NCBI GenBank assembly: GCA_021772515.1
Contig: JAJFLU010000045.1
Coordinates: forward strand, 1 to 64,000
DNA from: Opitutales bacterium
GTDB taxonomy: Bacteria; Verrucomicrobiota; Verrucomicrobiia; Opitutales; UBA2987
DNA length: 64,000 bases
Reading direction: 5' to 3'
In this document: positions 1-64,000 of the stretch, piece after piece
Position numbering within the stretch: the stretch's first letter is position 1
Layout: each line of letters starts with the position of its first letter
The notes under the pieces: model-generated
The model's database searches: none
What the model was told of the DNA's origin: nothing
Seen by the model: the letters and a program-made list of their open reading frames with translations, nothing else
Translations under genes and position numbers: made by a program

Positions 1-231
1 CGAGGCCTACTCAAGCCCATGAGCCGACTCGCCAAAACGATCGAAAAACACCTTGAAGGAATACTCGCTCACTGGGAATCTCACGTCACCAATGCCTACA
101 TGGAAGGACTCAACAGTGTCTTCAGCGCCACCAAACGCAAAACCAGAGGCTATCGCACGACCGAAAACCTAATCACCATGCTATACCTCGTCGCCGGTAA
201 ACTCAACATCCCATCCGCAATGTACCACTGA
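1..231 (+). mobile_element. 3' end of ISL3-family (DDE) transposase, truncated at window edge or by decay
   Basis: ORF 19..231 ...HWESHVTNAYMEGLNSVFSATKRKTRGYRTTENLITMLYLVAGKL resembles the C-terminus of ISL3 (IS204/IS1001/IS1165) transposases. Confidence 0.8.
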
Positions 232-276
232 AAACGTCGAGGAACCCCTAAATTTCTCCTAAGTCTTTGATTATCA

Positions 277-351
<75 letters not shown>

Positions 352-657
352 GAATACAGAAAAGCGCCCACTTTCTGCCCCCGTAATCTATAATAAATAG
401 AAACCTTTATTTGGCAGACAAGCAAAAAGAAGCTCTCGCCCCTCCCGAACAAGACCCTTCACCAATATTTCTCTCGGTCCAATGGGTGTTCCGCCATGAG
501 GACACTATGAAAAAAGCGTCTCCATCTCAATATATAAGGTTCCAGGGAGATCGTTAAATTTCCATGGGGGAAATCCCCTAGAGTTTTTTCGCCCCAAAAA
601 ATCAATCCTCTGGGGGCTATTCTCCCAGTTTATCGGGAAATTGTAGTATCCGGGGCG

Positions 658-1737
658 CTATTTATCGAAAAAGCCCGTCGGCAGGTTATTGCTATTGAGA
701 ACACCGACCAGCACGCCTTTTCTTAAGACAGGGTAAATCGAGGGACCTTCCTTTTCCAGCCGTCCCGATAAAAACTGCAGGGGCCAGTCCGCATCCAGAT
801 AGGCGGGCATCGGCTTGGTAAAGGGCAGGAGCGGATCATCGGGCGGAATCCGGGCCACAATATTTTGGAGTCTTTGCGGTGAAATGAAATTGAGCCCGCC
901 TCTGTCTTGCAGGAAAATAGCCTCCAATTGTATCGCTCGCGCCCCCAAAACCTCGATCGTATTGCCCACCGTCGTATCACCCGGCAGGGAAAGAAAATTT
1001 TTACTCGCCAACGACCCAACCGTCCAACCCCGCAATAATTCACTGCGCTTGACCATCTTATACTCAAGTTGACCACCGACAAAAATGAAGGCAAATAGCA
1101 GCGCCATAACATCGCTCACATTTTCGTAAACCAGAGCCAGTAGCACGCCCCCCGCGGCCAGAGGCATGGCCACATAGACAGCAGCACGTGTCGCTGCCAG
1201 GTACGAATACTTCAAGGCCAGAATTGCCCGCAGGATGCGCCCGCCATCCATGGGAAATATCGGGAGGAGATTGAAAAGCCCCATGGCAAAATTAAATATC
1301 ATGAGCGAAAACAGAAGATCGATCCAGCTATATTGAAAATCCGCATTAAACCACACCCAGGGGGATCCCAGGAAAATTCGCAAAATACCCGCTATCAGAA
1401 AATTCACCATCGGCCCCGCCAAGGTGATGAACAGCTCTCTCAATGGCTTGCGCGGTATGTGGCCAAATTGAGCCATTCCGCCGATGGGCAGCAGCAAAAT
1501 ACGGTAAATCGGAATTTTGTAGCGGCGGGCCATCAGACAATGCCCCAATTCATGCAGCACCACACAGGTGAAAATTAGCAGAACAAAAGCCGTTGACCAG
1601 ATAACCGGCGCGATCGCTCCCCCCCCATCCATCCAACTGGACCACGCCACCCACGCCACCAATAGCAAAAAGGTGACATGCAGCTCCAACTGTATGCCAA
1701 ACAGGCGGAATAACTTAATTGACCCGTACTTGCCCAT
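658..1737 (-). CDS. Site-2 protease family (M50) membrane metalloprotease
   Basis: HELGH motif, multiple TM segments, [16 protein letters not shown] motif typical of S2P/SpoIVFB-like proteases, CBS-like C-terminal region. Confidence 0.9.
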
Positions 1738-1827
1738 GAATTGTTATCGATAGTTGCTTCTTTTATGGGGATATCTCTTGCAGGTATCGACACCTATTTC
1801 AGGAATAATATCCATTCAAACAAAATT

Positions 1828-3300
1828 ATGAGCGCAAACTGCAAACCGGGCTTGATTCTCGTCATCGACGATGATGCCGAGATCCGGTATTCACTCAACC
1901 GGGTTTTGAGCGCCCATCGCTACAGTGTAGTCACCGCCGCCAGCGGTGAGGAAGGGCTGCGGCTGGCCCAGGCGGAAAACCCGCAGGTCGTTTTTCTCGA
2001 TAACCGCATGGAGGGGGTCAGCGGTCTGGAAACGCTCCAACATCTCCACTCGATGCTTCCTCAAACGAAAGTCATTTTGATGACCGCCTATGGCGCAACC
2101 CAGACCGCCATCGAGGCCATGAAATTTGGCGCTTTCGAGTATATCCTCAAACCCTTTGACATTAAAAAAGTCACCGGTTTGGCCGAAAAGGCGATGCGCG
2201 ACTTCGCGGAGCATTCCGGCTTTGCTGAGGATGTCGGCCACTCCGCAGGCCAGTCAGATGAAATCGGGGAGGAGCTTGTCGGCAGTTCACCGCTCATGCA
2301 GGAGGTCTTCAAGTCGATTGGCAAAGTGGCCGCGACGGATGTCACCGTTATGATAACCGGTGAGAGCGGGACCGGCAAGGAGTTGGTCGCCCGCAGTCTC
2401 TGGCGAAACAGCCTGCGCAATACGAAACCTTATTTATCGGTAAATTGTGCCGCAATTCCGGAAAATTTGATAGAAAGCGAACTCTTCGGGCACGAAAAAG
2501 GGGCTTTCACCGGTGCGGAGCGCCTCCATAAGGGCAAATTTGAGCAATGCGACGGTGGCACACTTTTTCTTGATGAAATCGGTGACATGGCGTCGGCCAC
2601 TCAAACAAAAATCCTCCGCACCCTGCAAGAAGGGGAAATCCAGCGCGTGGGCGGCACAAAAACCATCAAAGTAGATGTTCGCCTCTTGGCCGCCACCCAT
2701 CGAAACCTCGACCAAATGGTGGCCGAAGGGAGTTTCCGCGAGGATCTCTATTACCGGCTCAACGTGATGGGCATCGCCCTTCCGCCCCTCCGCGAGCGGC
2801 CCGAGGATATTCCGCTGATCGTCGATTTTCTGCTTCACCGGTTGGCGTGTTCGGGAAAGGGAAAAGCCCGGCGCGTTTCCACCGAAGGAATGGAGATTTT
2901 GCAAAAATTCTCTTGGCCGGGAAATGTTCGGGAACTGGAGAACATCCTTCAGAGAAGCGCCTTGAATTCCCGTAGCCAAACGATTTTAGTCGGCGACCTT
3001 CCGCCTGAAATCCGGGGAGTGGTTGGAACGGAAGCGAAATCTCAGACAACACCGATTCCTGAAATCGAGGCAGATCCCGCCGTTGGCAAACTCCCAGGAA
3101 ACGCTTTCTCCGATGCCCTTGATGTCGCCTACAAGGAAATTCGCAAAGAACGCGACCACTCCCTCTTGCGCTTTCTGGAAAGGGAAATGATTCGGCGGGC
3201 TCTGGAAGAAACCGGGGGCAATCAGGTCAAAACTGCCGCCTTGCTCGGTATTTCACGGGTAACACTGCGGAAGCGGCTAAAGGAGTCCGGCCTTGTCTGA
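1828..3300 (+). CDS. Sigma-54-dependent response regulator (NtrC family)
   Basis: Receiver domain ([12 protein letters not shown]...VFLDNRM), AAA+ [14 protein letters not shown] and GAFTGA motifs, C-terminal Fis-type HTH; ATG 1828 preferred over 1741. Confidence 0.95.
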
Positions 3301-3375
3301 TGTTTCGCGTTTTCTTTTTTTCCACTATTGCCGATAAAGAGCCTAGATTGAATTCCAGTAATCGATAAACTCCCC

Positions 3376-4083
3376 ATGAGCAAATTAGGTCAAATAGGCG
3401 CGGATGCCCGAAAATTACTGTCGCGCTGCCGATCGGGCGTGCTCTCGACGATATCCGTTGAGGTCGCCGGTTATCCTTTCGGATCGGTCGTTCCCTACTG
3501 CCTCGATGCGGGCGGTAATCCCTTTATATACATCAGTGATATCGCCCAGCATACCAAAAACATCGACGCCGACCCCAAGGTATCTCTCATTCTCCAGGCG
3601 GCGGTTTCGGATGATGTCCAGGCCGAGGCCCGTTTCACACTTCTCGCCGATGCGGAGAAAATTGAAGCTCAGGAGCCCGATATGGCCAGGCGTTATACCC
3701 GTTATTTCCCCTCATCGAGCGGTTATCGGCAGGCCCATGGTTTTTCCTTTTACCGCCTGCGGGTTTTTCAGGGTCGCTACATCGGGGGGTTCGGCGAAGT
3801 TTATTGGCTCGAAAAAGAGGATTTTCTTTTGCCAACCCCCTTTACAGCCGACGAGGAGCAGGGGGCGGTTGAACACATGAACGCCGACCACACCGATTTT
3901 ATGGAAAAACGACTCAGGAAAATTGATATTGTTTCCCCAAAAAACGACCAAAAGCCGGTCATGGCCGGATTGGATGCCGAGGGCTTTGATATTCGGCTCG
4001 GAGACGCGATTTATCGTTTCCCTTTTCCCAATCCGGTCCAAAACATGCGGGAGGTCCGTGAAACTCTCAAATCGATGGCATAA
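3376..4083 (+). CDS. HugZ-like / pyridoxamine 5'-phosphate oxidase-fold protein with DUF2470 C-terminal domain
   Basis: N-terminal PNPOx-like region and C-terminal HMNADHTDF motif of heme-utilisation-type proteins. Confidence 0.85.
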   Translation: MSKLGQIGADARKLLSRCRSGVLSTISVEVAGYPFGSVVPYCLDAGGNPFIYISDIAQHTKNIDADPKVSLILQAAVSDDVQAEARFTLLADAEKIEAQEPDMARRYTRYFPSSSGYRQAHGFSFYRLRVFQGRYIGGFGEVYWLEKEDFLLPTPFTADEEQGAVEHMNADHTDFMEKRLRKIDIVSPKNDQKPVMAGLDAEGFDIRLGDAIYRFPFPNPVQNMREVRETLKSMA

Positions 4084-4177
4084 GGATGGCCCCGCCCGAT
4101 AATAAAACGATTGCGAATGCCCGTAGGGGGGATTTACTGGCTGCCTTACCATTTTACCTGATGCCGAGACGAAGACG

Positions 4178-5131
4178 ATGAAAGTAACCGATTATTTGAG
4201 TCAATCCAGTGGGACCCTTGTTTCCATAGAAATCATTCCTCCCTTAAAAGGAGTGGGAATCGAATCGATATATGCCAGCATCGATCCGTTGATGGAATTC
4301 AACCCCATCGCAATCAACGTCACCTACCACCGTGAGGAATATGAGTTCAAGAAAATGCCCAACGGCCTGCTCAAACGCTACAGCGTGCGCAAAAGGCCCG
4401 GCACGGTCGGCATTACCGCAGCCCTCGTAAATCGATACCAGATCGATGCCGTTCCCCACCTCATCTGTGGGGGTTTCAGCCGCGAGGAAACCGAAAACGC
4501 GCTCATCGACCTGAATTTTTTGGGCATCAACAACATCCTCGCCCTGCGGGGAGATTCGGTTAACAACGAGCGGAAATTCGTTCCCGAACCGGATGGCAAT
4601 GTTTACGCCCTCGACCTCATACGCCAGATCACCGACATGAACAACGGCCTCTACATGTATGAGGAGTTGGTCAACGCCACCAAGACAGATTTCTGCATCG
4701 GGGTGGCCGGATATCCCGAAAAACATTTCGAATCTCCCAATCTTTCCACCGATTTGAAATATTTGAAAATGAAGGTCGATGCCGGAGCCAATTACGTCAT
4801 CACGCAGATGTTTTTCGATAACAAAAAGTTTTTCGAGTTCGAGCGCAGATGCCGCGAGGTCGGTATCAATGTGCCGATTATTCCCGGAATCAAACTAATA
4901 TCCCTGAAAAAGCACCTCAATCTCATCCCGAGTGTTTTCCATGCCGTCATTCCCGAGGAGCTCTCGGCACAGGTGGAAAAATGTCGCGACAACAGTGAAG
5001 TCCGACAAGTGGGTATAGAATGGGCGACTCAGCAATGCAAAGAGCTGATCGAACACGGCGTCCCTTGTCTGCATTTTTACACCATGGCCAAGAGCCACGG
5101 CACCAAAAAAGTCCTCGAATCGCTATTTTAA
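4178..5131 (+). CDS. metF: Methylenetetrahydrofolate reductase
   Basis: NILALRGD, YPEKHFESPNL, KVDAGANYVITQMFFD, PIIPGI motifs. Confidence 0.95.
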   Translation: MKVTDYLSQSSGTLVSIEIIPPLKGVGIESIYASIDPLMEFNPIAINVTYHREEYEFKKMPNGLLKRYSVRKRPGTVGITAALVNRYQIDAVPHLICGGFSREETENALIDLNFLGINNILALRGDSVNNERKFVPEPDGNVYALDLIRQITDMNNGLYMYEELVNATKTDFCIGVAGYPEKHFESPNLSTDLKYLKMKVDAGANYVITQMFFDNKKFFEFERRCREVGINVPIIPGIKLISLKKHLNLIPSVFHAVIPEELSAQVEKCRDNSEVRQVGIEWATQQCKELIEHGVPCLHFYTMAKSHGTKKVLESLF

Positions 5132-5216
5132 AGCAGCGGTAACTAATTTGAAGTCCGGTGGAGACAGATTTCAAAAGGTTTGCCAGTCTCCTGTTTTGTT
5201 AGGCAGAATGGGTTTT

Positions 5217-6956
5217 ATGCGCCTGAAAAATTCATCATCCAACCGTCATTTACCTCCCCATGCCTTCTTCTTTCTCCTCGTCTGCCTTCTTCTCCTCCCC
5301 AACCAAGCCCTTGTGAGCGCCGATCGCATAACCGGAAAATCCTTTGCCACGCGGTCCGAAGTCATTGCCCGGCACGGCATGGCGGCCACCAGTCAACCCC
5401 TGGCGACACAGGTGGCATTGGACATTTTAAAAAAGGGCGGTAATGCCATCGATGCGGCCATCGCGGCCAATGCTGTTCTCGGATTGGTCGAGCCGACCGG
5501 CAATGGAATCGGCGGGGATCTTTTCGCAATCGTCTGGCATGATGAATCCCAAAAGCTCCACGGCCTCAATGCCAGCGGCAGGTCGCCCAAGAGCCTGACT
5601 TTGGAGGAATTTAAAAGACGCGGCCTGACCAAAGTGCCTCCCCACGGGCCGATGCCGGTATCCGTCCCCGGTTGCGTGGATGGGTGGTTCGAGCTGCATG
5701 AGAAATTCGGCAGCCTGCCAATGGAGGAAATTCTGGCCCCGGCAATCGGCTATGCTCGTGAAGGTTTTCCGGTCACCGAGTTGATCGCGTTTTACTGGGG
5801 CCGCAGTGTCCCGATTCTGGAGAAATGGCCGGGTTACAAAGAAACCTTTATGCCCGGCGGGAGGGCTCCGCGAAAGGGCGAGATTTTCAAAAACCCCATG
5901 CTGGCCGATACCCTTGAGAAAATCGCCCAAGGCGGCAGGGATGTTTATTATCGCGGGGAGATCGCCCGCACCATCGATGCCTTTATGAAAAAGGAGGGCG
6001 GTTTTCTCTCCTACCAGGATTTGGCTTCACATTCTTCCACATGGGTCGAGCCGGTATCGACTGACTACCGGGGCTACACCGTTTGGGAGCTTCCCCCCAA
6101 CGGCCAGGGAATCGCCGCCCTCCAAATCCTCAATATCCTGGAAGGCTACGATATCCGCGCGATGGGCTTCGGTAGCAAGGAATATGTGCATCACTTTGTC
6201 GAAGCTAAAAAACTGGCCTTCGAGGACCGGGCCAAGTTTTACGCCGATCCCGCATTTAATAACATCCCGGTCGAGGCCCTTATTTCCAAAAAATACGCCG
6301 CCGAACGACGCAAATTGATCAACCCAGATCGCGCCTCCAGGAGTTACCCGCCGGGCGACCCTGTCCTGGAAAATGGAGACACCATTTACATGACGGTGGC
6401 CGACAAGGATCACAACATGGTCTCCCTCATCCAAAGTAATTACCGTGGAATGGGCTCCGGCATGTGCCCCACCGGTCTCGGTTTTAATCTACAGGATCGG
6501 GGCGAGCTATTTAACCTCAAAGAGGGCCATTTCAATTCCTACGAACCCGGCAAGCGACCCTTTCACACCATTATACCCGCCTTCGTCACCAAGGACGGCA
6601 AACCCTACATGAGCTTCGGGGTCATGGGCGGCGCCACCCAACCGCAGGGCCACGCCCAAATCATTATCAACATGGTGGATTTCGACATGAACCTGCAGGA
6701 AGCCGGGGACGCCCCTCGCATCCTCCACAGCAACTCCTCCCAACCGACCGGCGAAATCATGACCGACGGCGGCATCGTCACGCTGGAAACCGGTTTTCCC
6801 TACGAAACCGAGCGCGAACTCTCACTCATGCGGCATAAAATGGGCATCAGTGTGGGTCCCTACGGCGGCTACCAGGCAATTCTCTACGACGCCGAAAACG
6901 ATGTCTATTACGGCGCCTCCGAATCCCGAAAAGACGGCCAGGCCGCCGGGTATTAA
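5217..6956 (+). CDS. ggt: Gamma-glutamyltransferase
   Basis: GGNAIDAAIAANAVLGLVEPTGNGIGGDLFAI and HNMVSLIQSNYRGMGSG motifs; signal-peptide-like N-terminus from Met at 5217. Confidence 0.93.
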   Translation: MRLKNSSSNRHLPPHAFFFLLVCLLLLPNQALVSADRITGKSFATRSEVIARHGMAATSQPLATQVALDILKKGGNAIDAAIAANAVLGLVEPTGNGIGGDLFAIVWHDESQKLHGLNASGRSPKSLTLEEFKRRGLTKVPPHGPMPVSVPGCVDGWFELHEKFGSLPMEEILAPAIGYAREGFPVTELIAFYWGRSVPILEKWPGYKETFMPGGRAPRKGEIFKNPMLADTLEKIAQGGRDVYYRGEIARTIDAFMKKEGGFLSYQDLASHSSTWVEPVSTDYRGYTVWELPPNGQGIAALQILNILEGYDIRAMGFGSKEYVHHFVEAKKLAFEDRAKFYADPAFNNIPVEALISKKYAAERRKLINPDRASRSYPPGDPVLENGDTIYMTVADKDHNMVSLIQSNYRGMGSGMCPTGLGFNLQDRGELFNLKEGHFNSYEPGKRPFHTIIPAFVTKDGKPYMSFGVMGGATQPQGHAQIIINMVDFDMNLQEAGDAPRILHSNSSQPTGEIMTDGGIVTLETGFPYETERELSLMRHKMGISVGPYGGYQAILYDAENDVYYGASESRKDGQAAGY

Positions 6957-7044
6957 ATTAATAAATTGTTTTATTCACCGAATAAGTATGAAGAGAAGCA
7001 GAAGCCTTCTTAATCCGTGGTTAAAAATAGGCACGAAGATCAGA

Positions 7045-7449
7045 TTACTTTTCGGCCAATATTTGCAGAATCTTTGTCCTCAAATAGGATTTGGGCGGCG
7101 AACCCGTAGTTTTTCCGTCAATATGGTAAATGCGGCAGCCCCAGACGGGCCTTCCCTCTTTCCGCTCGATATCAACCCCGTTCACCCGCACCGAAGGGGA
7201 ACCATAAAACTGATATTTCTGCGCTTCGGCATCCGAATTAACCTCAAGAAAAACCAGATCGACCTTCCAGCCCTCCTCCTCAATGAGTTCCAAAACATGT
7301 TTCCGAACCGCCTCATGGGAAGGACACTCCTCAAAATACAATAGCTCAATTTTATCCATCATAACCACGGCATCCTCCTCGCCCGAAGCGCCAAAAACCG
7401 GAAATAATCCCGCTAGACATAAAACCAGAATGCTTTTATTTAATTTCAT
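7045..7449 (-). CDS. Small exported thioredoxin-fold-like protein
   Basis: Signal peptide then KIELLYFEECPSHEAVRKHVLELI...YQFYGSPSVRVNG; thioredoxin-like with lone Cys plus WGCRIY. Confidence 0.6.
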   Translation of the reverse strand: MKLNKSILVLCLAGLFPVFGASGEEDAVVMMDKIELLYFEECPSHEAVRKHVLELIEEEGWKVDLVFLEVNSDAEAQKYQFYGSPSVRVNGVDIERKEGRPVWGCRIYHIDGKTTGSPPKSYLRTKILQILAEK

Positions 7450-7536
7450 GTTCAACCCAACAAAACCTATATTCGAATAAGAGTCCCGAAAAGTGAAGTT
7501 TATTCGCTCCACTCCAAAAATACCATTGGAATAAAA

Positions 7537-7818
7537 ATGAAATTTTTACACATTGAAAAAGCGCAACATATAGCCGATCATGAAGTATGGCTGGAGTTCA
7601 ACGATGGCAGTAAAGGAAAAGTAAATTTGAAAGATTCTATCGACGGCAGAATTTTCGAACCGCTCGTGGATACTGATTTATTCAAGAATTTTCGTTTGGA
7701 AGGGCATACTCTATCATGGCCCAATGGCGCCGATTTCGCGCCCGAATACCTAAAGGAAAAAATGATCGAACAAACAGGCGGTATGAGCACAAATTCTGCG
7801 GCAAATATTGGAATATGA
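7537..7818 (+). CDS. DUF2442-domain protein
   Basis: LEFNDGSKGKVNLKDSI...FKNFRLEGHTLSWPNGADFAPEYLKE. Confidence 0.8.
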   Translation: MKFLHIEKAQHIADHEVWLEFNDGSKGKVNLKDSIDGRIFEPLVDTDLFKNFRLEGHTLSWPNGADFAPEYLKEKMIEQTGGMSTNSAANIGI

Positions 7819-7866
7819 CCGAACTTTAAAGTTCGACAGAAGATGAAATTTTAGTAGATTACCAAC

Positions 7867-8079
7867 ATGAGTACAGCCGAAAAAATTCTTGATGGATTAA
7901 GGGAACTCAAAGAGGAAGATCAAATCGAAGTTCTTGGTTTTGTTGAGGTTCTGAAAAGTGGAAAGCATGAGAAAAAAGAGGAGGAATTTAAGAATTTCTC
8001 ACTCAAAAACGCCATGCGAGGCATGGAAAATGAGCCCGACATCTATAATCTCTCCGACCTGAAAGATAGATTTAAATAA
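7867..8079 (+). CDS. Small antitoxin-like protein (DUF2281-like)
   Basis: 70 aa charged protein immediately upstream of a MazF/PemK-like N-terminal fragment. Confidence 0.55.
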   Translation: MSTAEKILDGLRELKEEDQIEVLGFVEVLKSGKHEKKEEEFKNFSLKNAMRGMENEPDIYNLSDLKDRFK

Positions 8080-8184
8080 ATGATTCAAGCGGGAAATTTA
8101 GTCTTATTTCGATTCCGACAGACAGATGGAAGTATAGGCAAACTACGGCCGGCAATCCTGATCAAAAATAAAGTAAAAATATGA
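8080..8184 (+). pseudogene. Truncated MazF/PemK-like toxin (34 codons, N-terminal fragment)
   Basis: Manual translation MIQAGNLVLFRFRQTDGSIGKLRPAILIKNKVKI* resembles the MazF N-terminus (G-D-V-L-x-x-F-x-x-T-D...K-x-R-P-A-I-V); starts directly after the antitoxin stop; ATGA overlap with next gene. Confidence 0.65.
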
Positions 8185-10100
8185 AGATAACACTGAAAAA
8201 AGTCACGATTCATAAGTTTAAATGCATCGAGTCCGATCAGACTTACGACGTGGAACCAGATACAACCGTACTAGTTGGGATGAATGAATCTGGCAAAACC
8301 TCAATCCTTCAAGCATTAGCTAAAACAAACTATTTCACTAAAGATAAAGTATTTACCTTTAACACAACCCACGACTATCCGCGGAAAGAAAAAAAACGCA
8401 TGGACAAGAGCGGAAAAACGCCAAAAGCAATTACATGCCGATTTGGTGTGTCTGAAGAACTTACAAATGAGATAGATTCTGAATTGGGCGAAGGAGTTGT
8501 TTTGCCAGAGGACATCGTCCAATTTGTTTCCTACGATAACAAAACTACCATGATCCCTCCCCTTGTAGACTATCAAGCTTTTATCAAAGGAAAAACAAAA
8601 GAACTCCGAATTTCCAGTAATACTTTGAATGAAAAGTTATTTAAGGTCCAATCTGTTGATGCCTTGCAGAAAGTAATCGATGGTTATCATGACGAGAACA
8701 TAAAAGAAAAACTCAATACATTGAAGAAGTACTTTGAGAACGAATTGAAATGGTCTTATGGTCATCCATTATCTGAGTACGTCGCTAGGGTTTTGTTGAG
8801 CCCACACTTGCCAAAATTCTTATATTATGACGAGTATTATGCACTTCCATCCCGAATTAGTATTGAGGATCTCCAGAAGGAGAAACTTGAAGCCGAACAA
8901 CAGAAGACCGCTAAGGCACTTTTTGAACTAGCTGACATCAATGTCAGTGAAGTTATTGGAGCCGATGATTTTGAAGATTTCAAAGCCGAACTTGAAGCAA
9001 CTGAAGCCACAATCACCGAGGAGCTTTTTAATTATTGGTCCACGAATACAAATTTAGAGATAAAATTTGATATCGACAAAATCGAAGACACACATCCACA
9101 ACATGGAACAAAAATAGTAGAGCATATACTAGATATACGTGTTCGGAACAACCGGACAAAAATGTCACTTCCGCTCCGTCATCGGAGCAAAGGCTTTAAT
9201 TGGTTTTTTTCTTTTTTAGTATGGTTCAAAAAAATTCAAGAGGACATTGAATCCAATTACGTCCTTTTACTTGATGAACCTGGGCTTAATCTACATGCGT
9301 CTGCTCAAAAAGACCTGCTGAAATTTATCGAAGATCTTTCCGAAAACTATCAAATCATTTACACGACGCATTCACCTTTTATGATGGACCCACAAAAACT
9401 CAATCGCGTCCGTACAGTTTTAGAAACAGATAACGGCACTAAGATTTCAGACAGTCTTCAAGAGAAAGATCCGAATACTCTTTTTCCCTTACAGGCAGCT
9501 TTGGGCTATGACTTAGCTCAAAACCTATTCATTTCAAGGCACAATTTATTGGTAGAGGGCGTTTCGGACCTTATCTACATACAGATGATTTCTGGTCTTT
9601 TGTCAGGGAATGGGCGATCAGGTTTACGTGAGGACATCGCTATTGTCCCGGTAGGAGGACTAGAGAAGGTATCCACATTTGTGTCACTGTTACGCGGGAG
9701 TAGCCTCAATATGGTATGCTTACTTGATTCTAGTATAGCTAAGGGGAGCAAGGCCCAACTTGAGAACTTAGTGACGAGCAAAATCATTAAACAGAGTAAG
9801 ATTCTAAATTTTGATCATTTTGTTGAAAATGCCACCGAAGCCGACATGGAGGACATGTTTGAAAAGGATGAATATATTCAACTATTCAACTCTGCTTTCC
9901 ATGAGTATGATAATATATCAATGGAAAAGCTAATTCAGGATATTCCTCGCATCGTTCTACAGATTAACAAATTAATTGGAGTCGCACGGTTCAATCACTA
10001 CCGGCCCGCACGCGAATTACTGGTATCAAGGCTAAAGCTATCTGAGAAGACGCTTGGTAGATTTGAATTAATGTTTAAGAAAATTAATGAGTTAATGTGA
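8181..10100 (+). CDS. OLD-family ATP-dependent endonuclease (AAA ATPase + TOPRIM)
   Basis: Walker A GMNESGKTS, Walker B YVLLLDEPGLNLHA, THSPFM, TOPRIM LLVEGVSDLIYI; AT-rich relative to flanks. Confidence 0.9.
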   Translation: MKITLKKVTIHKFKCIESDQTYDVEPDTTVLVGMNESGKTSILQALAKTNYFTKDKVFTFNTTHDYPRKEKKRMDKSGKTPKAITCRFGVSEELTNEIDSELGEGVVLPEDIVQFVSYDNKTTMIPPLVDYQAFIKGKTKELRISSNTLNEKLFKVQSVDALQKVIDGYHDENIKEKLNTLKKYFENELKWSYGHPLSEYVARVLLSPHLPKFLYYDEYYALPSRISIEDLQKEKLEAEQQKTAKALFELADINVSEVIGADDFEDFKAELEATEATITEELFNYWSTNTNLEIKFDIDKIEDTHPQHGTKIVEHILDIRVRNNRTKMSLPLRHRSKGFNWFFSFLVWFKKIQEDIESNYVLLLDEPGLNLHASAQKDLLKFIEDLSENYQIIYTTHSPFMMDPQKLNRVRTVLETDNGTKISDSLQEKDPNTLFPLQAALGYDLAQNLFISRHNLLVEGVSDLIYIQMISGLLSGNGRSGLREDIAIVPVGGLEKVSTFVSLLRGSSLNMVCLLDSSIAKGSKAQLENLVTSKIIKQSKILNFDHFVENATEADMEDMFEKDEYIQLFNSAFHEYDNISMEKLIQDIPRIVLQINKLIGVARFNHYRPARELLVSRLKLSEKTLGRFELMFKKINELM

Positions 10101-10155
10101 CTAGAGAACATTCGTTGAAAACTAACAGAGATTAAATTTAAACTCAGTAATTACA

Positions 10156-11145
10156 TTACTCTCTAAATCCTTCGGGGTGGGTTTTATGCCAATTCCAGGC
10201 GGTTGCGATGATGGTTTCGAGGTCGAGGTGGTGGATTTTCCAGTCGAGTTCGTTTTGGGCTTTGCTGGAATCGGCGTAAAGTGAGGGCGGATCGCCGGGC
10301 CGTCGCGGGCCTTCCTGAACAGGCACTTTGAGCCCCGAAACTTTTTCTACCGTATCGATCACTTCCCGGACGGATTGAGGTTTTCCCGTGCCCAGGTTGT
10401 AAAAGAGCTGCTGACCCGGTTTTTCCAAATGTGGGATGGCCGCGATGTGGGCGCGAGAGAGGTCATCCACATGCACATAATCCCGCAGGCAGGTGCCGTC
10501 CGGGGTGGGGTAGTCGGTCCCGAAAATACTGGTGCTTTTCCGCTGGCCCATGGCCGCCTGTATGACGAGGGGGATCAGGTGGGTTTCCGGGTCGTGGTCT
10601 TCTCCGATCGAGCCGTCCTGGGCCGCGCCGGCGGCATTGAAGTAGCGAAAGGATGCGAAACTCAGGCCGTGTGCCACCGCTGTAGCCCTGAGGACATTCT
10701 CCAAATCGAGCTTGGACTGGCCGTAGGGGTTGATGGGGTTCTGCGGCATATCCTCGACGATGGGCAGTTCGGCAGGGACGCCATAGGTCGCGCAGGTGGA
10801 GGATAAAACGAATTTGCCAACCCCATGCGTCACCATCGTTTTGAGGAGTGTGATTGGTTTGGCCAAATTGTTTTCGTAATACTTGAGAGGGTTTTCCACC
10901 GATTCACCGACAAAGGCGAAGGCCGCAAAATGCATGACCAATTCGATTTTCTCCGCTTCCAACACCTGCCCCACAAATACCGCATCTCCCAGGTCACCTT
11001 GGTAAAATGGAACCTCCGCACCGACGGCCGCCCGATGCCCGAAGACCAGGTTATCCAGGACTACCGCGCGATGCCCGGCGGCGGAAAGCTGCCGCACGCA
11101 ATGACTGCCGATATAACCGGCTCCTCCTATCACAAGCACATTCAC
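10156..11145 (-). CDS. galE: UDP-glucose 4-epimerase
   Basis: GGAGYIGSHCVRQL, YFNAAGA, TPDGTCLRDYVHVDDL motifs. Confidence 0.95.
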   Translation of the reverse strand: MNVLVIGGAGYIGSHCVRQLSAAGHRAVVLDNLVFGHRAAVGAEVPFYQGDLGDAVFVGQVLEAEKIELVMHFAAFAFVGESVENPLKYYENNLAKPITLLKTMVTHGVGKFVLSSTCATYGVPAELPIVEDMPQNPINPYGQSKLDLENVLRATAVAHGLSFASFRYFNAAGAAQDGSIGEDHDPETHLIPLVIQAAMGQRKSTSIFGTDYPTPDGTCLRDYVHVDDLSRAHIAAIPHLEKPGQQLFYNLGTGKPQSVREVIDTVEKVSGLKVPVQEGPRRPGDPPSLYADSSKAQNELDWKIHHLDLETIIATAWNWHKTHPEGFRE

Positions 11146-11571
11146 AGCCGGAATCTTGAGGAATTAACCTGAAATTACTAGAACTTATCTCAAATTCGCG
11201 GATGAATGATGTTTGTAGCGCCACGGTGGCAGATGCCAGGCGGCTTTGTCTCCCGACGGGCTGACGCCCTTCGGGTGCAAACCAACGCCGCAGGTGCTAC
11301 GGTGCCGCACAAATCCTTCGGACAGAGGCAAATATGAGTTTGAGCGGCGTTCCGGCGGGTCAGCAGGGCTTCCAGCCCTGCAAGCCCTGTCGCGCCTTGC
11401 TCCAAACAAATATTTGCTCTCTGCATCATCATCATCGAAATTGAGATAGGTTCTTGAAATATCTTCCGTCCACGCACTTTGATTTCGGGCCGATCACAAC
11501 AATCAGTTTCCCTCGAATGGTATAATATTGACACTTAATTGAGAAACTACCGTTTTATTGTGGTTTTCCTC

Positions 11572-12807
11572 ATGTTGGATAGCCGCATAGTGATCACTGG
11601 TTTGGGCCTGACCGCGCCCAATGGCAACAGCCTGTCCGAGTTTCGGCAAAACCTTCTCGCCGGGGTGGCCAAAATCGAGGTGCTCGACATGCGCTATATG
11701 GGGCCGGTGCCTGCGGGGGTTTGCCATTTCGAGGCCAAGAAATACCAGAAGCGAAAGGAGATTCGCAACGGCACCCGCGCCGGCAGCATCGGTATCTACT
11801 GCTCCCGCGAAGCCCTCCAAAACTGCGGTCTCGATTGGGAATCTTTCGACAAATCCCGCGCGGGCATATATTTTGGCATCACCGAGCACGGCAATGTCGA
11901 GACCGAGAATGAGGTTTTTAACATTTCCAAATACGATTACGATACCCGTTTCTGGAGCCACCACCACAACCCCCGCACCGTCGCCAACAATCCTGCCGGT
12001 GAGGTCTCCATTAACCTCGGTGTGACGGGTCCACACTATACCATCGGGGCCGCCTGCGCCGCCGGTAACGCCGGAATTATCCAGGGTTGCCAGATGCTTC
12101 GGTTGGGCGAAGTCGATTTCGCATTCGCGGGAGGAATCAGTGAGAGCATCCAGACTTTTGGTATATTTGCCGGATTCAAAAGCCAGGGAGCATTGGCTAC
12201 CCATGAAGATCCCAATAAAGCGAGCCGCCCCTTCGATGTGGGGCGCAACGGCATCGTAGTGAGCGAGGGAGGCGCCGTTTATACCCTCGAACGGCTGGTA
12301 GATGCCCTGGCTCGAAATGCTCCCATTTTGGGTGAAATCGCCGGGTATCGCATCAATTCCGATGCCGGAGACGCCGTCTTGCCCGATGCTGTTCGGCAAA
12401 CTGAGTGCGTGCGTGCCGCTCTTTCCAAAGCCGGTCTCCAACCGGGTGAAATCGATATCGTAAACACCCATGCCACGGCCACTCCTCAGGGAGACATACA
12501 GGAATGTCGGGCCCTCCGGGAGGTTTTCACAGATTGCCCGAACACCTATTTCAACAACACCAAAAGCTACATCGGCCACGCCATGGGGGCCGCCGGGGCA
12601 TTGGAGCTTGCCGGAAATATACCGGCTTTTGAAGATTTGACCGTGCACCCAACAATCAACGTCGATGAGCTTGACGAAGAGTGCAAATTGCCCAACTTGG
12701 TGGTTGGCGATCCAGTAAAGATCGAAAAAGTCGATTATATCCTGAATAACTCCTTCGGGATGCTCGGGATCAATTCCTGCTTGATTATTAAAAGATTTAC
12801 AGATTAA
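11572..12807 (+). CDS. Beta-ketoacyl-ACP synthase (KAS II / FabF-like)
   Basis: GAACAAGNAGI active-site Cys region, NTHATATPQGD, NNTKSYIGHAMGAAGALE. Confidence 0.92.
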   Translation: MLDSRIVITGLGLTAPNGNSLSEFRQNLLAGVAKIEVLDMRYMGPVPAGVCHFEAKKYQKRKEIRNGTRAGSIGIYCSREALQNCGLDWESFDKSRAGIYFGITEHGNVETENEVFNISKYDYDTRFWSHHHNPRTVANNPAGEVSINLGVTGPHYTIGAACAAGNAGIIQGCQMLRLGEVDFAFAGGISESIQTFGIFAGFKSQGALATHEDPNKASRPFDVGRNGIVVSEGGAVYTLERLVDALARNAPILGEIAGYRINSDAGDAVLPDAVRQTECVRAALSKAGLQPGEIDIVNTHATATPQGDIQECRALREVFTDCPNTYFNNTKSYIGHAMGAAGALELAGNIPAFEDLTVHPTINVDELDEECKLPNLVVGDPVKIEKVDYILNNSFGMLGINSCLIIKRFTD

Positions 12808-12834
12808 AGATTATACTTTATTAACTCCCCGCTT

Positions 12835-13092
12835 ATGACAAATGAAGATGCCCAAAGACTCGTGCTGGAAATTATCGCGGAAATAGCCCCCGATGAAGAC
12901 CTCAGCGACGTCAAACCCGAGATCAACCTGCGTGACCAGTTGGATCTCGATTCTATGGACTTTTTGGACATTGTCATGGAATTACGGAAAAAATATAACA
13001 TCGAGGTGCCGGAGGAAGATTATCCACATTTGGCCTCACTCGACAGTTGTTCCAAGTATTTGATTCCGAAATTTAAATCCGTAAGCGCCTGA
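12835..13092 (+). CDS. Acyl carrier protein
   Basis: LRDQLDLDSMDFLDIVMELRKKYNIEVPEED, with DSMD phosphopantetheine site. Confidence 0.93.
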   Translation: MTNEDAQRLVLEIIAEIAPDEDLSDVKPEINLRDQLDLDSMDFLDIVMELRKKYNIEVPEEDYPHLASLDSCSKYLIPKFKSVSA

Positions 13093-13130
13093 ACGGCCCC
13101 GAATCCGTTGGCCGAGGGGCCATTTCCCCT

Positions 13131-14555
13131 GTGGAAATTCCTTCAAACTCCCATTTTGAAACGGTCATAATCGGCGCCGGTATGTCCGGTTTGGCGGCGG
13201 GAATCCGATTGGCGCTTTTCGGGCACAAGGTGTTGATTCTGGAACGGCATAATGCCCCCGGCGGCCTCAACAGCTTTTACAGCTTCGATGGCCGAAAATT
13301 CGATGTCGGCCTCCACGCGGTCACCAATTACGTGGAAAAAGGCGTCAAGGGAACTCCGCTGGGCAAGCTCTTCCGGCAACTGCGCATCCGGCGCGAGGAT
13401 TTCGGTCTATGCCCCCAAATGGGCTCACGGGTATCCTTTCCGGGGATCGACCTTCGATTTACGAATGACGTCGCGGTGCTTCAATCCGAAATTGAGCGGG
13501 AGTTCCCCCGGCAAATCGATAATTTTCGCCAACTTGTCCGCGAAATCGAGACCCATGATCCCTTTCGACTGGACGACATAGAAACCTCAGCCCGTGAAAC
13601 TGTGGCCCGCTTTATCACCGATCCGCTGTTGCTGGATATGCTGTTTTGCCCCCTCATGTATTATGGCAGCGCGCGGGAGATGGATATGGATTTCGGGCAA
13701 TTTGCGATCATGTTCAAATCGATTTACCTCGAAGGATTTGCCCGGCCCTTTGATGGCGTGAGGCGGATTATCCGCGTCTTGCTGGCCCGTTATCGTGATT
13801 TGGGGGGCGAGCGAAAAATGAAATGCGGGGTGCGGAAAATTCACACCTCAAACGGGCGCGCCCATGAACTTTTGCTCGACGACGGCCAAACGATTACCGC
13901 CGATCATGTGCTATCCTCCATCGGGCGGGTGGAAACCGAGCGTCTCTGCGACGACCTTCCTCCCGAATCGGGGAAGGCCAATATCGGGAGGCTTTCGTTT
14001 ATCGAAACGATCAATATCTTCGATAGACAGCCCGCGGAGCTTGGTTGGGAGGATACCATCATATTTTTCAACGACCACGAGCGCTTCATTTACGCCCGCC
14101 CGGAGGATTTGGTCGATCCACGAAGCGGAGTCATTTGTTTTCCCAATAACTACCAATATGGCTCCGGGCAGACCTTGGCCGAAGGGGTTTTCCGGGTCAC
14201 CTGCATGGCCGATTTCGATGGCTGGAGCGCACTCCATGAAACGGAATACCGAGCGGCGAAAAAAATCTGGCACGAAAAATTGGCCCACAAAGCCATGGAA
14301 TTCCTGAAACCAGTCCCCCCGAAAACACTGGACGATTGCACCATCTACCGGGATATGTTCACCCCCCGGACCATCAAGAAATACACCGGCCACTTGGGAG
14401 GCGCAGTTTACGGAGCGTCCGAAAAAGTTAAAAACGGGCACACCCACCTGCAAAACCTTTACCTCTGCGGGACCGACCAGGGATTTCTCGGTATCATCGG
14501 GGCCATGCTGAGCGGCATATCCATGGCCAACTATCACATCCTGAGAAAAACATGA
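13131..14555 (+). CDS. FAD-dependent oxidoreductase, phytoene desaturase / retinol saturase-like (CrtI superfamily)
   Basis: VIIGAGMSGLAAGIRLALFGHKVLILERHNAPGGLNSFY dinucleotide-binding motif; C-terminal GGAVYGASEKVKNGHTHLQNLYLCGTDQGFLGIIGAMLSG. Confidence 0.9.
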   Translation: MEIPSNSHFETVIIGAGMSGLAAGIRLALFGHKVLILERHNAPGGLNSFYSFDGRKFDVGLHAVTNYVEKGVKGTPLGKLFRQLRIRREDFGLCPQMGSRVSFPGIDLRFTNDVAVLQSEIEREFPRQIDNFRQLVREIETHDPFRLDDIETSARETVARFITDPLLLDMLFCPLMYYGSAREMDMDFGQFAIMFKSIYLEGFARPFDGVRRIIRVLLARYRDLGGERKMKCGVRKIHTSNGRAHELLLDDGQTITADHVLSSIGRVETERLCDDLPPESGKANIGRLSFIETINIFDRQPAELGWEDTIIFFNDHERFIYARPEDLVDPRSGVICFPNNYQYGSGQTLAEGVFRVTCMADFDGWSALHETEYRAAKKIWHEKLAHKAMEFLKPVPPKTLDDCTIYRDMFTPRTIKKYTGHLGGAVYGASEKVKNGHTHLQNLYLCGTDQGFLGIIGAMLSGISMANYHILRKT

Positions 14556-14750
14556 GGGGAAAAGGGAGGATTCTGGAAGGGGAGGATTTGGTTCGGGGGT
14601 TATTGGTGGGCTCGGTATTACTGAAAATATGTAATTTTGCCAAAAACATTGCCGAAATATGCCGTTTTTGGGGTATTTTTGGCCATTTTGACTCTTTGGC
14701 TTAATTTTAAATTTTTGCCTAAAAGATTTGTAACTCGTTGATTATCAAAA

Positions 14751-14836
14751 TGGTGGTGGGAGCAGGATTTGAACCTGCGAACGGTTACCCGAACGGATTT
14801 ACAGTCCGCGCCCTTTAGCCACTTGGATATCCCACC
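14751..14836 (-). tRNA. tRNA-Tyr (GTA anticodon)
   Basis: Reverse complement GGTGGGATATCCAAGTGGCTAAAGGGCGCGGACTGTAAATCCG...GGTTCAAATCCTGCTCCCACCACCA; class II long variable arm, GTA anticodon. Confidence 0.93.
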
Positions 14837-15132
14837 GTGCACTTTGTGCGTCCTTATGAAGGAAATAGGGTAAATTATGGGTTGGCGGGGGTTTGCCAAG
14901 TCTTTTTTACCGAAATTCGGAGAGATGTCGGTAATGCTGCAATTGCGGCGAAGCATGGTGGTGGGAAATGCGCCTTCGATCTCGGAGTAAACCTCAAATT
15001 TCGCAGATAAACACAGTTATTATTTTAAAATGTCAGTTGGTTGTTTTTAGGAGTTATCGGCTTTTCAATTGTGGTATTTGGGGTAGGTAACGCCAGAGGT
15101 TTTTGTTTTCTTTGGGTTTTTTGGTGGGGGTT

Positions 15133-15852
15133 TTAGAGGATTCCTGAGTCGGTGAAACTGTAGTAGCCTTTGCCGGTGGGGTCGCTTTTGGGCCGCCCGA
15201 CGATGACGTGGTCGAGCAGGTCGATTTCGACGGTCTTGGCGGCTTCCCGGAGGACGCGTGTGATCTGGAGATCGGCGCTGCTGGGCGAGGGGTCGCCGCT
15301 GGGGTGGTTGTGGGCACAGATAATGCCCGATGCGCTCAGTCGGATCGCTTCGCGGTAAACTTCGCGGGGGTGGACGAGGCTGTTTGAGGCGGTTCCCGAG
15401 GTGACTTCAATACGCTTGATGAGCCGATTTTTGCGGTTGAGGCAGAGAACCCAGAATTTTTCGACCTCAAGGCCGGCGGCGAGGGGGGCGAAATATTCGT
15501 AAACCCCTTTCGGGGTGGTGAAGTTTGGCGGATTTTCCTTGTCGTCCAATAGTACGCGGCGCGCCATTTCCATAACGGTAATAAGCTGTAATGCCTTTAC
15601 CCTGCCGATTCCGTTGAGCTTTTTAAAATCGGATTCCGACCAGGTGAGAAGACCGGCCAGGGAGCCTGCCTCGGAGATGATTCGGGTGGAGAGTGAGAGG
15701 ACATCCAGTTCTTTGCTGCCGCTGCGCAGGAGCATGGCCAAAAGTTCGGTATCGCTGAGGGCGGCGGGGCCGTGTTTTTCAAGCCTCTCCTGGGGGCGTT
15801 CGTTTACGGCCAGGTCCCTGAGGCGAAGGGGGGCGGAATATTTCTCACTCAT
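15133..15852 (-). CDS. radC: RadC-family protein (JAB/MPN domain)
   Basis: RERLEKHGPAALSDTELLAMLLRSG, HNHPSGDPSPSSADLQITR, DHVIVG. Confidence 0.95.
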   Translation of the reverse strand: MSEKYSAPLRLRDLAVNERPQERLEKHGPAALSDTELLAMLLRSGSKELDVLSLSTRIISEAGSLAGLLTWSESDFKKLNGIGRVKALQLITVMEMARRVLLDDKENPPNFTTPKGVYEYFAPLAAGLEVEKFWVLCLNRKNRLIKRIEVTSGTASNSLVHPREVYREAIRLSASGIICAHNHPSGDPSPSSADLQITRVLREAAKTVEIDLLDHVIVGRPKSDPTGKGYYSFTDSGIL

Positions 15853-15906
15853 TAATCCGCCAGTGGCTGGGTGGAGGTGTCTGTGTCAGGTGTCGGGGCA
15901 CCGGGA

Positions 15907-16905
15907 TCAATAATATTTGACGAAGGCGTCTTTGCGGAGGCGTTCTTTCCAGCGTTTCTGTGCTTGGCGGGCTAATTTTCCGGCCAGGATATCCTCGATG
16001 CGATCACGAACTTCATCGAGAGGCTGGATGCCTTCTTCGCGCCGGGCTTCGACGTAAAGGATGAAAATCTGTTGGCCGAGAGGAATAGGTTCGCTGTAAG
16101 TTTTCGTTTGAAGGGAAAAAGCGACATCGCTCAATTCTTCGCGCAGATCCGGACGATTGATCCAACTCCAGTCGCCGCCCCGTTTACGCCGGGAATCCTG
16201 GCTGTAATTTTCCGCAACCTTCGCGAAATCGGCCCCGGAAGCGAGCTCAGCCATCACCTTGTCGGCGGTTTGGCGGAGTAAGTCGCTACTTTCGTCGGCA
16301 AAAGGTTTTAGCATAATCAGCCGTAAGTGAACGCTTTCTTCCTGGTAAAAATGAATTTTATTCTGGTTGTAAAAATCTGCTATTTTCTCGGGACTGATCT
16401 CCGATTGAGATTTGCGCATTTGCTGGGTCATGACGCTGACAATGATCTGTTCCTCGAGTTCTTTACGGAATTCCCGGGGATTTTTTCCCTCCCTGCGCAG
16501 GCTTTCGAGAAACTCCAACCTCTTTCCGCCAAAATCCTCGATCAAGATGCGGTCATATTCGTTTTCGATATAGGAGCGAGGAATCACGCGCTCTTCTTCA
16601 CTTTGGAAATCCTTGATAATGAGAATCTTGTCGACAAGGCTCTGCAAAACTTCGAGGTAGAGCTCCTCCATCTTTCGCTCAAATTCAGCGGCGCTTCTGG
16701 ATTCCGCCCGAATCTGCCCGATGAGTTGGGACATCTGGCGTCGAATTTCCTCGTAAGTGATGATGCGGTCTTCCACCACGGCGGCGATGCCATGTTTGAG
16801 GGGAGGTTCCCAAATGTTGTGAACGGTTTGTGCGGCCAGCGGGGAGAAAATCGCCAAGGTGGACAACACCCATAGAAGTAGAAAACGGTTTGTTGAGAAA
16901 TGCAT
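15907..16905 (-). CDS. SurA-like peptidylprolyl isomerase (parvulin)
   Basis: Signal peptide, SurA N-like region (VNDRIITYEEI-type), GGDWSWINRPDLREELSDVAFSLQTKTYSEPIPLGQQIFILYVE parvulin motif. Confidence 0.85.
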   Translation of the reverse strand: MHFSTNRFLLLWVLSTLAIFSPLAAQTVHNIWEPPLKHGIAAVVEDRIITYEEIRRQMSQLIGQIRAESRSAAEFERKMEELYLEVLQSLVDKILIIKDFQSEEERVIPRSYIENEYDRILIEDFGGKRLEFLESLRREGKNPREFRKELEEQIIVSVMTQQMRKSQSEISPEKIADFYNQNKIHFYQEESVHLRLIMLKPFADESSDLLRQTADKVMAELASGADFAKVAENYSQDSRRKRGGDWSWINRPDLREELSDVAFSLQTKTYSEPIPLGQQIFILYVEARREEGIQPLDEVRDRIEDILAGKLARQAQKRWKERLRKDAFVKYY

Positions 16906-17660
16906 CTTTAAAAGCTCTAGTTTTGGCATAGACTGGATAAGATAAGGCCTAAGCCTATGACCAGTCTTAATCAATTTTTAATTAATCGAACCGGGTAAAT
17001 CTTAATAGGGCGAAAGGTAGGGAGGTCAAGGCGATAATCAGACACGCGATTACCCTGGAAGTTGCCCGAAATGGGAAAATTTTTTTAACACATTGAACAA
17101 CAAACACCCCGCGCCTGGAAACGCGATTGTGACAACGGCGCCCATTCGCGGATGGGTTGAAAAATTTGAAGAAGCCCTCGCTTCATCCGCCTGTAGCGTC
17201 GAAATCTGCGATTTTACAAAACATTGGCATTTAAGTCGGGTTTTCATAATAGTGAACATAAAAACATAGTATACGAACGGACACAAGCTTTTTTTAAAAA
17301 AAGTTCATTATAATATTTCCTGTTAACTCATCCTTTCCATCAATCGGATAACGCTACACAAACGAGTCATTGCTCAAACCACGTCTTGAAACCCCATTTT
17401 CCCATATCCATTGACCATTTTCCACCCTCCCTCACCCCGTATCTCAAAACTCAGGTGGAATCGGCTGTCCCCAGCGCGTTTTTCTTGCGCTCATTCGCTG
17501 CCAATCCTCAAGTCCCCCACTAGGGAAACCTGTCTCCTGACACCCTCTTCACCCATCCTATCCTACATCAAGCATCTGGCATCACTCAACCATCCATCCC
17601 AAGTCCCGATTATGCGTCTTTTGAGTCTTTTGAACCAATACTGCACCGAAGTGACGTGTC

Positions 17661-18269
17661 GTGCCACTCGTTAGCGGCAAATCCTCTCAGTGGCCTTCGC
17701 CTATTCGTGAGAAACATTATTTATGCAATCCGAATCAACAAAGTTACCCCTTTACCTCTCCCCTTGATTTCATTTACAACCGCAAGATTCAAGCATTGAC
17801 CCTATTAGTCTCCCTCGTGGCGGCCGATTTGCTCAACGACCGGGTGGTGCCCTGGTTTGAACAGCAAGGGCTGCCCTTGTTACGCATCCTGACCGACCGG
17901 GGGACCGAATACTGCGGCAACCGCGAGCATCACGAATACCAACTCTACCTGGCCATAGAGGACATCGATCACAGCAAAACGCGGGCCCGGCGGTCCCAAA
18001 GCAATAGCATCTGCGAACGCTTCCACAAAACGATACAACATGAGTTTTACAACATTGCCTTTCGCAAGAAAACCTATCACAGTGTGGAGGAACTGCAACA
18101 AGACCTCGATGGGTGGATAGACTACTACAACGAACAAAGGCCTCATTCGGGTCGATATTGCTACGGCAAAACGCCCCTGCAGACCTTTGCCGACTCAAGA
18201 CATCTAGCGGAAGAAAAAATGCTTGATAACCCTACAATCAACAACGCCCTGCAAACCGCTGTCAGTTAA
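17661..18269 (+). pseudogene. IS481/IS3-type transposase fragment (integrase catalytic core, 5' missing)
   Basis: ILTDRGTEYCG, THARRSQSN-like SKTRARRSQSNSICERFHKTIQHEFY, DLDGWIDYYNEQRPHSGRYCYGKTP; no intact N-terminal HTH upstream. Confidence 0.85.
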
Positions 18270-18289
18270 CTCTAACTTGTCAGGTCAAG

Positions 18290-18715
18290 TTGCAGCAACG
18301 CAAAAAGCCCCGGCGTCGGTCCCTGCCCGATCATCTGGAGGTCGAAGAGATCATCATCGAACCCGCAGAGGTCAAAGCGCAACCGCAACAATGGCGCTGT
18401 ATCGACCAGGAGGTGACCGAGGAGCTGGATCTGGTTCCGGCCAAGTTTATCAAACGCCTTTACATCCGCAAAAAGTATGTCTCCAGGCAACGTCCCACCG
18501 AAGCGCCGGTGATCGGGCCTCTACCCTCGCGGCTGATCGAAAAGGGGATTCCCGGAGCGGGGCTGTTGGTGCACATTTTATTGAGCAAATATGCCGACCA
18601 CCTGCCGTTGTATCGGCAGCAACGCATTTACCGGGAACGCTACGGGGTGAAACTGGCCCGTCAGAGTATGCTCGGTTGGATGAACCAGGTGGCCGAATGG
18701 CTCAACTGGCGCCCA
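18290..18715 (+). pseudogene. IS66-family transposase fragment (both ends truncated)
   Basis: RRSLPDHLEVEEIIIEP...EVTEELDLVPAKFIKRLYIRKKYV...LPSRLIEKGIPGAGLLVHILLSKYADHLPLYRQQRIYRERYGVKLARQSMLGWMNQVAEWL; then unrelated sequence. Confidence 0.85.
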
Positions 18716-18831
18716 TCAATTGGAAACCCGCACCAGCCATCGAGGACACCACTCCACCCAGATAGCCAAGACCTCCCAATCCAACCAAAACACCCCCGTC
18801 AACAAGGCACTTCACCGACCGTTTACAATTG

Positions 18832-18945
18832 AAATCTTCGTCTTCCTCCTTGTCTTTGTCTTCCTCTATTTTTGCGCAAGTGGTTGTTAATAAGAGAATA
18901 AGAACGAGGAGGATGAGCAAGACAAGAGGAAGATTTTTGAATGGC
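18832..18945. repeat. Imperfect Y-arm / AT loop / R-arm hairpin element, copy 1
   Basis: Pyrimidine-rich arm (ttcgtcttcctccttgtctttgtcttcctct), loop with gttgttaataagagaataag, purine-rich arm (aacgaggaggatgagcaagacaagaggaag); similar to 34255-34373. Confidence 0.65.
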
Positions 18946-19041
18946 GGACTGATATTATTGCCATTCACTTCCGACCGCCGTTGGCTGGACTTGACGTTGT
19001 GGTTGATTTAGGGCTTAATTATTGGTTTGGAAAATTTCCCC

Positions 19042-20853
19042 ATGGATGACGAACACAATCAGGAGGCTCCGGCCGAAAATAGTTCCGGTGAAGCGGATAG
19101 CGTCGCGGAACCGGCGCAAGTCGATCTAAGCGGCTTGCAGGGGTTTTCTATTGGTCCGAGTTGGGGCGATCCCGACTTTACCGAACGGCCAAAAAAGCTC
19201 ACGGAGATTCGCACGACCCGTGACCGGCGACCCGCTCAAAAAGGCCGTTCGAGTTTCCGTGACCGAGTGCGTCCCGACAGGCGTCCGGCCCGGCGTGAGG
19301 GAGCCCGTTCCGATGCGAGGCCCACAAGGCGGCATGAATACAGCGCGCCCTTCAAGCCGGTAATTGATGTCAGTTTTTATCCCGAAGACACTCCTTTTCG
19401 GGCTCTGTGCCAGGCTTTGAAACAATCTTGCCGGACCCATGAGCTATTTAGTATCGCCAGCCTGATCCTGGAAAAACCGGAGCGGCATGTCGTTGTCCTG
19501 CATCCACTTCCGGCGAGCGGTGACGGCCCGCGGGAGTTTTATATCTCGGTTCCCGATAAATTGCCTTTCGATTCCGAGGAGGAGGCCATTACCCATGTGA
19601 TGAAGGCGCATGTGGAACAGTTTTTCGACCTCGAAACGGTGGAAGTCGATCCTCCCAGAGGGGTTTTCAAGAGCGTAAACCGCTGCACCATAACGGGTGA
19701 TCTGCTCGGACCGCCGAATTTCCACCGCTACAGCCAGCTTGAGCAGATTCACCAGGCGACCCGTTTGCCAAAGATGAGTCTGGAGAAAATTCGATCCAAG
19801 ATCGAGACCGTGACTGAACCCGAGGCGATTGAAGAATGGCTCCAGAAAATGAAGACGCAGACCCGCTATATTCTCAAGGGTAAAAAGGAGGAAGGCAGTG
19901 AGGCGCACTTTTTTGAAACCGCCGAAAGCGCGTGGCGATACGTCCTCACGAATCAAAAGGATAAAGTGGTTGAAGCATCGATCACGGCGCGAATTCCCGG
20001 CAAACTTCTGGCTAATTTGCCTCCGGGGAGCAATATCCGGCGTTCCATCGAAGCGACTCTCGACGCGCAGCAGCGTTTTCCTCTCGTCACCGCCAATCAT
20101 CTGCGTGGCCGCCTTCGCCGTTTGCACTTTGCGGTCTATAAAAAAGGGTCCAAGGGCGTTTCTTTCGTTTGCTCGGTAAAGCGAAAAAGCCGTTCGACCA
20201 CTGACACCTTTGCCGAACCGGTGCTCGAGTTAATCGAATTTATCGAAAAGAACCCCGGCATCCATGTCTCGAAACTTGCTGAGGAATTTCTCGGCCATCC
20301 TCCAGAAAAAGACGGAGGTGAGTCGGGAGACAAAGCAAAACTCATTGAATTGGGCCAAAACCTGAGGTGGCTTGTGACCGAAGGCTATGTGGTGGAATAC
20401 GCCGATGGCAGTCTCAATGCCTCTCCGCCCCGGACACCGCCCAAACCCAAGGCGGCAGTTGCAGCAGTAGTTGTTCAAGAGCCAAAACCGGCGCCCGAAG
20501 CACAATCCGAAATTACGGAGGAAGTTGCCGAGGAGCCCACCGCCGAAGCGCCGGAACCCATTGTCGAAGAGCCGCAGCCAGCGGAAACGCCTGAGGAATC
20601 GCCGGAACCGGAGGAAGCTCCAGCGGAAGTGACTGAACCGGAGGCAGTCATTGAAGAGGATCAAAATTCACCTGTCGAGGAAAGCGTCGAAGAACCCGAT
20701 CCCAAGACCGTTTCCGAAGAGTTGGAATCGTCGGAAATTGAAGAGAAGATTGAGGCCATTTTGGAAGATGCTCCTATCGAGCCGAGCGAGGATGCTGAAG
20801 CGGTAGTTGACAGCGAGGAATCTCCGCCCGAAAGCCCGAAAGAGGAAGCCTAG
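19042..20853 (+). CDS. Hypothetical protein with basic N-terminus and disordered Glu/Pro-rich C-terminus
   Basis: Long ORF, coherent coding; acidic EEP/PEP-rich tail after about residue 470. Confidence 0.75.
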   Translation: MDDEHNQEAPAENSSGEADSVAEPAQVDLSGLQGFSIGPSWGDPDFTERPKKLTEIRTTRDRRPAQKGRSSFRDRVRPDRRPARREGARSDARPTRRHEYSAPFKPVIDVSFYPEDTPFRALCQALKQSCRTHELFSIASLILEKPERHVVVLHPLPASGDGPREFYISVPDKLPFDSEEEAITHVMKAHVEQFFDLETVEVDPPRGVFKSVNRCTITGDLLGPPNFHRYSQLEQIHQATRLPKMSLEKIRSKIETVTEPEAIEEWLQKMKTQTRYILKGKKEEGSEAHFFETAESAWRYVLTNQKDKVVEASITARIPGKLLANLPPGSNIRRSIEATLDAQQRFPLVTANHLRGRLRRLHFAVYKKGSKGVSFVCSVKRKSRSTTDTFAEPVLELIEFIEKNPGIHVSKLAEEFLGHPPEKDGGESGDKAKLIELGQNLRWLVTEGYVVEYADGSLNASPPRTPPKPKAAVAAVVVQEPKPAPEAQSEITEEVAEEPTAEAPEPIVEEPQPAETPEESPEPEEAPAEVTEPEAVIEEDQNSPVEESVEEPDPKTVSEELESSEIEEKIEAILEDAPIEPSEDAEAVVDSEESPPESPKEEA

Positions 20854-20854
20854 C

Positions 20855-21292
20855 CTAGATTTCTTTTTGTTGGATGTGGTGTTGGTTTTCTGCGATCATG
20901 GTGAATTGCAGGGATTGGCGGTTTTTTGGTAGGTGGTGGCCGAGGTTTTGGGGCCATTCTATGGCGAGAAGGTAGGGGGAGATTAGAAATTCTTCGATTA
21001 AGAGCTCGTCGTATTGGGATTCGTTTTCCAGGCGGTAGGCGTCGAGGTGGAGGAGGTTTGTTTTGCCCCGGTAGAGGCGGTAAATGTTGTAGGTTGGGCT
21101 GGTGATGTCGTCGCTGATTCCCATGGCCCGGGCGAGACCGCGAACGAAGGTGGTTTTACCCGTGCCGAGGTCGCCGTAGAGGGCGATTGAGGTGTCTGGC
21201 GGCAGGGTTTGGGAAAAGGATGCCGCCAATTGCTCCGTTTCCTCGGCGGAATGCGTGATGATGCCGGTTTTAAGCTTTTCCGAAATGCTCAT
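20855..21292 (-). CDS. tsaE: tRNA threonylcarbamoyladenosine biosynthesis ATPase TsaE
   Basis: ALYGDLGTGKTTFVRGLARAMG, TSPTYNIYRLYRG, HLDAYRL, LLAIEWPQNL. Confidence 0.95.
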   Translation of the reverse strand: MSISEKLKTGIITHSAEETEQLAASFSQTLPPDTSIALYGDLGTGKTTFVRGLARAMGISDDITSPTYNIYRLYRGKTNLLHLDAYRLENESQYDELLIEEFLISPYLLAIEWPQNLGHHLPKNRQSLQFTMIAENQHHIQQKEI

Positions 21293-22265
21293 ATCCGCCC
21301 TCCAAATCGATGGCCTCGCCGGTTTTCAGATCGATAATTTTGCCCACCGGGACTTGGGTAACCTCTGATTTTGCGACCAGCTTGCCGATGCCTGTGAGGG
21401 GAGTTTTAAACTGCTGACTCCAATCGGCGATGAATTTTTCGAGATCGGTTTCCCCGTCGAGAGTAAACAGCAGTTCGTAGTCCTCGCCGTCTCCGAGGGC
21501 ATGATGCTGAGGGGATTTTTCGCTCGAAAGCGATAGTTGGCAGGCGGCGGCGCTGATGGGCAATAAATTCAGGTCAATCCCGGCCCGGCAATCCGAAGGG
21601 GCCAAATCGGGAAGGTCCTTGAGCAAGCCGTCGGTCACATCGATCATGCTGTGGACCTCTTTTCGGGTAGCCAGCCATTGGCCCTCGCGCAGGCGGGGTT
21701 GAAAATCGAGGTGTTTTCCCAAAAGGGAACCGCCAAGCTCACCCGTTACAAGGATGTGGTCGCCCAACTTTCCCCCGACGCGCAAAAGGGGATTTTCCGC
21801 GTAGCCGAGCAATGTCAGATGCCCTCCCAATGTGTTTTCAGTTTCGCATAAATCTCCACCGACCAGAGCGACTTCCCATTTTTCCGCCACCTCCCTGATA
21901 CCGTGGGTGAAATCCTGGAGCCAATCCAGTCGCAGGGTGGCCGGGAGCATCAAACCGAGGAGGGCGTGTTGGGGGGTTCCACCCATCGCGGCAATATCGC
22001 TGAGGTTTCGTTTGAGGAGCTTGGCCCCGACTTTCCTGGGGTGGGCCGAATCGTCAAAATGCTTTTGATAGACCAAGGCATCGACCGTCGCAAGTTGCTG
22101 TTGAGATGCGGCCTTCTTGTTTTTGGGAAGAACTGCGCAATCGTCACCCATGCCGAGGGGGGCGAGAGGGGCGGCGCTGCCCAGCCACTTTCGGATCTCT
22201 TTGAGCAGGGCGGACTCGCCAAGGCTGCCAACCGAATTGGCCTGAATATTGGTAAAAGGATGCAT
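21270..22265 (-). CDS. thiL: Thiamine-monophosphate kinase
   Basis: GMGDDCAVL, VGAKLLKRNLSDIAAMGG, VGGDLCET, DVTDGLLKDL, GDGEDYELLFT. Confidence 0.94.
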   Translation of the reverse strand: MHPFTNIQANSVGSLGESALLKEIRKWLGSAAPLAPLGMGDDCAVLPKNKKAASQQQLATVDALVYQKHFDDSAHPRKVGAKLLKRNLSDIAAMGGTPQHALLGLMLPATLRLDWLQDFTHGIREVAEKWEVALVGGDLCETENTLGGHLTLLGYAENPLLRVGGKLGDHILVTGELGGSLLGKHLDFQPRLREGQWLATRKEVHSMIDVTDGLLKDLPDLAPSDCRAGIDLNLLPISAAACQLSLSSEKSPQHHALGDGEDYELLFTLDGETDLEKFIADWSQQFKTPLTGIGKLVAKSEVTQVPVGKIIDLKTGEAIDLEGGYEHFGKA

Positions 22266-22268
22266 GTC

Positions 22269-23192
22269 CTAAAGAATCAGGTAAAAAAACAGGAGGACGA
22301 CTGCCGGTTCGCCATATCCGCCGTCCGGCGCCGGGTTAATATTCGAAATGAGCACGAGTGAATTGATGTTAAAAATGGCATGCAAAAATATGGGCGCCTT
22401 CAAGTTACCGGTCATCTCGTAGGCCAGGCAGAGGAAAATTCCCAGGACGATAAGTGAGGGAAAACTGATGAGGTTGAAGTGGATGGAAGCAAAAAGAAAT
22501 GCGCTGACAAGAACCGCCAAGGCCGGATTCATGCGGTGTTTCAGGAAGCGGTAAATGGCTCCCCGGAAGACAAGCTCCTCGACGATGGGAGCGGTCACAG
22601 TGGCCATAAGAATCAGAGAAATCCGAGCGATTGCGGGGATATTCCGGGTGAACTGATAAACCAGGTCCTGTGGATCTTGGGGTAGATCGAAGCCGATCCG
22701 GGCGAGTTGGTCGAGGATTGTTTGCCAGACAAAACCGACCAGAACGATGACCGGAAAAGCTGCCAGAAAGAGCAGTAAACCCACAGAAAGCGCCTTTAGG
22801 GCAGGCAGGTTACGGGCATTGATTTTATCGTGAAAAAGATCCGATTTATAGATAACATAATAGCCGAAAACCAAGATCATACCTCCCTGCATGGAGACTC
22901 CGCCCAAAATGATTCGCCAGGTGGCAGAGTTTTCATCACCACCACCGCCGAAGGGAGACAGCAGTAGGCTGGACACGACGACCGAGGCGAACATCAGCCA
23001 GAGAAACAGCCCAAAATCGAGCCAGGTAATCGTCCAGGGGCCCACCATGCCCCGGCGTTTTTCCTCGGGTTTTCTAAAATAGTAGGTGGGCAAAAAAATG
23101 AGGCATGCCAGGCCCACGAAAAGAAGGAAATTCACATAGTAGGAAGCCCAGGCGTTTTCCGCCAAAAAGACTAACTGCTGTTCATCGTTCAT
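22269..23192 (-). CDS. CPBP-family intramembrane metalloprotease
   Basis: Multiple TM; APIVEELVFRGAIYRFL and ASIHFNLISFPSLIVLGIFLCLAYEMTGNLKAPIFLHAIFN. Confidence 0.92.
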   Translation of the reverse strand: MNDEQQLVFLAENAWASYYVNFLLFVGLACLIFLPTYYFRKPEEKRRGMVGPWTITWLDFGLFLWLMFASVVVSSLLLSPFGGGGDENSATWRIILGGVSMQGGMILVFGYYVIYKSDLFHDKINARNLPALKALSVGLLLFLAAFPVIVLVGFVWQTILDQLARIGFDLPQDPQDLVYQFTRNIPAIARISLILMATVTAPIVEELVFRGAIYRFLKHRMNPALAVLVSAFLFASIHFNLISFPSLIVLGIFLCLAYEMTGNLKAPIFLHAIFNINSLVLISNINPAPDGGYGEPAVVLLFFYLIL

Positions 23193-23344
23193 GGGTTTGG
23201 GGTGGGTCGGACAATTTTGACCCTTAACTGCCGTAAAAAGTTAGAAAGGGCAACGGCATAAATACTCTTCATGGGGGGTGATATGAAACCTCTGAGGGCA
23301 ATTGGGCGTTGTATAGCAAAAGAATTGGCTGTATATTAGAATCT

Positions 23345-23695
23345 ATGACTGAAAATTACCCTCAATACTGTAAGGAACTAAAAGGCTTAATTGCGAAAAT
23401 GGGCGGAGCTTTGCCGGGAACGGTTTCCGGGTTTATGAAAATGCACGGGGCCGCTCTTGCCGATGGGGCGCTGGACGGAAAAACAAAGGAACTCCTCTGC
23501 CTGGGAATGGCCATTGCGACCCATTGCGAAGGCTGTATCGCTTTTCACACCAGCGACGCCCTGGGGAAAGGAGCCACGAGAGAGGAAATCATGGAAACCA
23601 TAGGAGTGGCAGTCCTGATGGGTGGAGGCCCCGCGCTTATGTATGGATGCGAGGCTCTGAAAGCCCTGGAACAGTTCGAGACTCAAAATAAATGA
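23345..23695 (+). CDS. Carboxymuconolactone decarboxylase family (AhpD-like)
   Basis: GMAIATHCEGCIAFHTSDALGKGATREEIMETIGVAVLMGGGPALMYG, CxxC-H motif. Confidence 0.92.
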   Translation: MTENYPQYCKELKGLIAKMGGALPGTVSGFMKMHGAALADGALDGKTKELLCLGMAIATHCEGCIAFHTSDALGKGATREEIMETIGVAVLMGGGPALMYGCEALKALEQFETQNK

Positions 23696-23854
23696 GAAAA
23701 GAAAAGATGCTGCCAGCCCTTTTTTGGCCATCTTCGGGAATAATCCGGCAAGCCCTTTGACTCCTATACCAGCACCTGCAAATTATCTGCCTTCCCTTCA
23801 TTCTCCGGTTAGCAATATTCTGAATAGACCCCAGAAAAGGAAAAATTTCTTGAA

Positions 23855-26800
23855 ATGAACGAAAGTTTGCGACGGTCGATCATTACCTATTCGGGGGTAT
23901 TGCTACTCATGGCAATTCTCATTGTGGGCCTAAGGTTTTGGCTGCCTCCCCCCTCCCTTGTTTCGGATCAAAGAGAAACCGGGACCACCGAAATTGAAAA
24001 AACGCCTCAAGAGGAAAGGGAAAAGGAAACCGCTCCATCAACGGAGGAAGAATCGCAGCCAACGGCTATGGCTGATAATTTTGGGGTAGCAACCGGGCAG
24101 CCGCCCCAGCGAAAAGCGCGGGATCGGTTCATTGGCGCCAAAGTGCTGGCGGAAAAGAGTGGTCCTGTGAAAAATGGTGAGGTCTCGAGGGTTCGCCTGC
24201 TTCAGGTAAAAGAATTTGGCTCAACCATTCGGGTCGAAGAGAAGCTCAAAATCGACGCCGACGGGGGGCAAACTTTGACCAGCCAGCAAGCGATGGTTGC
24301 CGACCGGCTGCTCGTCCAACCTGTCGATGAGGCCGCCGCCGAAACCTTGGCGGTTCTGGCTGAGAAGGAAAATTTTACACTCATTGAGAATGGCCCCCAT
24401 TCTACGCTTCTGCGGTTAACCATACCGGGGGCGGATATCGACAGCATCCCGGCCATGTTGAAAATATTGGCCCCTCTGGTCGATCAGGGTTTGTTGATTG
24501 CGGAGCCCGATTACCTCATGTTTACATTTAAAACCCCGACCGACCCTTTTCTGGCCCGGCAAAGCGGCCTCGAACGAATGGAGGCCCCGGAAGCCTGGAA
24601 TATCAGCACGGGCTCCGCCGATGTGGTGATTGCAGTCATCGATACCGGAATGGATCTCGACCACCCCGATCTGGCAGGCAATCTTTGGACAAATACGCGG
24701 GAAATTGCCTCCAACGGGATAGATGATGACGGAAACGGGAAAATCGATGATGTAAACGGGTGGGATTTTTTTGGGATCAACGGTGATAACGAGGATAAAA
24801 CCCCCGAAGATCAGGACGATCATGGAACTCATGTTTCGGGTATTTTGGGAGCTTCGGGCAATAACGGCCTCGGCGTCACCGGAGTGAACTGGAATGTAAA
24901 AATAATACCTCTGCGGGTCGGGAACACTCTTTTTCCCGTTTCCAGTATCGAACCGGCCTTGAACTATGTTCAATTTCTCAAGCAGCATCGCGGTGTCAAC
25001 ATTGTGGCGACAAACAACTCCTATGGTTCCGAGAGTTTCAGCTCCATTATGCAAAGCGCCATCGCCCGACATCGAGCGGAGGATATTCTCTTTGTGGCGG
25101 CGGCGGGAAATGATGGGTTCAGCAACGATATTTCTCCACAATATCCAGCGGGATATAATCTCGATAATATTATCTCTGTGGCGGCTACGACGGGGGGAGA
25201 AAATCTGGCTTCGTTTTCAAATTTCGGTCGGAATTCGGTCGATTTGGGGGCTCCCGGCAGCCAGATTTACTCGAGCGTTCGCTTTGGCGGCTATGATTTT
25301 TTAAGCGGCACTTCGATGGCGGCGCCGCAGGTGACCGGCGCCGCCGGGCTCATCGGGACGTCCAATCCCGGTTTGGGTTATCTCGAAATCAAGGAATTGA
25401 TCCTTGGGACGGTCGATCCATTTGCCACCTTGCAGGGGACAACGATAACCGGTGGAAGGCTCAATCTCAGGAAGGCATTGGAGGCTTCGATCAATGTTAG
25501 CCCGGTTCGGCTAGTTGCTCTAAATACCCCTGTGGTTCATCTGGAGAACGCCGAAACGGGGCTATTGCTGGAAGCTCGTTTGGAGGAAGCCGGGCAAGGG
25601 GTTGAACAGGCCACCGGCACGCTTTCCTGGGAGGCTTTCCCGAATGACGCGGGAGTGATTTTGCAGACCTCGGGATTTCGGGGTGTGGCCGCCTATTTTC
25701 CGGACGATGGCGAATACCGGATACGCGCCACCTATCGGGAAGGTCTCGGTGAGGAAGGCCGGGAGGCATTTATCAGAGTTGGAAATGCGGATTTGCTCAT
25801 CAGTGGCTTAAAAGGCCATTGGGAATTTGAAGAAGGATCGGGAAATCTGGCCAGTGATTCCTCCGGAAACGGGCGAAACGGTTCGTTATCGGGGCCAACC
25901 TGGAGCGCCGGAATTATCGGTGGAGCGCTGAATTTTGACGGAAGCAATGATGGTCTGTCATTCAGCTACCCGACATTGGCCAACTATACGGTAACGGCGT
26001 GGGTGAAGGCGGATTCCGGTGGAAACAGCGTTTTTCCACGAATCATGAATACCCCGGAGTTCATTTTATACTGGGGGAGAAGGGATGATGGATTTGAGCC
26101 CGATCAGAAGACCGTCAAATTTGTGGCCGAGCGCTCGGTGGGTGTTGGAGGGGTCTGGAATACCACGGACAATGTTATTGGAGACGGCCAGTGGTTTCAC
26201 ATTGCCGCCACTCTCAATGCCTCTGCCGATTTTCCCGAACCTCGGATATATGTCGATGGCGTCAGCTTGGCCGTGGCCACACAGGAGCCGCCGCAGGGGT
26301 CGAGAACGGTTGCTTCGGGGACCGCCTATATCGGGGATAACGGCGATCCGGCACTTTCGCGCAATTGGGATGGGCTGATCGACGACATGCGCCTCTACGA
26401 CCGTATTTTGGCCCCCTCCGAAGTGGCCGCCCTGGCTGCGGGGTCATCATTTGCGACCATTCCCACCGTGAATGCCGGGATCGATCTTACGGCGATTGCC
26501 TCATCTGCTATCACAATCGAGGGCCAGGCGGATCCCGGTGTCTCGTTTCATTGGGAATGGGTGAGTGGCCCTGCTTCACCACAAATCATCGATCCTTTTT
26601 CGCTTCAGACCGATGTGGTTTTTCCGGTTGCGGGGGATTACCGTCTGCGCCTTGTGGCCGATGGCGGCTCGGCAATCGGGTTCGATGAAATACAGGTGTC
26701 GGTCACGGCTGGAGGCGGTGATCCTGGGCTCGATGTTTTTGGCGGGGCGCCTCTTGTCGACTTTCCCGGATGGCGGGCGTCGGATTGGTATCTCAATTAC

Positions 26801-27061
26801 AATGTCGATCTATGGCCGTGGATTTTTCACGATGAGCATGGTTGGCAGTTTGTTGCCGAGGCAAGCTCCTCGAATGCCATTTTTGTTTGGGACGCCGGGC
26901 TTGAGGAATGGCTGTTTTTAAATGAAAACACCTACCGCTGGATGTTTTTGTTTGGGGAAACGCCGGATTGGATATGGACGTTTTCAGACAACACCCCGGA
27001 ACAGCGTTTTTTCCAAAAATCCGAAAGCGGCGGCCTTTTTAGTCTTCCCCCCGGTATTTAG
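23855..27061 (+). CDS. Secreted S8 subtilisin-like serine peptidase with LamG-like domain and Trp-rich C-terminus
   Basis: VIAVIDTGMDLDHPDL, HGTHVSGILGA, GTSMAAPQVTG catalytic motifs; GHWEFEEGSGNLASDSSGNGRNG LamG-like region; Trp-rich tail. Confidence 0.93.
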   Translation: MNESLRRSIITYSGVLLLMAILIVGLRFWLPPPSLVSDQRETGTTEIEKTPQEEREKETAPSTEEESQPTAMADNFGVATGQPPQRKARDRFIGAKVLAEKSGPVKNGEVSRVRLLQVKEFGSTIRVEEKLKIDADGGQTLTSQQAMVADRLLVQPVDEAAAETLAVLAEKENFTLIENGPHSTLLRLTIPGADIDSIPAMLKILAPLVDQGLLIAEPDYLMFTFKTPTDPFLARQSGLERMEAPEAWNISTGSADVVIAVIDTGMDLDHPDLAGNLWTNTREIASNGIDDDGNGKIDDVNGWDFFGINGDNEDKTPEDQDDHGTHVSGILGASGNNGLGVTGVNWNVKIIPLRVGNTLFPVSSIEPALNYVQFLKQHRGVNIVATNNSYGSESFSSIMQSAIARHRAEDILFVAAAGNDGFSNDISPQYPAGYNLDNIISVAATTGGENLASFSNFGRNSVDLGAPGSQIYSSVRFGGYDFLSGTSMAAPQVTGAAGLIGTSNPGLGYLEIKELILGTVDPFATLQGTTITGGRLNLRKALEASINVSPVRLVALNTPVVHLENAETGLLLEARLEEAGQGVEQATGTLSWEAFPNDAGVILQTSGFRGVAAYFPDDGEYRIRATYREGLGEEGREAFIRVGNADLLISGLKGHWEFEEGSGNLASDSSGNGRNGSLSGPTWSAGIIGGALNFDGSNDGLSFSYPTLANYTVTAWVKADSGGNSVFPRIMNTPEFILYWGRRDDGFEPDQKTVKFVAERSVGVGGVWNTTDNVIGDGQWFHIAATLNASADFPEPRIYVDGVSLAVATQEPPQGSRTVASGTAYIGDNGDPALSRNWDGLIDDMRLYDRILAPSEVAALAAGSSFATIPTVNAGIDLTAIASSAITIEGQADPGVSFHWEWVSGPASPQIIDPFSLQTDVVFPVAGDYRLRLVADGGSAIGFDEIQVSVTAGGGDPGLDVFGGAPLVDFPGWRASDWYLNYNVDLWPWIFHDEHGWQFVAEASSSNAIFVWDAGLEEWLFLNENTYRWMFLFGETPDWIWTFSDNTPEQRFFQKSESGGLFSLPPGI

Positions 27062-27093
27062 TCCTGATAGCACAATATCAAGGAATATTACCC

Positions 27094-27765
27094 ATGAATG
27101 AAAATAAATTTTCGCTGGTTGATGTCAGCCATGTGGTGGAGGAAGGCATGATAACCTACAAAGGGCTGCCCGCGCCCCTGATTTGTGATTTCCTCTCCCG
27201 CGAAGCCTCAAAAAAGCTTTATGCGGCGGGAACTTCATTTCATATCGGGAAAATCGAAATGGTCGCCAATACCGGCACCTATGTCGATTCGCCCTTTCAC
27301 CGATTCGCGGAGGGCAAGGACCTTTCGGAACTCGAACTGACATCGTTGGCGGGAGTGGAGGGGTTGGTTTTCAAGACGACGGAGGCTCAACATGTAATCG
27401 GGCCGGAATTGTTCGATGGCGCCGATGTTAAAGGGAAGGCCGTTCTTATTCAAACCGGTTGGGATCAATACTGGAAAACGGATCAGTATTTCGAAGGGCA
27501 TCCGTTTTTGAGCGCCCAATGCGCGGCATTTCTGAGGTCGGAAGGGGCCGCCATTGTGGGAATCGATTCCTATAATATCGACGACATCACGGATGACGCG
27601 CGGCCAGTCCACACGACTTTATTGGGGGCAGGAATACCCATCGTCGAGCATATGTGCAACCTGTCAGCCCTGCCCCGGAGCGGCTTCACCTTCTACGCCG
27701 TCCCGGTCAAAATAAAAGGAATGGGCACATTTCCGGTGCGGGCCTTCGGGCGGGTGCCGGGCTGA
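27094..27765 (+). CDS. Cyclase family protein (kynurenine formamidase-like)
   Basis: NTGTYVDSPFHRFAEGKDLSEL, VLIQTGWDQYW, GIDSYNIDD. Confidence 0.88.
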   Translation: MNENKFSLVDVSHVVEEGMITYKGLPAPLICDFLSREASKKLYAAGTSFHIGKIEMVANTGTYVDSPFHRFAEGKDLSELELTSLAGVEGLVFKTTEAQHVIGPELFDGADVKGKAVLIQTGWDQYWKTDQYFEGHPFLSAQCAAFLRSEGAAIVGIDSYNIDDITDDARPVHTTLLGAGIPIVEHMCNLSALPRSGFTFYAVPVKIKGMGTFPVRAFGRVPG

Positions 27766-27848
27766 GGTTAGTTGAGATAAGTTCTAGATTTTTTGCGTCT
27801 TTTGGCTTTTTTTTGCGTCTTTTCTTCTAAAAAGAGAAAGATATTATT

Positions 27849-28310
27849 ATGAATGAAAAAATGCCTGTAACCTATCCTGAAAATGCCCGCACCCACATTG
27901 CTTTGCGTGTCGGAAATCTGGAGCGCTCGATTGAGTTTTACCGTCTTTTGCTGGGAATTGAACCGACAAAAGTCCGTGAATGTTATGCCAAATTTGAGCC
28001 CGAAAACCCCAGTCTGAATCTGGCGCTGAATGAGGTTTCGGGATCAACACAGCGCGATGAAGGGCTTTCGCATTTCGGGATACAGGTCGATTCGACCGAT
28101 GCGGTAAAGGAATGCGCTGAAAAACTCGAGCAGGCGGGCCTGAAGATGCAGGTCGAGGATCAGGTTACCTGTTGCTTCGCCGTGCAGGACAAGATTTGGG
28201 TGGAAGACCCCGACGGTAATCATTGGGAGGTTTTTGTCGTCACGCAAAAGGATACCTCTGCCTGCTGTGAGGAGCAGGGTGAAAGAAAGTCTGTAACCGC
28301 CTGCTGTTAA
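27849..28310 (+). CDS. ArsI/CadI-family VOC metalloenzyme
   Basis: THIALRVGNLERSIEFYRLLLGIEPTKVRECYAKFEPENPSLNLAL, SHFGIQV, WVEDPDGNHWEVFVV, C-terminal CC motifs. Confidence 0.88.
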   Translation: MNEKMPVTYPENARTHIALRVGNLERSIEFYRLLLGIEPTKVRECYAKFEPENPSLNLALNEVSGSTQRDEGLSHFGIQVDSTDAVKECAEKLEQAGLKMQVEDQVTCCFAVQDKIWVEDPDGNHWEVFVVTQKDTSACCEEQGERKSVTACC

Positions 28311-28910
28311 ATGGTTAGTAATCGCAGAGCCGAAGTTTTCGAGAAGTCTGGATCTTCAATAGATTCTACGGAAAGGGTTTGGCGTGATTTCAAGTCGAAA
28401 CTGCATCATTTCATACTGGCACGGGTGAGGGACGACCATCTGGCCGAGGATTTATTGCAGGAAACATTTTTACGGATTCATAACGGGATCGATTCCGTGA
28501 AGGAAATGGAGCGGCTTCAATATTGGGCCTTCCGTATCGCCAGAAATACGATTGCGGATCATTACCGAAAGCGGCAGTCGCCCGTTGTCGATTACGATTT
28601 GGCATCGCTTCCCGAAAATCGGGAGGAGGATAATTTCAATCATTTGGTGGCGGGTTGGCTGGAGCGAATGATCGGCCAAATGCCGGAAAAATATGGAAAA
28701 GCTCTCCTCCTTGCGGAAATCGAGGGAGCTACTCAACAGGAAGTTGCCAATCAGCTATCTCTAACTTTAAGCGGAGCGAAATCCCGCATCCAGAGAGGCC
28801 GCCGAAAGCTAAAAGAACTACTCCTCGCCTGTTGCCATATCGAACTTGACGATGGCGGAAATGTCATCGATTACGCCCCGGTGAAATGCTGCGAAAAGTG
28901 CGGTAAGTAG
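28311..28910 (+). CDS. ECF/SigZ-like sigma-70 family factor with Cys-rich C-terminal tail
   Basis: HLAEDLLQETFLRIHNGID, YWAFRIARNTIADHYRK, GATQQEVANQLSLTLSGAKSRIQRGRRKLKELL; tail ACC...VKCCEKCGK. Confidence 0.9.
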   Translation: MVSNRRAEVFEKSGSSIDSTERVWRDFKSKLHHFILARVRDDHLAEDLLQETFLRIHNGIDSVKEMERLQYWAFRIARNTIADHYRKRQSPVVDYDLASLPENREEDNFNHLVAGWLERMIGQMPEKYGKALLLAEIEGATQQEVANQLSLTLSGAKSRIQRGRRKLKELLLACCHIELDDGGNVIDYAPVKCCEKCGK

Positions 28911-28932
28911 ATCGCGAAGATTATTCTTTTTT

Positions 28933-31302
28933 CTATGGGCCCGAGGGTGGAGAAAGCGCGTCTTGATTTGAGGTCAACCAGATCAGGAGTGAGGCGTCAG
29001 TTTTAAGAATTGGGGAGTTTTGATAGTCTTTATCGAGTAGCTCATTGCTGGAAGTTTCCGCAAACCTGCGGCAATGCAGGAGGACATGAGCCCGCTGATC
29101 GGGCGACCGAACTAGCCGCCCGAGAGCCTGGTTTATTTTTACCATGCCGGGGGCCTGATAAACCTGACGAAAAGCGGTTTCGCGCGGAAGGTGTGAACGG
29201 TCGTCCATGCGCGCATTTTGCTCTGCGTTTACCTCCGGAAGGGCAGGGCCGACGACCATCGCATGGGATATGCGACCGCCGAGCAGGTCGACGCTTTCGG
29301 TGAAACCACTTCCCATTACGAGGAGTATAATATCGGATGATGCCAAGGCATTTTCGAGAAATTGGGCCTGATCTTCGAGGTCGATTCCTCGCGCTTGCAA
29401 GGCGAGTCGAAAATCGGGCCGGTCGGCGGATAGATACTTACCGATACTTTCCGCATATCGATACGAGGGGAAAAACATTGCCAACGGCTTTTGGGAATTC
29501 AATCGCATCTGGATAGCGGTATCCGCAGTAACCGCATAGTAACGCTCGCGTGTTCTGAACCGAGTATCCACACGGGCATCGACCGCGATAGAGTATGCGG
29601 AATCGCGCCAGGGGGTTTCGGCTCGAAGGTGGTTGCAATGTTCGGGCGTTTGGCCGCAGGAGGATTGAAAATAATCGATGGGCGACAAAGTGGCCGACAT
29701 CAGGATGACCTTGCCGAATTCGTCGATAGTGGCGGTGATTTCTGGCGCGGCATCGAGGCAGGTTAATTTGAGGATTCCCTTTCGCGGAACCCAGAAAAGT
29801 TTTTCGAGGGCGGCGTTATCCAGAAAACTCCTCATTTCGGAAATTTTCCAGATTTCCTCCCACGATTTTGTAGAGATGAGCAATGGATCGAATTGGCAGC
29901 TCTGGAGTTTGTTTTCGAGTGTTTCAAGGAGATCGGTCAATTCGTATTCGAGGTTGAGGTCCAGCCTTTCTGACGGTTCGAGGGTATGCAAAAATTGGGC
30001 GTAAATTTTCCATGTATGGAGGATTGGGAGGGCGCAACCGGCAAAGCGTAATTCATCACGGACGGCATCCGCATCATCCCCTGAAGCAAAACTGGAGAAT
30101 GCGCCCGCGACCCGAGAGGGCAGGTTATGGGCCTCATCTACAATGAGGAGTGTTTTGGCGGAATCAAAGCCCGGTTGATTGTAAAATACACCCCGGTTTC
30201 GGGGAGAGAATACATAGTTATAGTCGCCCACCCATATATCGGCAAAAGGCAGCACGGTTCTTGAAATTTCGTAGGGGCAGACGCCGGTTTGGGCTCCCAG
30301 TGATTTGATATCCGTGAGGTCCACGGTTCCCTTGATAAAGAGACGCGCGGGAGAAATCCCCGAACGCTCCCATCGCTCCTCCAACTGGCTGCGGCAACTA
30401 ACGCCATTATCACAGGTGTGCATGGGGGAGGCGATGGCGTGGTCTGACTTATTGCGCATCTGGTAAAATTGGAGGGATTCGGCGGTGATGACCATTTGCC
30501 GGAATTGGCTGATGGCCTGCCATTGCCCGGTAGCCTTGCCGGTGAGGTAGATTATGCGGTCGAAAAGGCCCTCGCGCAGGTGTGTGAGCGCGAACTCGAG
30601 GGCCATGCCGGTTTTTCCGAAACCGGTTGGCGCTTCGAATAAAATCGGTCCCGGTTTGTCGAGGAAGTAATTGAGCTGCGCCTGTGTGAGTTCCTGTCCC
30701 TCCCGAAGTTCGGAAAAGGGTTTTTGAAATTCCATTTTCCGCAGCCGTTTTCTGGAATTCCACCGTTCGTCCAGAAAATCGTGCAATTTTTCCAGTTGAT
30801 CGAATAGCAAAACTTTGGCCTCCGGGCCCAAGGAAACCTCCTGAGTGACCCCATCTGTGATGTCCACAAAGACGAGTTCGCCGGTGATTGATTTTCCTTT
30901 CCACGTGGGGGATTTTTCCGCCAACGCCATATAGATAGCAAGTTGGACGAAGTAGGAGGGGTAGGAATTTTCGAGATCCTCACGCTGTTGGGGGAGAACC
31001 GAGTTAACCGACTTTATTTCGCGAATGCGGAGGGTTGCGCCATCATCGATCAGTTGGTCGATACGCCCCTGAAGTTCGATGCGCCATTTTTTGTGTGTTA
31101 GGTGGCCCTTTATTGATACCTCGAAAATCGCATCGGCGCGCTCCTGGAGCATTTGAGTCTGCATTTCCCGGTGCCAACGCTGGCCGATTTCCGCCCTCCA
31201 GCGACCACTCCGTCCAATTCCGGAATCGGTGGGACCGATGCGAAATTCGGCGAAATCACGAACGCTCAGAGTGGCCTTACGCTCGTCGAGATTGATCTGC
31301 AT
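28933..31302 (-). CDS. XPD/DinG-like ATP-dependent helicase with N-terminal PD-(D/E)XK-like domain
   Basis: FEAPTGFGKTGMALEFAL, LLIVDEAHNLPSR, helicase C-terminal motifs (QALGRLVRS); N-terminal GRIDQLIDDGATLRIREIKS. Confidence 0.88.
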   Translation of the reverse strand: MQINLDERKATLSVRDFAEFRIGPTDSGIGRSGRWRAEIGQRWHREMQTQMLQERADAIFEVSIKGHLTHKKWRIELQGRIDQLIDDGATLRIREIKSVNSVLPQQREDLENSYPSYFVQLAIYMALAEKSPTWKGKSITGELVFVDITDGVTQEVSLGPEAKVLLFDQLEKLHDFLDERWNSRKRLRKMEFQKPFSELREGQELTQAQLNYFLDKPGPILFEAPTGFGKTGMALEFALTHLREGLFDRIIYLTGKATGQWQAISQFRQMVITAESLQFYQMRNKSDHAIASPMHTCDNGVSCRSQLEERWERSGISPARLFIKGTVDLTDIKSLGAQTGVCPYEISRTVLPFADIWVGDYNYVFSPRNRGVFYNQPGFDSAKTLLIVDEAHNLPSRVAGAFSSFASGDDADAVRDELRFAGCALPILHTWKIYAQFLHTLEPSERLDLNLEYELTDLLETLENKLQSCQFDPLLISTKSWEEIWKISEMRSFLDNAALEKLFWVPRKGILKLTCLDAAPEITATIDEFGKVILMSATLSPIDYFQSSCGQTPEHCNHLRAETPWRDSAYSIAVDARVDTRFRTRERYYAVTADTAIQMRLNSQKPLAMFFPSYRYAESIGKYLSADRPDFRLALQARGIDLEDQAQFLENALASSDIILLVMGSGFTESVDLLGGRISHAMVVGPALPEVNAEQNARMDDRSHLPRETAFRQVYQAPGMVKINQALGRLVRSPDQRAHVLLHCRRFAETSSNELLDKDYQNSPILKTDASLLIWLTSNQDALSPPSGP

Positions 31303-31407
31303 TGATTAAAAGAGGGGAGGGGGAAGATGCAGGATGCTTGATGCAGGATGGGAGGTTGAAGAGGGTGCGGGTGAGGAAAAGGATGAGGGTTGGGATGGGG
31401 AGGTTGC

Positions 31408-32259
31408 TTATTTCCCTTTTTGCTTTAGCCAGTTTTCTTTGCTTTTGGGCATGGTGAATAGGGAGTCTGCAATCTCTTCGTTGACCTTGATGCTCTCGAA
31501 GTCGATTTCTTTGTAAATGCCTTTGTTGGCCACGTATTCGCGGCCTTTTTCCATGACCACGCCGTAGAATTTGTGGAATCCGGTGGGGTAGTAATCGGCG
31601 GCGACCGAGGCGGAGGCGAATTTATCGGTAAATCCGTAGCGTCTTAACAGGTAGTCTTTTACGTCGAAATAGTAATAGACAATCGATCCGCTGCTCAGCT
31701 TGCCTTTGACGATGTGGGCGGGTTTTCCATAGACCTTTGCCTGACTGTCATAGACAAAGAAATGGCCTTTGGATTGGTGGTCAAGGAGGGGCCCGTAAAA
31801 GTCCGCCTCGATAATAAAATCTTTGGCCTCTGCCTTGCCCATGATAGTGGGCGGTTTAGGTTTGGGCTCCACCACCTGCGTCCAGGCGGTTTGGCCATCA
31901 TAAACACGAATGGTTCGGTGATTTCGACCCATTTTCTTATGGTGTTGCTCGACCCGATATTTGTTGGGGGCCTTGTGGTACCAAATCATGTCATACTCGT
32001 TTTTACCTATCCGTAGGGGGCCTTTTTTAATGATAGTTTTAAGGGACTTAATTTGCTCCACACCGCCTAGCACTTGCAGATGATACTCGATCAGCTTGGC
32101 GGCGTTGGCATCGGTGGCGGTAGGGCCCTGATCTTTTTTCCCCTCCTCCTCGGATTCCTCTTCTTCCAAATTGCCCGAGGGGCTTTCATCCTGAGAGGAG
32201 AGGGTAGAGAGAGAGGCGAAAAAAAGCCCCAAAATACAGAGGTGGGTATAAAATTTCAT
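31408..32259 (-). CDS. Exported outer-membrane lipoprotein-sorting-like protein (LolA-like fold)
   Basis: Signal peptide; LQVLGGVEQIKSLKTIIKKGPLRIGKNEYDMIWYHKAPNKYRVEQ...VYDGQTAW typical of this family. Confidence 0.7.
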   Translation of the reverse strand: MKFYTHLCILGLFFASLSTLSSQDESPSGNLEEEESEEEGKKDQGPTATDANAAKLIEYHLQVLGGVEQIKSLKTIIKKGPLRIGKNEYDMIWYHKAPNKYRVEQHHKKMGRNHRTIRVYDGQTAWTQVVEPKPKPPTIMGKAEAKDFIIEADFYGPLLDHQSKGHFFVYDSQAKVYGKPAHIVKGKLSSGSIVYYYFDVKDYLLRRYGFTDKFASASVAADYYPTGFHKFYGVVMEKGREYVANKGIYKEIDFESIKVNEEIADSLFTMPKSKENWLKQKGK

Positions 32260-32332
32260 GGCTTTGGGCGTTGTGGTTTGTCGGCTACATTGTCAGCAAT
32301 TTTCAAATTTGGCAATCACTTAGCGGTTGTTT

Positions 32333-32944
32333 TCAAAGGAGAATATCGGTGCCTTGGGGGAGCCATTTTTTGAAATTTTGCAGGATGCTTTGGAGTTTTT
32401 CGTCGTCGATATTGAGGGTCTCGATTTTATTGTTGAGCAGGCGGGTGGCTTCTTCGCGTTCGGAGGGGGGTAGATTTTGCCACCAATCCTGCTTAACGGG
32501 ATAGCCTTCTTCACGGGCGAATAAATAGAGTGATTTCAGTAGGACCAACTCAGGATTGAGCCCTTTTTCCCAAGATTGGAAGACCACTCCGGTGAGATGG
32601 AAGAGACCCGCGAAAGTCTCCGTGTGGGTCAGGTTTTTCAAGAGCGTGGAGGCGAACTCGGAGGCGCAGAGGAGGGAATTGTAATTTCTGGCAATGCCGG
32701 TGTGGCGTTTGATGATCTCGTAATCGCGCACGAACCATGCGTAGCCGGTCTGCGGTTTTTCCAAATCCAGTTGAGCCCTGTCAAAAAGGTCTGGTTGAAC
32801 CTTGTCGGTCTTTTTCTGCGATACCCTTTTCAGGCATAGAAGCAACCCATGCTCCCCTGAAAAAATCTGGTAGCTCAGGTAGGATTCGCCGGTGGTCTTT
32901 TTGCTGAGTAAAAATCCCTCCGTGGATAGCCGTAGGGTGGGCAT
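32333..32944 (-). CDS. recO: RecO-like DNA repair protein
   Basis: RLSTEGFLLSKKTTGESYLSYQIFSGEHGLLLCLKR OB-fold N-terminus; the 33052 start would overlap the neighbouring gene. Confidence 0.65.
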   Translation of the reverse strand: MPTLRLSTEGFLLSKKTTGESYLSYQIFSGEHGLLLCLKRVSQKKTDKVQPDLFDRAQLDLEKPQTGYAWFVRDYEIIKRHTGIARNYNSLLCASEFASTLLKNLTHTETFAGLFHLTGVVFQSWEKGLNPELVLLKSLYLFAREEGYPVKQDWWQNLPPSEREEATRLLNNKIETLNIDDEKLQSILQNFKKWLPQGTDILL

Positions 32945-32948
32945 TTTA

Positions 32949-33665
32949 TCAGTCGCCCGAGGTTGTTGATAATTCGATTCCGCTTCCGGCGCTGGGAGCA
33001 GCCTCTGGATTTTGCACATCGAGCCTCTTTGTTTTGCCGGTTTTTTTATCAAAGACAGGCACCACTGCGCCGCCCGAGATGATTAACTTCATGCCGTCGG
33101 GCACAGGCATATCCATTTCGATGACGTTTTCTTTGGGCACCATGACAAGGAATCCGCTGGTTGGATTGGGCGTTGTGGGGACAAAGATATTGTAAACATC
33201 CCGCCCCACCCGTGAACGGACCTCCTCTTTACCCATGCCGGTCAAAAACCCCAAGGCATAGACATCCTTTCGGAAAAACTCGAGGAGGACCACCTTTTGA
33301 AAGACGGCCTTTTTTTGAGAGCTAAAGGTGTCAATTATCTGCTTAACGGTATTGTAAACGTTTCGGACAAAGGGGACGTTTGCTAAAAATCTCTCTATCA
33401 CCTTGACCACATAGCGCCCGATCAGGAGCTTGGAAAACCAACCGATAATGGTAATGATTATGAGGACGAGAAAAGTGGAAATGACGCTTAGCGATCCAGC
33501 GAACCAGGGGTTGCCGTCGAGGTAGTCCTTTAAAAAAGGGAAAAACAATTCGCGGGCGGGTGTGCCCACGGAGTCGACGAGGACATTGATGACCAAGATG
33601 GTGACTCCGACCGGAGTGAGGAGCAAAAGCCCCGAAATAAAAGCGTTTCGTAAAGATTTTATCAT
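32949..33665 (-). CDS. DUF502 family membrane protein
   Basis: Two TM segments; FLANVPFVRNVYNTVKQIIDTFSSQKKAVFQKVVLLEF...VFVPTTPNPTSGFLVMVPKENVIEMDM. Confidence 0.92.
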   Translation of the reverse strand: MIKSLRNAFISGLLLLTPVGVTILVINVLVDSVGTPARELFFPFLKDYLDGNPWFAGSLSVISTFLVLIIITIIGWFSKLLIGRYVVKVIERFLANVPFVRNVYNTVKQIIDTFSSQKKAVFQKVVLLEFFRKDVYALGFLTGMGKEEVRSRVGRDVYNIFVPTTPNPTSGFLVMVPKENVIEMDMPVPDGMKLIISGGAVVPVFDKKTGKTKRLDVQNPEAAPSAGSGIELSTTSGD

Positions 33666-33945
33666 GATAATTGGCTTTCCGGATTGGAAAGCAGCCCATT
33701 TCCCACACGCGCAAATATGCTGGCTTCAGAGCAAATTCACAAGCACATTTTGCGGTCAAAAATGTGAAATGAGCCGCCCGTTGCCGGATTGTTGGGTTAG
33801 CCATTCACTGTTACGGAGGGATTTTCAACAGACTGCCTTACTTAGTCCCTTTTTATTTTAAAACTTATTTGCAAATTTTGTTGTCATACTTAAATACATA
33901 TATATCTTTATACTTAAATTAACATTGAACCTAACAGAAAATGCT

Positions 33946-34224
33946 ATGAAAAAATCAGAGACAAAAGAGAAACTAATTGTGGAACGCGTGCAAACGGGGA
34001 TTCGGATTGAGAAACGGATTCTAAAGGTGCTCAAGGCATTGGCAGAATATCACGACATGACCTTGGGAGACTTACTGGAGGGAATCATTCTTCACACCTT
34101 CGAGGGGAAGAGTCCTTTTGGGGAAGAATCGATTAAGCTCATCGCCGATCTGAAGCGTATTTACCGTCTGGACCTCGGCTCGGAAGCAAGCCATCGGCTA
34201 CAGGAAAAACCGCAGGGCGCGTGA
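33946..34224 (+). CDS. Small hypothetical protein, RHH-like
   Basis: IRIEKRILKVLKALAEYHDMTLGDLLEGIILHTFEGK; good start at ATG 33946. Confidence 0.6.
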   Translation: MKKSETKEKLIVERVQTGIRIEKRILKVLKALAEYHDMTLGDLLEGIILHTFEGKSPFGEESIKLIADLKRIYRLDLGSEASHRLQEKPQGA

Positions 34225-34254
34225 ATGCGGAATGGTGCGAACTTAGGGTAATCC

Positions 34255-34373
34255 CTTCGTTCTCGTTCTCGTTCTCTTCCTCTTTGGTCTCCTCCATTAT
34301 AGTGTAAGGTGTTGTTATTAAATGGATAAGGGACGAAGAGGAAGAGTAAGACGAAGACGAAGACGAGGGTTTT
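34255..34373. repeat. Imperfect Y-arm / AT loop / R-arm hairpin element, copy 2
   Basis: cgttctcgttctcgttctcttcctctttggtctcctcc ... gttgttattaaatggataag ... gacgaagaggaagagtaagacgaagacgaagacgaggg. Confidence 0.75.
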
Positions 34374-34447
34374 TCGAAAGCGACCTTATGTCATGTCATT
34401 CGAGTTTGAGTATCGTTTAGTACCGTTGTAGAAAGGAGAAAACTTAT

Positions 34448-34888
34448 ATGATCCACCACGAAGATGTAACCTTCGAGAGGGATGAGGAGTTCATTTGCGC
34501 GTTTGAAGATACCACCCTGCCGGAAGAATGTTTTCGGCATCGGGACCATATCCGGCTGGCATGGCTTTACCTGCGCAGGTATTCTGTCCCGCATGTATTG
34601 GAGCTTTACACGCAGGGTATAAAAAACTTCGCCAGAGCCAACGGCAGTGAAACTCTCTACCACGAAACGATCACCTGGGCCTATATTTTCCTGGTCAAGG
34701 AGCGCATGGAAACGGCTGACGGGAATGAACATTGGGAGGATTTCGCGAGTAAAAACCCGGACTTGATGAGTTGGCAGGATTCTGTTCTCAATCGCTATTA
34801 TCCGAAAGAAGTTCTGTTTTCAGACTTGGCCAAGAAGACGTTTCTGCTTCCGGAGACGGTGTCAAAATCGGTGGTGTCGGTAGATTGA
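34448..34888 (+). CDS. Conserved-looking hypothetical protein
   Basis: FRHRDHIRLAWLYLRRYSVPHVLELYTQGIKNFARANGSETLYHETITWAYIFLVKERM; coherent coding. Confidence 0.7.
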   Translation: MIHHEDVTFERDEEFICAFEDTTLPEECFRHRDHIRLAWLYLRRYSVPHVLELYTQGIKNFARANGSETLYHETITWAYIFLVKERMETADGNEHWEDFASKNPDLMSWQDSVLNRYYPKEVLFSDLAKKTFLLPETVSKSVVSVD

Positions 34889-34906
34889 AAAATGACTAAG
34901 CTAAGG

Positions 34907-35830
34907 CTACCGCCGACGAAATCGGGAACGACGCCAGTGCAGTATAGCGGTGGGGAAATAACCCCATAATGCACCCACGACCAATCCACCGACATGGGCG
35001 GTATTGGCGATTGGCCCCACGAATCCCGAAAAACAGATTACCAGCCAAATCATCATCATCGTGATATTGGCCGGATCGATGTAGATCCGGTCCTCGGGCT
35101 GGAATTTCATTTTCACCCAGACATAGCCTAAAAGGCCGAAATTGACTCCCGACATGCCACCAAAATTAGGGCCAGAGGAGAAGTATTGGGCGAAGTTTGA
35201 TATACCTGCGATGCACAATATCAATCCAAAATAAAACCAATGCCCTTTGCGACCTTCGACCAATCCTCCTAGGTAGTGGAGCCAATACATGTTAAAAATG
35301 ATATGCAAAATCCCGAAATGTAAAAACATGGGTGTGAATAATCGCCATACTTGCCATCCGGCGATTTCACTTAACCCGGGCCACCTGATGGAATAGCCAT
35401 CATAAGAGTAGGTAGCAATGGAAAGAAATCCGGTCAAAGGATTGTTGGGATCATGTCCCAGCCGTGTAATTACACCCACTATTGCGCTGATAATGATGAG
35501 GGTCATTGTTACTCGCGGTGGCATGACGGATAGTTTGCGAAAACTAGTTCGCAGATCCTTATGCTTCCCGCGCCAGCGTTTTTCGTCCGTTTTTACTTTT
35601 TTCCTGATCCTGTGGGCTTTTTCCCCCGCGGCGTTGTATTTCGAGTTATCGGGTTCTTTTAAAAAAGCTTCCAATTCCTGGGAGGCAGCCTCGATTTGAT
35701 CCTCTTCCTCGATCCAAACTGCCCAGTGTTCATCAAAATCGTCGACCCGATTTTCAAAATCGTGGGCGAGGAGGTAATCCCCGAATTTTCGGGCATCCGC
35801 CTCTGTCTCAATTATGCCGATACGCCTCAT
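34907..35830 (-). CDS. Rhomboid family intramembrane serine protease
   Basis: WRLFTPMFLHFGILHIIFNMYWLHYLGGLVE, GMSGVNFGLLGY (GxSG variant), NTAHVGGLVVGALWGY. Confidence 0.9.
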   Translation of the reverse strand: MRRIGIIETEADARKFGDYLLAHDFENRVDDFDEHWAVWIEEEDQIEAASQELEAFLKEPDNSKYNAAGEKAHRIRKKVKTDEKRWRGKHKDLRTSFRKLSVMPPRVTMTLIIISAIVGVITRLGHDPNNPLTGFLSIATYSYDGYSIRWPGLSEIAGWQVWRLFTPMFLHFGILHIIFNMYWLHYLGGLVEGRKGHWFYFGLILCIAGISNFAQYFSSGPNFGGMSGVNFGLLGYVWVKMKFQPEDRIYIDPANITMMMIWLVICFSGFVGPIANTAHVGGLVVGALWGYFPTAILHWRRSRFRRR

Positions 35831-36786
35831 TGCTGTATTTGATCCTGGGTTTTCTCCTGTTTTTGCGGGGCAAGGGCCAAGGCATCCAATTCCTCCAAAA
35901 GTTGGTCCCTGCTGAATAGGAGGGCGGGGTCGGTAACACTCTCGGCAATTGCTCTGGCTTCATCCGAACGGCCTAGCCGCGATAACACATTGGCCCGGTG
36001 GAGGCTTACGGCCTCTCTTTGCAATGAAGATATGGCGACATCCTGCAATTCCTCCCAAAGAGCCAGGGCCGTCTCCCAATCGGGATTTTTCAAATTGTAA
36101 AAGCATTCGGCGTAGCGCATTTTGAAGTCAGGATTGTCGGGGTCCAAACGAGCGGCGTCGGAAAAAGCCTGCAACATCTCGTTTTCCAAAACATCTCTGA
36201 AATAAACATCGTGGCTGATGAACTGTTCTTTGTAGGTGCTGAGTAATTCACCCATTTGATAGTGGTAGAGGGCGGTTTCGGGGCTGAGTAAGATTGCCTG
36301 GATGAAAAACCCGAGGGACTCCTCGAATTTCCCTGTTTCGGCTAAATAGTTACCTATCTGCTGTTTGACGACCGGGACGTCAGGGTCGATTTCATCTGCC
36401 TTGAGGAACATTTTGACGGCGTGTTCCTCCTGACCGATTTTGTTGAGAAATTTCCCGTAGAGCAGGTAGGGAGTGAGTTCGTCGGGTGACTCGGCGATGA
36501 GGGATTCGTATTCCTGAACGAGATTTCGAGCCCGGAAACGCAGATCCTCGACCTCGTATTCGCTCAATTTGAGCTTGATTGCATATCTGCGAAGGAGCGC
36601 CTCCTGTTTCTCAACAATGGCCATCAGCTTTTTCTCGGTGTAGGACAGTTTTTCGGGTTCCTCCGGCGCCGGTGGGGGCGAGTTTTCACCGACACTTGGC
36701 GGCGCGGGTTCCTGCTTTTCAACCGAGGGGGTTTTGGCTGCATCCGCTGTTGAAACAGGGCCGCCGATCAAGAATCCAATCAACAT
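35827..36786 (-). CDS. TPR-repeat protein with signal peptide
   Basis: Repeated TPR-like segments; Met at 36786 begins a signal-like sequence and avoids overlap with the upstream zinc-ribbon gene. Confidence 0.75.
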   Translation of the reverse strand: MLIGFLIGGPVSTADAAKTPSVEKQEPAPPSVGENSPPPAPEEPEKLSYTEKKLMAIVEKQEALLRRYAIKLKLSEYEVEDLRFRARNLVQEYESLIAESPDELTPYLLYGKFLNKIGQEEHAVKMFLKADEIDPDVPVVKQQIGNYLAETGKFEESLGFFIQAILLSPETALYHYQMGELLSTYKEQFISHDVYFRDVLENEMLQAFSDAARLDPDNPDFKMRYAECFYNLKNPDWETALALWEELQDVAISSLQREAVSLHRANVLSRLGRSDEARAIAESVTDPALLFSRDQLLEELDALALAPQKQEKTQDQIQQ

Positions 36787-36830
36787 CAATCCAGAGGTCG
36801 TTCTGGCAAAACCAGTTGTTGCTGCCGGTG

Positions 36831-37055
36831 TTAATTTAATCCGCAAGTCCCCCCGGGGATGCCACAGGTTGGGCAACCGGGCATGGCGTCCGCTGTTGCG
36901 CCGCCGCCGCTGACATTTGAGCCGGTGGCAAAGGTGGAAAACTGTTTTTCCAAGTTTGTGCTTTTGCATTGCGGACATTGTGGGAGAGTCGATTGCTGCA
37001 CGAGTTTTTCAAAGGTGTGCTGACAGTCCTCACATTTATATTCGTAGATCGGCAT
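36831..37055 (-). CDS. FmdB-family zinc ribbon protein
   Basis: MPIYEYKCEDCQHTFEKLVQQSTLPQCPQCKSTNLEKQFSTFA. Confidence 0.95.
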   Translation of the reverse strand: MPIYEYKCEDCQHTFEKLVQQSTLPQCPQCKSTNLEKQFSTFATGSNVSGGGATADAMPGCPTCGIPGGTCGLN

Positions 37056-37288
37056 GACAGTAGTGGGGTTCCAAAAAATTTCTAAATTGAGATTAAGATT
37101 GAGAAATTATCAAATCATCCGTGGCAAGTTCAATACCATACGACAGATTTCTGGAAGAGAATTTGGGAGGGTGAACATTTTGCGTAGAGGGAGGGTGGGA
37201 GAGGGGTGACTTCCGTTCGACTGGATGGGGGTTGGAAAGTTGGCAAAATGCGTAAATAAATTTTTTTTGAATTTTTTTGCTGAAAGGC

Positions 37289-37317
37289 TTGACACTGAAC
37301 GATTGTTTAACTATACG
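37289..37317 (+). promoter_or_regulatory. Sigma70-like promoter of lexA
   Basis: TTGACA (37289-37294), 17 nt spacer, TATACG (37312-37317), about 10 nt before ATG 37328. Confidence 0.6.
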
Positions 37318-37327
37318 TTTGAGCATT

Positions 37328-37963
37328 ATGGATGAATTGACACTACGACAACAGGAAATTCTAGGTTATCTTCAGTTGCATATGCGGTCGTATAGCACCT
37401 GGCCGAGCTTTCGGGAAATTCAGGCACACTTCGGGTTTCGGAGCACGAACGCCGTCATGGGGCACCTGCGGGCGCTGGAGAAAAAGGGCTATATCAGCCG
37501 TGTGCCGGGGCAGGCTCGGACGTTTCGGATCACGATGGATTTTAACGAGGAAAATCAGCCCACCGATTCGGTGGAAGTGGTTGATATTCCCATTTACGGG
37601 ACCATCGCGGCCGGTTATCCTGACGGGGTTGAAACAGGAGGGGAAATCGGTCGTTTACAGATCGATGCGGAGACTGCGGGCATTCGCCGAGCGCGCCGTG
37701 CCTTCGCCCTGAAAGTGCGGGGGGACAGCATGATCGACGCCGGTATCTTCGATGGCGACATCGTCATTCTGGAACCACGTCCCCCCAATAACGAAGACAT
37801 AGTAGCCGCCCTTATCGATGGGGAGACGACCCTCAAGCGCTTCATTCAGAAACGCGGAAAAGCGCCCTTTCTGAAAGCGGAAAACAAAAGCTATCCGCAG
37901 CTACACCCAGTGGCGGAGTTGGTTATTCAGGGCATTGCCAAATCGGTTGTGCGCAATCTATAA
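37328..37963 (+). CDS. lexA: LexA repressor
   Basis: MDELTLRQQEILGYLQ...WPSFREIQAHFGFRSTNAVMGHLRALEKKGYI; VRGDSMIDAGIFDGDIVIL Ser/Lys protease motifs. Confidence 0.95.
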   Translation: MDELTLRQQEILGYLQLHMRSYSTWPSFREIQAHFGFRSTNAVMGHLRALEKKGYISRVPGQARTFRITMDFNEENQPTDSVEVVDIPIYGTIAAGYPDGVETGGEIGRLQIDAETAGIRRARRAFALKVRGDSMIDAGIFDGDIVILEPRPPNNEDIVAALIDGETTLKRFIQKRGKAPFLKAENKSYPQLHPVAELVIQGIAKSVVRNL

Positions 37964-38026
37964 GGGAGGGGGGCGCAGCAGGGAAAAAGAGAGGAAGCTA
38001 AAACTGGCTTCCAGATCAGAGAAGCA

Positions 38027-38644
38027 TCACTGGATGGTTTTCAACAGGTCGTCTGGTGATAGAGTTACTGAGTATTCTCCTTCCGATTTTTCTTCTTTGG
38101 CAGACTCGGCATCCGATTCGTCGTTTTCCGCTTCCTGAAGCATACTTTGCAGGAAATCCCCGGCGTTCAAATCCACGGCTTCCTCTGAACCGGACATATC
38201 GAGGATTTGGGCGATTTCCTCATCTGTGGGCTCATCGGGATCATCACTAGCGGCGGCTGCTGAAGTAGCCGTAGCCGACTCGGTACCATAGAGGGCTTTG
38301 AAATTTTGGTAAGATTTGTATGCCTCGATGGCCAAATCTCCCGAGTCTTCCATGAGAAAAAATAAATTTTCCGATCGGTCGTTTTGATAGTTGAACATTT
38401 GCCCTTTGAGGACCGTTTTTTTGCCGGGCCCGGATAGTTCGTAAATCTCGACCCTGGCCAGCAATTCCTCATCGGCTTCGGTGTAGATACCGATCCGAGC
38501 CTTTTTTTTGCGGAAATTGAGGAATCGTTTAACAAAGGTTCCGGCCAAATCGGGCAATTCGTCATTCTCCAGATCCTGTCTGAGGCATTCCTCGAACTTT
38601 TCAATGAAATGCAGCGGGGATACTTTTACGGTGGCGTTAATCAT
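38027..38644 (-). CDS. Hypothetical protein, acidic C-terminus
   Basis: Coherent 205 aa ORF on the expected strand. Confidence 0.7.
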   Translation of the reverse strand: MINATVKVSPLHFIEKFEECLRQDLENDELPDLAGTFVKRFLNFRKKKARIGIYTEADEELLARVEIYELSGPGKKTVLKGQMFNYQNDRSENLFFLMEDSGDLAIEAYKSYQNFKALYGTESATATSAAAASDDPDEPTDEEIAQILDMSGSEEAVDLNAGDFLQSMLQEAENDESDAESAKEEKSEGEYSVTLSPDDLLKTIQ

Positions 38645-38746
38645 CTCCCTATGAATTTCGGAAGATTTCCCCAGTTTTTAAGCGCTACCGTTCCGAAACT
38701 CTCGATAATCGTAAATATCCGATCGGTTATCAGGTCGGATTTGCTG

Positions 38747-39160
38747 CTAAAATACCGCTTTGTAAACGCGACCGTCGTTGGTTCTCGCTTCGCCGTGACC
38801 GCCACCCCAAAGCCAATTGTAATCGGCCACAACCTCCATCACCAGATGCGATTTTGGGTCCTCGAGGAGCGAATACACATTGCCTTGCCCATCGATGCTG
38901 ACGGACGGAAAAACACCCACCCGTGTCCCCCCGCGTCCGCCCAACCCGACACCCGTCGTGATGCGAAATCTCGCATGGCTCATTTTGGTGAATTTGCCCG
39001 TTAAAATTTCGCCATCCTCCAGGTAAATCCGGATCTCCCTTTTGCCCGTGTCCCAGAATCCCTCCGCTCTGGCCCCCGATTTAAATTCGACCAATTGCAT
39101 ATCCCTCATGCAGCCGGAAAGCAGGAGAAGGGCGGGTAGGAATATAAGGAATCGTTTCAT
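38747..39160 (-). CDS. Hypothetical lipoprotein
   Basis: MKRFLIFLPALLLLSGCM lipobox; start at 39160. Confidence 0.75.
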   Translation of the reverse strand: MKRFLIFLPALLLLSGCMRDMQLVEFKSGARAEGFWDTGKREIRIYLEDGEILTGKFTKMSHARFRITTGVGLGGRGGTRVGVFPSVSIDGQGNVYSLLEDPKSHLVMEVVADYNWLWGGGHGEARTNDGRVYKAVF

Positions 39161-39314
39161 GGTGTTGATAAATATTGTTGAGGTGACTTTGACCACGCCT
39201 ATAAACCGCAGCCTCTGGGCAATGGTTTCGATATTTCCGGTTTTAATAGCATTTTGTTGCCGTGGAGAGCAATATTTTTCCGTAATTTTACAAAGGTAAT
39301 TCCGCCAATGAAAG

Positions 39315-39338
39315 AAGGGGCCCGGTTAAAGGCCCCCT
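39315..39338 (-). terminator. Candidate terminator after the phage capsid gene
   Basis: GGGGCC-CGGTTAAA-GGCCCC hairpin; T-rich on the minus strand downstream. Confidence 0.5.
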
Positions 39339-39380
39339 CTGTTCATTATCTGGTTGCGACTGGAATTCCAGCGATCTCAA

Positions 39381-40355
39381 TCAGACGGCAGAGACGGTCA
39401 GTTTGCGAATTCCCAACGAGGAGGTGATCACTACATTGCTGTAATGCTCCACGGTGATGTCGGTGAATTTACTGTGATCCTCGACGAAGACCCGAAAGAG
39501 CCCGTCTTCGGCGGGGGTTACAAACCGCTTGATATTGGAGGGCTCATCCTTCATCTGCCCATCGAGCGCATAGTAAAGGAAGACCTGGTCGCCCAGAATC
39601 TTGCTTTTGGCGCTGGAGGAGGACTGGTAGCGGGCGCTCACAATTTTCACTCCGTCGATAAACAGCTTGCGGGCCAGTTCCTCTTGGGTGAGTCCTGCCA
39701 GGCGGAAAGCCCCGGCATTGTTTTGCGCATCATAGGCATCGGCCCGCAAGTCCCACGCGCCCTCTCCGTAGAGCGCTCGATTGGGGCGAATCCCGCTCGC
39801 GTTGGTTGCCAAAACGAGGGAATTTCGCACATCGGAATCGGGGTTAACGGTGCCATCCCAGACCTTGGCCAGATTGGTGTCCGCGTCGTCGAGAGCCGTG
39901 ATTGCCCGGCGCACCTCGTTGCGGAGGAGGCGCTGCAACAGAAGCTGCACATAGCGCTCCTGCCATTCGCTGCCGACCTCTTCATCGTGGTCCACCCGGA
40001 TGGTGAGACCCTTGTTCAAGGTCTTTTCGTTCACCGTTTCGCCCGTGTATTCGACCCTCTTGAAGGCCGAACCGATGGCCCGAAGGTCATCCGATTCGGA
40101 CAAAAAGGCTTCCGAGTTGACGGCCCTTCTAAACTCGAAACGCCGACCCACCATGACCGGCGGGGCGATGAAATCGAGCAGTTCGCGGAGTTTTTCAGGA
40201 TCCTGCCAACCCACCGTGAAGGTGGTCAGCGGTTCCGACAGGTGAGCGGCGTTGAAGCGGCTTTCATTGGCCGCGCAGACGATTCCCGGAGCTTGCAGAC
40301 CGTCATCGACAGCCAGCGGCATTGTGGGGAAGTTTTGATTGATAGTTGTTTTCAT
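39381..40355 (-). CDS. Phage major capsid protein (Mu-like/HK97-type head)
   Basis: 324 aa with major-capsid-like composition and context; VGRRFEFRRAVNSEAFLSESDDLRAIGSAFKRVEYTG...LRNEVRRAITALDDA. Confidence 0.75.
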   Translation of the reverse strand: MKTTINQNFPTMPLAVDDGLQAPGIVCAANESRFNAAHLSEPLTTFTVGWQDPEKLRELLDFIAPPVMVGRRFEFRRAVNSEAFLSESDDLRAIGSAFKRVEYTGETVNEKTLNKGLTIRVDHDEEVGSEWQERYVQLLLQRLLRNEVRRAITALDDADTNLAKVWDGTVNPDSDVRNSLVLATNASGIRPNRALYGEGAWDLRADAYDAQNNAGAFRLAGLTQEELARKLFIDGVKIVSARYQSSSSAKSKILGDQVFLYYALDGQMKDEPSNIKRFVTPAEDGLFRVFVEDHSKFTDITVEHYSNVVITSSLGIRKLTVSAV

Positions 40356-40424
40356 AAAACAGGTTCTCTTTTCTTGGTATTTTTTGTTGATATTAATGTG
40401 TTTTGTTGATGGCTCAGGCTCGTA

Positions 40425-41093
40425 TTAGAGAACCTTGACCAGAGAGGGTTCGGACAATGCCGACGCCAGGGCGCGAACATCGTCGGCGAGTTCCTCGGAT
40501 TTATCCCGCAGGGCCTGCACCTCGGTTTGGCTGTAGGTGGCGCCGATGGTCAGCCCGCCGATCTCGGCATTGGTATTGCCGAGGGTGGCGATAACCACCG
40601 TGCGGGTGGGGGCCTGCGGCTCGATCTCGATGACCTCGCCATCGGCACCGGCAGCCGTCAAGGCCCGCCCCACCAGGTAGTAGGTGCCCGCTGCGGCTGG
40701 TTCGTTCTGGACCTTTCCCGAAGCCGCCGTGAATACCGATTCGCCCACCGCGATGGCCTCGCTGGCAACCGCTTTTTGGGTATTGGCGGAAGGGCTCAGC
40801 AGGTTCACGTTGACGGAGTCTTCGATCGCCTCGGCCTCATCAGTAGCCAGCCCGAGCGGCCGGTCGCCCACGCCGCAGACGGCGATATGGTCGGCATCGC
40901 TGCCGATTTTCACCATCAGGAAGCGGGTGCTTTGGATGGCGTCGGCCTTTTTGCTCAGGCTGCCCTCATGGGTGCCCTCGGCCACGTTTGAGAAGCTCGG
41001 TAAAGAAGCCTCGTCAGATTTCAGTTTTGATAAAACCACCCATGCGGCCAGCGCCAGGGCGAGTATCGTGATTGTCAGTAGTATTGTCGTCAT
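40425..41093 (-). CDS. Capsid cement/decoration-like protein (DUF2190-like) with N-terminal TM segment
   Basis: VGDRPLGLATDEAEAIEDSVNVNLLSPSANTQKAVASEAIAVGESVFTAASGKV...GTYYLVGRALTAAGADGEVIEIEP; N-terminus MTTILLTITILALALAAWVVLSKLK. Confidence 0.7.
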   Translation of the reverse strand: MTTILLTITILALALAAWVVLSKLKSDEASLPSFSNVAEGTHEGSLSKKADAIQSTRFLMVKIGSDADHIAVCGVGDRPLGLATDEAEAIEDSVNVNLLSPSANTQKAVASEAIAVGESVFTAASGKVQNEPAAAGTYYLVGRALTAAGADGEVIEIEPQAPTRTVVIATLGNTNAEIGGLTIGATYSQTEVQALRDKSEELADDVRALASALSEPSLVKVL

Positions 41094-41138
41094 TTTTATT
41101 TATATTTCTGATTTAGTGTTAATGGAAAATGTTGATGA

Positions 41139-42395
41139 TTACCGTGTCCGATCGGGGTTAGGTTCCGACAGACTCTCGAAAAGATCACGGCGGTCTTTTT
41201 TGGCGTTTGACCAAGCGGTCGTGAAATCCTCGCCGGTGCGGTCCATGCGGTCGTTGACCACCTCCAGGAAGCGTCGTTGGCCGCTCGTGCCGAAATGATT
41301 TCCGGCCAGCTCTGCGGTGCAGCTTCGGGTGTTGAGGAGGGGCCGGGCGTTGGCCAGGGTTTCCAGCGATTCGCTGAAGTTCTCGCGCAATTCGCTTTCC
41401 CAATTCGCCTTTTCGGAAGGGCGAATGCGGGCCTCCCTGATGGCCTCGTCGAGGATCATTTCGATTCGCGCTGTCCTCTCGTTGGCCAGCGAAACCTCGG
41501 TTTCGGCGAGAGCTTTTTCGGCCTCGCTCGCCAGTTGATGAGACCGGTCGGCCTCCTGCCGCAAGGTTTCGATTTCGTTGGCGGCGGGCGTGGCGGACTC
41601 ATTCCACAGGCGGCTATCTTCGAGCAGGGATTCCAGCGATTGCAGGATTTCCTCCTCCGATGCCTCGTTTTGCAGGCCCAGTTTGTCGGTAATTTTCTCG
41701 ATCATAATATTCTCTTTGTCTTGGTGGTTAACAGGTTGATTTTGGTTTTGATGTTGAGGATTGGCGGTGGGCCGCTGCGGGATTTCCGCAATCGGATCGC
41801 CGGGAATATTCGGGCGGTTGGTCAAACCCACCGAAAGCAGTTTGACCGGTTGGAAAACCCCATTGCCCACCGGCTTCATGGCCCAGCGGGGTGACAGGTA
41901 TTTGTAGAAAGCATTGTTCAGCACCTCCTCACCGGCATCGCTCCAGCGCGGCATCGCCCACAGACCATCCTCGCGCTCCTCAAGGGCGTGAATCCAGGCA
42001 TAGGCCCGCGTGTCCTGATGGCCCGGCTGACGGGCAAAGGCGGGGTCATCGGGGTGCCCGATATAGACCGGAATACCTCCAAATTTACGAGCAAGGCGGC
42101 CCCGCAGGGAGTTGAAATACCGAACCATTTCGCGGGCCGACGACTGCGTGAACCGCTGCCGCCCCTTCGCGTGGGGATGCGTTCCATAAGTCGCCAAACG
42201 CACCCACTCGCCCCCCTCTGCCGCTGCCGAAGTTTCGGTTGGCACGCCCATAGCCGAGACGGCTTCATGTTGTGTATTACTTGATATTGATAGTTTATTC
42301 ATAGCATAAATATAGTTAAAATAATTCAAGAAAATCTTCCTCCTCCTCTTCCTCTCCGTCTTCCTCCCTCCGGTTAACTCATTCCTCGTCCTCAC
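41139..42395 (-). CDS. Mu gpI-like phage prohead protease/scaffold
   Basis: GIPVYIGHPDD...DTRAYAWIHALEEREDGLWAMPRWSDAGEEVLNNAFYKYLSPRWAMKPVGNGVFQPVKLLSVGLTNRPNIPG; coiled-coil C-terminal half. Confidence 0.8.
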   Translation of the reverse strand: MRTRNELTGGRKTERKRRRKIFLNYFNYIYAMNKLSISSNTQHEAVSAMGVPTETSAAAEGGEWVRLATYGTHPHAKGRQRFTQSSAREMVRYFNSLRGRLARKFGGIPVYIGHPDDPAFARQPGHQDTRAYAWIHALEEREDGLWAMPRWSDAGEEVLNNAFYKYLSPRWAMKPVGNGVFQPVKLLSVGLTNRPNIPGDPIAEIPQRPTANPQHQNQNQPVNHQDKENIMIEKITDKLGLQNEASEEEILQSLESLLEDSRLWNESATPAANEIETLRQEADRSHQLASEAEKALAETEVSLANERTARIEMILDEAIREARIRPSEKANWESELRENFSESLETLANARPLLNTRSCTAELAGNHFGTSGQRRFLEVVNDRMDRTGEDFTTAWSNAKKDRRDLFESLSEPNPDRTR

Positions 42396-43596
42396 CCTTT
42401 TGCAGGATATTTTCTCCCTTCGTTGGAATCGGAATCCCGAAGCGGTCGAACAGGTGATTGAGGGGCACCGGCGCGCCCATCTCCCATAGTTCCTTGTAGA
42501 TTTTCAGATCCTGCATGATGTCCTGCGGGCTGGTCGTTTTGACTTTTACGAACGCCTTGCCATGCTCCACGCCGAACAGATGCCGGAGGACAAAGCGGTC
42601 CACATTCTTGTTCAGCGTCTCCGAAATCATGAGGGCGTCGTGGTGTTCCAGCAGCGCCGTTTCGCTTTTTTGCACACTGGCTCCGACGCCCCCCGAACTT
42701 CCTGAGAGCGTGCTCAAATCCGCCCCCCGCCAAAGTGCGATGAGGGCCTTGTCCATCCGCTCGACCAGTTTGGGGTAGGGGAGTTCACCGCTCCCGCGCA
42801 GGTCGATGGCCTCGATCTCTGTCCCCCGGTTCATGAGAGCATTAAACTCCGACCCAAAATCCTCCACCGCCGCCTTGGCCTGATTCCATTCGGGCGTCCC
42901 CGGCAGCGCATCCGTAACTCCCTTGACTCCCGGCATTCCGTTGCGCTCCGAGTAAATCAGCCAATCCCGCAGAGGCAGGTTTTTATACATGTAGGCCACG
43001 CTGCAAGCCTCCATCAGCCCCTCCCCAACCGTCACCAGCCAGGAACCTTCCTGCAGGTCGATTCCCTCTGTCGAGTTGCTCGATGGTAAAAACCGCAGCC
43101 GCCCCATGCGGTTCTCGAAAAACCACAGCGGCGCAAATCGAAAAGTCGCCGTTAACCGCCGGTTGCTCCCCGGTTCCCACACGATTTCGTGGAGGGCATA
43201 CCGCTTCCCCACCGCATCCATCATCTGCTCGATCAGAAGTGAAAATCCACCCTGCTGGTTTTGGTCGATTGCGCTCGTCGCGGTCATTTGATTATAGAAA
43301 AATTCGAGAGCCTCCCGCTGCTCCTCCGCCTCGGGCGAATCATCCACCGTGAGCACCTCCCAATTGAGCCGCGCGACCGCCTTTTTACGCTTCGAGGCGA
43401 CGCCGCGTATCACGTCATCGCGACGCTCGATGGCCTCCCACGTCGGGCCCACCCGCCGGAAATTTCCCGCCTGAAATTCATCGAGTTGGCGACTGAGAGT
43501 TTCAGGAGTGAGGGCGCGAATGGGGCTGAAGCGGGCCAGCCTGTCCGTGCTGATTCTCTCCGTGGTTATGGTGTTTTTGGTTTTTAGTGCTTCCAT
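42379..43596 (-). CDS. Mu gp29-like (DUF935) phage portal protein
   Basis: GGFSLLIEQMMDAVGKRYALHEIVWE...LRDWLIYSERNGMPGVKGV...ALIALWRGADLSTLSGSSGGVGASVQ. Confidence 0.85.
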   Translation of the reverse strand: MEALKTKNTITTERISTDRLARFSPIRALTPETLSRQLDEFQAGNFRRVGPTWEAIERRDDVIRGVASKRKKAVARLNWEVLTVDDSPEAEEQREALEFFYNQMTATSAIDQNQQGGFSLLIEQMMDAVGKRYALHEIVWEPGSNRRLTATFRFAPLWFFENRMGRLRFLPSSNSTEGIDLQEGSWLVTVGEGLMEACSVAYMYKNLPLRDWLIYSERNGMPGVKGVTDALPGTPEWNQAKAAVEDFGSEFNALMNRGTEIEAIDLRGSGELPYPKLVERMDKALIALWRGADLSTLSGSSGGVGASVQKSETALLEHHDALMISETLNKNVDRFVLRHLFGVEHGKAFVKVKTTSPQDIMQDLKIYKELWEMGAPVPLNHLFDRFGIPIPTKGENILQKGEDEE

Positions 43597-43631
43597 GATG
43601 TTTTTTGTGGTGTTTGATGTTAGGTTAAAAG

Positions 43632-45119
43632 TTAAAGTAAATTCCTGGTCCGGCGTTTGAGCGGAGCCACCGCCTCGAAATGTTGATTGGCGACCGGTTT
43701 GCGGCTCGCGTGGAGCGCCAACGCCAGGGCCCAGAACCGATCGCTATGCCCGTTTTTCCCCCGATCTGCGGTGAACCGGACATGCCCCGCCGCAGTCGTT
43801 TCCTTCTTGATCCCCCGCAGGTCGGAGCGAATGTATTTATCCGCCGGAATCCGCAGCAAACCGCTCTCGAAAGCCGTCCGCACCGGGTAGGCCAGCGTCT
43901 CCTTGATCGGTCCGGTGAAGTGGATCCCCTCCACCTTGTAACCCCCAAATCGCTCCGATGCCCGCTCCGCAAACTGCCGCCCCAACCCCGTTTGGTCGAT
44001 GCACGCCCGCCGCATCCCCGGCAATTCCAGCAGCCGGTTAAAAATCTCCTCCTGTCGGCGAAATGGCGTATTCTCCAGGCATTGCACCCGGCGGGTAAAA
44101 GCCACCCCCGAAACCACCTCGACGACCCAGAATACCGTCAGGTCGCGCACCCTCCCAATATCCACCCCAAGGTAGAGCGAATTGCGCGATTTTCCCAATT
44201 CCTCGTCAGTAAAGTCACCATTCTCCTCCGGCAAATACTCGCATGAGGCGATCAGATCGTAGGACAAAAATGCGGTCGTATCATCCGCCGGGTCGCAGAG
44301 GTATTCCTGCCGCCAGCTCTCCTCGTCTGCGCAGCCGTTTCGCACGAATTGCAAATACTCGTCGCGATCCAGCTCCTTGCGCGGGTCGTCCTCGCCCAGC
44401 TTGGCTTGAATCTTCTCCAGCAAACCCTCCTCGACCGCATCCACAACCGTCACCCGATGGAGGGAAATATCCATCCGGTTGCCCTTATTCCGAGCCTCCT
44501 CGACCAGTGAATTGAAAAAATTATCGCTCCCCCGGTGGGTCGAGATGATCTCCAGACCGCCCCCCCAGGTGATCCCCGGATAGGACACCGCATAGAGCTT
44601 TCGCGGATCGGGATGCAGCGCGAACTCATCCAGCACCCGATGGCCCCGCTTTCCGGCCTGCGCGTCCGGGTTTGACGAAAGCGAATGAATGCGCCTCCCG
44701 TTGGCCAAATGCAAAACTCCCGAAGCGCTCCGCCCCGCCGTATCCAGAACGCGCTCCCGACGCTCGCGGGCCGCCATATTGAGGATTTTGGCAAACGCCC
44801 GGCAATCCTCCAGAAACAACTTCGCCTGCACCGCATCCCGCGAACTGACCCAGGCATCCAGCCGCAAATCCGGCCTCGCCTGCCGCCGCACGACCGAATA
44901 AGCGGTAGCCCAGGAAATACCGATCTGCCGACTCTTCTCCATGATCTTGAGCCGCGAATCATCCTCGATCCACCGCCGCTGATAAGGCAGAAAAAAAGCC
45001 CCAGCCCCAGCCTCAGCCGCCGCCGTCCCCTTATCCGTCTTAGACTGTATTTTAACATTCATATTCAAAAAAGTTAATTCTCCTCTCCCTCTTCGTCTTC
45101 CTCTTCGTCCTCTCCCCAT
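43632..45119 (-). CDS. Mu gp28-like terminase large subunit
   Basis: YQRRWIEDDSRLKIMEKSRQIGISWATAYSVVRR (Walker A-like), VLDEFALH, LYLGVDIGRVRDLTVFWVVE nuclease motif. Confidence 0.88.
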   Translation of the reverse strand: MGRGRRGRRRGRGELTFLNMNVKIQSKTDKGTAAAEAGAGAFFLPYQRRWIEDDSRLKIMEKSRQIGISWATAYSVVRRQARPDLRLDAWVSSRDAVQAKLFLEDCRAFAKILNMAARERRERVLDTAGRSASGVLHLANGRRIHSLSSNPDAQAGKRGHRVLDEFALHPDPRKLYAVSYPGITWGGGLEIISTHRGSDNFFNSLVEEARNKGNRMDISLHRVTVVDAVEEGLLEKIQAKLGEDDPRKELDRDEYLQFVRNGCADEESWRQEYLCDPADDTTAFLSYDLIASCEYLPEENGDFTDEELGKSRNSLYLGVDIGRVRDLTVFWVVEVVSGVAFTRRVQCLENTPFRRQEEIFNRLLELPGMRRACIDQTGLGRQFAERASERFGGYKVEGIHFTGPIKETLAYPVRTAFESGLLRIPADKYIRSDLRGIKKETTAAGHVRFTADRGKNGHSDRFWALALALHASRKPVANQHFEAVAPLKRRTRNLL

Positions 45120-45186
45120 CCGTGTTTATCCGTGTAATCCGGGGTTAAAAATCCTTCTTCATCCCGCATCCAGCATCCAGCATTTC
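45077..45186 (-). repeat. Composite dispersed repeat (GGATGC tract / TTAACC-CGGATTACACGGATAAACACGGATGG core / GAAGAC-rich tract)
   Basis: Reverse complement matches module order at 61945-62060 and 47970-48080. Confidence 0.75.
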
Positions 45187-45195
45187 CCTTCCCCC

Positions 45196-45651
45196 TCATA
45201 ACAAATTCAACTCCTCCTCGATCTCCCTCAAAGTCTCCTCGCTCAGACCCCCGCCGGTTGATAACGAACGGGCGATTTTCACACTCTCCTTGAGCTGCCG
45301 CTTTTTCTCCTCCCACTCCTCCAGCTTACGCTCCAGATCCGTCGTCTTCAGTTCGAGAGCCTTCCGCTGATTGGTGCTTCCATACAGTTTCTGCACAATG
45401 CTCGAAACCTGCACCAAATCCTCATCGCGCCCCCCATTCAAAAGCCGGTCAAAAAGCTCATTCCAAACGATCGTCAAAGTCGCCCGCGAAACATCATCAT
45501 CCGCCTCGCAAGCCTTGATCACCTCCCGCGCCTTATCACTCGACGAAATAATCCGCCGCAAATACCGCTGAAAAGCCGTCAAAGGAGCCTCCGCAGATTT
45601 GGAAGCAGCGCCACCGCCACTACCAGTCGTAGATTTCAGAGAAATGCTCAT
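45196..45651 (-). CDS. Terminase small subunit-like (Mu gp27-like position)
   Basis: Coiled-coil C-terminus, immediately upstream of the terminase large subunit, same strand. Confidence 0.6.
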   Translation of the reverse strand: MSISLKSTTGSGGGAASKSAEAPLTAFQRYLRRIISSSDKAREVIKACEADDDVSRATLTIVWNELFDRLLNGGRDEDLVQVSSIVQKLYGSTNQRKALELKTTDLERKLEEWEEKKRQLKESVKIARSLSTGGGLSEETLREIEEELNLL

Positions 45652-45895
45652 AAAACCACTCCTCCCGTCACGCTGGAAATCAAACTATTACGAAGTGTAT
45701 TTACGTTCACTATTAATAGGGCAAAAAAAACGAAGTTATTTAAAAATAGAAAAAAAGCGGTCATAATATTTCATAATTAATTGGTTAATAAATGGTTACA
45801 GAGTTATTCGGGTTAAATTAAGTAATTGGAAATGATATCGACACCACCGCACGGCAATCCACCGCGCAGCAGCCCCTACATTATACCAAAAAAAT

Positions 45896-45945
45896 TCATT
45901 CCCACAATGACTGCGTTGGCTGCGTTGGCTGCGTTCGCTAAAAAA
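45896..45945 (-). repeat. GCAGCCAAC 9-mer tandem repeat element, copy A
   Basis: + strand acaatgactgcgttggctgcgttggctgcgttcgct; same unit and end (cgcagtcattg-ggg) at 62201-62250. Confidence 0.75.
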
Positions 45946-46098
45946 CTCAAAATTAATAATTATTATTAAGAAAAAACCCCAAAAAACCCAAAAAACCACC
46001 CCCAAACCCACCAAAATCCAAAAATTTTCCTCCATTACTCCCCACATGCCAAAATTTCACATTGAACATGGGCTCCGGTTGCCTTTTGTTACCCTTAG

Positions 46099-46557
46099 AT
46101 GAACGATAATGAGCGTCAGATCGAATTCGGCGATAACGTTCGGGTTCGGGTAACTCCGTTTACCGAGGAAAAAGGGCTAGCCGGATTGCAGGGACAAGTT
46201 TACGGTGAAACTACCCCGTCTGTCACTAACGTCGAGGTAATCGGAACACTAACGAACGATTATGCTATCAACGCCCACTTCGACGAAAAGGATGGCACGT
46301 TTTGGTTCGCGCCGGATCAATTAGAGTTCGTTGATCATGGACCCGGCACGGAGATTGCAGTTGGCAACAAGAGGATTGTCAGGCGCGAGGACGGTAGTTG
46401 GGCCGAATCAACCATCGAAACCAGAAAGAGCCCATGGTGGAAATTTTGGCAGACCATAATATCATCTAAAAGAAATCTGTTGCCACCCATAATTGCGCAT
46501 GGAATGAACGACACGTTAAACTTCATCCTATTTTACTCCGGCCTAATAGAACGATAG
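46099..46557 (+). CDS. Hypothetical protein
   Basis: Coherent 152 aa ORF; no recognised domain. Confidence 0.6.
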   Translation: MNDNERQIEFGDNVRVRVTPFTEEKGLAGLQGQVYGETTPSVTNVEVIGTLTNDYAINAHFDEKDGTFWFAPDQLEFVDHGPGTEIAVGNKRIVRREDGSWAESTIETRKSPWWKFWQTIISSKRNLLPPIIAHGMNDTLNFILFYSGLIER

Positions 46558-46668
46558 CGAAGCGAAGCATGTAATCGCTACTACTCAACTAATCGCCTCC
46601 TAACAATAGACAAATAAACCTGACCGGGCTATGTCGGTAACTACGACAAAGCGTTGGAATGTAAAAGA

Positions 46669-47376
46669 ATGCGGGATCTGAAAGCATCATCCAAAGGAAA
46701 AAACCGTTCGCAGACCGAGGCCAGAACTCGGAGGCACAAATGGAAGATTATTTCAGTTGTTAATCTAACCTTAGGCCTAATCCTTTGGTTTGGCTTCAGC
46801 ACCGACTTCTCGTGGGTGGGTACAGTTTCGGACTTCTGTTACCCTCCGGCTGTTGCTTTCCTGTCCTTGTGCTCGTTAATGTTTACAAGCAAAGCAACCA
46901 GACGTATCTACAAACTCGCCTGTCTGCCGTCACTGATTGGAGGGGGGATTACGCTAATGCTGATGGTTGTAATGATCATTCCACCCTTTACTTTGGGTTC
47001 CCTGTTTGTACTTGACGAAATAAAGCACGAGACATGGCTCCAACGAGCCCTTTCACCAAACGGTGCGCGGGTTGCCAATGTTTACTTTCGGGGTGTTGGA
47101 GCATATGCAGGCGGGAATGGCAGAATCTATGTGCGAATCAGGAATAGGTGGTTGCCATTTGTTGAGCGCGACATATATGAGATTAGTCAGTCCTATGCTC
47201 ACGAGGATACATATGAATATCTTTACTGGAAAGACAACAACACGCTCTATATATCAGGGGAACCTGCACTGGAAGCTCCAAAAAATCGAGAACTAAACGT
47301 AGGAGTTATTCAGTTTAGGATTCCGGTCATTTTTTCTATTTCATTCAACTTAACCAAGTACCTTTTGCAGAGTTGA
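46669..47376 (+). CDS. Hypothetical membrane protein
   Basis: Three predicted hydrophobic segments; no recognised domain. Confidence 0.6.
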   Translation: MRDLKASSKGKNRSQTEARTRRHKWKIISVVNLTLGLILWFGFSTDFSWVGTVSDFCYPPAVAFLSLCSLMFTSKATRRIYKLACLPSLIGGGITLMLMVVMIIPPFTLGSLFVLDEIKHETWLQRALSPNGARVANVYFRGVGAYAGGNGRIYVRIRNRWLPFVERDIYEISQSYAHEDTYEYLYWKDNNTLYISGEPALEAPKNRELNVGVIQFRIPVIFSISFNLTKYLLQS

Positions 47377-47481
47377 TTCAGCGATGCCTCAGTGCTGAAA
47401 ATTAAATTTCAATTTGATGTTTAAACACTACACCAACCTATTTATACAGCAAATTGCCAGGCATTCGATCTTGCAAAATAA

Positions 47482-47961
47482 TCAGCATAAAGTGGTCAGG
47501 TTTTTGTAGTGTTTGATGATGTATTCTTGTTCGGTTCGGATGATTTTTTCCTGGTGGAAATCGTTTTCGAATTCTGGGAAAAACGTGTCGCCCTCGATTT
47601 CTTTTTGGACTATGGTTAAATACAGGTCGGAGCAGCGGGCGAGGCCTTGTTGGTAGATTTGGGCTCCTCCGAAAAGCCAAATTTCTTTTTCCGTATCAAG
47701 ATTTTCCACTTCGTCGAGGCTGCGGAATATTGTGATGCCGGTGGTCTGCTCCATCGTCCGGCTGATTACGATATTTTCCCTGCCCGGTAATGGCCGACCG
47801 ATGGACTCATATGTCCGGCGTCCCATGACAATCACCTGCCCGATGGTATTTTGGCGCACCCATTTGAAATCCTCGGGGATTTTCCAGGGAATGGTGTTTT
47901 TGTTGCCGATGACCCGATTGAGGGACATTGCGGCGATGGCTTTCCAGGGTGGTTTGGGCAT
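47482..47961 (-). CDS. folA: Dihydrofolate reductase
   Basis: IAAMSLNRVIGNKNTIPWKIPEDFKWVRQNTIGQVIVMGRRTYESIGRPLPGRENIVISR. Confidence 0.95.
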   Translation of the reverse strand: MPKPPWKAIAAMSLNRVIGNKNTIPWKIPEDFKWVRQNTIGQVIVMGRRTYESIGRPLPGRENIVISRTMEQTTGITIFRSLDEVENLDTEKEIWLFGGAQIYQQGLARCSDLYLTIVQKEIEGDTFFPEFENDFHQEKIIRTEQEYIIKHYKNLTTLC

Positions 47962-47962
47962 G

Positions 47963-48080
47963 TGAAGAGGATGCGGGATGAGGGGAGGAAAGAGGATGCG
48001 AGATGCTGGATGCAGGAAGGGAAAGAAGGGAATTTTAACCGCAGATTTCGCAGATTTGCACAGATGGGAGAGAGAGGATG
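47963..48080 (+). repeat. Composite dispersed repeat, variant core (TTTAACCGCAGATTTCGCAGATTTGCACAGATGG)
   Basis: GGATGC-type tract followed by AACCGCAGATTTCGCAGATT core and GAGAGAGG tract; same module order as 45077-45186. Confidence 0.7.
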
Positions 48081-48096
48081 GTTTTATTTAAATAAA

Positions 48097-48897
48097 TTAT
48101 ACTGCTATGGGCGCTTTGATTGCGGGGTGGGGGTCGTAGCCGATTACCTCGAAGTCTGGATAGGTGAAATAGTGGATATTCTTGATTGCGGGGTTGAGTT
48201 TCATTTGGGGGAGGGGGCGAAATTCACGGGAGAGCTGCAATTTCACCTGCTCGAGGTGGTTGGTGTAAATATGCAGATCGCCAAAGCTGTGGACAAATTC
48301 TCCCGGTTTCAGGCCGCAAACCTGCGCCACCATCAAGGTCAACATGGCGTAGGAGGCGATGTTGAAGGGCACGCCGAGAAAGAGATCGGCGCTGCGTTGG
48401 TAAAGCTGACAACTGAGTGTGCCCTCCTCGACATCCACATAAAACTGAAAAAGCGCGTGGCAGGGGCTGAGGGCCATTTGGTCCAATTCACCGGGATTCC
48501 AGGCAGTCACAATGTGGCGGCGGCTGAAGGGATTTCGTTGAATTTGCTCGATGACCCGGTCGATTTGGTTGACTGAACTGCCATCCGGTTTTCGCCAATC
48601 GCACCACTGAGCCCCGTAGATACGTCCTAGATCACCTTGCTCATTGGCCCATTCATCCCAGATCGATACCTTGTGTTCGTGCAGGTATTGCAGTGTGGTC
48701 TCACCCCGCAGAAACCAGAGCAATTCATGGGTAATGGACTTCGAATGGACTTTTTTGGTGGTCAGAAGCGGAAAATTCTCGCGGAGGTCAAATCGCGCCT
48801 GTGCTCCGAAAATCGAGATCGTGCCCACGCCGGTGCGGTCCTTTCGCGTTTTGCCCTTTTTGAGGACCAGATTGAGAAGATCGTGATATTCTTGCAT
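48097..48897 (-). CDS. thyA: Thymidylate synthase
   Basis: [75 protein letters not shown]. Confidence 0.96.
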
Positions 48898-49088
48898 GAG
48901 GAATGAAAAATTTTAGTCGCTGTTAAATTATTGAAAAACCCTGTATCGAAGGAAGTTTTATTATGCCGGAAAGTCAATGACCGGTTGTAGGAGGTCGCAT
49001 TTATCTGATCGAAGAGCCACAATTTTCGATTTGGTATTGATTCAGGTTTTGGCTTGATTACTTTCCGATTTGGGGCTAAGGGGTAAAC

Positions 49089-49499
49089 ATGTATTATAGC
49101 CTGAAAAAGGTCGCCGCAATTATTCTGACGACGGGGTGGGTATTTGCGGTGAGTGCGCCGGATGTTTCTGGAGCGCTTGCCAAGGGGAGACATGCTGCGG
49201 ACCAGGCGAGTGGATTTTCGCGGTCATTTCCAGCCAGTTTCGCCAATAACTCCATCAAAAAGCCCTACCGGGCGGCGAAAAAAACGTGGCGTGGTACGCG
49301 CAAAGTCACCGGGATGGCCAGCCGCATTTCAAACCTTGCTCCGACCAATTTGAAGCCCGGCAAAGGTGGCAAAAGAAAAGCCTTTCGGTCGGCAAAGAAA
49401 TTATATTTCACAGGAAAAGTCGGCATGGCTGAAAGCGCAGCCTCTGCCACCATAGCGCAGGTCGGTTTTTCTAAACCATTGGTAAATTCATCCCGATAA
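49089..49499 (+). CDS. Small exported basic hypothetical protein
   Basis: Signal-peptide-like N-terminus, Lys/Arg-rich body. Confidence 0.55.
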   Translation: MYYSLKKVAAIILTTGWVFAVSAPDVSGALAKGRHAADQASGFSRSFPASFANNSIKKPYRAAKKTWRGTRKVTGMASRISNLAPTNLKPGKGGKRKAFRSAKKLYFTGKVGMAESAASATIAQVGFSKPLVNSSR

Positions 49500-49521
49500 A
49501 ATAGATGGCTAGTAGCTGATT

Positions 49522-50289
49522 ATGGCATCATTTAAAGCGATTTCATTCAACATGCAATGGGGCCAGATCTGGGATGAGGATCAGCCCGATGATGCCCCCG
49601 TCCGTCTCGATATGACGGTCGAGGAGATCCTCAAGCATGATGCCGATATCGTCATGCTCCAGGAGGTTGAGCGGGTGGTTCCGGGAAGTGGCCAGGTTCA
49701 GCCGCCGCCGAATTATACGCGCATCAAGAAAGAATTACCGCAGTATGACAGTTTTTTCAGTTATCCTGCCTCCGATACGAGGGAGCTTCCTTTTGGCTAC
49801 GGTTTGGCCATTTTTAGTAAAACACCCCTCACCGATACTCGCAAAGTGGATCTCCCGGCGCCATCCATCAGTTTCGAGTTCAATGGTGAAAGAACCTCGC
49901 CTACGGACCGGCTGTTGATTGGCGCAAAAACAAAAATCAACGGGCAGGAGTTGCAGGTTTTCAATACCCATTTGCAGGCATTTTTTATCATCAACTACAC
50001 GAGCGACGACTATCCCGGGCAGCGTGATATTTTGGTCGAACAGCTAAAAACCTCCACCATACCGACCATTTTGGGTGGCGATTTTAATTCCGCCCCGAAG
50101 GAAGGCACCATCGACCAAATTGAATCAACCGGCTTTCGCACCTCCCAGAAAGAGACGATTACCTGGCGCAGGATGCCCTTTGTCCTCGATCACATTTTTT
50201 ACAACCACGGGCTGAGTTTAAAATCTGTGGAAATTTGCGAAACAGTGGCCTCCGACCATCATCCCCTAAAGGCCATCTTCGAAATCTGA
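49522..50289 (+). CDS. Endonuclease/exonuclease/phosphatase family protein
   Basis: ISFNMQWG, DIVMLQEVERV, VFNTHLQAF, LGGDFNSAP, VASDHHPLKA. Confidence 0.92.
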   Translation: MASFKAISFNMQWGQIWDEDQPDDAPVRLDMTVEEILKHDADIVMLQEVERVVPGSGQVQPPPNYTRIKKELPQYDSFFSYPASDTRELPFGYGLAIFSKTPLTDTRKVDLPAPSISFEFNGERTSPTDRLLIGAKTKINGQELQVFNTHLQAFFIINYTSDDYPGQRDILVEQLKTSTIPTILGGDFNSAPKEGTIDQIESTGFRTSQKETITWRRMPFVLDHIFYNHGLSLKSVEICETVASDHHPLKAIFEI

Positions 50290-50325
50290 AGCCCGCCGGA
50301 TGGCGCGTTTAATGCCCACGGCGTT

Positions 50326-50616
50326 TCAGGTGTTTTCCTGGCGGATTTTTTCCTTTTTTTCCTCCATTTCCTCGTGGAGACGCTCTTTTTCTCTGACCAA
50401 TTGCATGCGGATTTGCTCGGCTTCGAGGGGGTCGCCCTTGTGTTCGGCATCCATTAGCTGTTTTCTGAGGAAAATTTCACGCTCGGCCATTTTGGCTTTG
50501 TAGCGGCTGGAAATATCGGCCAATTGCTCGCGTTGCTGATCGGTAAGCGGGTTGGCCGCCTCAGGATCTTCGGAATTCAGGCGCTCCATGGCAAGTTCGT
50601 AGGCAGATTTCATCAT
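50326..50616 (-). CDS. Small coiled-coil hypothetical protein
   Basis: MKSAYELAMERLNSEDPEAANPLTDQQREQLADISSRYKAKMAEREIFLRKQL. Confidence 0.7.
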   Translation of the reverse strand: MMKSAYELAMERLNSEDPEAANPLTDQQREQLADISSRYKAKMAEREIFLRKQLMDAEHKGDPLEAEQIRMQLVREKERLHEEMEEKKEKIRQENT

Positions 50617-50643
50617 CGAATTTGAGATAGGTTCTACTATTTT

Positions 50644-52302
50644 TCAGGCTATGATGCTTGTTCCAGCGATCACGACAAGAAACAATAGAAGAGGTGGAAC
50701 GAAAAATGCCAAGCCCGAAGGCTCCTGCCGTTTTTTTGCATGGAGCAGCAGCATCGACCCTAGGATGACCAACGCGGCCAATGGCCCTGTTAATCGCCAG
50801 GTATAATTCAATCGCCAGAAAAATCCGGGTAATTCCTGGGAAACCGCTATCAGGGCATCCAAAAACCACAAAATCAACCAGGCTCCGTGGTTAAAAAAGG
50901 CGCTCAACCATGTCAGGCTCAGAAGGCCGAAAAATATCGAGATGAAGCCGCCCGCGACGAGCAAACCCACCAGGGGAACGAGCGCCATGTTGAGAAAAAT
51001 AGCTCCGGGTGTGAAAATCTGAAAATATTGGATGGTCAAGGGGCTGCTCATCACGCCTGCCGCCAAACTGACGCCAAATAGTTCCAACAAACTTCCCGAC
51101 CCCGAAGAAATGACTCGGTGATGCCAGCGATAGCTTGTTTCCGGAAGACCCCGAAAAGGACGGAAATATTCGGTCAATTTTGCTCCCAGCGGCGCTCCAT
51201 AGAGAATAATTGCTGCGACCACCGCGTAGGAGAGTTGAAAACCGGAATTCCAAAGCTGCGCCGGATTCAGAAGTAGGACCGCAATTGCCGAGAGAATGAG
51301 GGCGGAAAACGGGGCGGGACTTCTTGTAAATGCGATCGACCCCCAGAAAAACGAGACCATGAGGAAAGCCCGGATGGCCGAGGGGGTTCCGCCCGTTATT
51401 TGGACGTAGAGAAAAAGAGCTCCGAGTCCCAACCAAGCCGAAAATGCGCGCGGCAGTCGCAAAAGCATGAAAAAATAGTGCAAGGCCATCGCCGCAGCCC
51501 CCACATGCAGGCCACTGATGGCAAAAAAGTGCATGGTTCCGCTCGCAAGGTATCTCTCCTTTTGCTCCTTGGTCAGAGCGGTCTTTTTTCCTAGCAAAAT
51601 GGCCGAATACGCGTTTTGCCACTCGTTTCCCTCCCTGGAACCCAATCGAAGTATGCCCTCGAATCGGTCGTTCTGTCTCTGGCAAAATCGGTAAAACCAG
51701 TTCGCTTTTTTAACCCGCTCCAAAATTCGGCCCCGCCGCAGTTCAAAATAGGTTCCCGTTTTGTTCAGGTAATGGCCGAATGTTTCCCCGCCTTCTTTTT
51801 CGCCGATGAAACTTAGAATACCCCGACCTCGAAAAACCTCCGAGCGCACCGGGGAGGGCTCTTCTGCCAGCGGATCGAGTTGGAAAAACACCTTTTGACC
51901 TTCGAGTTCCTTTAAAATCCGGGGTGCCTCCCGAATGAGAGCGATTCCGGTGGTGCGCCCATAATGATCCTCCAATTGAAAAGTTCGCTTCGTAACCAAA
52001 ACCAGCTCGGCCTCGCGAGGAGGGAGGAAATCCCAGTCGGCTGGCGGAAGGTTCAAGCGATGCGAATAATACCCCCAAGCAAGGCATGTCGCCGAAACAA
52101 GGAAAATTACCGGCCAGAAATTAGATGAGGATTTGTTCTTTTTTCGGGTCGCCAACAGGCAGGCAGCCAAGGCTCCCACGCACCCGGCGGCAACCAGCAA
52201 AAAAGAGGTGGCCTGCCGAAAGGTATCCGCCAGAACAAACCCAAAAATAAGAGGCCCCACCAGCCAAAGCAGCGGCGCCCGTGAGCGGTAATTTTTACTC
52301 AT
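50644..52302 (-). CDS. ComEC/Rec2-family competence membrane protein
   Basis: MHFFAISGLHVGAAAMALH, GGTPSAIRAFLMVSFFW, NPAQLWNSGFQLSYAVVAAIIL. Confidence 0.92.
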   Translation of the reverse strand: MSKNYRSRAPLLWLVGPLIFGFVLADTFRQATSFLLVAAGCVGALAACLLATRKKNKSSSNFWPVIFLVSATCLAWGYYSHRLNLPPADWDFLPPREAELVLVTKRTFQLEDHYGRTTGIALIREAPRILKELEGQKVFFQLDPLAEEPSPVRSEVFRGRGILSFIGEKEGGETFGHYLNKTGTYFELRRGRILERVKKANWFYRFCQRQNDRFEGILRLGSREGNEWQNAYSAILLGKKTALTKEQKERYLASGTMHFFAISGLHVGAAAMALHYFFMLLRLPRAFSAWLGLGALFLYVQITGGTPSAIRAFLMVSFFWGSIAFTRSPAPFSALILSAIAVLLLNPAQLWNSGFQLSYAVVAAIILYGAPLGAKLTEYFRPFRGLPETSYRWHHRVISSGSGSLLELFGVSLAAGVMSSPLTIQYFQIFTPGAIFLNMALVPLVGLLVAGGFISIFFGLLSLTWLSAFFNHGAWLILWFLDALIAVSQELPGFFWRLNYTWRLTGPLAALVILGSMLLLHAKKRQEPSGLAFFVPPLLLFLVVIAGTSIIA

Positions 52303-52411
52303 ACTCCCTGGTTTTGCAAATATCGGCGGTCATCGTCGGAATGGGGTTTAAAACCATTAGGGGTAATCCTCGCTTGCAAGCAAGATTCCTTTTTTGCCAT
52401 ATTCGCTTCTG

Positions 52412-53788
52412 GTGAAAGATTCTTCGCAAACATTCCTGTTCGGGGGCTCCGGTGGTGAAAAACCGGACGCAGGTTCTCCGTCACTGGAAGGCGGCTCCAA
52501 GCGGGATACCATCAAGCCCCTGGCGTTGAGAATGCGCCCCCGGTGTATGCAGGATATTTTGGGGCAGGATCATATTTTGGGAGTCGAATGCCTTTTGCCC
52601 CGGCTTGTTCGCGCCGACACATTTGGTAGCATTCTGCTGTATGGCCCCCCCGGCTGCGGAAAAACGACGCTTGCCGAGGTGATCGCCCTGGAAGCCAAGA
52701 GCCGATTTATCCGTCTCAATGCGGTTCTTTCCAATGTAGCCGAGATTCGGGAGACGCTGCGTTTTGCCCGTAGCCGCCCGGAGGATCGGGTAATTTTGTT
52801 TATCGATGAAATTCACCGTTTCAACAAAGCCCAGCAAGATCTGCTGCTGCCCGATGTCGAACAGGGAAATATCCGGCTCATCGGCGCAACGACCCATAAT
52901 CCCGGATTCTATGTGATCGGCCCGCTGTTGAGCCGCAGCCATTTGTTTCGACTCGAACCGATTGCTCCCGAAATGATCGTTGAGGTGTTGAAAAAGACCC
53001 TCGCGGATAGCGAATACGGTTTGGGAAAACACGAATGCCGGGCCGACGAAAAGGTGCTCATGGGGCTGGCTCAACTTTGCGACGGCGATATGCGGCGGGC
53101 CTTGAATGCGCTCGACACGCTCGTTGCCACCTTGGACAAAGGGGCGGAACTAACCGCCGATGATGTGGCCGTTTTTGCACGCGAGCGGCAAATTCGCTAC
53201 GACGCAAACGAAGACGAGCATTACGATACCGCCTCGGCGTTTATCAAAAGTCTGCGCGGCGGCGATCCCGATGCCTCTCTCTACTGGCTGGTGAAAATGT
53301 TGGCCGGTGGCGAAGACCCGCGATTTATTGCCCGACGGTTGGTCATTCTGGCCTCGGAGGATGTCGGGTTGGCCGATCCGAACGCTCTCCCGTTGGCGAT
53401 GGCAGCCTTTCGGGCCTGTGAGGTAATCGGACTGCCAGAATGCGAGCTCAATCTCGCCCACGCGGTCGTCTATCTGGCCACGGCGCCCAAAAGCAATACC
53501 GCCTACGCTGCTTTTAAAAAGGCGAAAAAAGCCTTGAGCGAAGGGGAATTACAGCGGGTGCCGCTACACCTGCGCGATGCCAGCACCAAGACCAATAAAA
53601 GCTTTGGCCACGTTAAGGACTACCGCTACAGCCACAAATACCCGGAAGCGGTTTCAGGTCAGGAGTATATGGAGAATCCCAAAAAATTTTTCCATGCGAA
53701 AACCGCCGGCGCCGAGGCCGAAATTTCCGAACGTCTAGCCCGATGGGAGAAATTGAAACTGAAAATACAAGCCGAGGAGTCCCAGTAA
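52412..53788 (+). CDS. rarA: Replication-associated recombination protein RarA/MgsA
   Basis: LYGPPGCGKTTLAEVIA, FIDEIHRFNKAQQDLLLP, GATTHNP, ASEDVGLADPNAL; GTG start 52412 preferred. Confidence 0.93.
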   Translation: MKDSSQTFLFGGSGGEKPDAGSPSLEGGSKRDTIKPLALRMRPRCMQDILGQDHILGVECLLPRLVRADTFGSILLYGPPGCGKTTLAEVIALEAKSRFIRLNAVLSNVAEIRETLRFARSRPEDRVILFIDEIHRFNKAQQDLLLPDVEQGNIRLIGATTHNPGFYVIGPLLSRSHLFRLEPIAPEMIVEVLKKTLADSEYGLGKHECRADEKVLMGLAQLCDGDMRRALNALDTLVATLDKGAELTADDVAVFARERQIRYDANEDEHYDTASAFIKSLRGGDPDASLYWLVKMLAGGEDPRFIARRLVILASEDVGLADPNALPLAMAAFRACEVIGLPECELNLAHAVVYLATAPKSNTAYAAFKKAKKALSEGELQRVPLHLRDASTKTNKSFGHVKDYRYSHKYPEAVSGQEYMENPKKFFHAKTAGAEAEISERLARWEKLKLKIQAEESQ

Positions 53789-53935
53789 ATCGCAAGAGAG
53801 CAAGGAACCTATCCGGGGAATTGATGGTCGTTGTTAGTCATGGGAGCCTTTAAATTTTCATTGTGATACCCGATTCTGTGTGATAGGTTGAAATCACGAT
53901 CTATTCAGTAATCATTTACATTTAACAATACCGTC

Positions 53936-54391
53936 ATGAAAAACCTTTTTTACAATTATCGAAACAATCTGTATTTTCTATCCGCGCTCGCGATCAGCCT
54001 GCTGGCGGGTGCTAGTTTTTCTCCGCTACTCGCCCAGAGCGATGGCGGGGATGAAGAGGGCATGATGCCCGAAATGGGCGCCTATATAGATGCATCCGAT
54101 GGCGGGTTTATCAATATCCGAATCGTCGGGAACAATTTCCACCTCTACTTCTTGGATGCCGAAAAAAAGTTGATAGAACCAACCTATAAACGTGCTCTAA
54201 TTCGATATGAAAATGTGGCCCGCAAGGACCGCGATGAGCGATTGATTCTCAATTTGTCCGCAGATGGCCAATCACTGACCAGCGGTCGTGTGGTAAGACC
54301 GCCATTCAATTTTTGGGTAACGCTGCATTTTTATGACAACAACGATTCTGAAAAACGGATTCCCTACGGCAGGCACCGGGTAAGGCAGTAG
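53936..54391 (+). CDS. Exported hypothetical protein
   Basis: Signal-like N-terminus, coherent 151 aa ORF. Confidence 0.65.
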   Translation: MKNLFYNYRNNLYFLSALAISLLAGASFSPLLAQSDGGDEEGMMPEMGAYIDASDGGFINIRIVGNNFHLYFLDAEKKLIEPTYKRALIRYENVARKDRDERLILNLSADGQSLTSGRVVRPPFNFWVTLHFYDNNDSEKRIPYGRHRVRQ

Positions 54392-54447
54392 GCTTTTTGA
54401 ACGGTTAATTTGGAAACCAATATTCTTCTCAGGAAGTCGCTGACACC

Positions 54448-54864
54448 TTGAAAAAGCATTTGCTGAACGGTTTTTTTGCCGCCTTGGGAGTGGTAATCGC
54501 CTCCCACACATCGAGCGGCATTCACTATGACGACGGCATGACCCTGCTCGTGGTGGTCATCGTTTTGAGCATTCTCAATATTTTCCTCAAACCGCTTTTG
54601 CTGCTTTTTACGATTCCATTTATCATCCTCAGCCTTGGGCTTGGACTCTGGGTTATCAACGCCATCCTTCTTTTGCTGGCCGGATATCTGGTCAATGGCT
54701 TCGAGGTTATCTCCCTTCTTTCCGCCCTGTGGGGGGCTTTTGTAATTAGTCTTACCTCGATGATCGGGAATTCGCTGATGGGCGGAAATTCGAGCGTTCG
54801 AGTTAGGCATTCCTCGCAAAGAAGCTCCCGAATTCGGCCCGATGATGATGTAATCGATGTTTAA
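54448..54864 (+). CDS. Phage holin family IV-like (PF04020-type) membrane protein
   Basis: [59 protein letters not shown] start. Confidence 0.85.
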   Translation: MKKHLLNGFFAALGVVIASHTSSGIHYDDGMTLLVVVIVLSILNIFLKPLLLLFTIPFIILSLGLGLWVINAILLLLAGYLVNGFEVISLLSALWGAFVISLTSMIGNSLMGGNSSVRVRHSSQRSSRIRPDDDVIDV

Positions 54865-54925
54865 CCGGGGTTTAGCCGAGCAATCCTTTTCTTGAAAAAA
54901 ATCGCGACATCCCTAGGTTGAGCGG

Positions 54926-55795
54926 ATCGGCAAGGAAACTACAAAGGTTACGGTAAAGAAATTCCACCAAGGTGGCTCGCGGGTTTTCACCGATGCCCTC
55001 GCCGTCGAGGAACCGCTGGAAATCAAACTCGGTTACGAGCGCGATGGGATACGTGTGCGCCGCAGCATTTCCATCACCATGCGTACTCCCGGCCATGATT
55101 TTGATCTGGCCTGCGGATTTCTGCTAACCGAGGGAATTATCACCGAATTTCATCAAATCGAGGAAATTTCCACACTCGATTCCAAGGAGGGTCAATCGGT
55201 TTGCGTCGAGCTAAAACCGGATGTTGCGGTTGATCTGAAACGGCTGGAAAGGCATTTTTACACCTCGTCGAGTTGTGGCGTTTGCGGCAAAGCTTCGCTG
55301 GAAGCCCTCAATCTTGCGGGTCTAAAAGCGCCCCCGGCCACGGAACCGCTCATCGATCCCGCCACAATCCAGTCGCTGCCCGCGATCCTTTGTCGACATC
55401 AACCGGGCTACGCGGCTAGCGGAGGGATCCATGCGGCGGCCTTGTTCCAGCCAAACGGCAAACTGATTCTCGCGCGGGAGGATGTGGGTCGTCACAACGC
55501 GGTCGATAAGGTGATCGGCTCGCAGTTGCGAAAGAATTTACTGCCGCTGAATGAATGCCTGCTTCTGGTCAGTGGGCGGACGAGTTTTGAGATTTTGCAA
55601 AAGGCGATTGCGGCCGGAATTCCCGTTGTCGCCGGGGTTGGGCCGCCTTCGAGTCTGGCAGTGGAAGTTGCCTGCGCCTTTAATCTTTCCTTGGTCGGCT
55701 TCCTGCGGGATGGCCAATTCAATCTCTACAGCGGCGGCCAAAGGATAGCTCCAGTCAAATCTCTCCAAAAAATGAATCCGGCGACTGCCCTATGA
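54926..55795 (+). CDS. fdhD: Formate dehydrogenase accessory sulfurtransferase FdhD (start codon unclear)
   Basis: SISITMRTPGHDFDLACGFLLTEGII, SSSCGVCGKAS, REDVGRHNAVDKVIG; upstream in-frame IGKETTKVTVKKFHQGGSRVFTDALAVEEPLEIKLGYERDGIRV matches the FdhD N-terminus but has no ATG/GTG/TTG. Confidence 0.9.
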   Translation: MGKETTKVTVKKFHQGGSRVFTDALAVEEPLEIKLGYERDGIRVRRSISITMRTPGHDFDLACGFLLTEGIITEFHQIEEISTLDSKEGQSVCVELKPDVAVDLKRLERHFYTSSSCGVCGKASLEALNLAGLKAPPATEPLIDPATIQSLPAILCRHQPGYAASGGIHAAALFQPNGKLILAREDVGRHNAVDKVIGSQLRKNLLPLNECLLLVSGRTSFEILQKAIAAGIPVVAGVGPPSSLAVEVACAFNLSLVGFLRDGQFNLYSGGQRIAPVKSLQKMNPATAL

Positions 55796-58134
55796 ACCCC
55801 GACGATAAAAGTAAGGGCAATGCTGAGGGGGATTTCACAGCGACAAATGCCCAACCACCTGAAATTTTGACCGGCCTCCATAAAGGCGAGGCCAAAAAAT
55901 CCGCCGGTGGAACTCCCGCCGTATTATCGAGTTTCAAACATGTCTTTGGGCAAGCGGGAGTGGTCAAGGGAACCCGGCTTTTAGCGCATTTGAACCAAAA
56001 GAAGGGATTCGATTGCCCGAGTTGCGCTTGGCCCGATCCCGATGAGGAGCGGTCGGTCGTGGAATTTTGTGAAAATGGGGCCAAAGCCATCGCATCCGAA
56101 GGCGCCAAAAAACGTATTACCGCCGCGTTTTTTGAGAAATATTCGGTCGCCGAGCTTTCCCGACAGAGCGATTATTGGTTCGAGCAACAGGGTCGGCTGA
56201 CTGAGCCAATGGTTCTTCGCAGAGGGCTGGAGCATTACGAACCGATTTCCTGGGACGAGGCTTTTACCTTGGTGGCGGGGGAGCTGAACGGGCTGGATTC
56301 ACCCGACGAGGCGATCTTTTACACTTCCGGGCGCACCAGCAACGAGGCGGCTTTTCTCTATCAATTATTTGTCCGGCAATTCGGCGCCAATAACCTGCCC
56401 GATTGCTCGAATATGTGCCACGAATCCAGCGGCACGGCCCTGAAATCAACCATCGGAGTCGGCAAGGGCACCGTCACTTTGGAGGATATTCACAACGCCC
56501 AATTCATCCTCGTCGCGGGGCAAAACCCCGGCACAAATCACCCCCGGATGCTCACCGCTTTGCAAAAGGCGGTCCGTAACGGTGCGCGAATTCTGGCCCT
56601 CAATCCACTGGCCGAAGCGGGGTTGGCGGCTTTTGCCCACCCGCAGGAGGCCAGGGGTCTTCTCGGCCTGAGCACTCCGCTAGCCAAGCGGTTTTTGCAG
56701 GTGAAAATCAATGGCGATCTGGCTTTTTTTAAAGGTGTCTGTCGGGCCATTTTGGAGCTTGAGGAGAAAAATCCCGGAGCGGTATTGGACCACGAATTCA
56801 TTGCCGAACACACCTTTGGCTTCGAGGAGTTCAAAACGGCGGCGCTGAGGCTCGGTTGGGCGGAAATTATCGAAGGAAGCGGCCTGACGCGGGAGGAAAT
56901 CGATCTGGCGGCGCGGATGTTTGTTGAAAATGAGCGCATCATCACCTGTTGGGCGATGGGTTTGACCCAGCATAAAAACGCCGTCGCCATCATTAGGGAA
57001 ATCGTCAATTTGCATCTGCTGCGAGGGGCCATCGGAAAACCGGGTGCGGGACTCTGCCCCGTTCGCGGCCACAGTAATGTGCAGGGAGACCGCACGATGG
57101 GGATTTGTGAGGAAATGCCCGACAGCTTTTTCGATGCTCTGGGCCGGGAATTTTCCTTTCAGCCGCCGCGCCGCCGGGGGTTCAACACCGTCGAGAGCAT
57201 TCGGGCCATGCGGGAGGGCAGGGCGAAGGTATTTTTCGCGATGGGGGGCAACTTCCTCTCCGCCTCTCCCGATACCGAATACACCGCGCAGGCGCTTCGC
57301 AACTGTTCCCTCACCGTGCAGGTTTCGACCAAGCTCAACCGCTCCCATCTGATAACCGGGCAACAGGCGCTGATTCTCCCCTGTTTGGGTCGAAGTGAAC
57401 TGGATATTCAGTCGACGGGTCAGCAATTCGTCACGGTGGAAAATTCAATGGGCATCGTCCACCAATCCCGTGGTCAAATGACACCTGCCTCCGGGCATCT
57501 CCTGAGCGAACCGATGATTGTTACCCGTCTGGCGAGAGCTGTTTTGGGCGATCAATCAAAAGTCGATTGGGAAAAATTGGGCGCAGATTACGGGCTCATT
57601 CGGGACGCTATTGAACGAGTGATACCGGGTTTTGAACACTACAACCGCCGCATGATCGAAAACGGCAGTTTCTACCTGCCCAACGGAGCGAAGGAACGAA
57701 AATTTGCCACACCAGAGGGGAAGGCAGTTTTTACGGTCAGCCCACTGGAAACGTTGAAAATCGAGCCGGGCCAACTGCTTTTGACCACAATTCGCAGCCA
57801 CGATCAGTTCAACACCACGATTTACGGATTGGATGACCGCTACCGGGGCATTCGCAGCGAACGGCGCGTTATATATCTGAACAAAGAAGATATGCGGGAA
57901 CGCGGACTCGCCCCGGAGCAGCCGGTGGACATCACCAGCTATTTCGAGGGAGAGCAGCGGGTGGGGAGGCTTTTTTTAGCGGTACCCTACGACATTCCAA
58001 AGGGTTGCGCTGCAGCCTATTTCCCCGAGGCCAATGTGCTCGTGCCAGTAGGCAGCACCGCCGCCGAAAGCCACACCCCCGCCTCGAAATCAATTGTTAT
58101 TAGCGTTGAGCCCACGAATAAGAACAAAAATTAA
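55792..58134 (+). CDS. FdhF/YdeP-family molybdopterin oxidoreductase
   Basis: ISWDEAFTLVAGELNGL, GRTSNEAAFLYQLFVRQFGANNLPDCSNMCHESSG, QNPGTNHPRMLTAL, RGHSNVQGDRTMGI; ATGA overlap with fdhD. Confidence 0.93.
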   Translation: MNPDDKSKGNAEGDFTATNAQPPEILTGLHKGEAKKSAGGTPAVLSSFKHVFGQAGVVKGTRLLAHLNQKKGFDCPSCAWPDPDEERSVVEFCENGAKAIASEGAKKRITAAFFEKYSVAELSRQSDYWFEQQGRLTEPMVLRRGLEHYEPISWDEAFTLVAGELNGLDSPDEAIFYTSGRTSNEAAFLYQLFVRQFGANNLPDCSNMCHESSGTALKSTIGVGKGTVTLEDIHNAQFILVAGQNPGTNHPRMLTALQKAVRNGARILALNPLAEAGLAAFAHPQEARGLLGLSTPLAKRFLQVKINGDLAFFKGVCRAILELEEKNPGAVLDHEFIAEHTFGFEEFKTAALRLGWAEIIEGSGLTREEIDLAARMFVENERIITCWAMGLTQHKNAVAIIREIVNLHLLRGAIGKPGAGLCPVRGHSNVQGDRTMGICEEMPDSFFDALGREFSFQPPRRRGFNTVESIRAMREGRAKVFFAMGGNFLSASPDTEYTAQALRNCSLTVQVSTKLNRSHLITGQQALILPCLGRSELDIQSTGQQFVTVENSMGIVHQSRGQMTPASGHLLSEPMIVTRLARAVLGDQSKVDWEKLGADYGLIRDAIERVIPGFEHYNRRMIENGSFYLPNGAKERKFATPEGKAVFTVSPLETLKIEPGQLLLTTIRSHDQFNTTIYGLDDRYRGIRSERRVIYLNKEDMRERGLAPEQPVDITSYFEGEQRVGRLFLAVPYDIPKGCAAAYFPEANVLVPVGSTAAESHTPASKSIVISVEPTNKNKN

Positions 58135-58136
58135 GG

Positions 58137-58410
58137 AATGAAACCCCTTAAGGGTTTTATCATTGGTTGTAGGCCGGGTGTCCAGGGGTTTCACCCCCGG
58201 CTGGCGAATCATGCCCCTTCAGGGCATTTTTTTAGACCATTCCGTTGAAGCAACGGGGTCGTCCAAGGCACCATTCCGAGCACGCTGAAGGTGTGCAATT
58301 CGTCAGCCCCGGGTGCAACCCGGGGACTCCCTTCCACACCAAAGCACGCTGAAGGTGTGCAATTCCTTATTGATGCTGACGAATCATGTCTCTTCAGGGC
58401 ACTATTTAAA
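58137..58410. repeat. Cluster of short palindromic repeats
   Basis: agcacgctgaaggtgtgcaattc occurs at 58279 and 58343 (64 nt apart); plus aaccccttaagggtt and tgccccttcagggca palindromes. Confidence 0.75.
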
Positions 58411-58452
58411 AATTGATTGCCACACAGGTCTGTCTAGCATTAAATATTTGCT

Positions 58453-59037
58453 ATGAAACAGGGAAAAAAGGATAGTGAGGCGCGGCGGCGGGTGATTTCT
58501 GCTGCTTTGGATTTGTTTTATCGGCAGGGGTATCGGGCCACGGGGATCAATCAGGTGATTGCCGAGGCGGGCGTTTCCAAAAACACTTTTTATCACCATT
58601 TTCCTTCCAAGGAGGACTTATGTGTTACCTATTTGCGGGAGCGGCATGTGATATGGCTGAACATGCTGAAGGACGATATTAATTCCTGGAAGACCCCCTT
58701 GGAGCGATTGTTGGCTCCTTTTGAATTCTTGCGTAAATGGTTGCCTGAATGCGATTACCGTGGTTGCGCGTTTCTTAATATTACCTCTGAGGTTCCCGAT
58801 ATCGATTCGCCGATTCGCAAGGAGGTTATCTATCATAAAGATGGGTTGAGGACTATTTTCCGGGAGTTGGCCAAGGATTTGCAAAAATCCGGCGATGCCT
58901 ACGCAAAACTGGATCCGGTCGAGTTATCGAATGCCTGCTACACAATTTTCGAGGGAGCTATATCGGCCTGTCAGAATTTTGGCGAAATCTGGCCAGCGGA
59001 TACTGCCAAAAGGACTGTCAAAAAATTATTGTTGTAA
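58453..59037 (+). CDS. TetR/AcrR family transcriptional regulator
   Basis: RRVISAALDLFYRQGYRATGINQVIAEAGVSKNTFYHHFPSKEDL. Confidence 0.95.
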   Translation: MKQGKKDSEARRRVISAALDLFYRQGYRATGINQVIAEAGVSKNTFYHHFPSKEDLCVTYLRERHVIWLNMLKDDINSWKTPLERLLAPFEFLRKWLPECDYRGCAFLNITSEVPDIDSPIRKEVIYHKDGLRTIFRELAKDLQKSGDAYAKLDPVELSNACYTIFEGAISACQNFGEIWPADTAKRTVKKLLL

Positions 59038-59125
59038 GGAATTCTTACTTCGTTTGTCCAAAAAAGAACAGACTTGTCTGTATTCTTTCAACTAACTAAC
59101 AAAATAATTAAGGAGATAAAGAATC

Positions 59126-60091
59126 ATGGAAAACAATAAACTTAGATTGAGCATGAAGACGGCACTTTTGGCAGCCGCGATAATTTTGGGTGCCTTGGGC
59201 TCTGCTCTTGGCTCTGAAACCGAAGCGGGAAACGCAACACAGCATAAAACCGTGCAGGTGGGAGACGTGGAGATATTTTACCGTGAAGCGGGACCGGTGG
59301 ATGCGCCGACGGTCGTTTTGCTGCATGGGTTTCCGACATCATCGCATATGTTTCGGAATCTGATTCCCGCGCTATCGGATCGCTATCATGTGGTTGCGCC
59401 CGATTATCCCGGTTTTGGCAATAGTTCGATGCCGTTGGTTGATGAATTTGATTACTCGTTCGATAATTTGGCGGCGATTGTGGAAAATTTCCTGGATATT
59501 ATCGGAGTCAGTGAGTTCAGTCTTTATGTGATGGATTATGGGGCGCCCGTTGGTTTTCGTATCGCTGCGGCGAGTCCGGAAAAAGTGCAGGGGTTGATCG
59601 TTCAAAACGGCAATGCCTACGATGAGGGATTGCGGGAATTCTGGAATCCGATCAAGGCCTTTTGGGCGGACAAATCCGATGAGAATGCCAAGGCGCTCCG
59701 GGATGGCCTGCTGACGATTGGCGCTACAAAATGGCAATACACCACGGGCATGAGAAATGTCGAGGCGGTCAGTCCCGATAATTGGGTCATCGATCAATCA
59801 AAACTCGATCGCCCCGGTAACAAGGACATTCAGGTCGAACTGTTTTATTCCTACGGAACCAATCCGCCTCTCTACCCCCAATGGCAGGAATATTTTCGCA
59901 CCTATCAGCCGCCGACGTTGATTGTTTGGGGAAAGAACGACCCGATATTTCCCGAGGAAGGCGCACATCCCTACAAAAAGGATTTGAAAAACCTGGAGTT
60001 CCATATCCTCGACACGGGACATTTCGCCCTTGAGGAAGATGGCGCCGAAATCGCGCAGTTGATCAGAAGTTTTTTAAAGAAAAATGTATAA
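59126..60091 (+). CDS. Secreted alpha/beta hydrolase
   Basis: Signal peptide; [48 protein letters not shown] catalytic His region. Confidence 0.93.
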
Positions 60092-60187
60092 CAAGGATGA
60101 TTGTTAGTGTTAACTAAAAGGGTGTGAGCGCAAATGGCGTTCGCTCCCTTTAAACGAAACCCGTCTACTAAAAATAAGAAAGCTAAA

Positions 60188-60817
60188 ATGAATTCAAATA
60201 CCCCACACATACCCGCGAGCGATGTCGCCTTTACACCGGCCGTCAAGGCGGCTCAGGAAAAATATGGTTCCCGTCAATCCTACGCCCGATTGGAGCAGTC
60301 CGATTGGTGGAAAACCGAGGTGACCGAGGAATTAGCCAACTTTATTGCGGAAAGGGATTCGTTTTATCTGGCTACCGCGAGCGGCGATGGTCGTCCTTAT
60401 ATTCAGCATAGGGGAGGGCCGAAAGGATTTTTAAAAGTGCTCGATAAGCATACGCTGGGAATAGCCGAATACAGCGGTAATCGGCAATACATTTCAGCGG
60501 GGAATCTTTCGGAGAACGACCGGATTGCCATCTTTCTGATGGATTACCCTAATCGTGGCAGGATTAAGGTTTGGGGCCGGGGCAAGGTGGTTGAAAAGGA
60601 TGAGGATCCGGAGATTTTTGAAAAACTGATTGATCCCGGTTTTAAGGCAAAAATCGAGCGCGCGATGGTTTTCACCATCGAAGCGTGGGATGGCAATTGC
60701 CCCAAGTATATTCAACCCCGTTTCACCAAAGAGGAAATCGCTCCCCTGGTGAACTCTCTTCAGGAAAAAATTGAGCGGCTGGAGGCTGAAAATAAAAGCC
60801 TGCGGGATAATCAATAG
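60188..60817 (+). CDS. Pyridoxamine 5'-phosphate oxidase family protein
   Basis: RDSFYLATASGDGRPYIQHRGGPKGFLKVLDKHTLGIAEYSGNRQYISAGNLSENDRIAIFLMDYPNRGRIKVWG. Confidence 0.92.
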   Translation: MNSNTPHIPASDVAFTPAVKAAQEKYGSRQSYARLEQSDWWKTEVTEELANFIAERDSFYLATASGDGRPYIQHRGGPKGFLKVLDKHTLGIAEYSGNRQYISAGNLSENDRIAIFLMDYPNRGRIKVWGRGKVVEKDEDPEIFEKLIDPGFKAKIERAMVFTIEAWDGNCPKYIQPRFTKEEIAPLVNSLQEKIERLEAENKSLRDNQ

Positions 60818-60840
60818 TATCGTATCGGGAGCAGCGGGAC

Positions 60841-61296
60841 TCAGCGGATCAGCCTGGCGACATAGATGCCCTGATGCCGCCCGGCGATTTTTTCCTGGTA
60901 AAAAAGTTCGGAAACGAGTTCGAGGCGGGCCATGCGGTATTGTTTGAGGTTTTTGTGGAATTTTTCCCAATCCTCGATGTTGGGCGCTTTGCAGACGGAT
61001 TCGAATTCGCCTCTTATCGGCTCGATGAAATCGATTGCGGATTTTTTTATCACCAATTGACAGTTGAGTCCAACCTCCATCAATTTCAAATGGATCAATG
61101 CCCAACCTGCCAAGATACCGAGGGTGGCGATGCTCCCGCCGAACGCACTGTCCCGGTGGTTAATATTAGGCGCCAGTGGTGCTTTAAACCGGATTCCCTC
61201 CGGGCTGTAAGAAACCAGTCTTATGCCCATGAATTTGGTCACGGGAATCTGCTCGTGCAAATAGCTTTCTGCTTCGCTTAAACTGGCCTTCGACAT
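60841..61296 (-). CDS. YiiD_C-type thioesterase domain protein
   Basis: YLHEQIPVTKFMGIRLVSYSPEGIRFKAPLAPNINHRDSAFGGSIATLGILAGWALIHLKL. Confidence 0.88.
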   Translation of the reverse strand: MSKASLSEAESYLHEQIPVTKFMGIRLVSYSPEGIRFKAPLAPNINHRDSAFGGSIATLGILAGWALIHLKLMEVGLNCQLVIKKSAIDFIEPIRGEFESVCKAPNIEDWEKFHKNLKQYRMARLELVSELFYQEKIAGRHQGIYVARLIR

Positions 61297-61426
61297 ATCT
61301 TAAAATTTCAAGAAAACAACCTTTAATATTTTAACCACGGATTACACTGATTAACACGGATAATAAATTAAAATGGCATTTATAAATATTTAAAAGTCTG
61401 CGTATTCTGTGAACTAAATTTCGTCC

Positions 61427-61921
61427 TCAATCAACTATTTGTTGCTCTTTGATTTGTTCGACAACGGCGGGCACCAAGTCGTTCGGGATTGGAATTGTCA
61501 GGTTGTATTGTGAAATTTTCCAGTGCCCCTTTTGCTTTATGAGGACACCGCTGCCACGGCAAGCGCCAATCTTTGTGTTGCTCAATTCTTCATCGAACCA
61601 CGCTGTTTTGCCGTTTTTCGCGATATAAATATGGCGGCTGATCGAGGTGTAAGTCCATCCCGTTTCTTTATCAAAATGGGGTTTGGCAAAGGTTTTGAAC
61701 TCGGCGGTGGTCCACCTCTCGGTGGCATCGGTGCCCAAAAATATTCCGTTTTCGGCAAAGAGATCAAAGTAGCGTTCGAAATCCGCTTTGGAGGCCGCAT
61801 CGTGGAGTTCGTCCAAGACGTGCGATACCCGTTCAGACTGTCCTTTACCAGAATCTGTCTGGGAATAAGCGGTCGCGCTAAATAGGAGAACTGAAGTTAA
61901 AATGAGAATTCGGAGATTCAT
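61427..61921 (-). CDS. Exported SnoaL/NTF2-like protein
   Basis: Signal peptide; LDELHDAASKADFERYFDLFAENGIFLGTDATERWTTAEFKTFAKPHF. Confidence 0.85.
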   Translation of the reverse strand: MNLRILILTSVLLFSATAYSQTDSGKGQSERVSHVLDELHDAASKADFERYFDLFAENGIFLGTDATERWTTAEFKTFAKPHFDKETGWTYTSISRHIYIAKNGKTAWFDEELSNTKIGACRGSGVLIKQKGHWKISQYNLTIPIPNDLVPAVVEQIKEQQIVD

Positions 61922-61944
61922 TGGCGTATTGAGTATTTGAATGA

Positions 61945-62060
61945 GGGGAGGATGAAAGATGCCGGATAGAGGGAGAAGAATTTTTAACCACGGATTACAC
62001 GGATAAACACGGATGGGAGGAAGAAGATGCAGTATGGGATGAGGATTCGGAATGCGAAAT
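61945..62060 (+). repeat. Composite dispersed repeat (GATGC tract + TTTTTAACCACGGATTACACGGATAAACACGGATGGG core)
   Basis: Near-identical core to the reverse complement of 45117-45150; related core also at 61331-61362. Confidence 0.8.
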
Positions 62061-62200
62061 ACTTGATGGGGATGGAAAGCGGGGTTTTTTTTTGAAATTA
62101 TTGATTTTGAAGTGTTTTTGGGGGGAAATTTCTTGGTTTTTGATGGGTTTTGGTGTGACAGAATGTCTCGGTTTGGGTGTTTTTGGCGTTTTTTATAGTC

Positions 62201-62250
62201 CGCGCAGCCAGCGCAGCCAACGCAGCACGCGCAGCCAACGCAGTCATTGC
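62201..62250 (+). repeat. GCAGCCAAC 9-mer tandem repeat element, copy B
   Basis: cgcgcagccagcgcagccaacgcagcacgcgcagccaacgcagtcattgcggg; inverted copy at 45896-45945. Confidence 0.8.
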
Positions 62251-62374
62251 GGGTTTTTTAATTATGCTGTATAGTGTGGATCGAATCTGAAAATAGTCCG
62301 AATGCGAGGCGGTTGGCCGAGGCTTGACCGACGGAGCGGCGGGTTATTGTCTAAATAATTGCAATCAACCTATT

Positions 62375-63358
62375 ATGCACGCTTTTTGGAAACAAGTTCA
62401 AGCCCACCTGCAAAAAGGTGAGAAAACCTTTATCGCTTTGGTGGCGGAAAACACCAAGGGCTCCCCGGGGACGCCGGGGGCGAAATTTCTGGTGGCCGAG
62501 GACGGGTCGCTTTGGGGAACCATGGGCGGTGGGATAATGGAGTTTAATCTGGTCGAAAAAGCGGGGGGTATCCTGAAGGAGGAATCCTTTTTTGCGGAAT
62601 TGCAAACGCTTCAACATGGCCTGCATGGCGGTGGTGATAAATCGGGGCTGATTTGTGATGGCAGCCAGACGAATGTTTATTATCTGTGCACACCCGAGCG
62701 GGATGGGCCGGTAATAGACCGGATCGTGGAGCTGATCGAGGCCGATGCCAATGTCATTTTGTGCATCGATTCCAGTGGGCTGCGGGTAAATGATGAGGTG
62801 GTCGATCTCAAAATTCCCAAAATCAGGGTCGAGAGGAGCGGCGACGGTTGGCTCTACAAGGAGCAGCTACTGAACAGGAAACGACTGGCCATCATCGGTG
62901 GCGGGCATTGTGCGATTGCGCTTTTGAAAACGATGGACAGGCTCGGTTACGAAGTATTCATCTACGAAACACGGGAAGATGTTTTCACGTTAAAAAACGC
63001 CCCCGAAGCGCGGGAAATCCGGATTGTCAGTAATTACCGGGAAGCCGGAAATTGCATTCGCTACCCGGAACTCACCTGCGTGGTGATTATGACGACCAAT
63101 CTATTGGCGGATGTGGATGGACTGTTTGGGGCAATTCAAAGGCCATTCCCCTATATCGGTGTGATGGGCAGCATGACAAAATTGAAGAAGATTTACGAAA
63201 ACCTCGAAAAAGAAGGGGTGGAAAAGGAAAAACTCGATCGGCTTTACGCCCCCATCGGGCTCTCACTGGATAGCGATACGCCGGATGAGATCGCCATCAG
63301 TGTGGCGGCTCAAATATTGCAGGAGCGCAATATCGCAGGAAAACTACCGCGAAATTGA
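62375..63358 (+). CDS. xdhC: XdhC/CoxI family protein
   Basis: VAENTKGSPGTPGAKFLVAEDGSLWGTMGGGIMEF, LAIIGGGHCAIALLKTMDRLGYEVFIYETRED, YIGVMGSMTKL. Confidence 0.9.
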   Translation: MHAFWKQVQAHLQKGEKTFIALVAENTKGSPGTPGAKFLVAEDGSLWGTMGGGIMEFNLVEKAGGILKEESFFAELQTLQHGLHGGGDKSGLICDGSQTNVYYLCTPERDGPVIDRIVELIEADANVILCIDSSGLRVNDEVVDLKIPKIRVERSGDGWLYKEQLLNRKRLAIIGGGHCAIALLKTMDRLGYEVFIYETREDVFTLKNAPEAREIRIVSNYREAGNCIRYPELTCVVIMTTNLLADVDGLFGAIQRPFPYIGVMGSMTKLKKIYENLEKEGVEKEKLDRLYAPIGLSLDSDTPDEIAISVAAQILQERNIAGKLPRN

Positions 63359-63529
63359 CGGGCTCGGCGCATATGCGAAAATTATTTGACGAAAAAAGGT
63401 GGAATGCATTATATTCTATGGGTAAAAGGGCTGAGGTGGTGGTTAATGTCTGGAGGGTTCTTGCCAAAAACGTTTTGGCCGTGGTTCCCTTTAATCTGAA
63501 AACACCGCAAATTCTTGATTCTTAACGAA

Positions 63530-64000
63530 ATGGCATACAAAACAAAATTTATTCTCAACGAGAAAGTGGTGGAAACGGATTGCCCTGCGGGGATGCTGGT
63601 TCTGGATTATCTTCGTCGGCAGGAGTACATGACGGGGACCAAGGAAGGCTGCAAAGAGGGAGACTGCGGCGCCTGCACCGTGCTGGTCGGTAGTCTGGAA
63701 GGGGAATCGGTCAAATACAAACCAGTGACCTCCTGCCTGCTGCCTCTAGGAGAGATGGAGGGGAAACATCTGGTGACCGTCGAGGGGCTTAATCTGGCCG
63801 AGCTTTCCCCCGTGCAAAAGGCGATTGTGGAGGAAGGCGGGACGCAATGCGGGTTCTGCACCCCCGGAATCGTGGTCTCGATGAACGGCCTGCTGATGGA
63901 CGAAAGCAAGGCGGTTGACCTCGACGGGATCAAATATGCCCTGAGCGGACATCTCTGCCGATGCACGGGGTATCGTTCGCTGAAAAACGCGGCGGCTTTG
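63530..64000 (+). CDS. Xanthine dehydrogenase small subunit (2Fe-2S domain), truncated by window end
   Basis: Manual translation MAYKTKFILNEKVVETDCPAGMLVLDYLRRQEYMTGTKEGCKEGDCGACTVLVG...GGTQCGFCTPGIVVSMNGLL...LSGHLCRCTGYRSLKNAAAL. Confidence 0.95.
   Translation, partial: MAYKTKFILNEKVVETDCPAGMLVLDYLRRQEYMTGTKEGCKEGDCGACTVLVGSLEGESVKYKPVTSCLLPLGEMEGKHLVTVEGLNLAELSPVQKAIVEEGGTQCGFCTPGIVVSMNGLLMDESKAVDLDGIKYALSGHLCRCTGYRSLKNAAAL

Follow-up and report, generated by a model that had tools for sequence, protein, structure and literature searches.

A membrane-strength N-terminal arm on the cement protein of a Mu-type head cluster in Opitutales

Beta-tulip decoration proteins bind the capsid through their N-terminus, the 'Dec-arm' (PMC7602432), and the HFTV1 and gp8.5 proteins have been located on the capsid exterior (PMC12494034, PMC6542822). 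In T4, the prohead begins on a membrane-bound portal at the inner membrane and is freed after maturation (PMC9958956). Phage heads that are kept by bacterial hosts are known from gene transfer agents (GTAs), for which we took the genome-based criteria of homology to caudoviricete structural proteins, full endogenisation, often at several loci, and mostly vertical inheritance with host co-diversification (PMC9662315). The remaining criteria of that scheme concern the particles, which contain and deliver random host DNA and do not package their own genome in full. In one verrucomicrobial MAG, genes for Mu-like proteins and terminases have been interpreted as a degraded prophage (PMC6920513). A full-text literature search on gene transfer agents returned no account of a GTA-like element in Verrucomicrobia among the matches listed.

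The window, a stretch of 64,000 nucleotides from an Opitutales bacterium, contains a six-gene cassette on the minus strand (39381-45651). It comprises a Mu Gp27-like small terminase (45196-45651; phrog_426 and PF11985, the latter at 1.2e-5, slightly below its cut-off), a large terminase (43632-45119, true start likely 45062; PF17289 and PF03237), a Mu-type portal (42379-43596; PF06074, 3e-63), a Mu-like head protease/scaffold (41139-42395, true start likely near 42302; PF10123, 3.5e-26), a cement or decoration protein (40425-41093) and the major capsid protein (39381-40355; phrog_1005, 8e-8, and placement in the capsid tree). A complete Mu-like phage would carry transposition and tail genes with its head genes; this cassette is instead flanked on both sides by chromosomal genes that include lexA, dihydrofolate reductase and thymidylate synthase, as judged by sequence. 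Two of the flank genes (38027-39196, minus strand) are kept beside the cassette in a sister species, Opitutales OFTM84 (locus L090; capsid 87% identical), with 59-79% identity. The P-loop of the large terminase reads KSRQIGIS, without the usual GK and with its lysine at the front, as in lambda-type terminases. Low-complexity spacers lie among the head genes and at a second locus of the same genome (window 45074-45169, 45796-46047 and 62092-62274; L122:12248-12415); their translations (DEEGEED..., TDYTDKHGW-like, RSQRSQRSHCG) give the impression of a dispersed repeat that has spread into these gaps.

The cement gene encodes 222 residues from an ATG at 41091-41093 and begins MTTILLTITILALALAAWVVLSKLKSDE... 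An initial sequence-only reading had given this N-terminus and these coordinates, and had described a single hydrophobic helix followed by a DUF2190-like domain; our analysis agrees on each point, with the gene on the minus strand. The protein matches PF09956 (Phage_cement_2, formerly DUF2190) over residues 71-157 with 30.1 bits (E 6.5e-7), above the curated cut-off of 24, and its gene occupies the position between the head protease and the major capsid protein that is expected of this family. It also matches phrog_673 (head and packaging) at 2e-11. The single-chain AlphaFold model, built from 65 sequences with a mean pLDDT of 91, consists of an N-terminal helix (residues 2-25, 41019-41090; pLDDT 92-96 over the first 20 residues), a linker of low model confidence with a conserved FSNVAEGTH motif at its end (residues 26-44, 40962-41018), a beta-rich decoration domain (residues 45-168, 40590-40961) and a C-terminal helix (residues 189-213, 40455-40529). 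The comparison with decoration proteins that the initial reading had proposed gave matches: the best Foldseek hits of the monomer were the phi29 head fibre base gp8.5, the HFTV1 capsid-stabilising protein and the Borrelia BB1 and TW1 decoration proteins (6qyy, E 2.9e-5, target TM 0.73; 8qsy, E 3.1e-5, target TM 0.69), and a profile search also matched gp8.5 (6qyy, E 7.5e-5). The monomer model thus has the beta-tulip fold of the gp8.5 base, HFTV1 and TW1 gp56, with a target TM of about 0.7 for the best of them. On the strength of this model, the gene could well encode a trimer-type cement that grips a Mu-like head from outside; beta-tulip decoration proteins sit as trimers at (quasi-)threefold capsid sites, and trimerisation and shell location are here drawn from the fold. 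Searching 50,697 phage records with the cement by tblastn yielded nothing, and no named phage with this cement was found.

The N-terminal helix of the window protein reaches a Kyte-Doolittle mean of 2.57 over 19 residues (KD19) and a Wimley-White octanol value of -11.1 kcal/mol, both well within the transmembrane range, and so has the run of about 20 hydrophobic residues above membrane thresholds that characterises a single-pass membrane protein. We gathered relatives from whole genomes, 56 genome contigs (capsid profile) and 25 IMG/VR contigs (cement profile), called their genes with a purpose-written script and compared gene orders. The genomes sampled are mostly drafts or MAGs; the window genome is 93.8% complete in 63 contigs. 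An alignment of all 13 cement proteins (A1) was too diverse for a degenerate-pattern scan, so we turned to the capsid (A3) and to a set of more closely related cements (A4). Arm starts in relatives were set by rule as the first ATG within about 62 residues, and arms were scored as of transmembrane strength at the usual line of KD19 >= 1.6. This line was reached by 26 of 95 cement arms from related loci, compared to 4 of about 560 N-termini of other virion proteins from the same loci, which indicates that the helix is not an accident of composition; among capsid and connector N-termini there was no case at all (0/90 and 0/77). Many relatives have arms of 5-15 residues without a helix, so the fold does not need the arm. 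The distant cement matches L034-L036 are likewise without such a helix.

The charges around the helix are strongly asymmetric. Across 20 non-redundant helix-type arms, K and R residues total 50 after the helix and 7 before it, with more on the C-side in 17 arms, equal numbers in two and fewer in one; the window helix is preceded by no charge and followed by K/R. Under the positive-inside rule, such a pattern predicts an N-out/C-in orientation with a cytoplasmic cement domain. Some relatives have a short basic amphipathic arm in place of the helix (MIRFIKKLFHARPVF...), and the non-helix arms of at least 15 residues, which are mostly amphipathic, carry a net charge of 0 to +10 that is never negative; arms of this type are able to bind membrane surfaces. 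Contact of the arm with the membrane is plausible given this hydrophobicity and charge pattern. We propose that the helix would insert N-out/C-in into the cytoplasmic membrane and that the cement domain would then face the cytoplasm, where capsids are built. The cement would thereby be held at the membrane, as the site where the shell is built and stabilised, and the short basic amphipathic arms of relatives would bind the membrane surface. By analogy with T4, we see roughly an even chance that the arm serves assembly at the cytoplasmic membrane.

The main alternative to a role in membrane assembly is a hydrophobic capsid clamp. The arm would then be a long hydrophobic Dec-arm, acting as a clamp on the capsid or as a three-helix plug beneath the cement trimer, and would never be at the membrane. 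Known beta-tulip decoration proteins do bind the capsid with their N-terminal arms (PMC7602432), the nearest folds are those of phi29 gp8.5 and HFTV1, and the length and character of the arm vary in a clamp-like manner. However, the octanol values of the arms, from about -5 to -18 kcal/mol over 19 residues, lie in the range of membrane helices, and the one-sided charge found in 17 of 20 arms is what membrane topology predicts. We regard the clamp as possible but tentative.

The distribution of the arm bears on where it came from. We labelled loci from stretches of up to about 20 kb as phage-like, with minor head and tail genes downstream, or as host-borne like the window cassette, where the portal has about 400 residues and tail genes are few or absent. 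With labels drawn from stretches of that size, helix-type arms were found in 20 of 39 phage-like loci and in 4 of 42 host-borne loci (Fisher p 6e-5, kinship ignored). Two closed genomes carry a helix-bearing cement in a complete Mu-like prophage: G018 has a transposase (phrog_310), a transposition protein (phrog_296), Gam (PF07352), a tape measure and a tail fibre, and G100 has Gam, a tape measure and a tail fibre. Among viral contigs with a helix-type cement arm, whose tail genes were judged from the retrieved stretch alone, L101 encodes a tape measure and L113 an endolysin. PHROGs and Pfam put names to few of the tail genes in these phages, and the tape-measure-like proteins of L095, L032 and L081 gave no tape-measure match in either. 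In another genome (G257:C1; L027 and L028), the head region of a Mu-like prophage occurs in two near-identical copies, both with the same helix-bearing cement. On the capsid tree, host-borne loci come out as almost a single clade (4 changes) within the phage loci, and the helix was gained or lost in about 8 changes. The window, L090, L039 and L040 make up a subgroup with support 82 in which all four members have helix-type arms. Since host-borne loci nest among phage loci and complete phages have helix-type arms, the arm is most simply read from these sequences as an inherited phage trait. Under our proposal, it would be a phage assembly trait kept by the window's lineage of a domesticated cassette and not one gained to retain particles.

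These results speak against the interpretation first placed on the helix, namely that it anchors completed particles to the cell membrane, as an adaptation to a repurposed role in which the particle stays in the cell. That the cassette is host-kept and dispersed, and that no hub gene was found in the window genome, would fit such a tether. But the same helix occurs in complete phages (G018 and G100), the very finding that had been named in advance as counting against a tether, and in the viral contigs L101 and L113. Helices were expected to accompany tail-less cassettes, and the opposite was observed, since helices are rarer among host-borne cassettes (4/42) than among phages (20/39). In other reduced lineages, Cerasicoccus for example, the arms are amphipathic instead. 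A tether of this kind is accordingly very unlikely.

A signal peptide that exports the cement domain is a highly improbable explanation of the arm. A few arms do look signal-like (L032, ...PVLAAGF), but most helix-type arms have several basic residues following the helix and none preceding it, opposite to the arrangement in a signal peptide. In addition, a cement has to meet capsids in the cytoplasm. We rejected this candidate on the charge pattern of the helix-type arms.

Whether the host keeps the cassette is a separate matter from the helix. Comparing the window to L090, where the two shared flank genes identify the cassettes as the same locus, we obtained dN/dS values of 0.06 for the capsid, 0.07 for the portal, 0.11 for the cement, 0.13 for the large terminase and 0.16 for the protease, at dS of 0.8-1.3. 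The head genes are homologous to caudoviricete structural proteins, and the cluster is fully endogenised and split over three loci of the window genome, on the window contig C40 and on C48 and C38. Contig C48 (L122, G000:C48:10036-13867) has intact connector, tail-completion-like and fibre-like genes, the only tail-related genes found on another contig of this genome, and C38 (L137, G000:C38:46388-47832) has an intact holin-like gene, its neighbour and a small winged-helix-like gene, in an order that matches single-locus relatives. In the L090 genome, the connector likewise lies on another contig. In a comparison confined to 27 host-borne cassettes, 17 of 24 splits are common to the capsid tree and the RpoB tree of the hosts (chance expectation: mean 0.21, maximum 3 in 1000 shuffles), and capsid and RpoB distances are correlated (Mantel r 0.66; 0/5000 permutations), as expected of mostly vertical inheritance with host co-diversification. 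In gut Opitutales, the cluster adjoins the same galE-like and/or purH genes. Eight gut and rumen Opitutales loci (L053, L054, L057, L058, L062, L063, L067 and L069) retain connector, tail-completion-like, hub and other genes; most of them adjoin galE-like and/or purH, and in several the terminase genes lie apart from the rest.

The cluster has also been reduced to different extents. Sister lineages encode a protein of about 575 residues (L119:13754-15505 and its family) that has no useful PHROGs or Pfam match but adopts a baseplate hub fold, matching Mu gp44, VgrG and contractile injection systems with Foldseek E-values down to 3e-13. A tail-hub gene was not found in the window genome or in ten related genomes by a search that gave strong hits in three sister genomes. 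C. frondis and C. maritimus (L043 and L044) retain head and packaging genes, and no connector or hub homologue was found in their genomes. Four observations together support a cassette that is kept by its hosts: it is inherited vertically, it is under purifying selection, it is dispersed over three loci, and no hub gene was found. The repurposing proposed by the sequence-only reading is therefore supported, and its use of the helix as evidence for repurposing is not. We read the cassette as a GTA-like, Mu-type head cluster that is vertically inherited in Opitutales/Puniceicoccales and is split over three intact loci in the window genome. Since no tail hub was found in the window subgroup, GTA-like delivery of DNA by its particles appears doubtful.

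Alternatively, the cassette could be a decaying prophage remnant whose helix is now functionless. Tail, integration and lysis genes are not adjacent to it, and a precedent exists in a verrucomicrobial MAG whose Mu-like protein and terminase genes were put down to a degraded prophage (PMC6920513). However, all six ORFs are intact, dN/dS is 0.06-0.16 relative to L090 at dS of about 1, and the cassette co-diversifies with its hosts. Purifying selection and co-diversification led us to reject a degraded prophage as extremely improbable.

The comparison with L090 also shows that the arm is translated and kept. The sister species retains it as MTTIHLTIMLTVLALAAWAILKIKQ, from the same ATG, and between the two arms synonymous changes affect 15 of 27 sites relative to 17 of 75 nonsynonymous sites (p 0.003). 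Constraint is looser in the arm than in the domain, with pN/pS of 0.41 vs 0.13. Just two in-frame codons precede the ATG. A true start at the downstream GTG (V37), with the helix never made, is hardly conceivable and was rejected: this GTG precedes AEGTH, is kept in L090 and is preferred by the gene caller's coding score, but the arm is conserved at the protein level with this synonymous excess and recurs in many relatives with ATG starts. Judged by this conservation, the annotated ATG is the correct start, in line with the helix-inclusive start first assumed, and the GTG may be an extra one.

If the membrane-strength arm acts as proposed, an outer-shell protein would directly link capsid assembly to the bacterial membrane, for which the T4 portal is the citable precedent. 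The cluster matters more than the cement arm. Intact although dispersed, and tracking its hosts through an order of Verrucomicrobiota, this head-and-packaging cluster qualifies as a candidate new GTA lineage or other host-used capsid, and it is experimentally testable since cultured Cerasicoccus species carry it. A bolder and rather unlikely possibility is that Opitutales/Puniceicoccales share, across the order, a head-only particle passed on vertically (terminase, portal, capsid and cement, no tail hub). It would package DNA or other cargo, and through the cement arms its shell would be assembled or retained on the cytoplasmic side of the inner membrane, in effect a GTA-like particle without an injection tail.

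With the gene transfer agents RcGTA, BaGTA and BhGTA (viriforms), the window system has in common caudoviricete head genes, several chromosomal loci and host co-diversification; it differs in its Mu-type head, in the hub gene not found in the window subgroup and in being known from genes alone. With PF09956/DUF2190 cements, the window protein shares the domain and the place between protease and major capsid protein, and it departs from them in its transmembrane-strength N-terminal arm and in a C-terminal helix outside the Pfam match. The domain fold is common to the beta-tulip decoration proteins (phi29 gp8.5 base, TW1 gp56, HFTV1, phage 21 SHP and, according to a review, lambda gpD); the known ones have capsid-binding N-terminal arms, and we found none described with a membrane-type helix. 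Finally, the heads of the Mu-like prophages G018 and G100 of Verrucomicrobiota, which unlike the window have transposition-module genes and complete tail genes nearby, share with it the order terminases-portal-protease-cement-capsid-connector and a helix-type arm.
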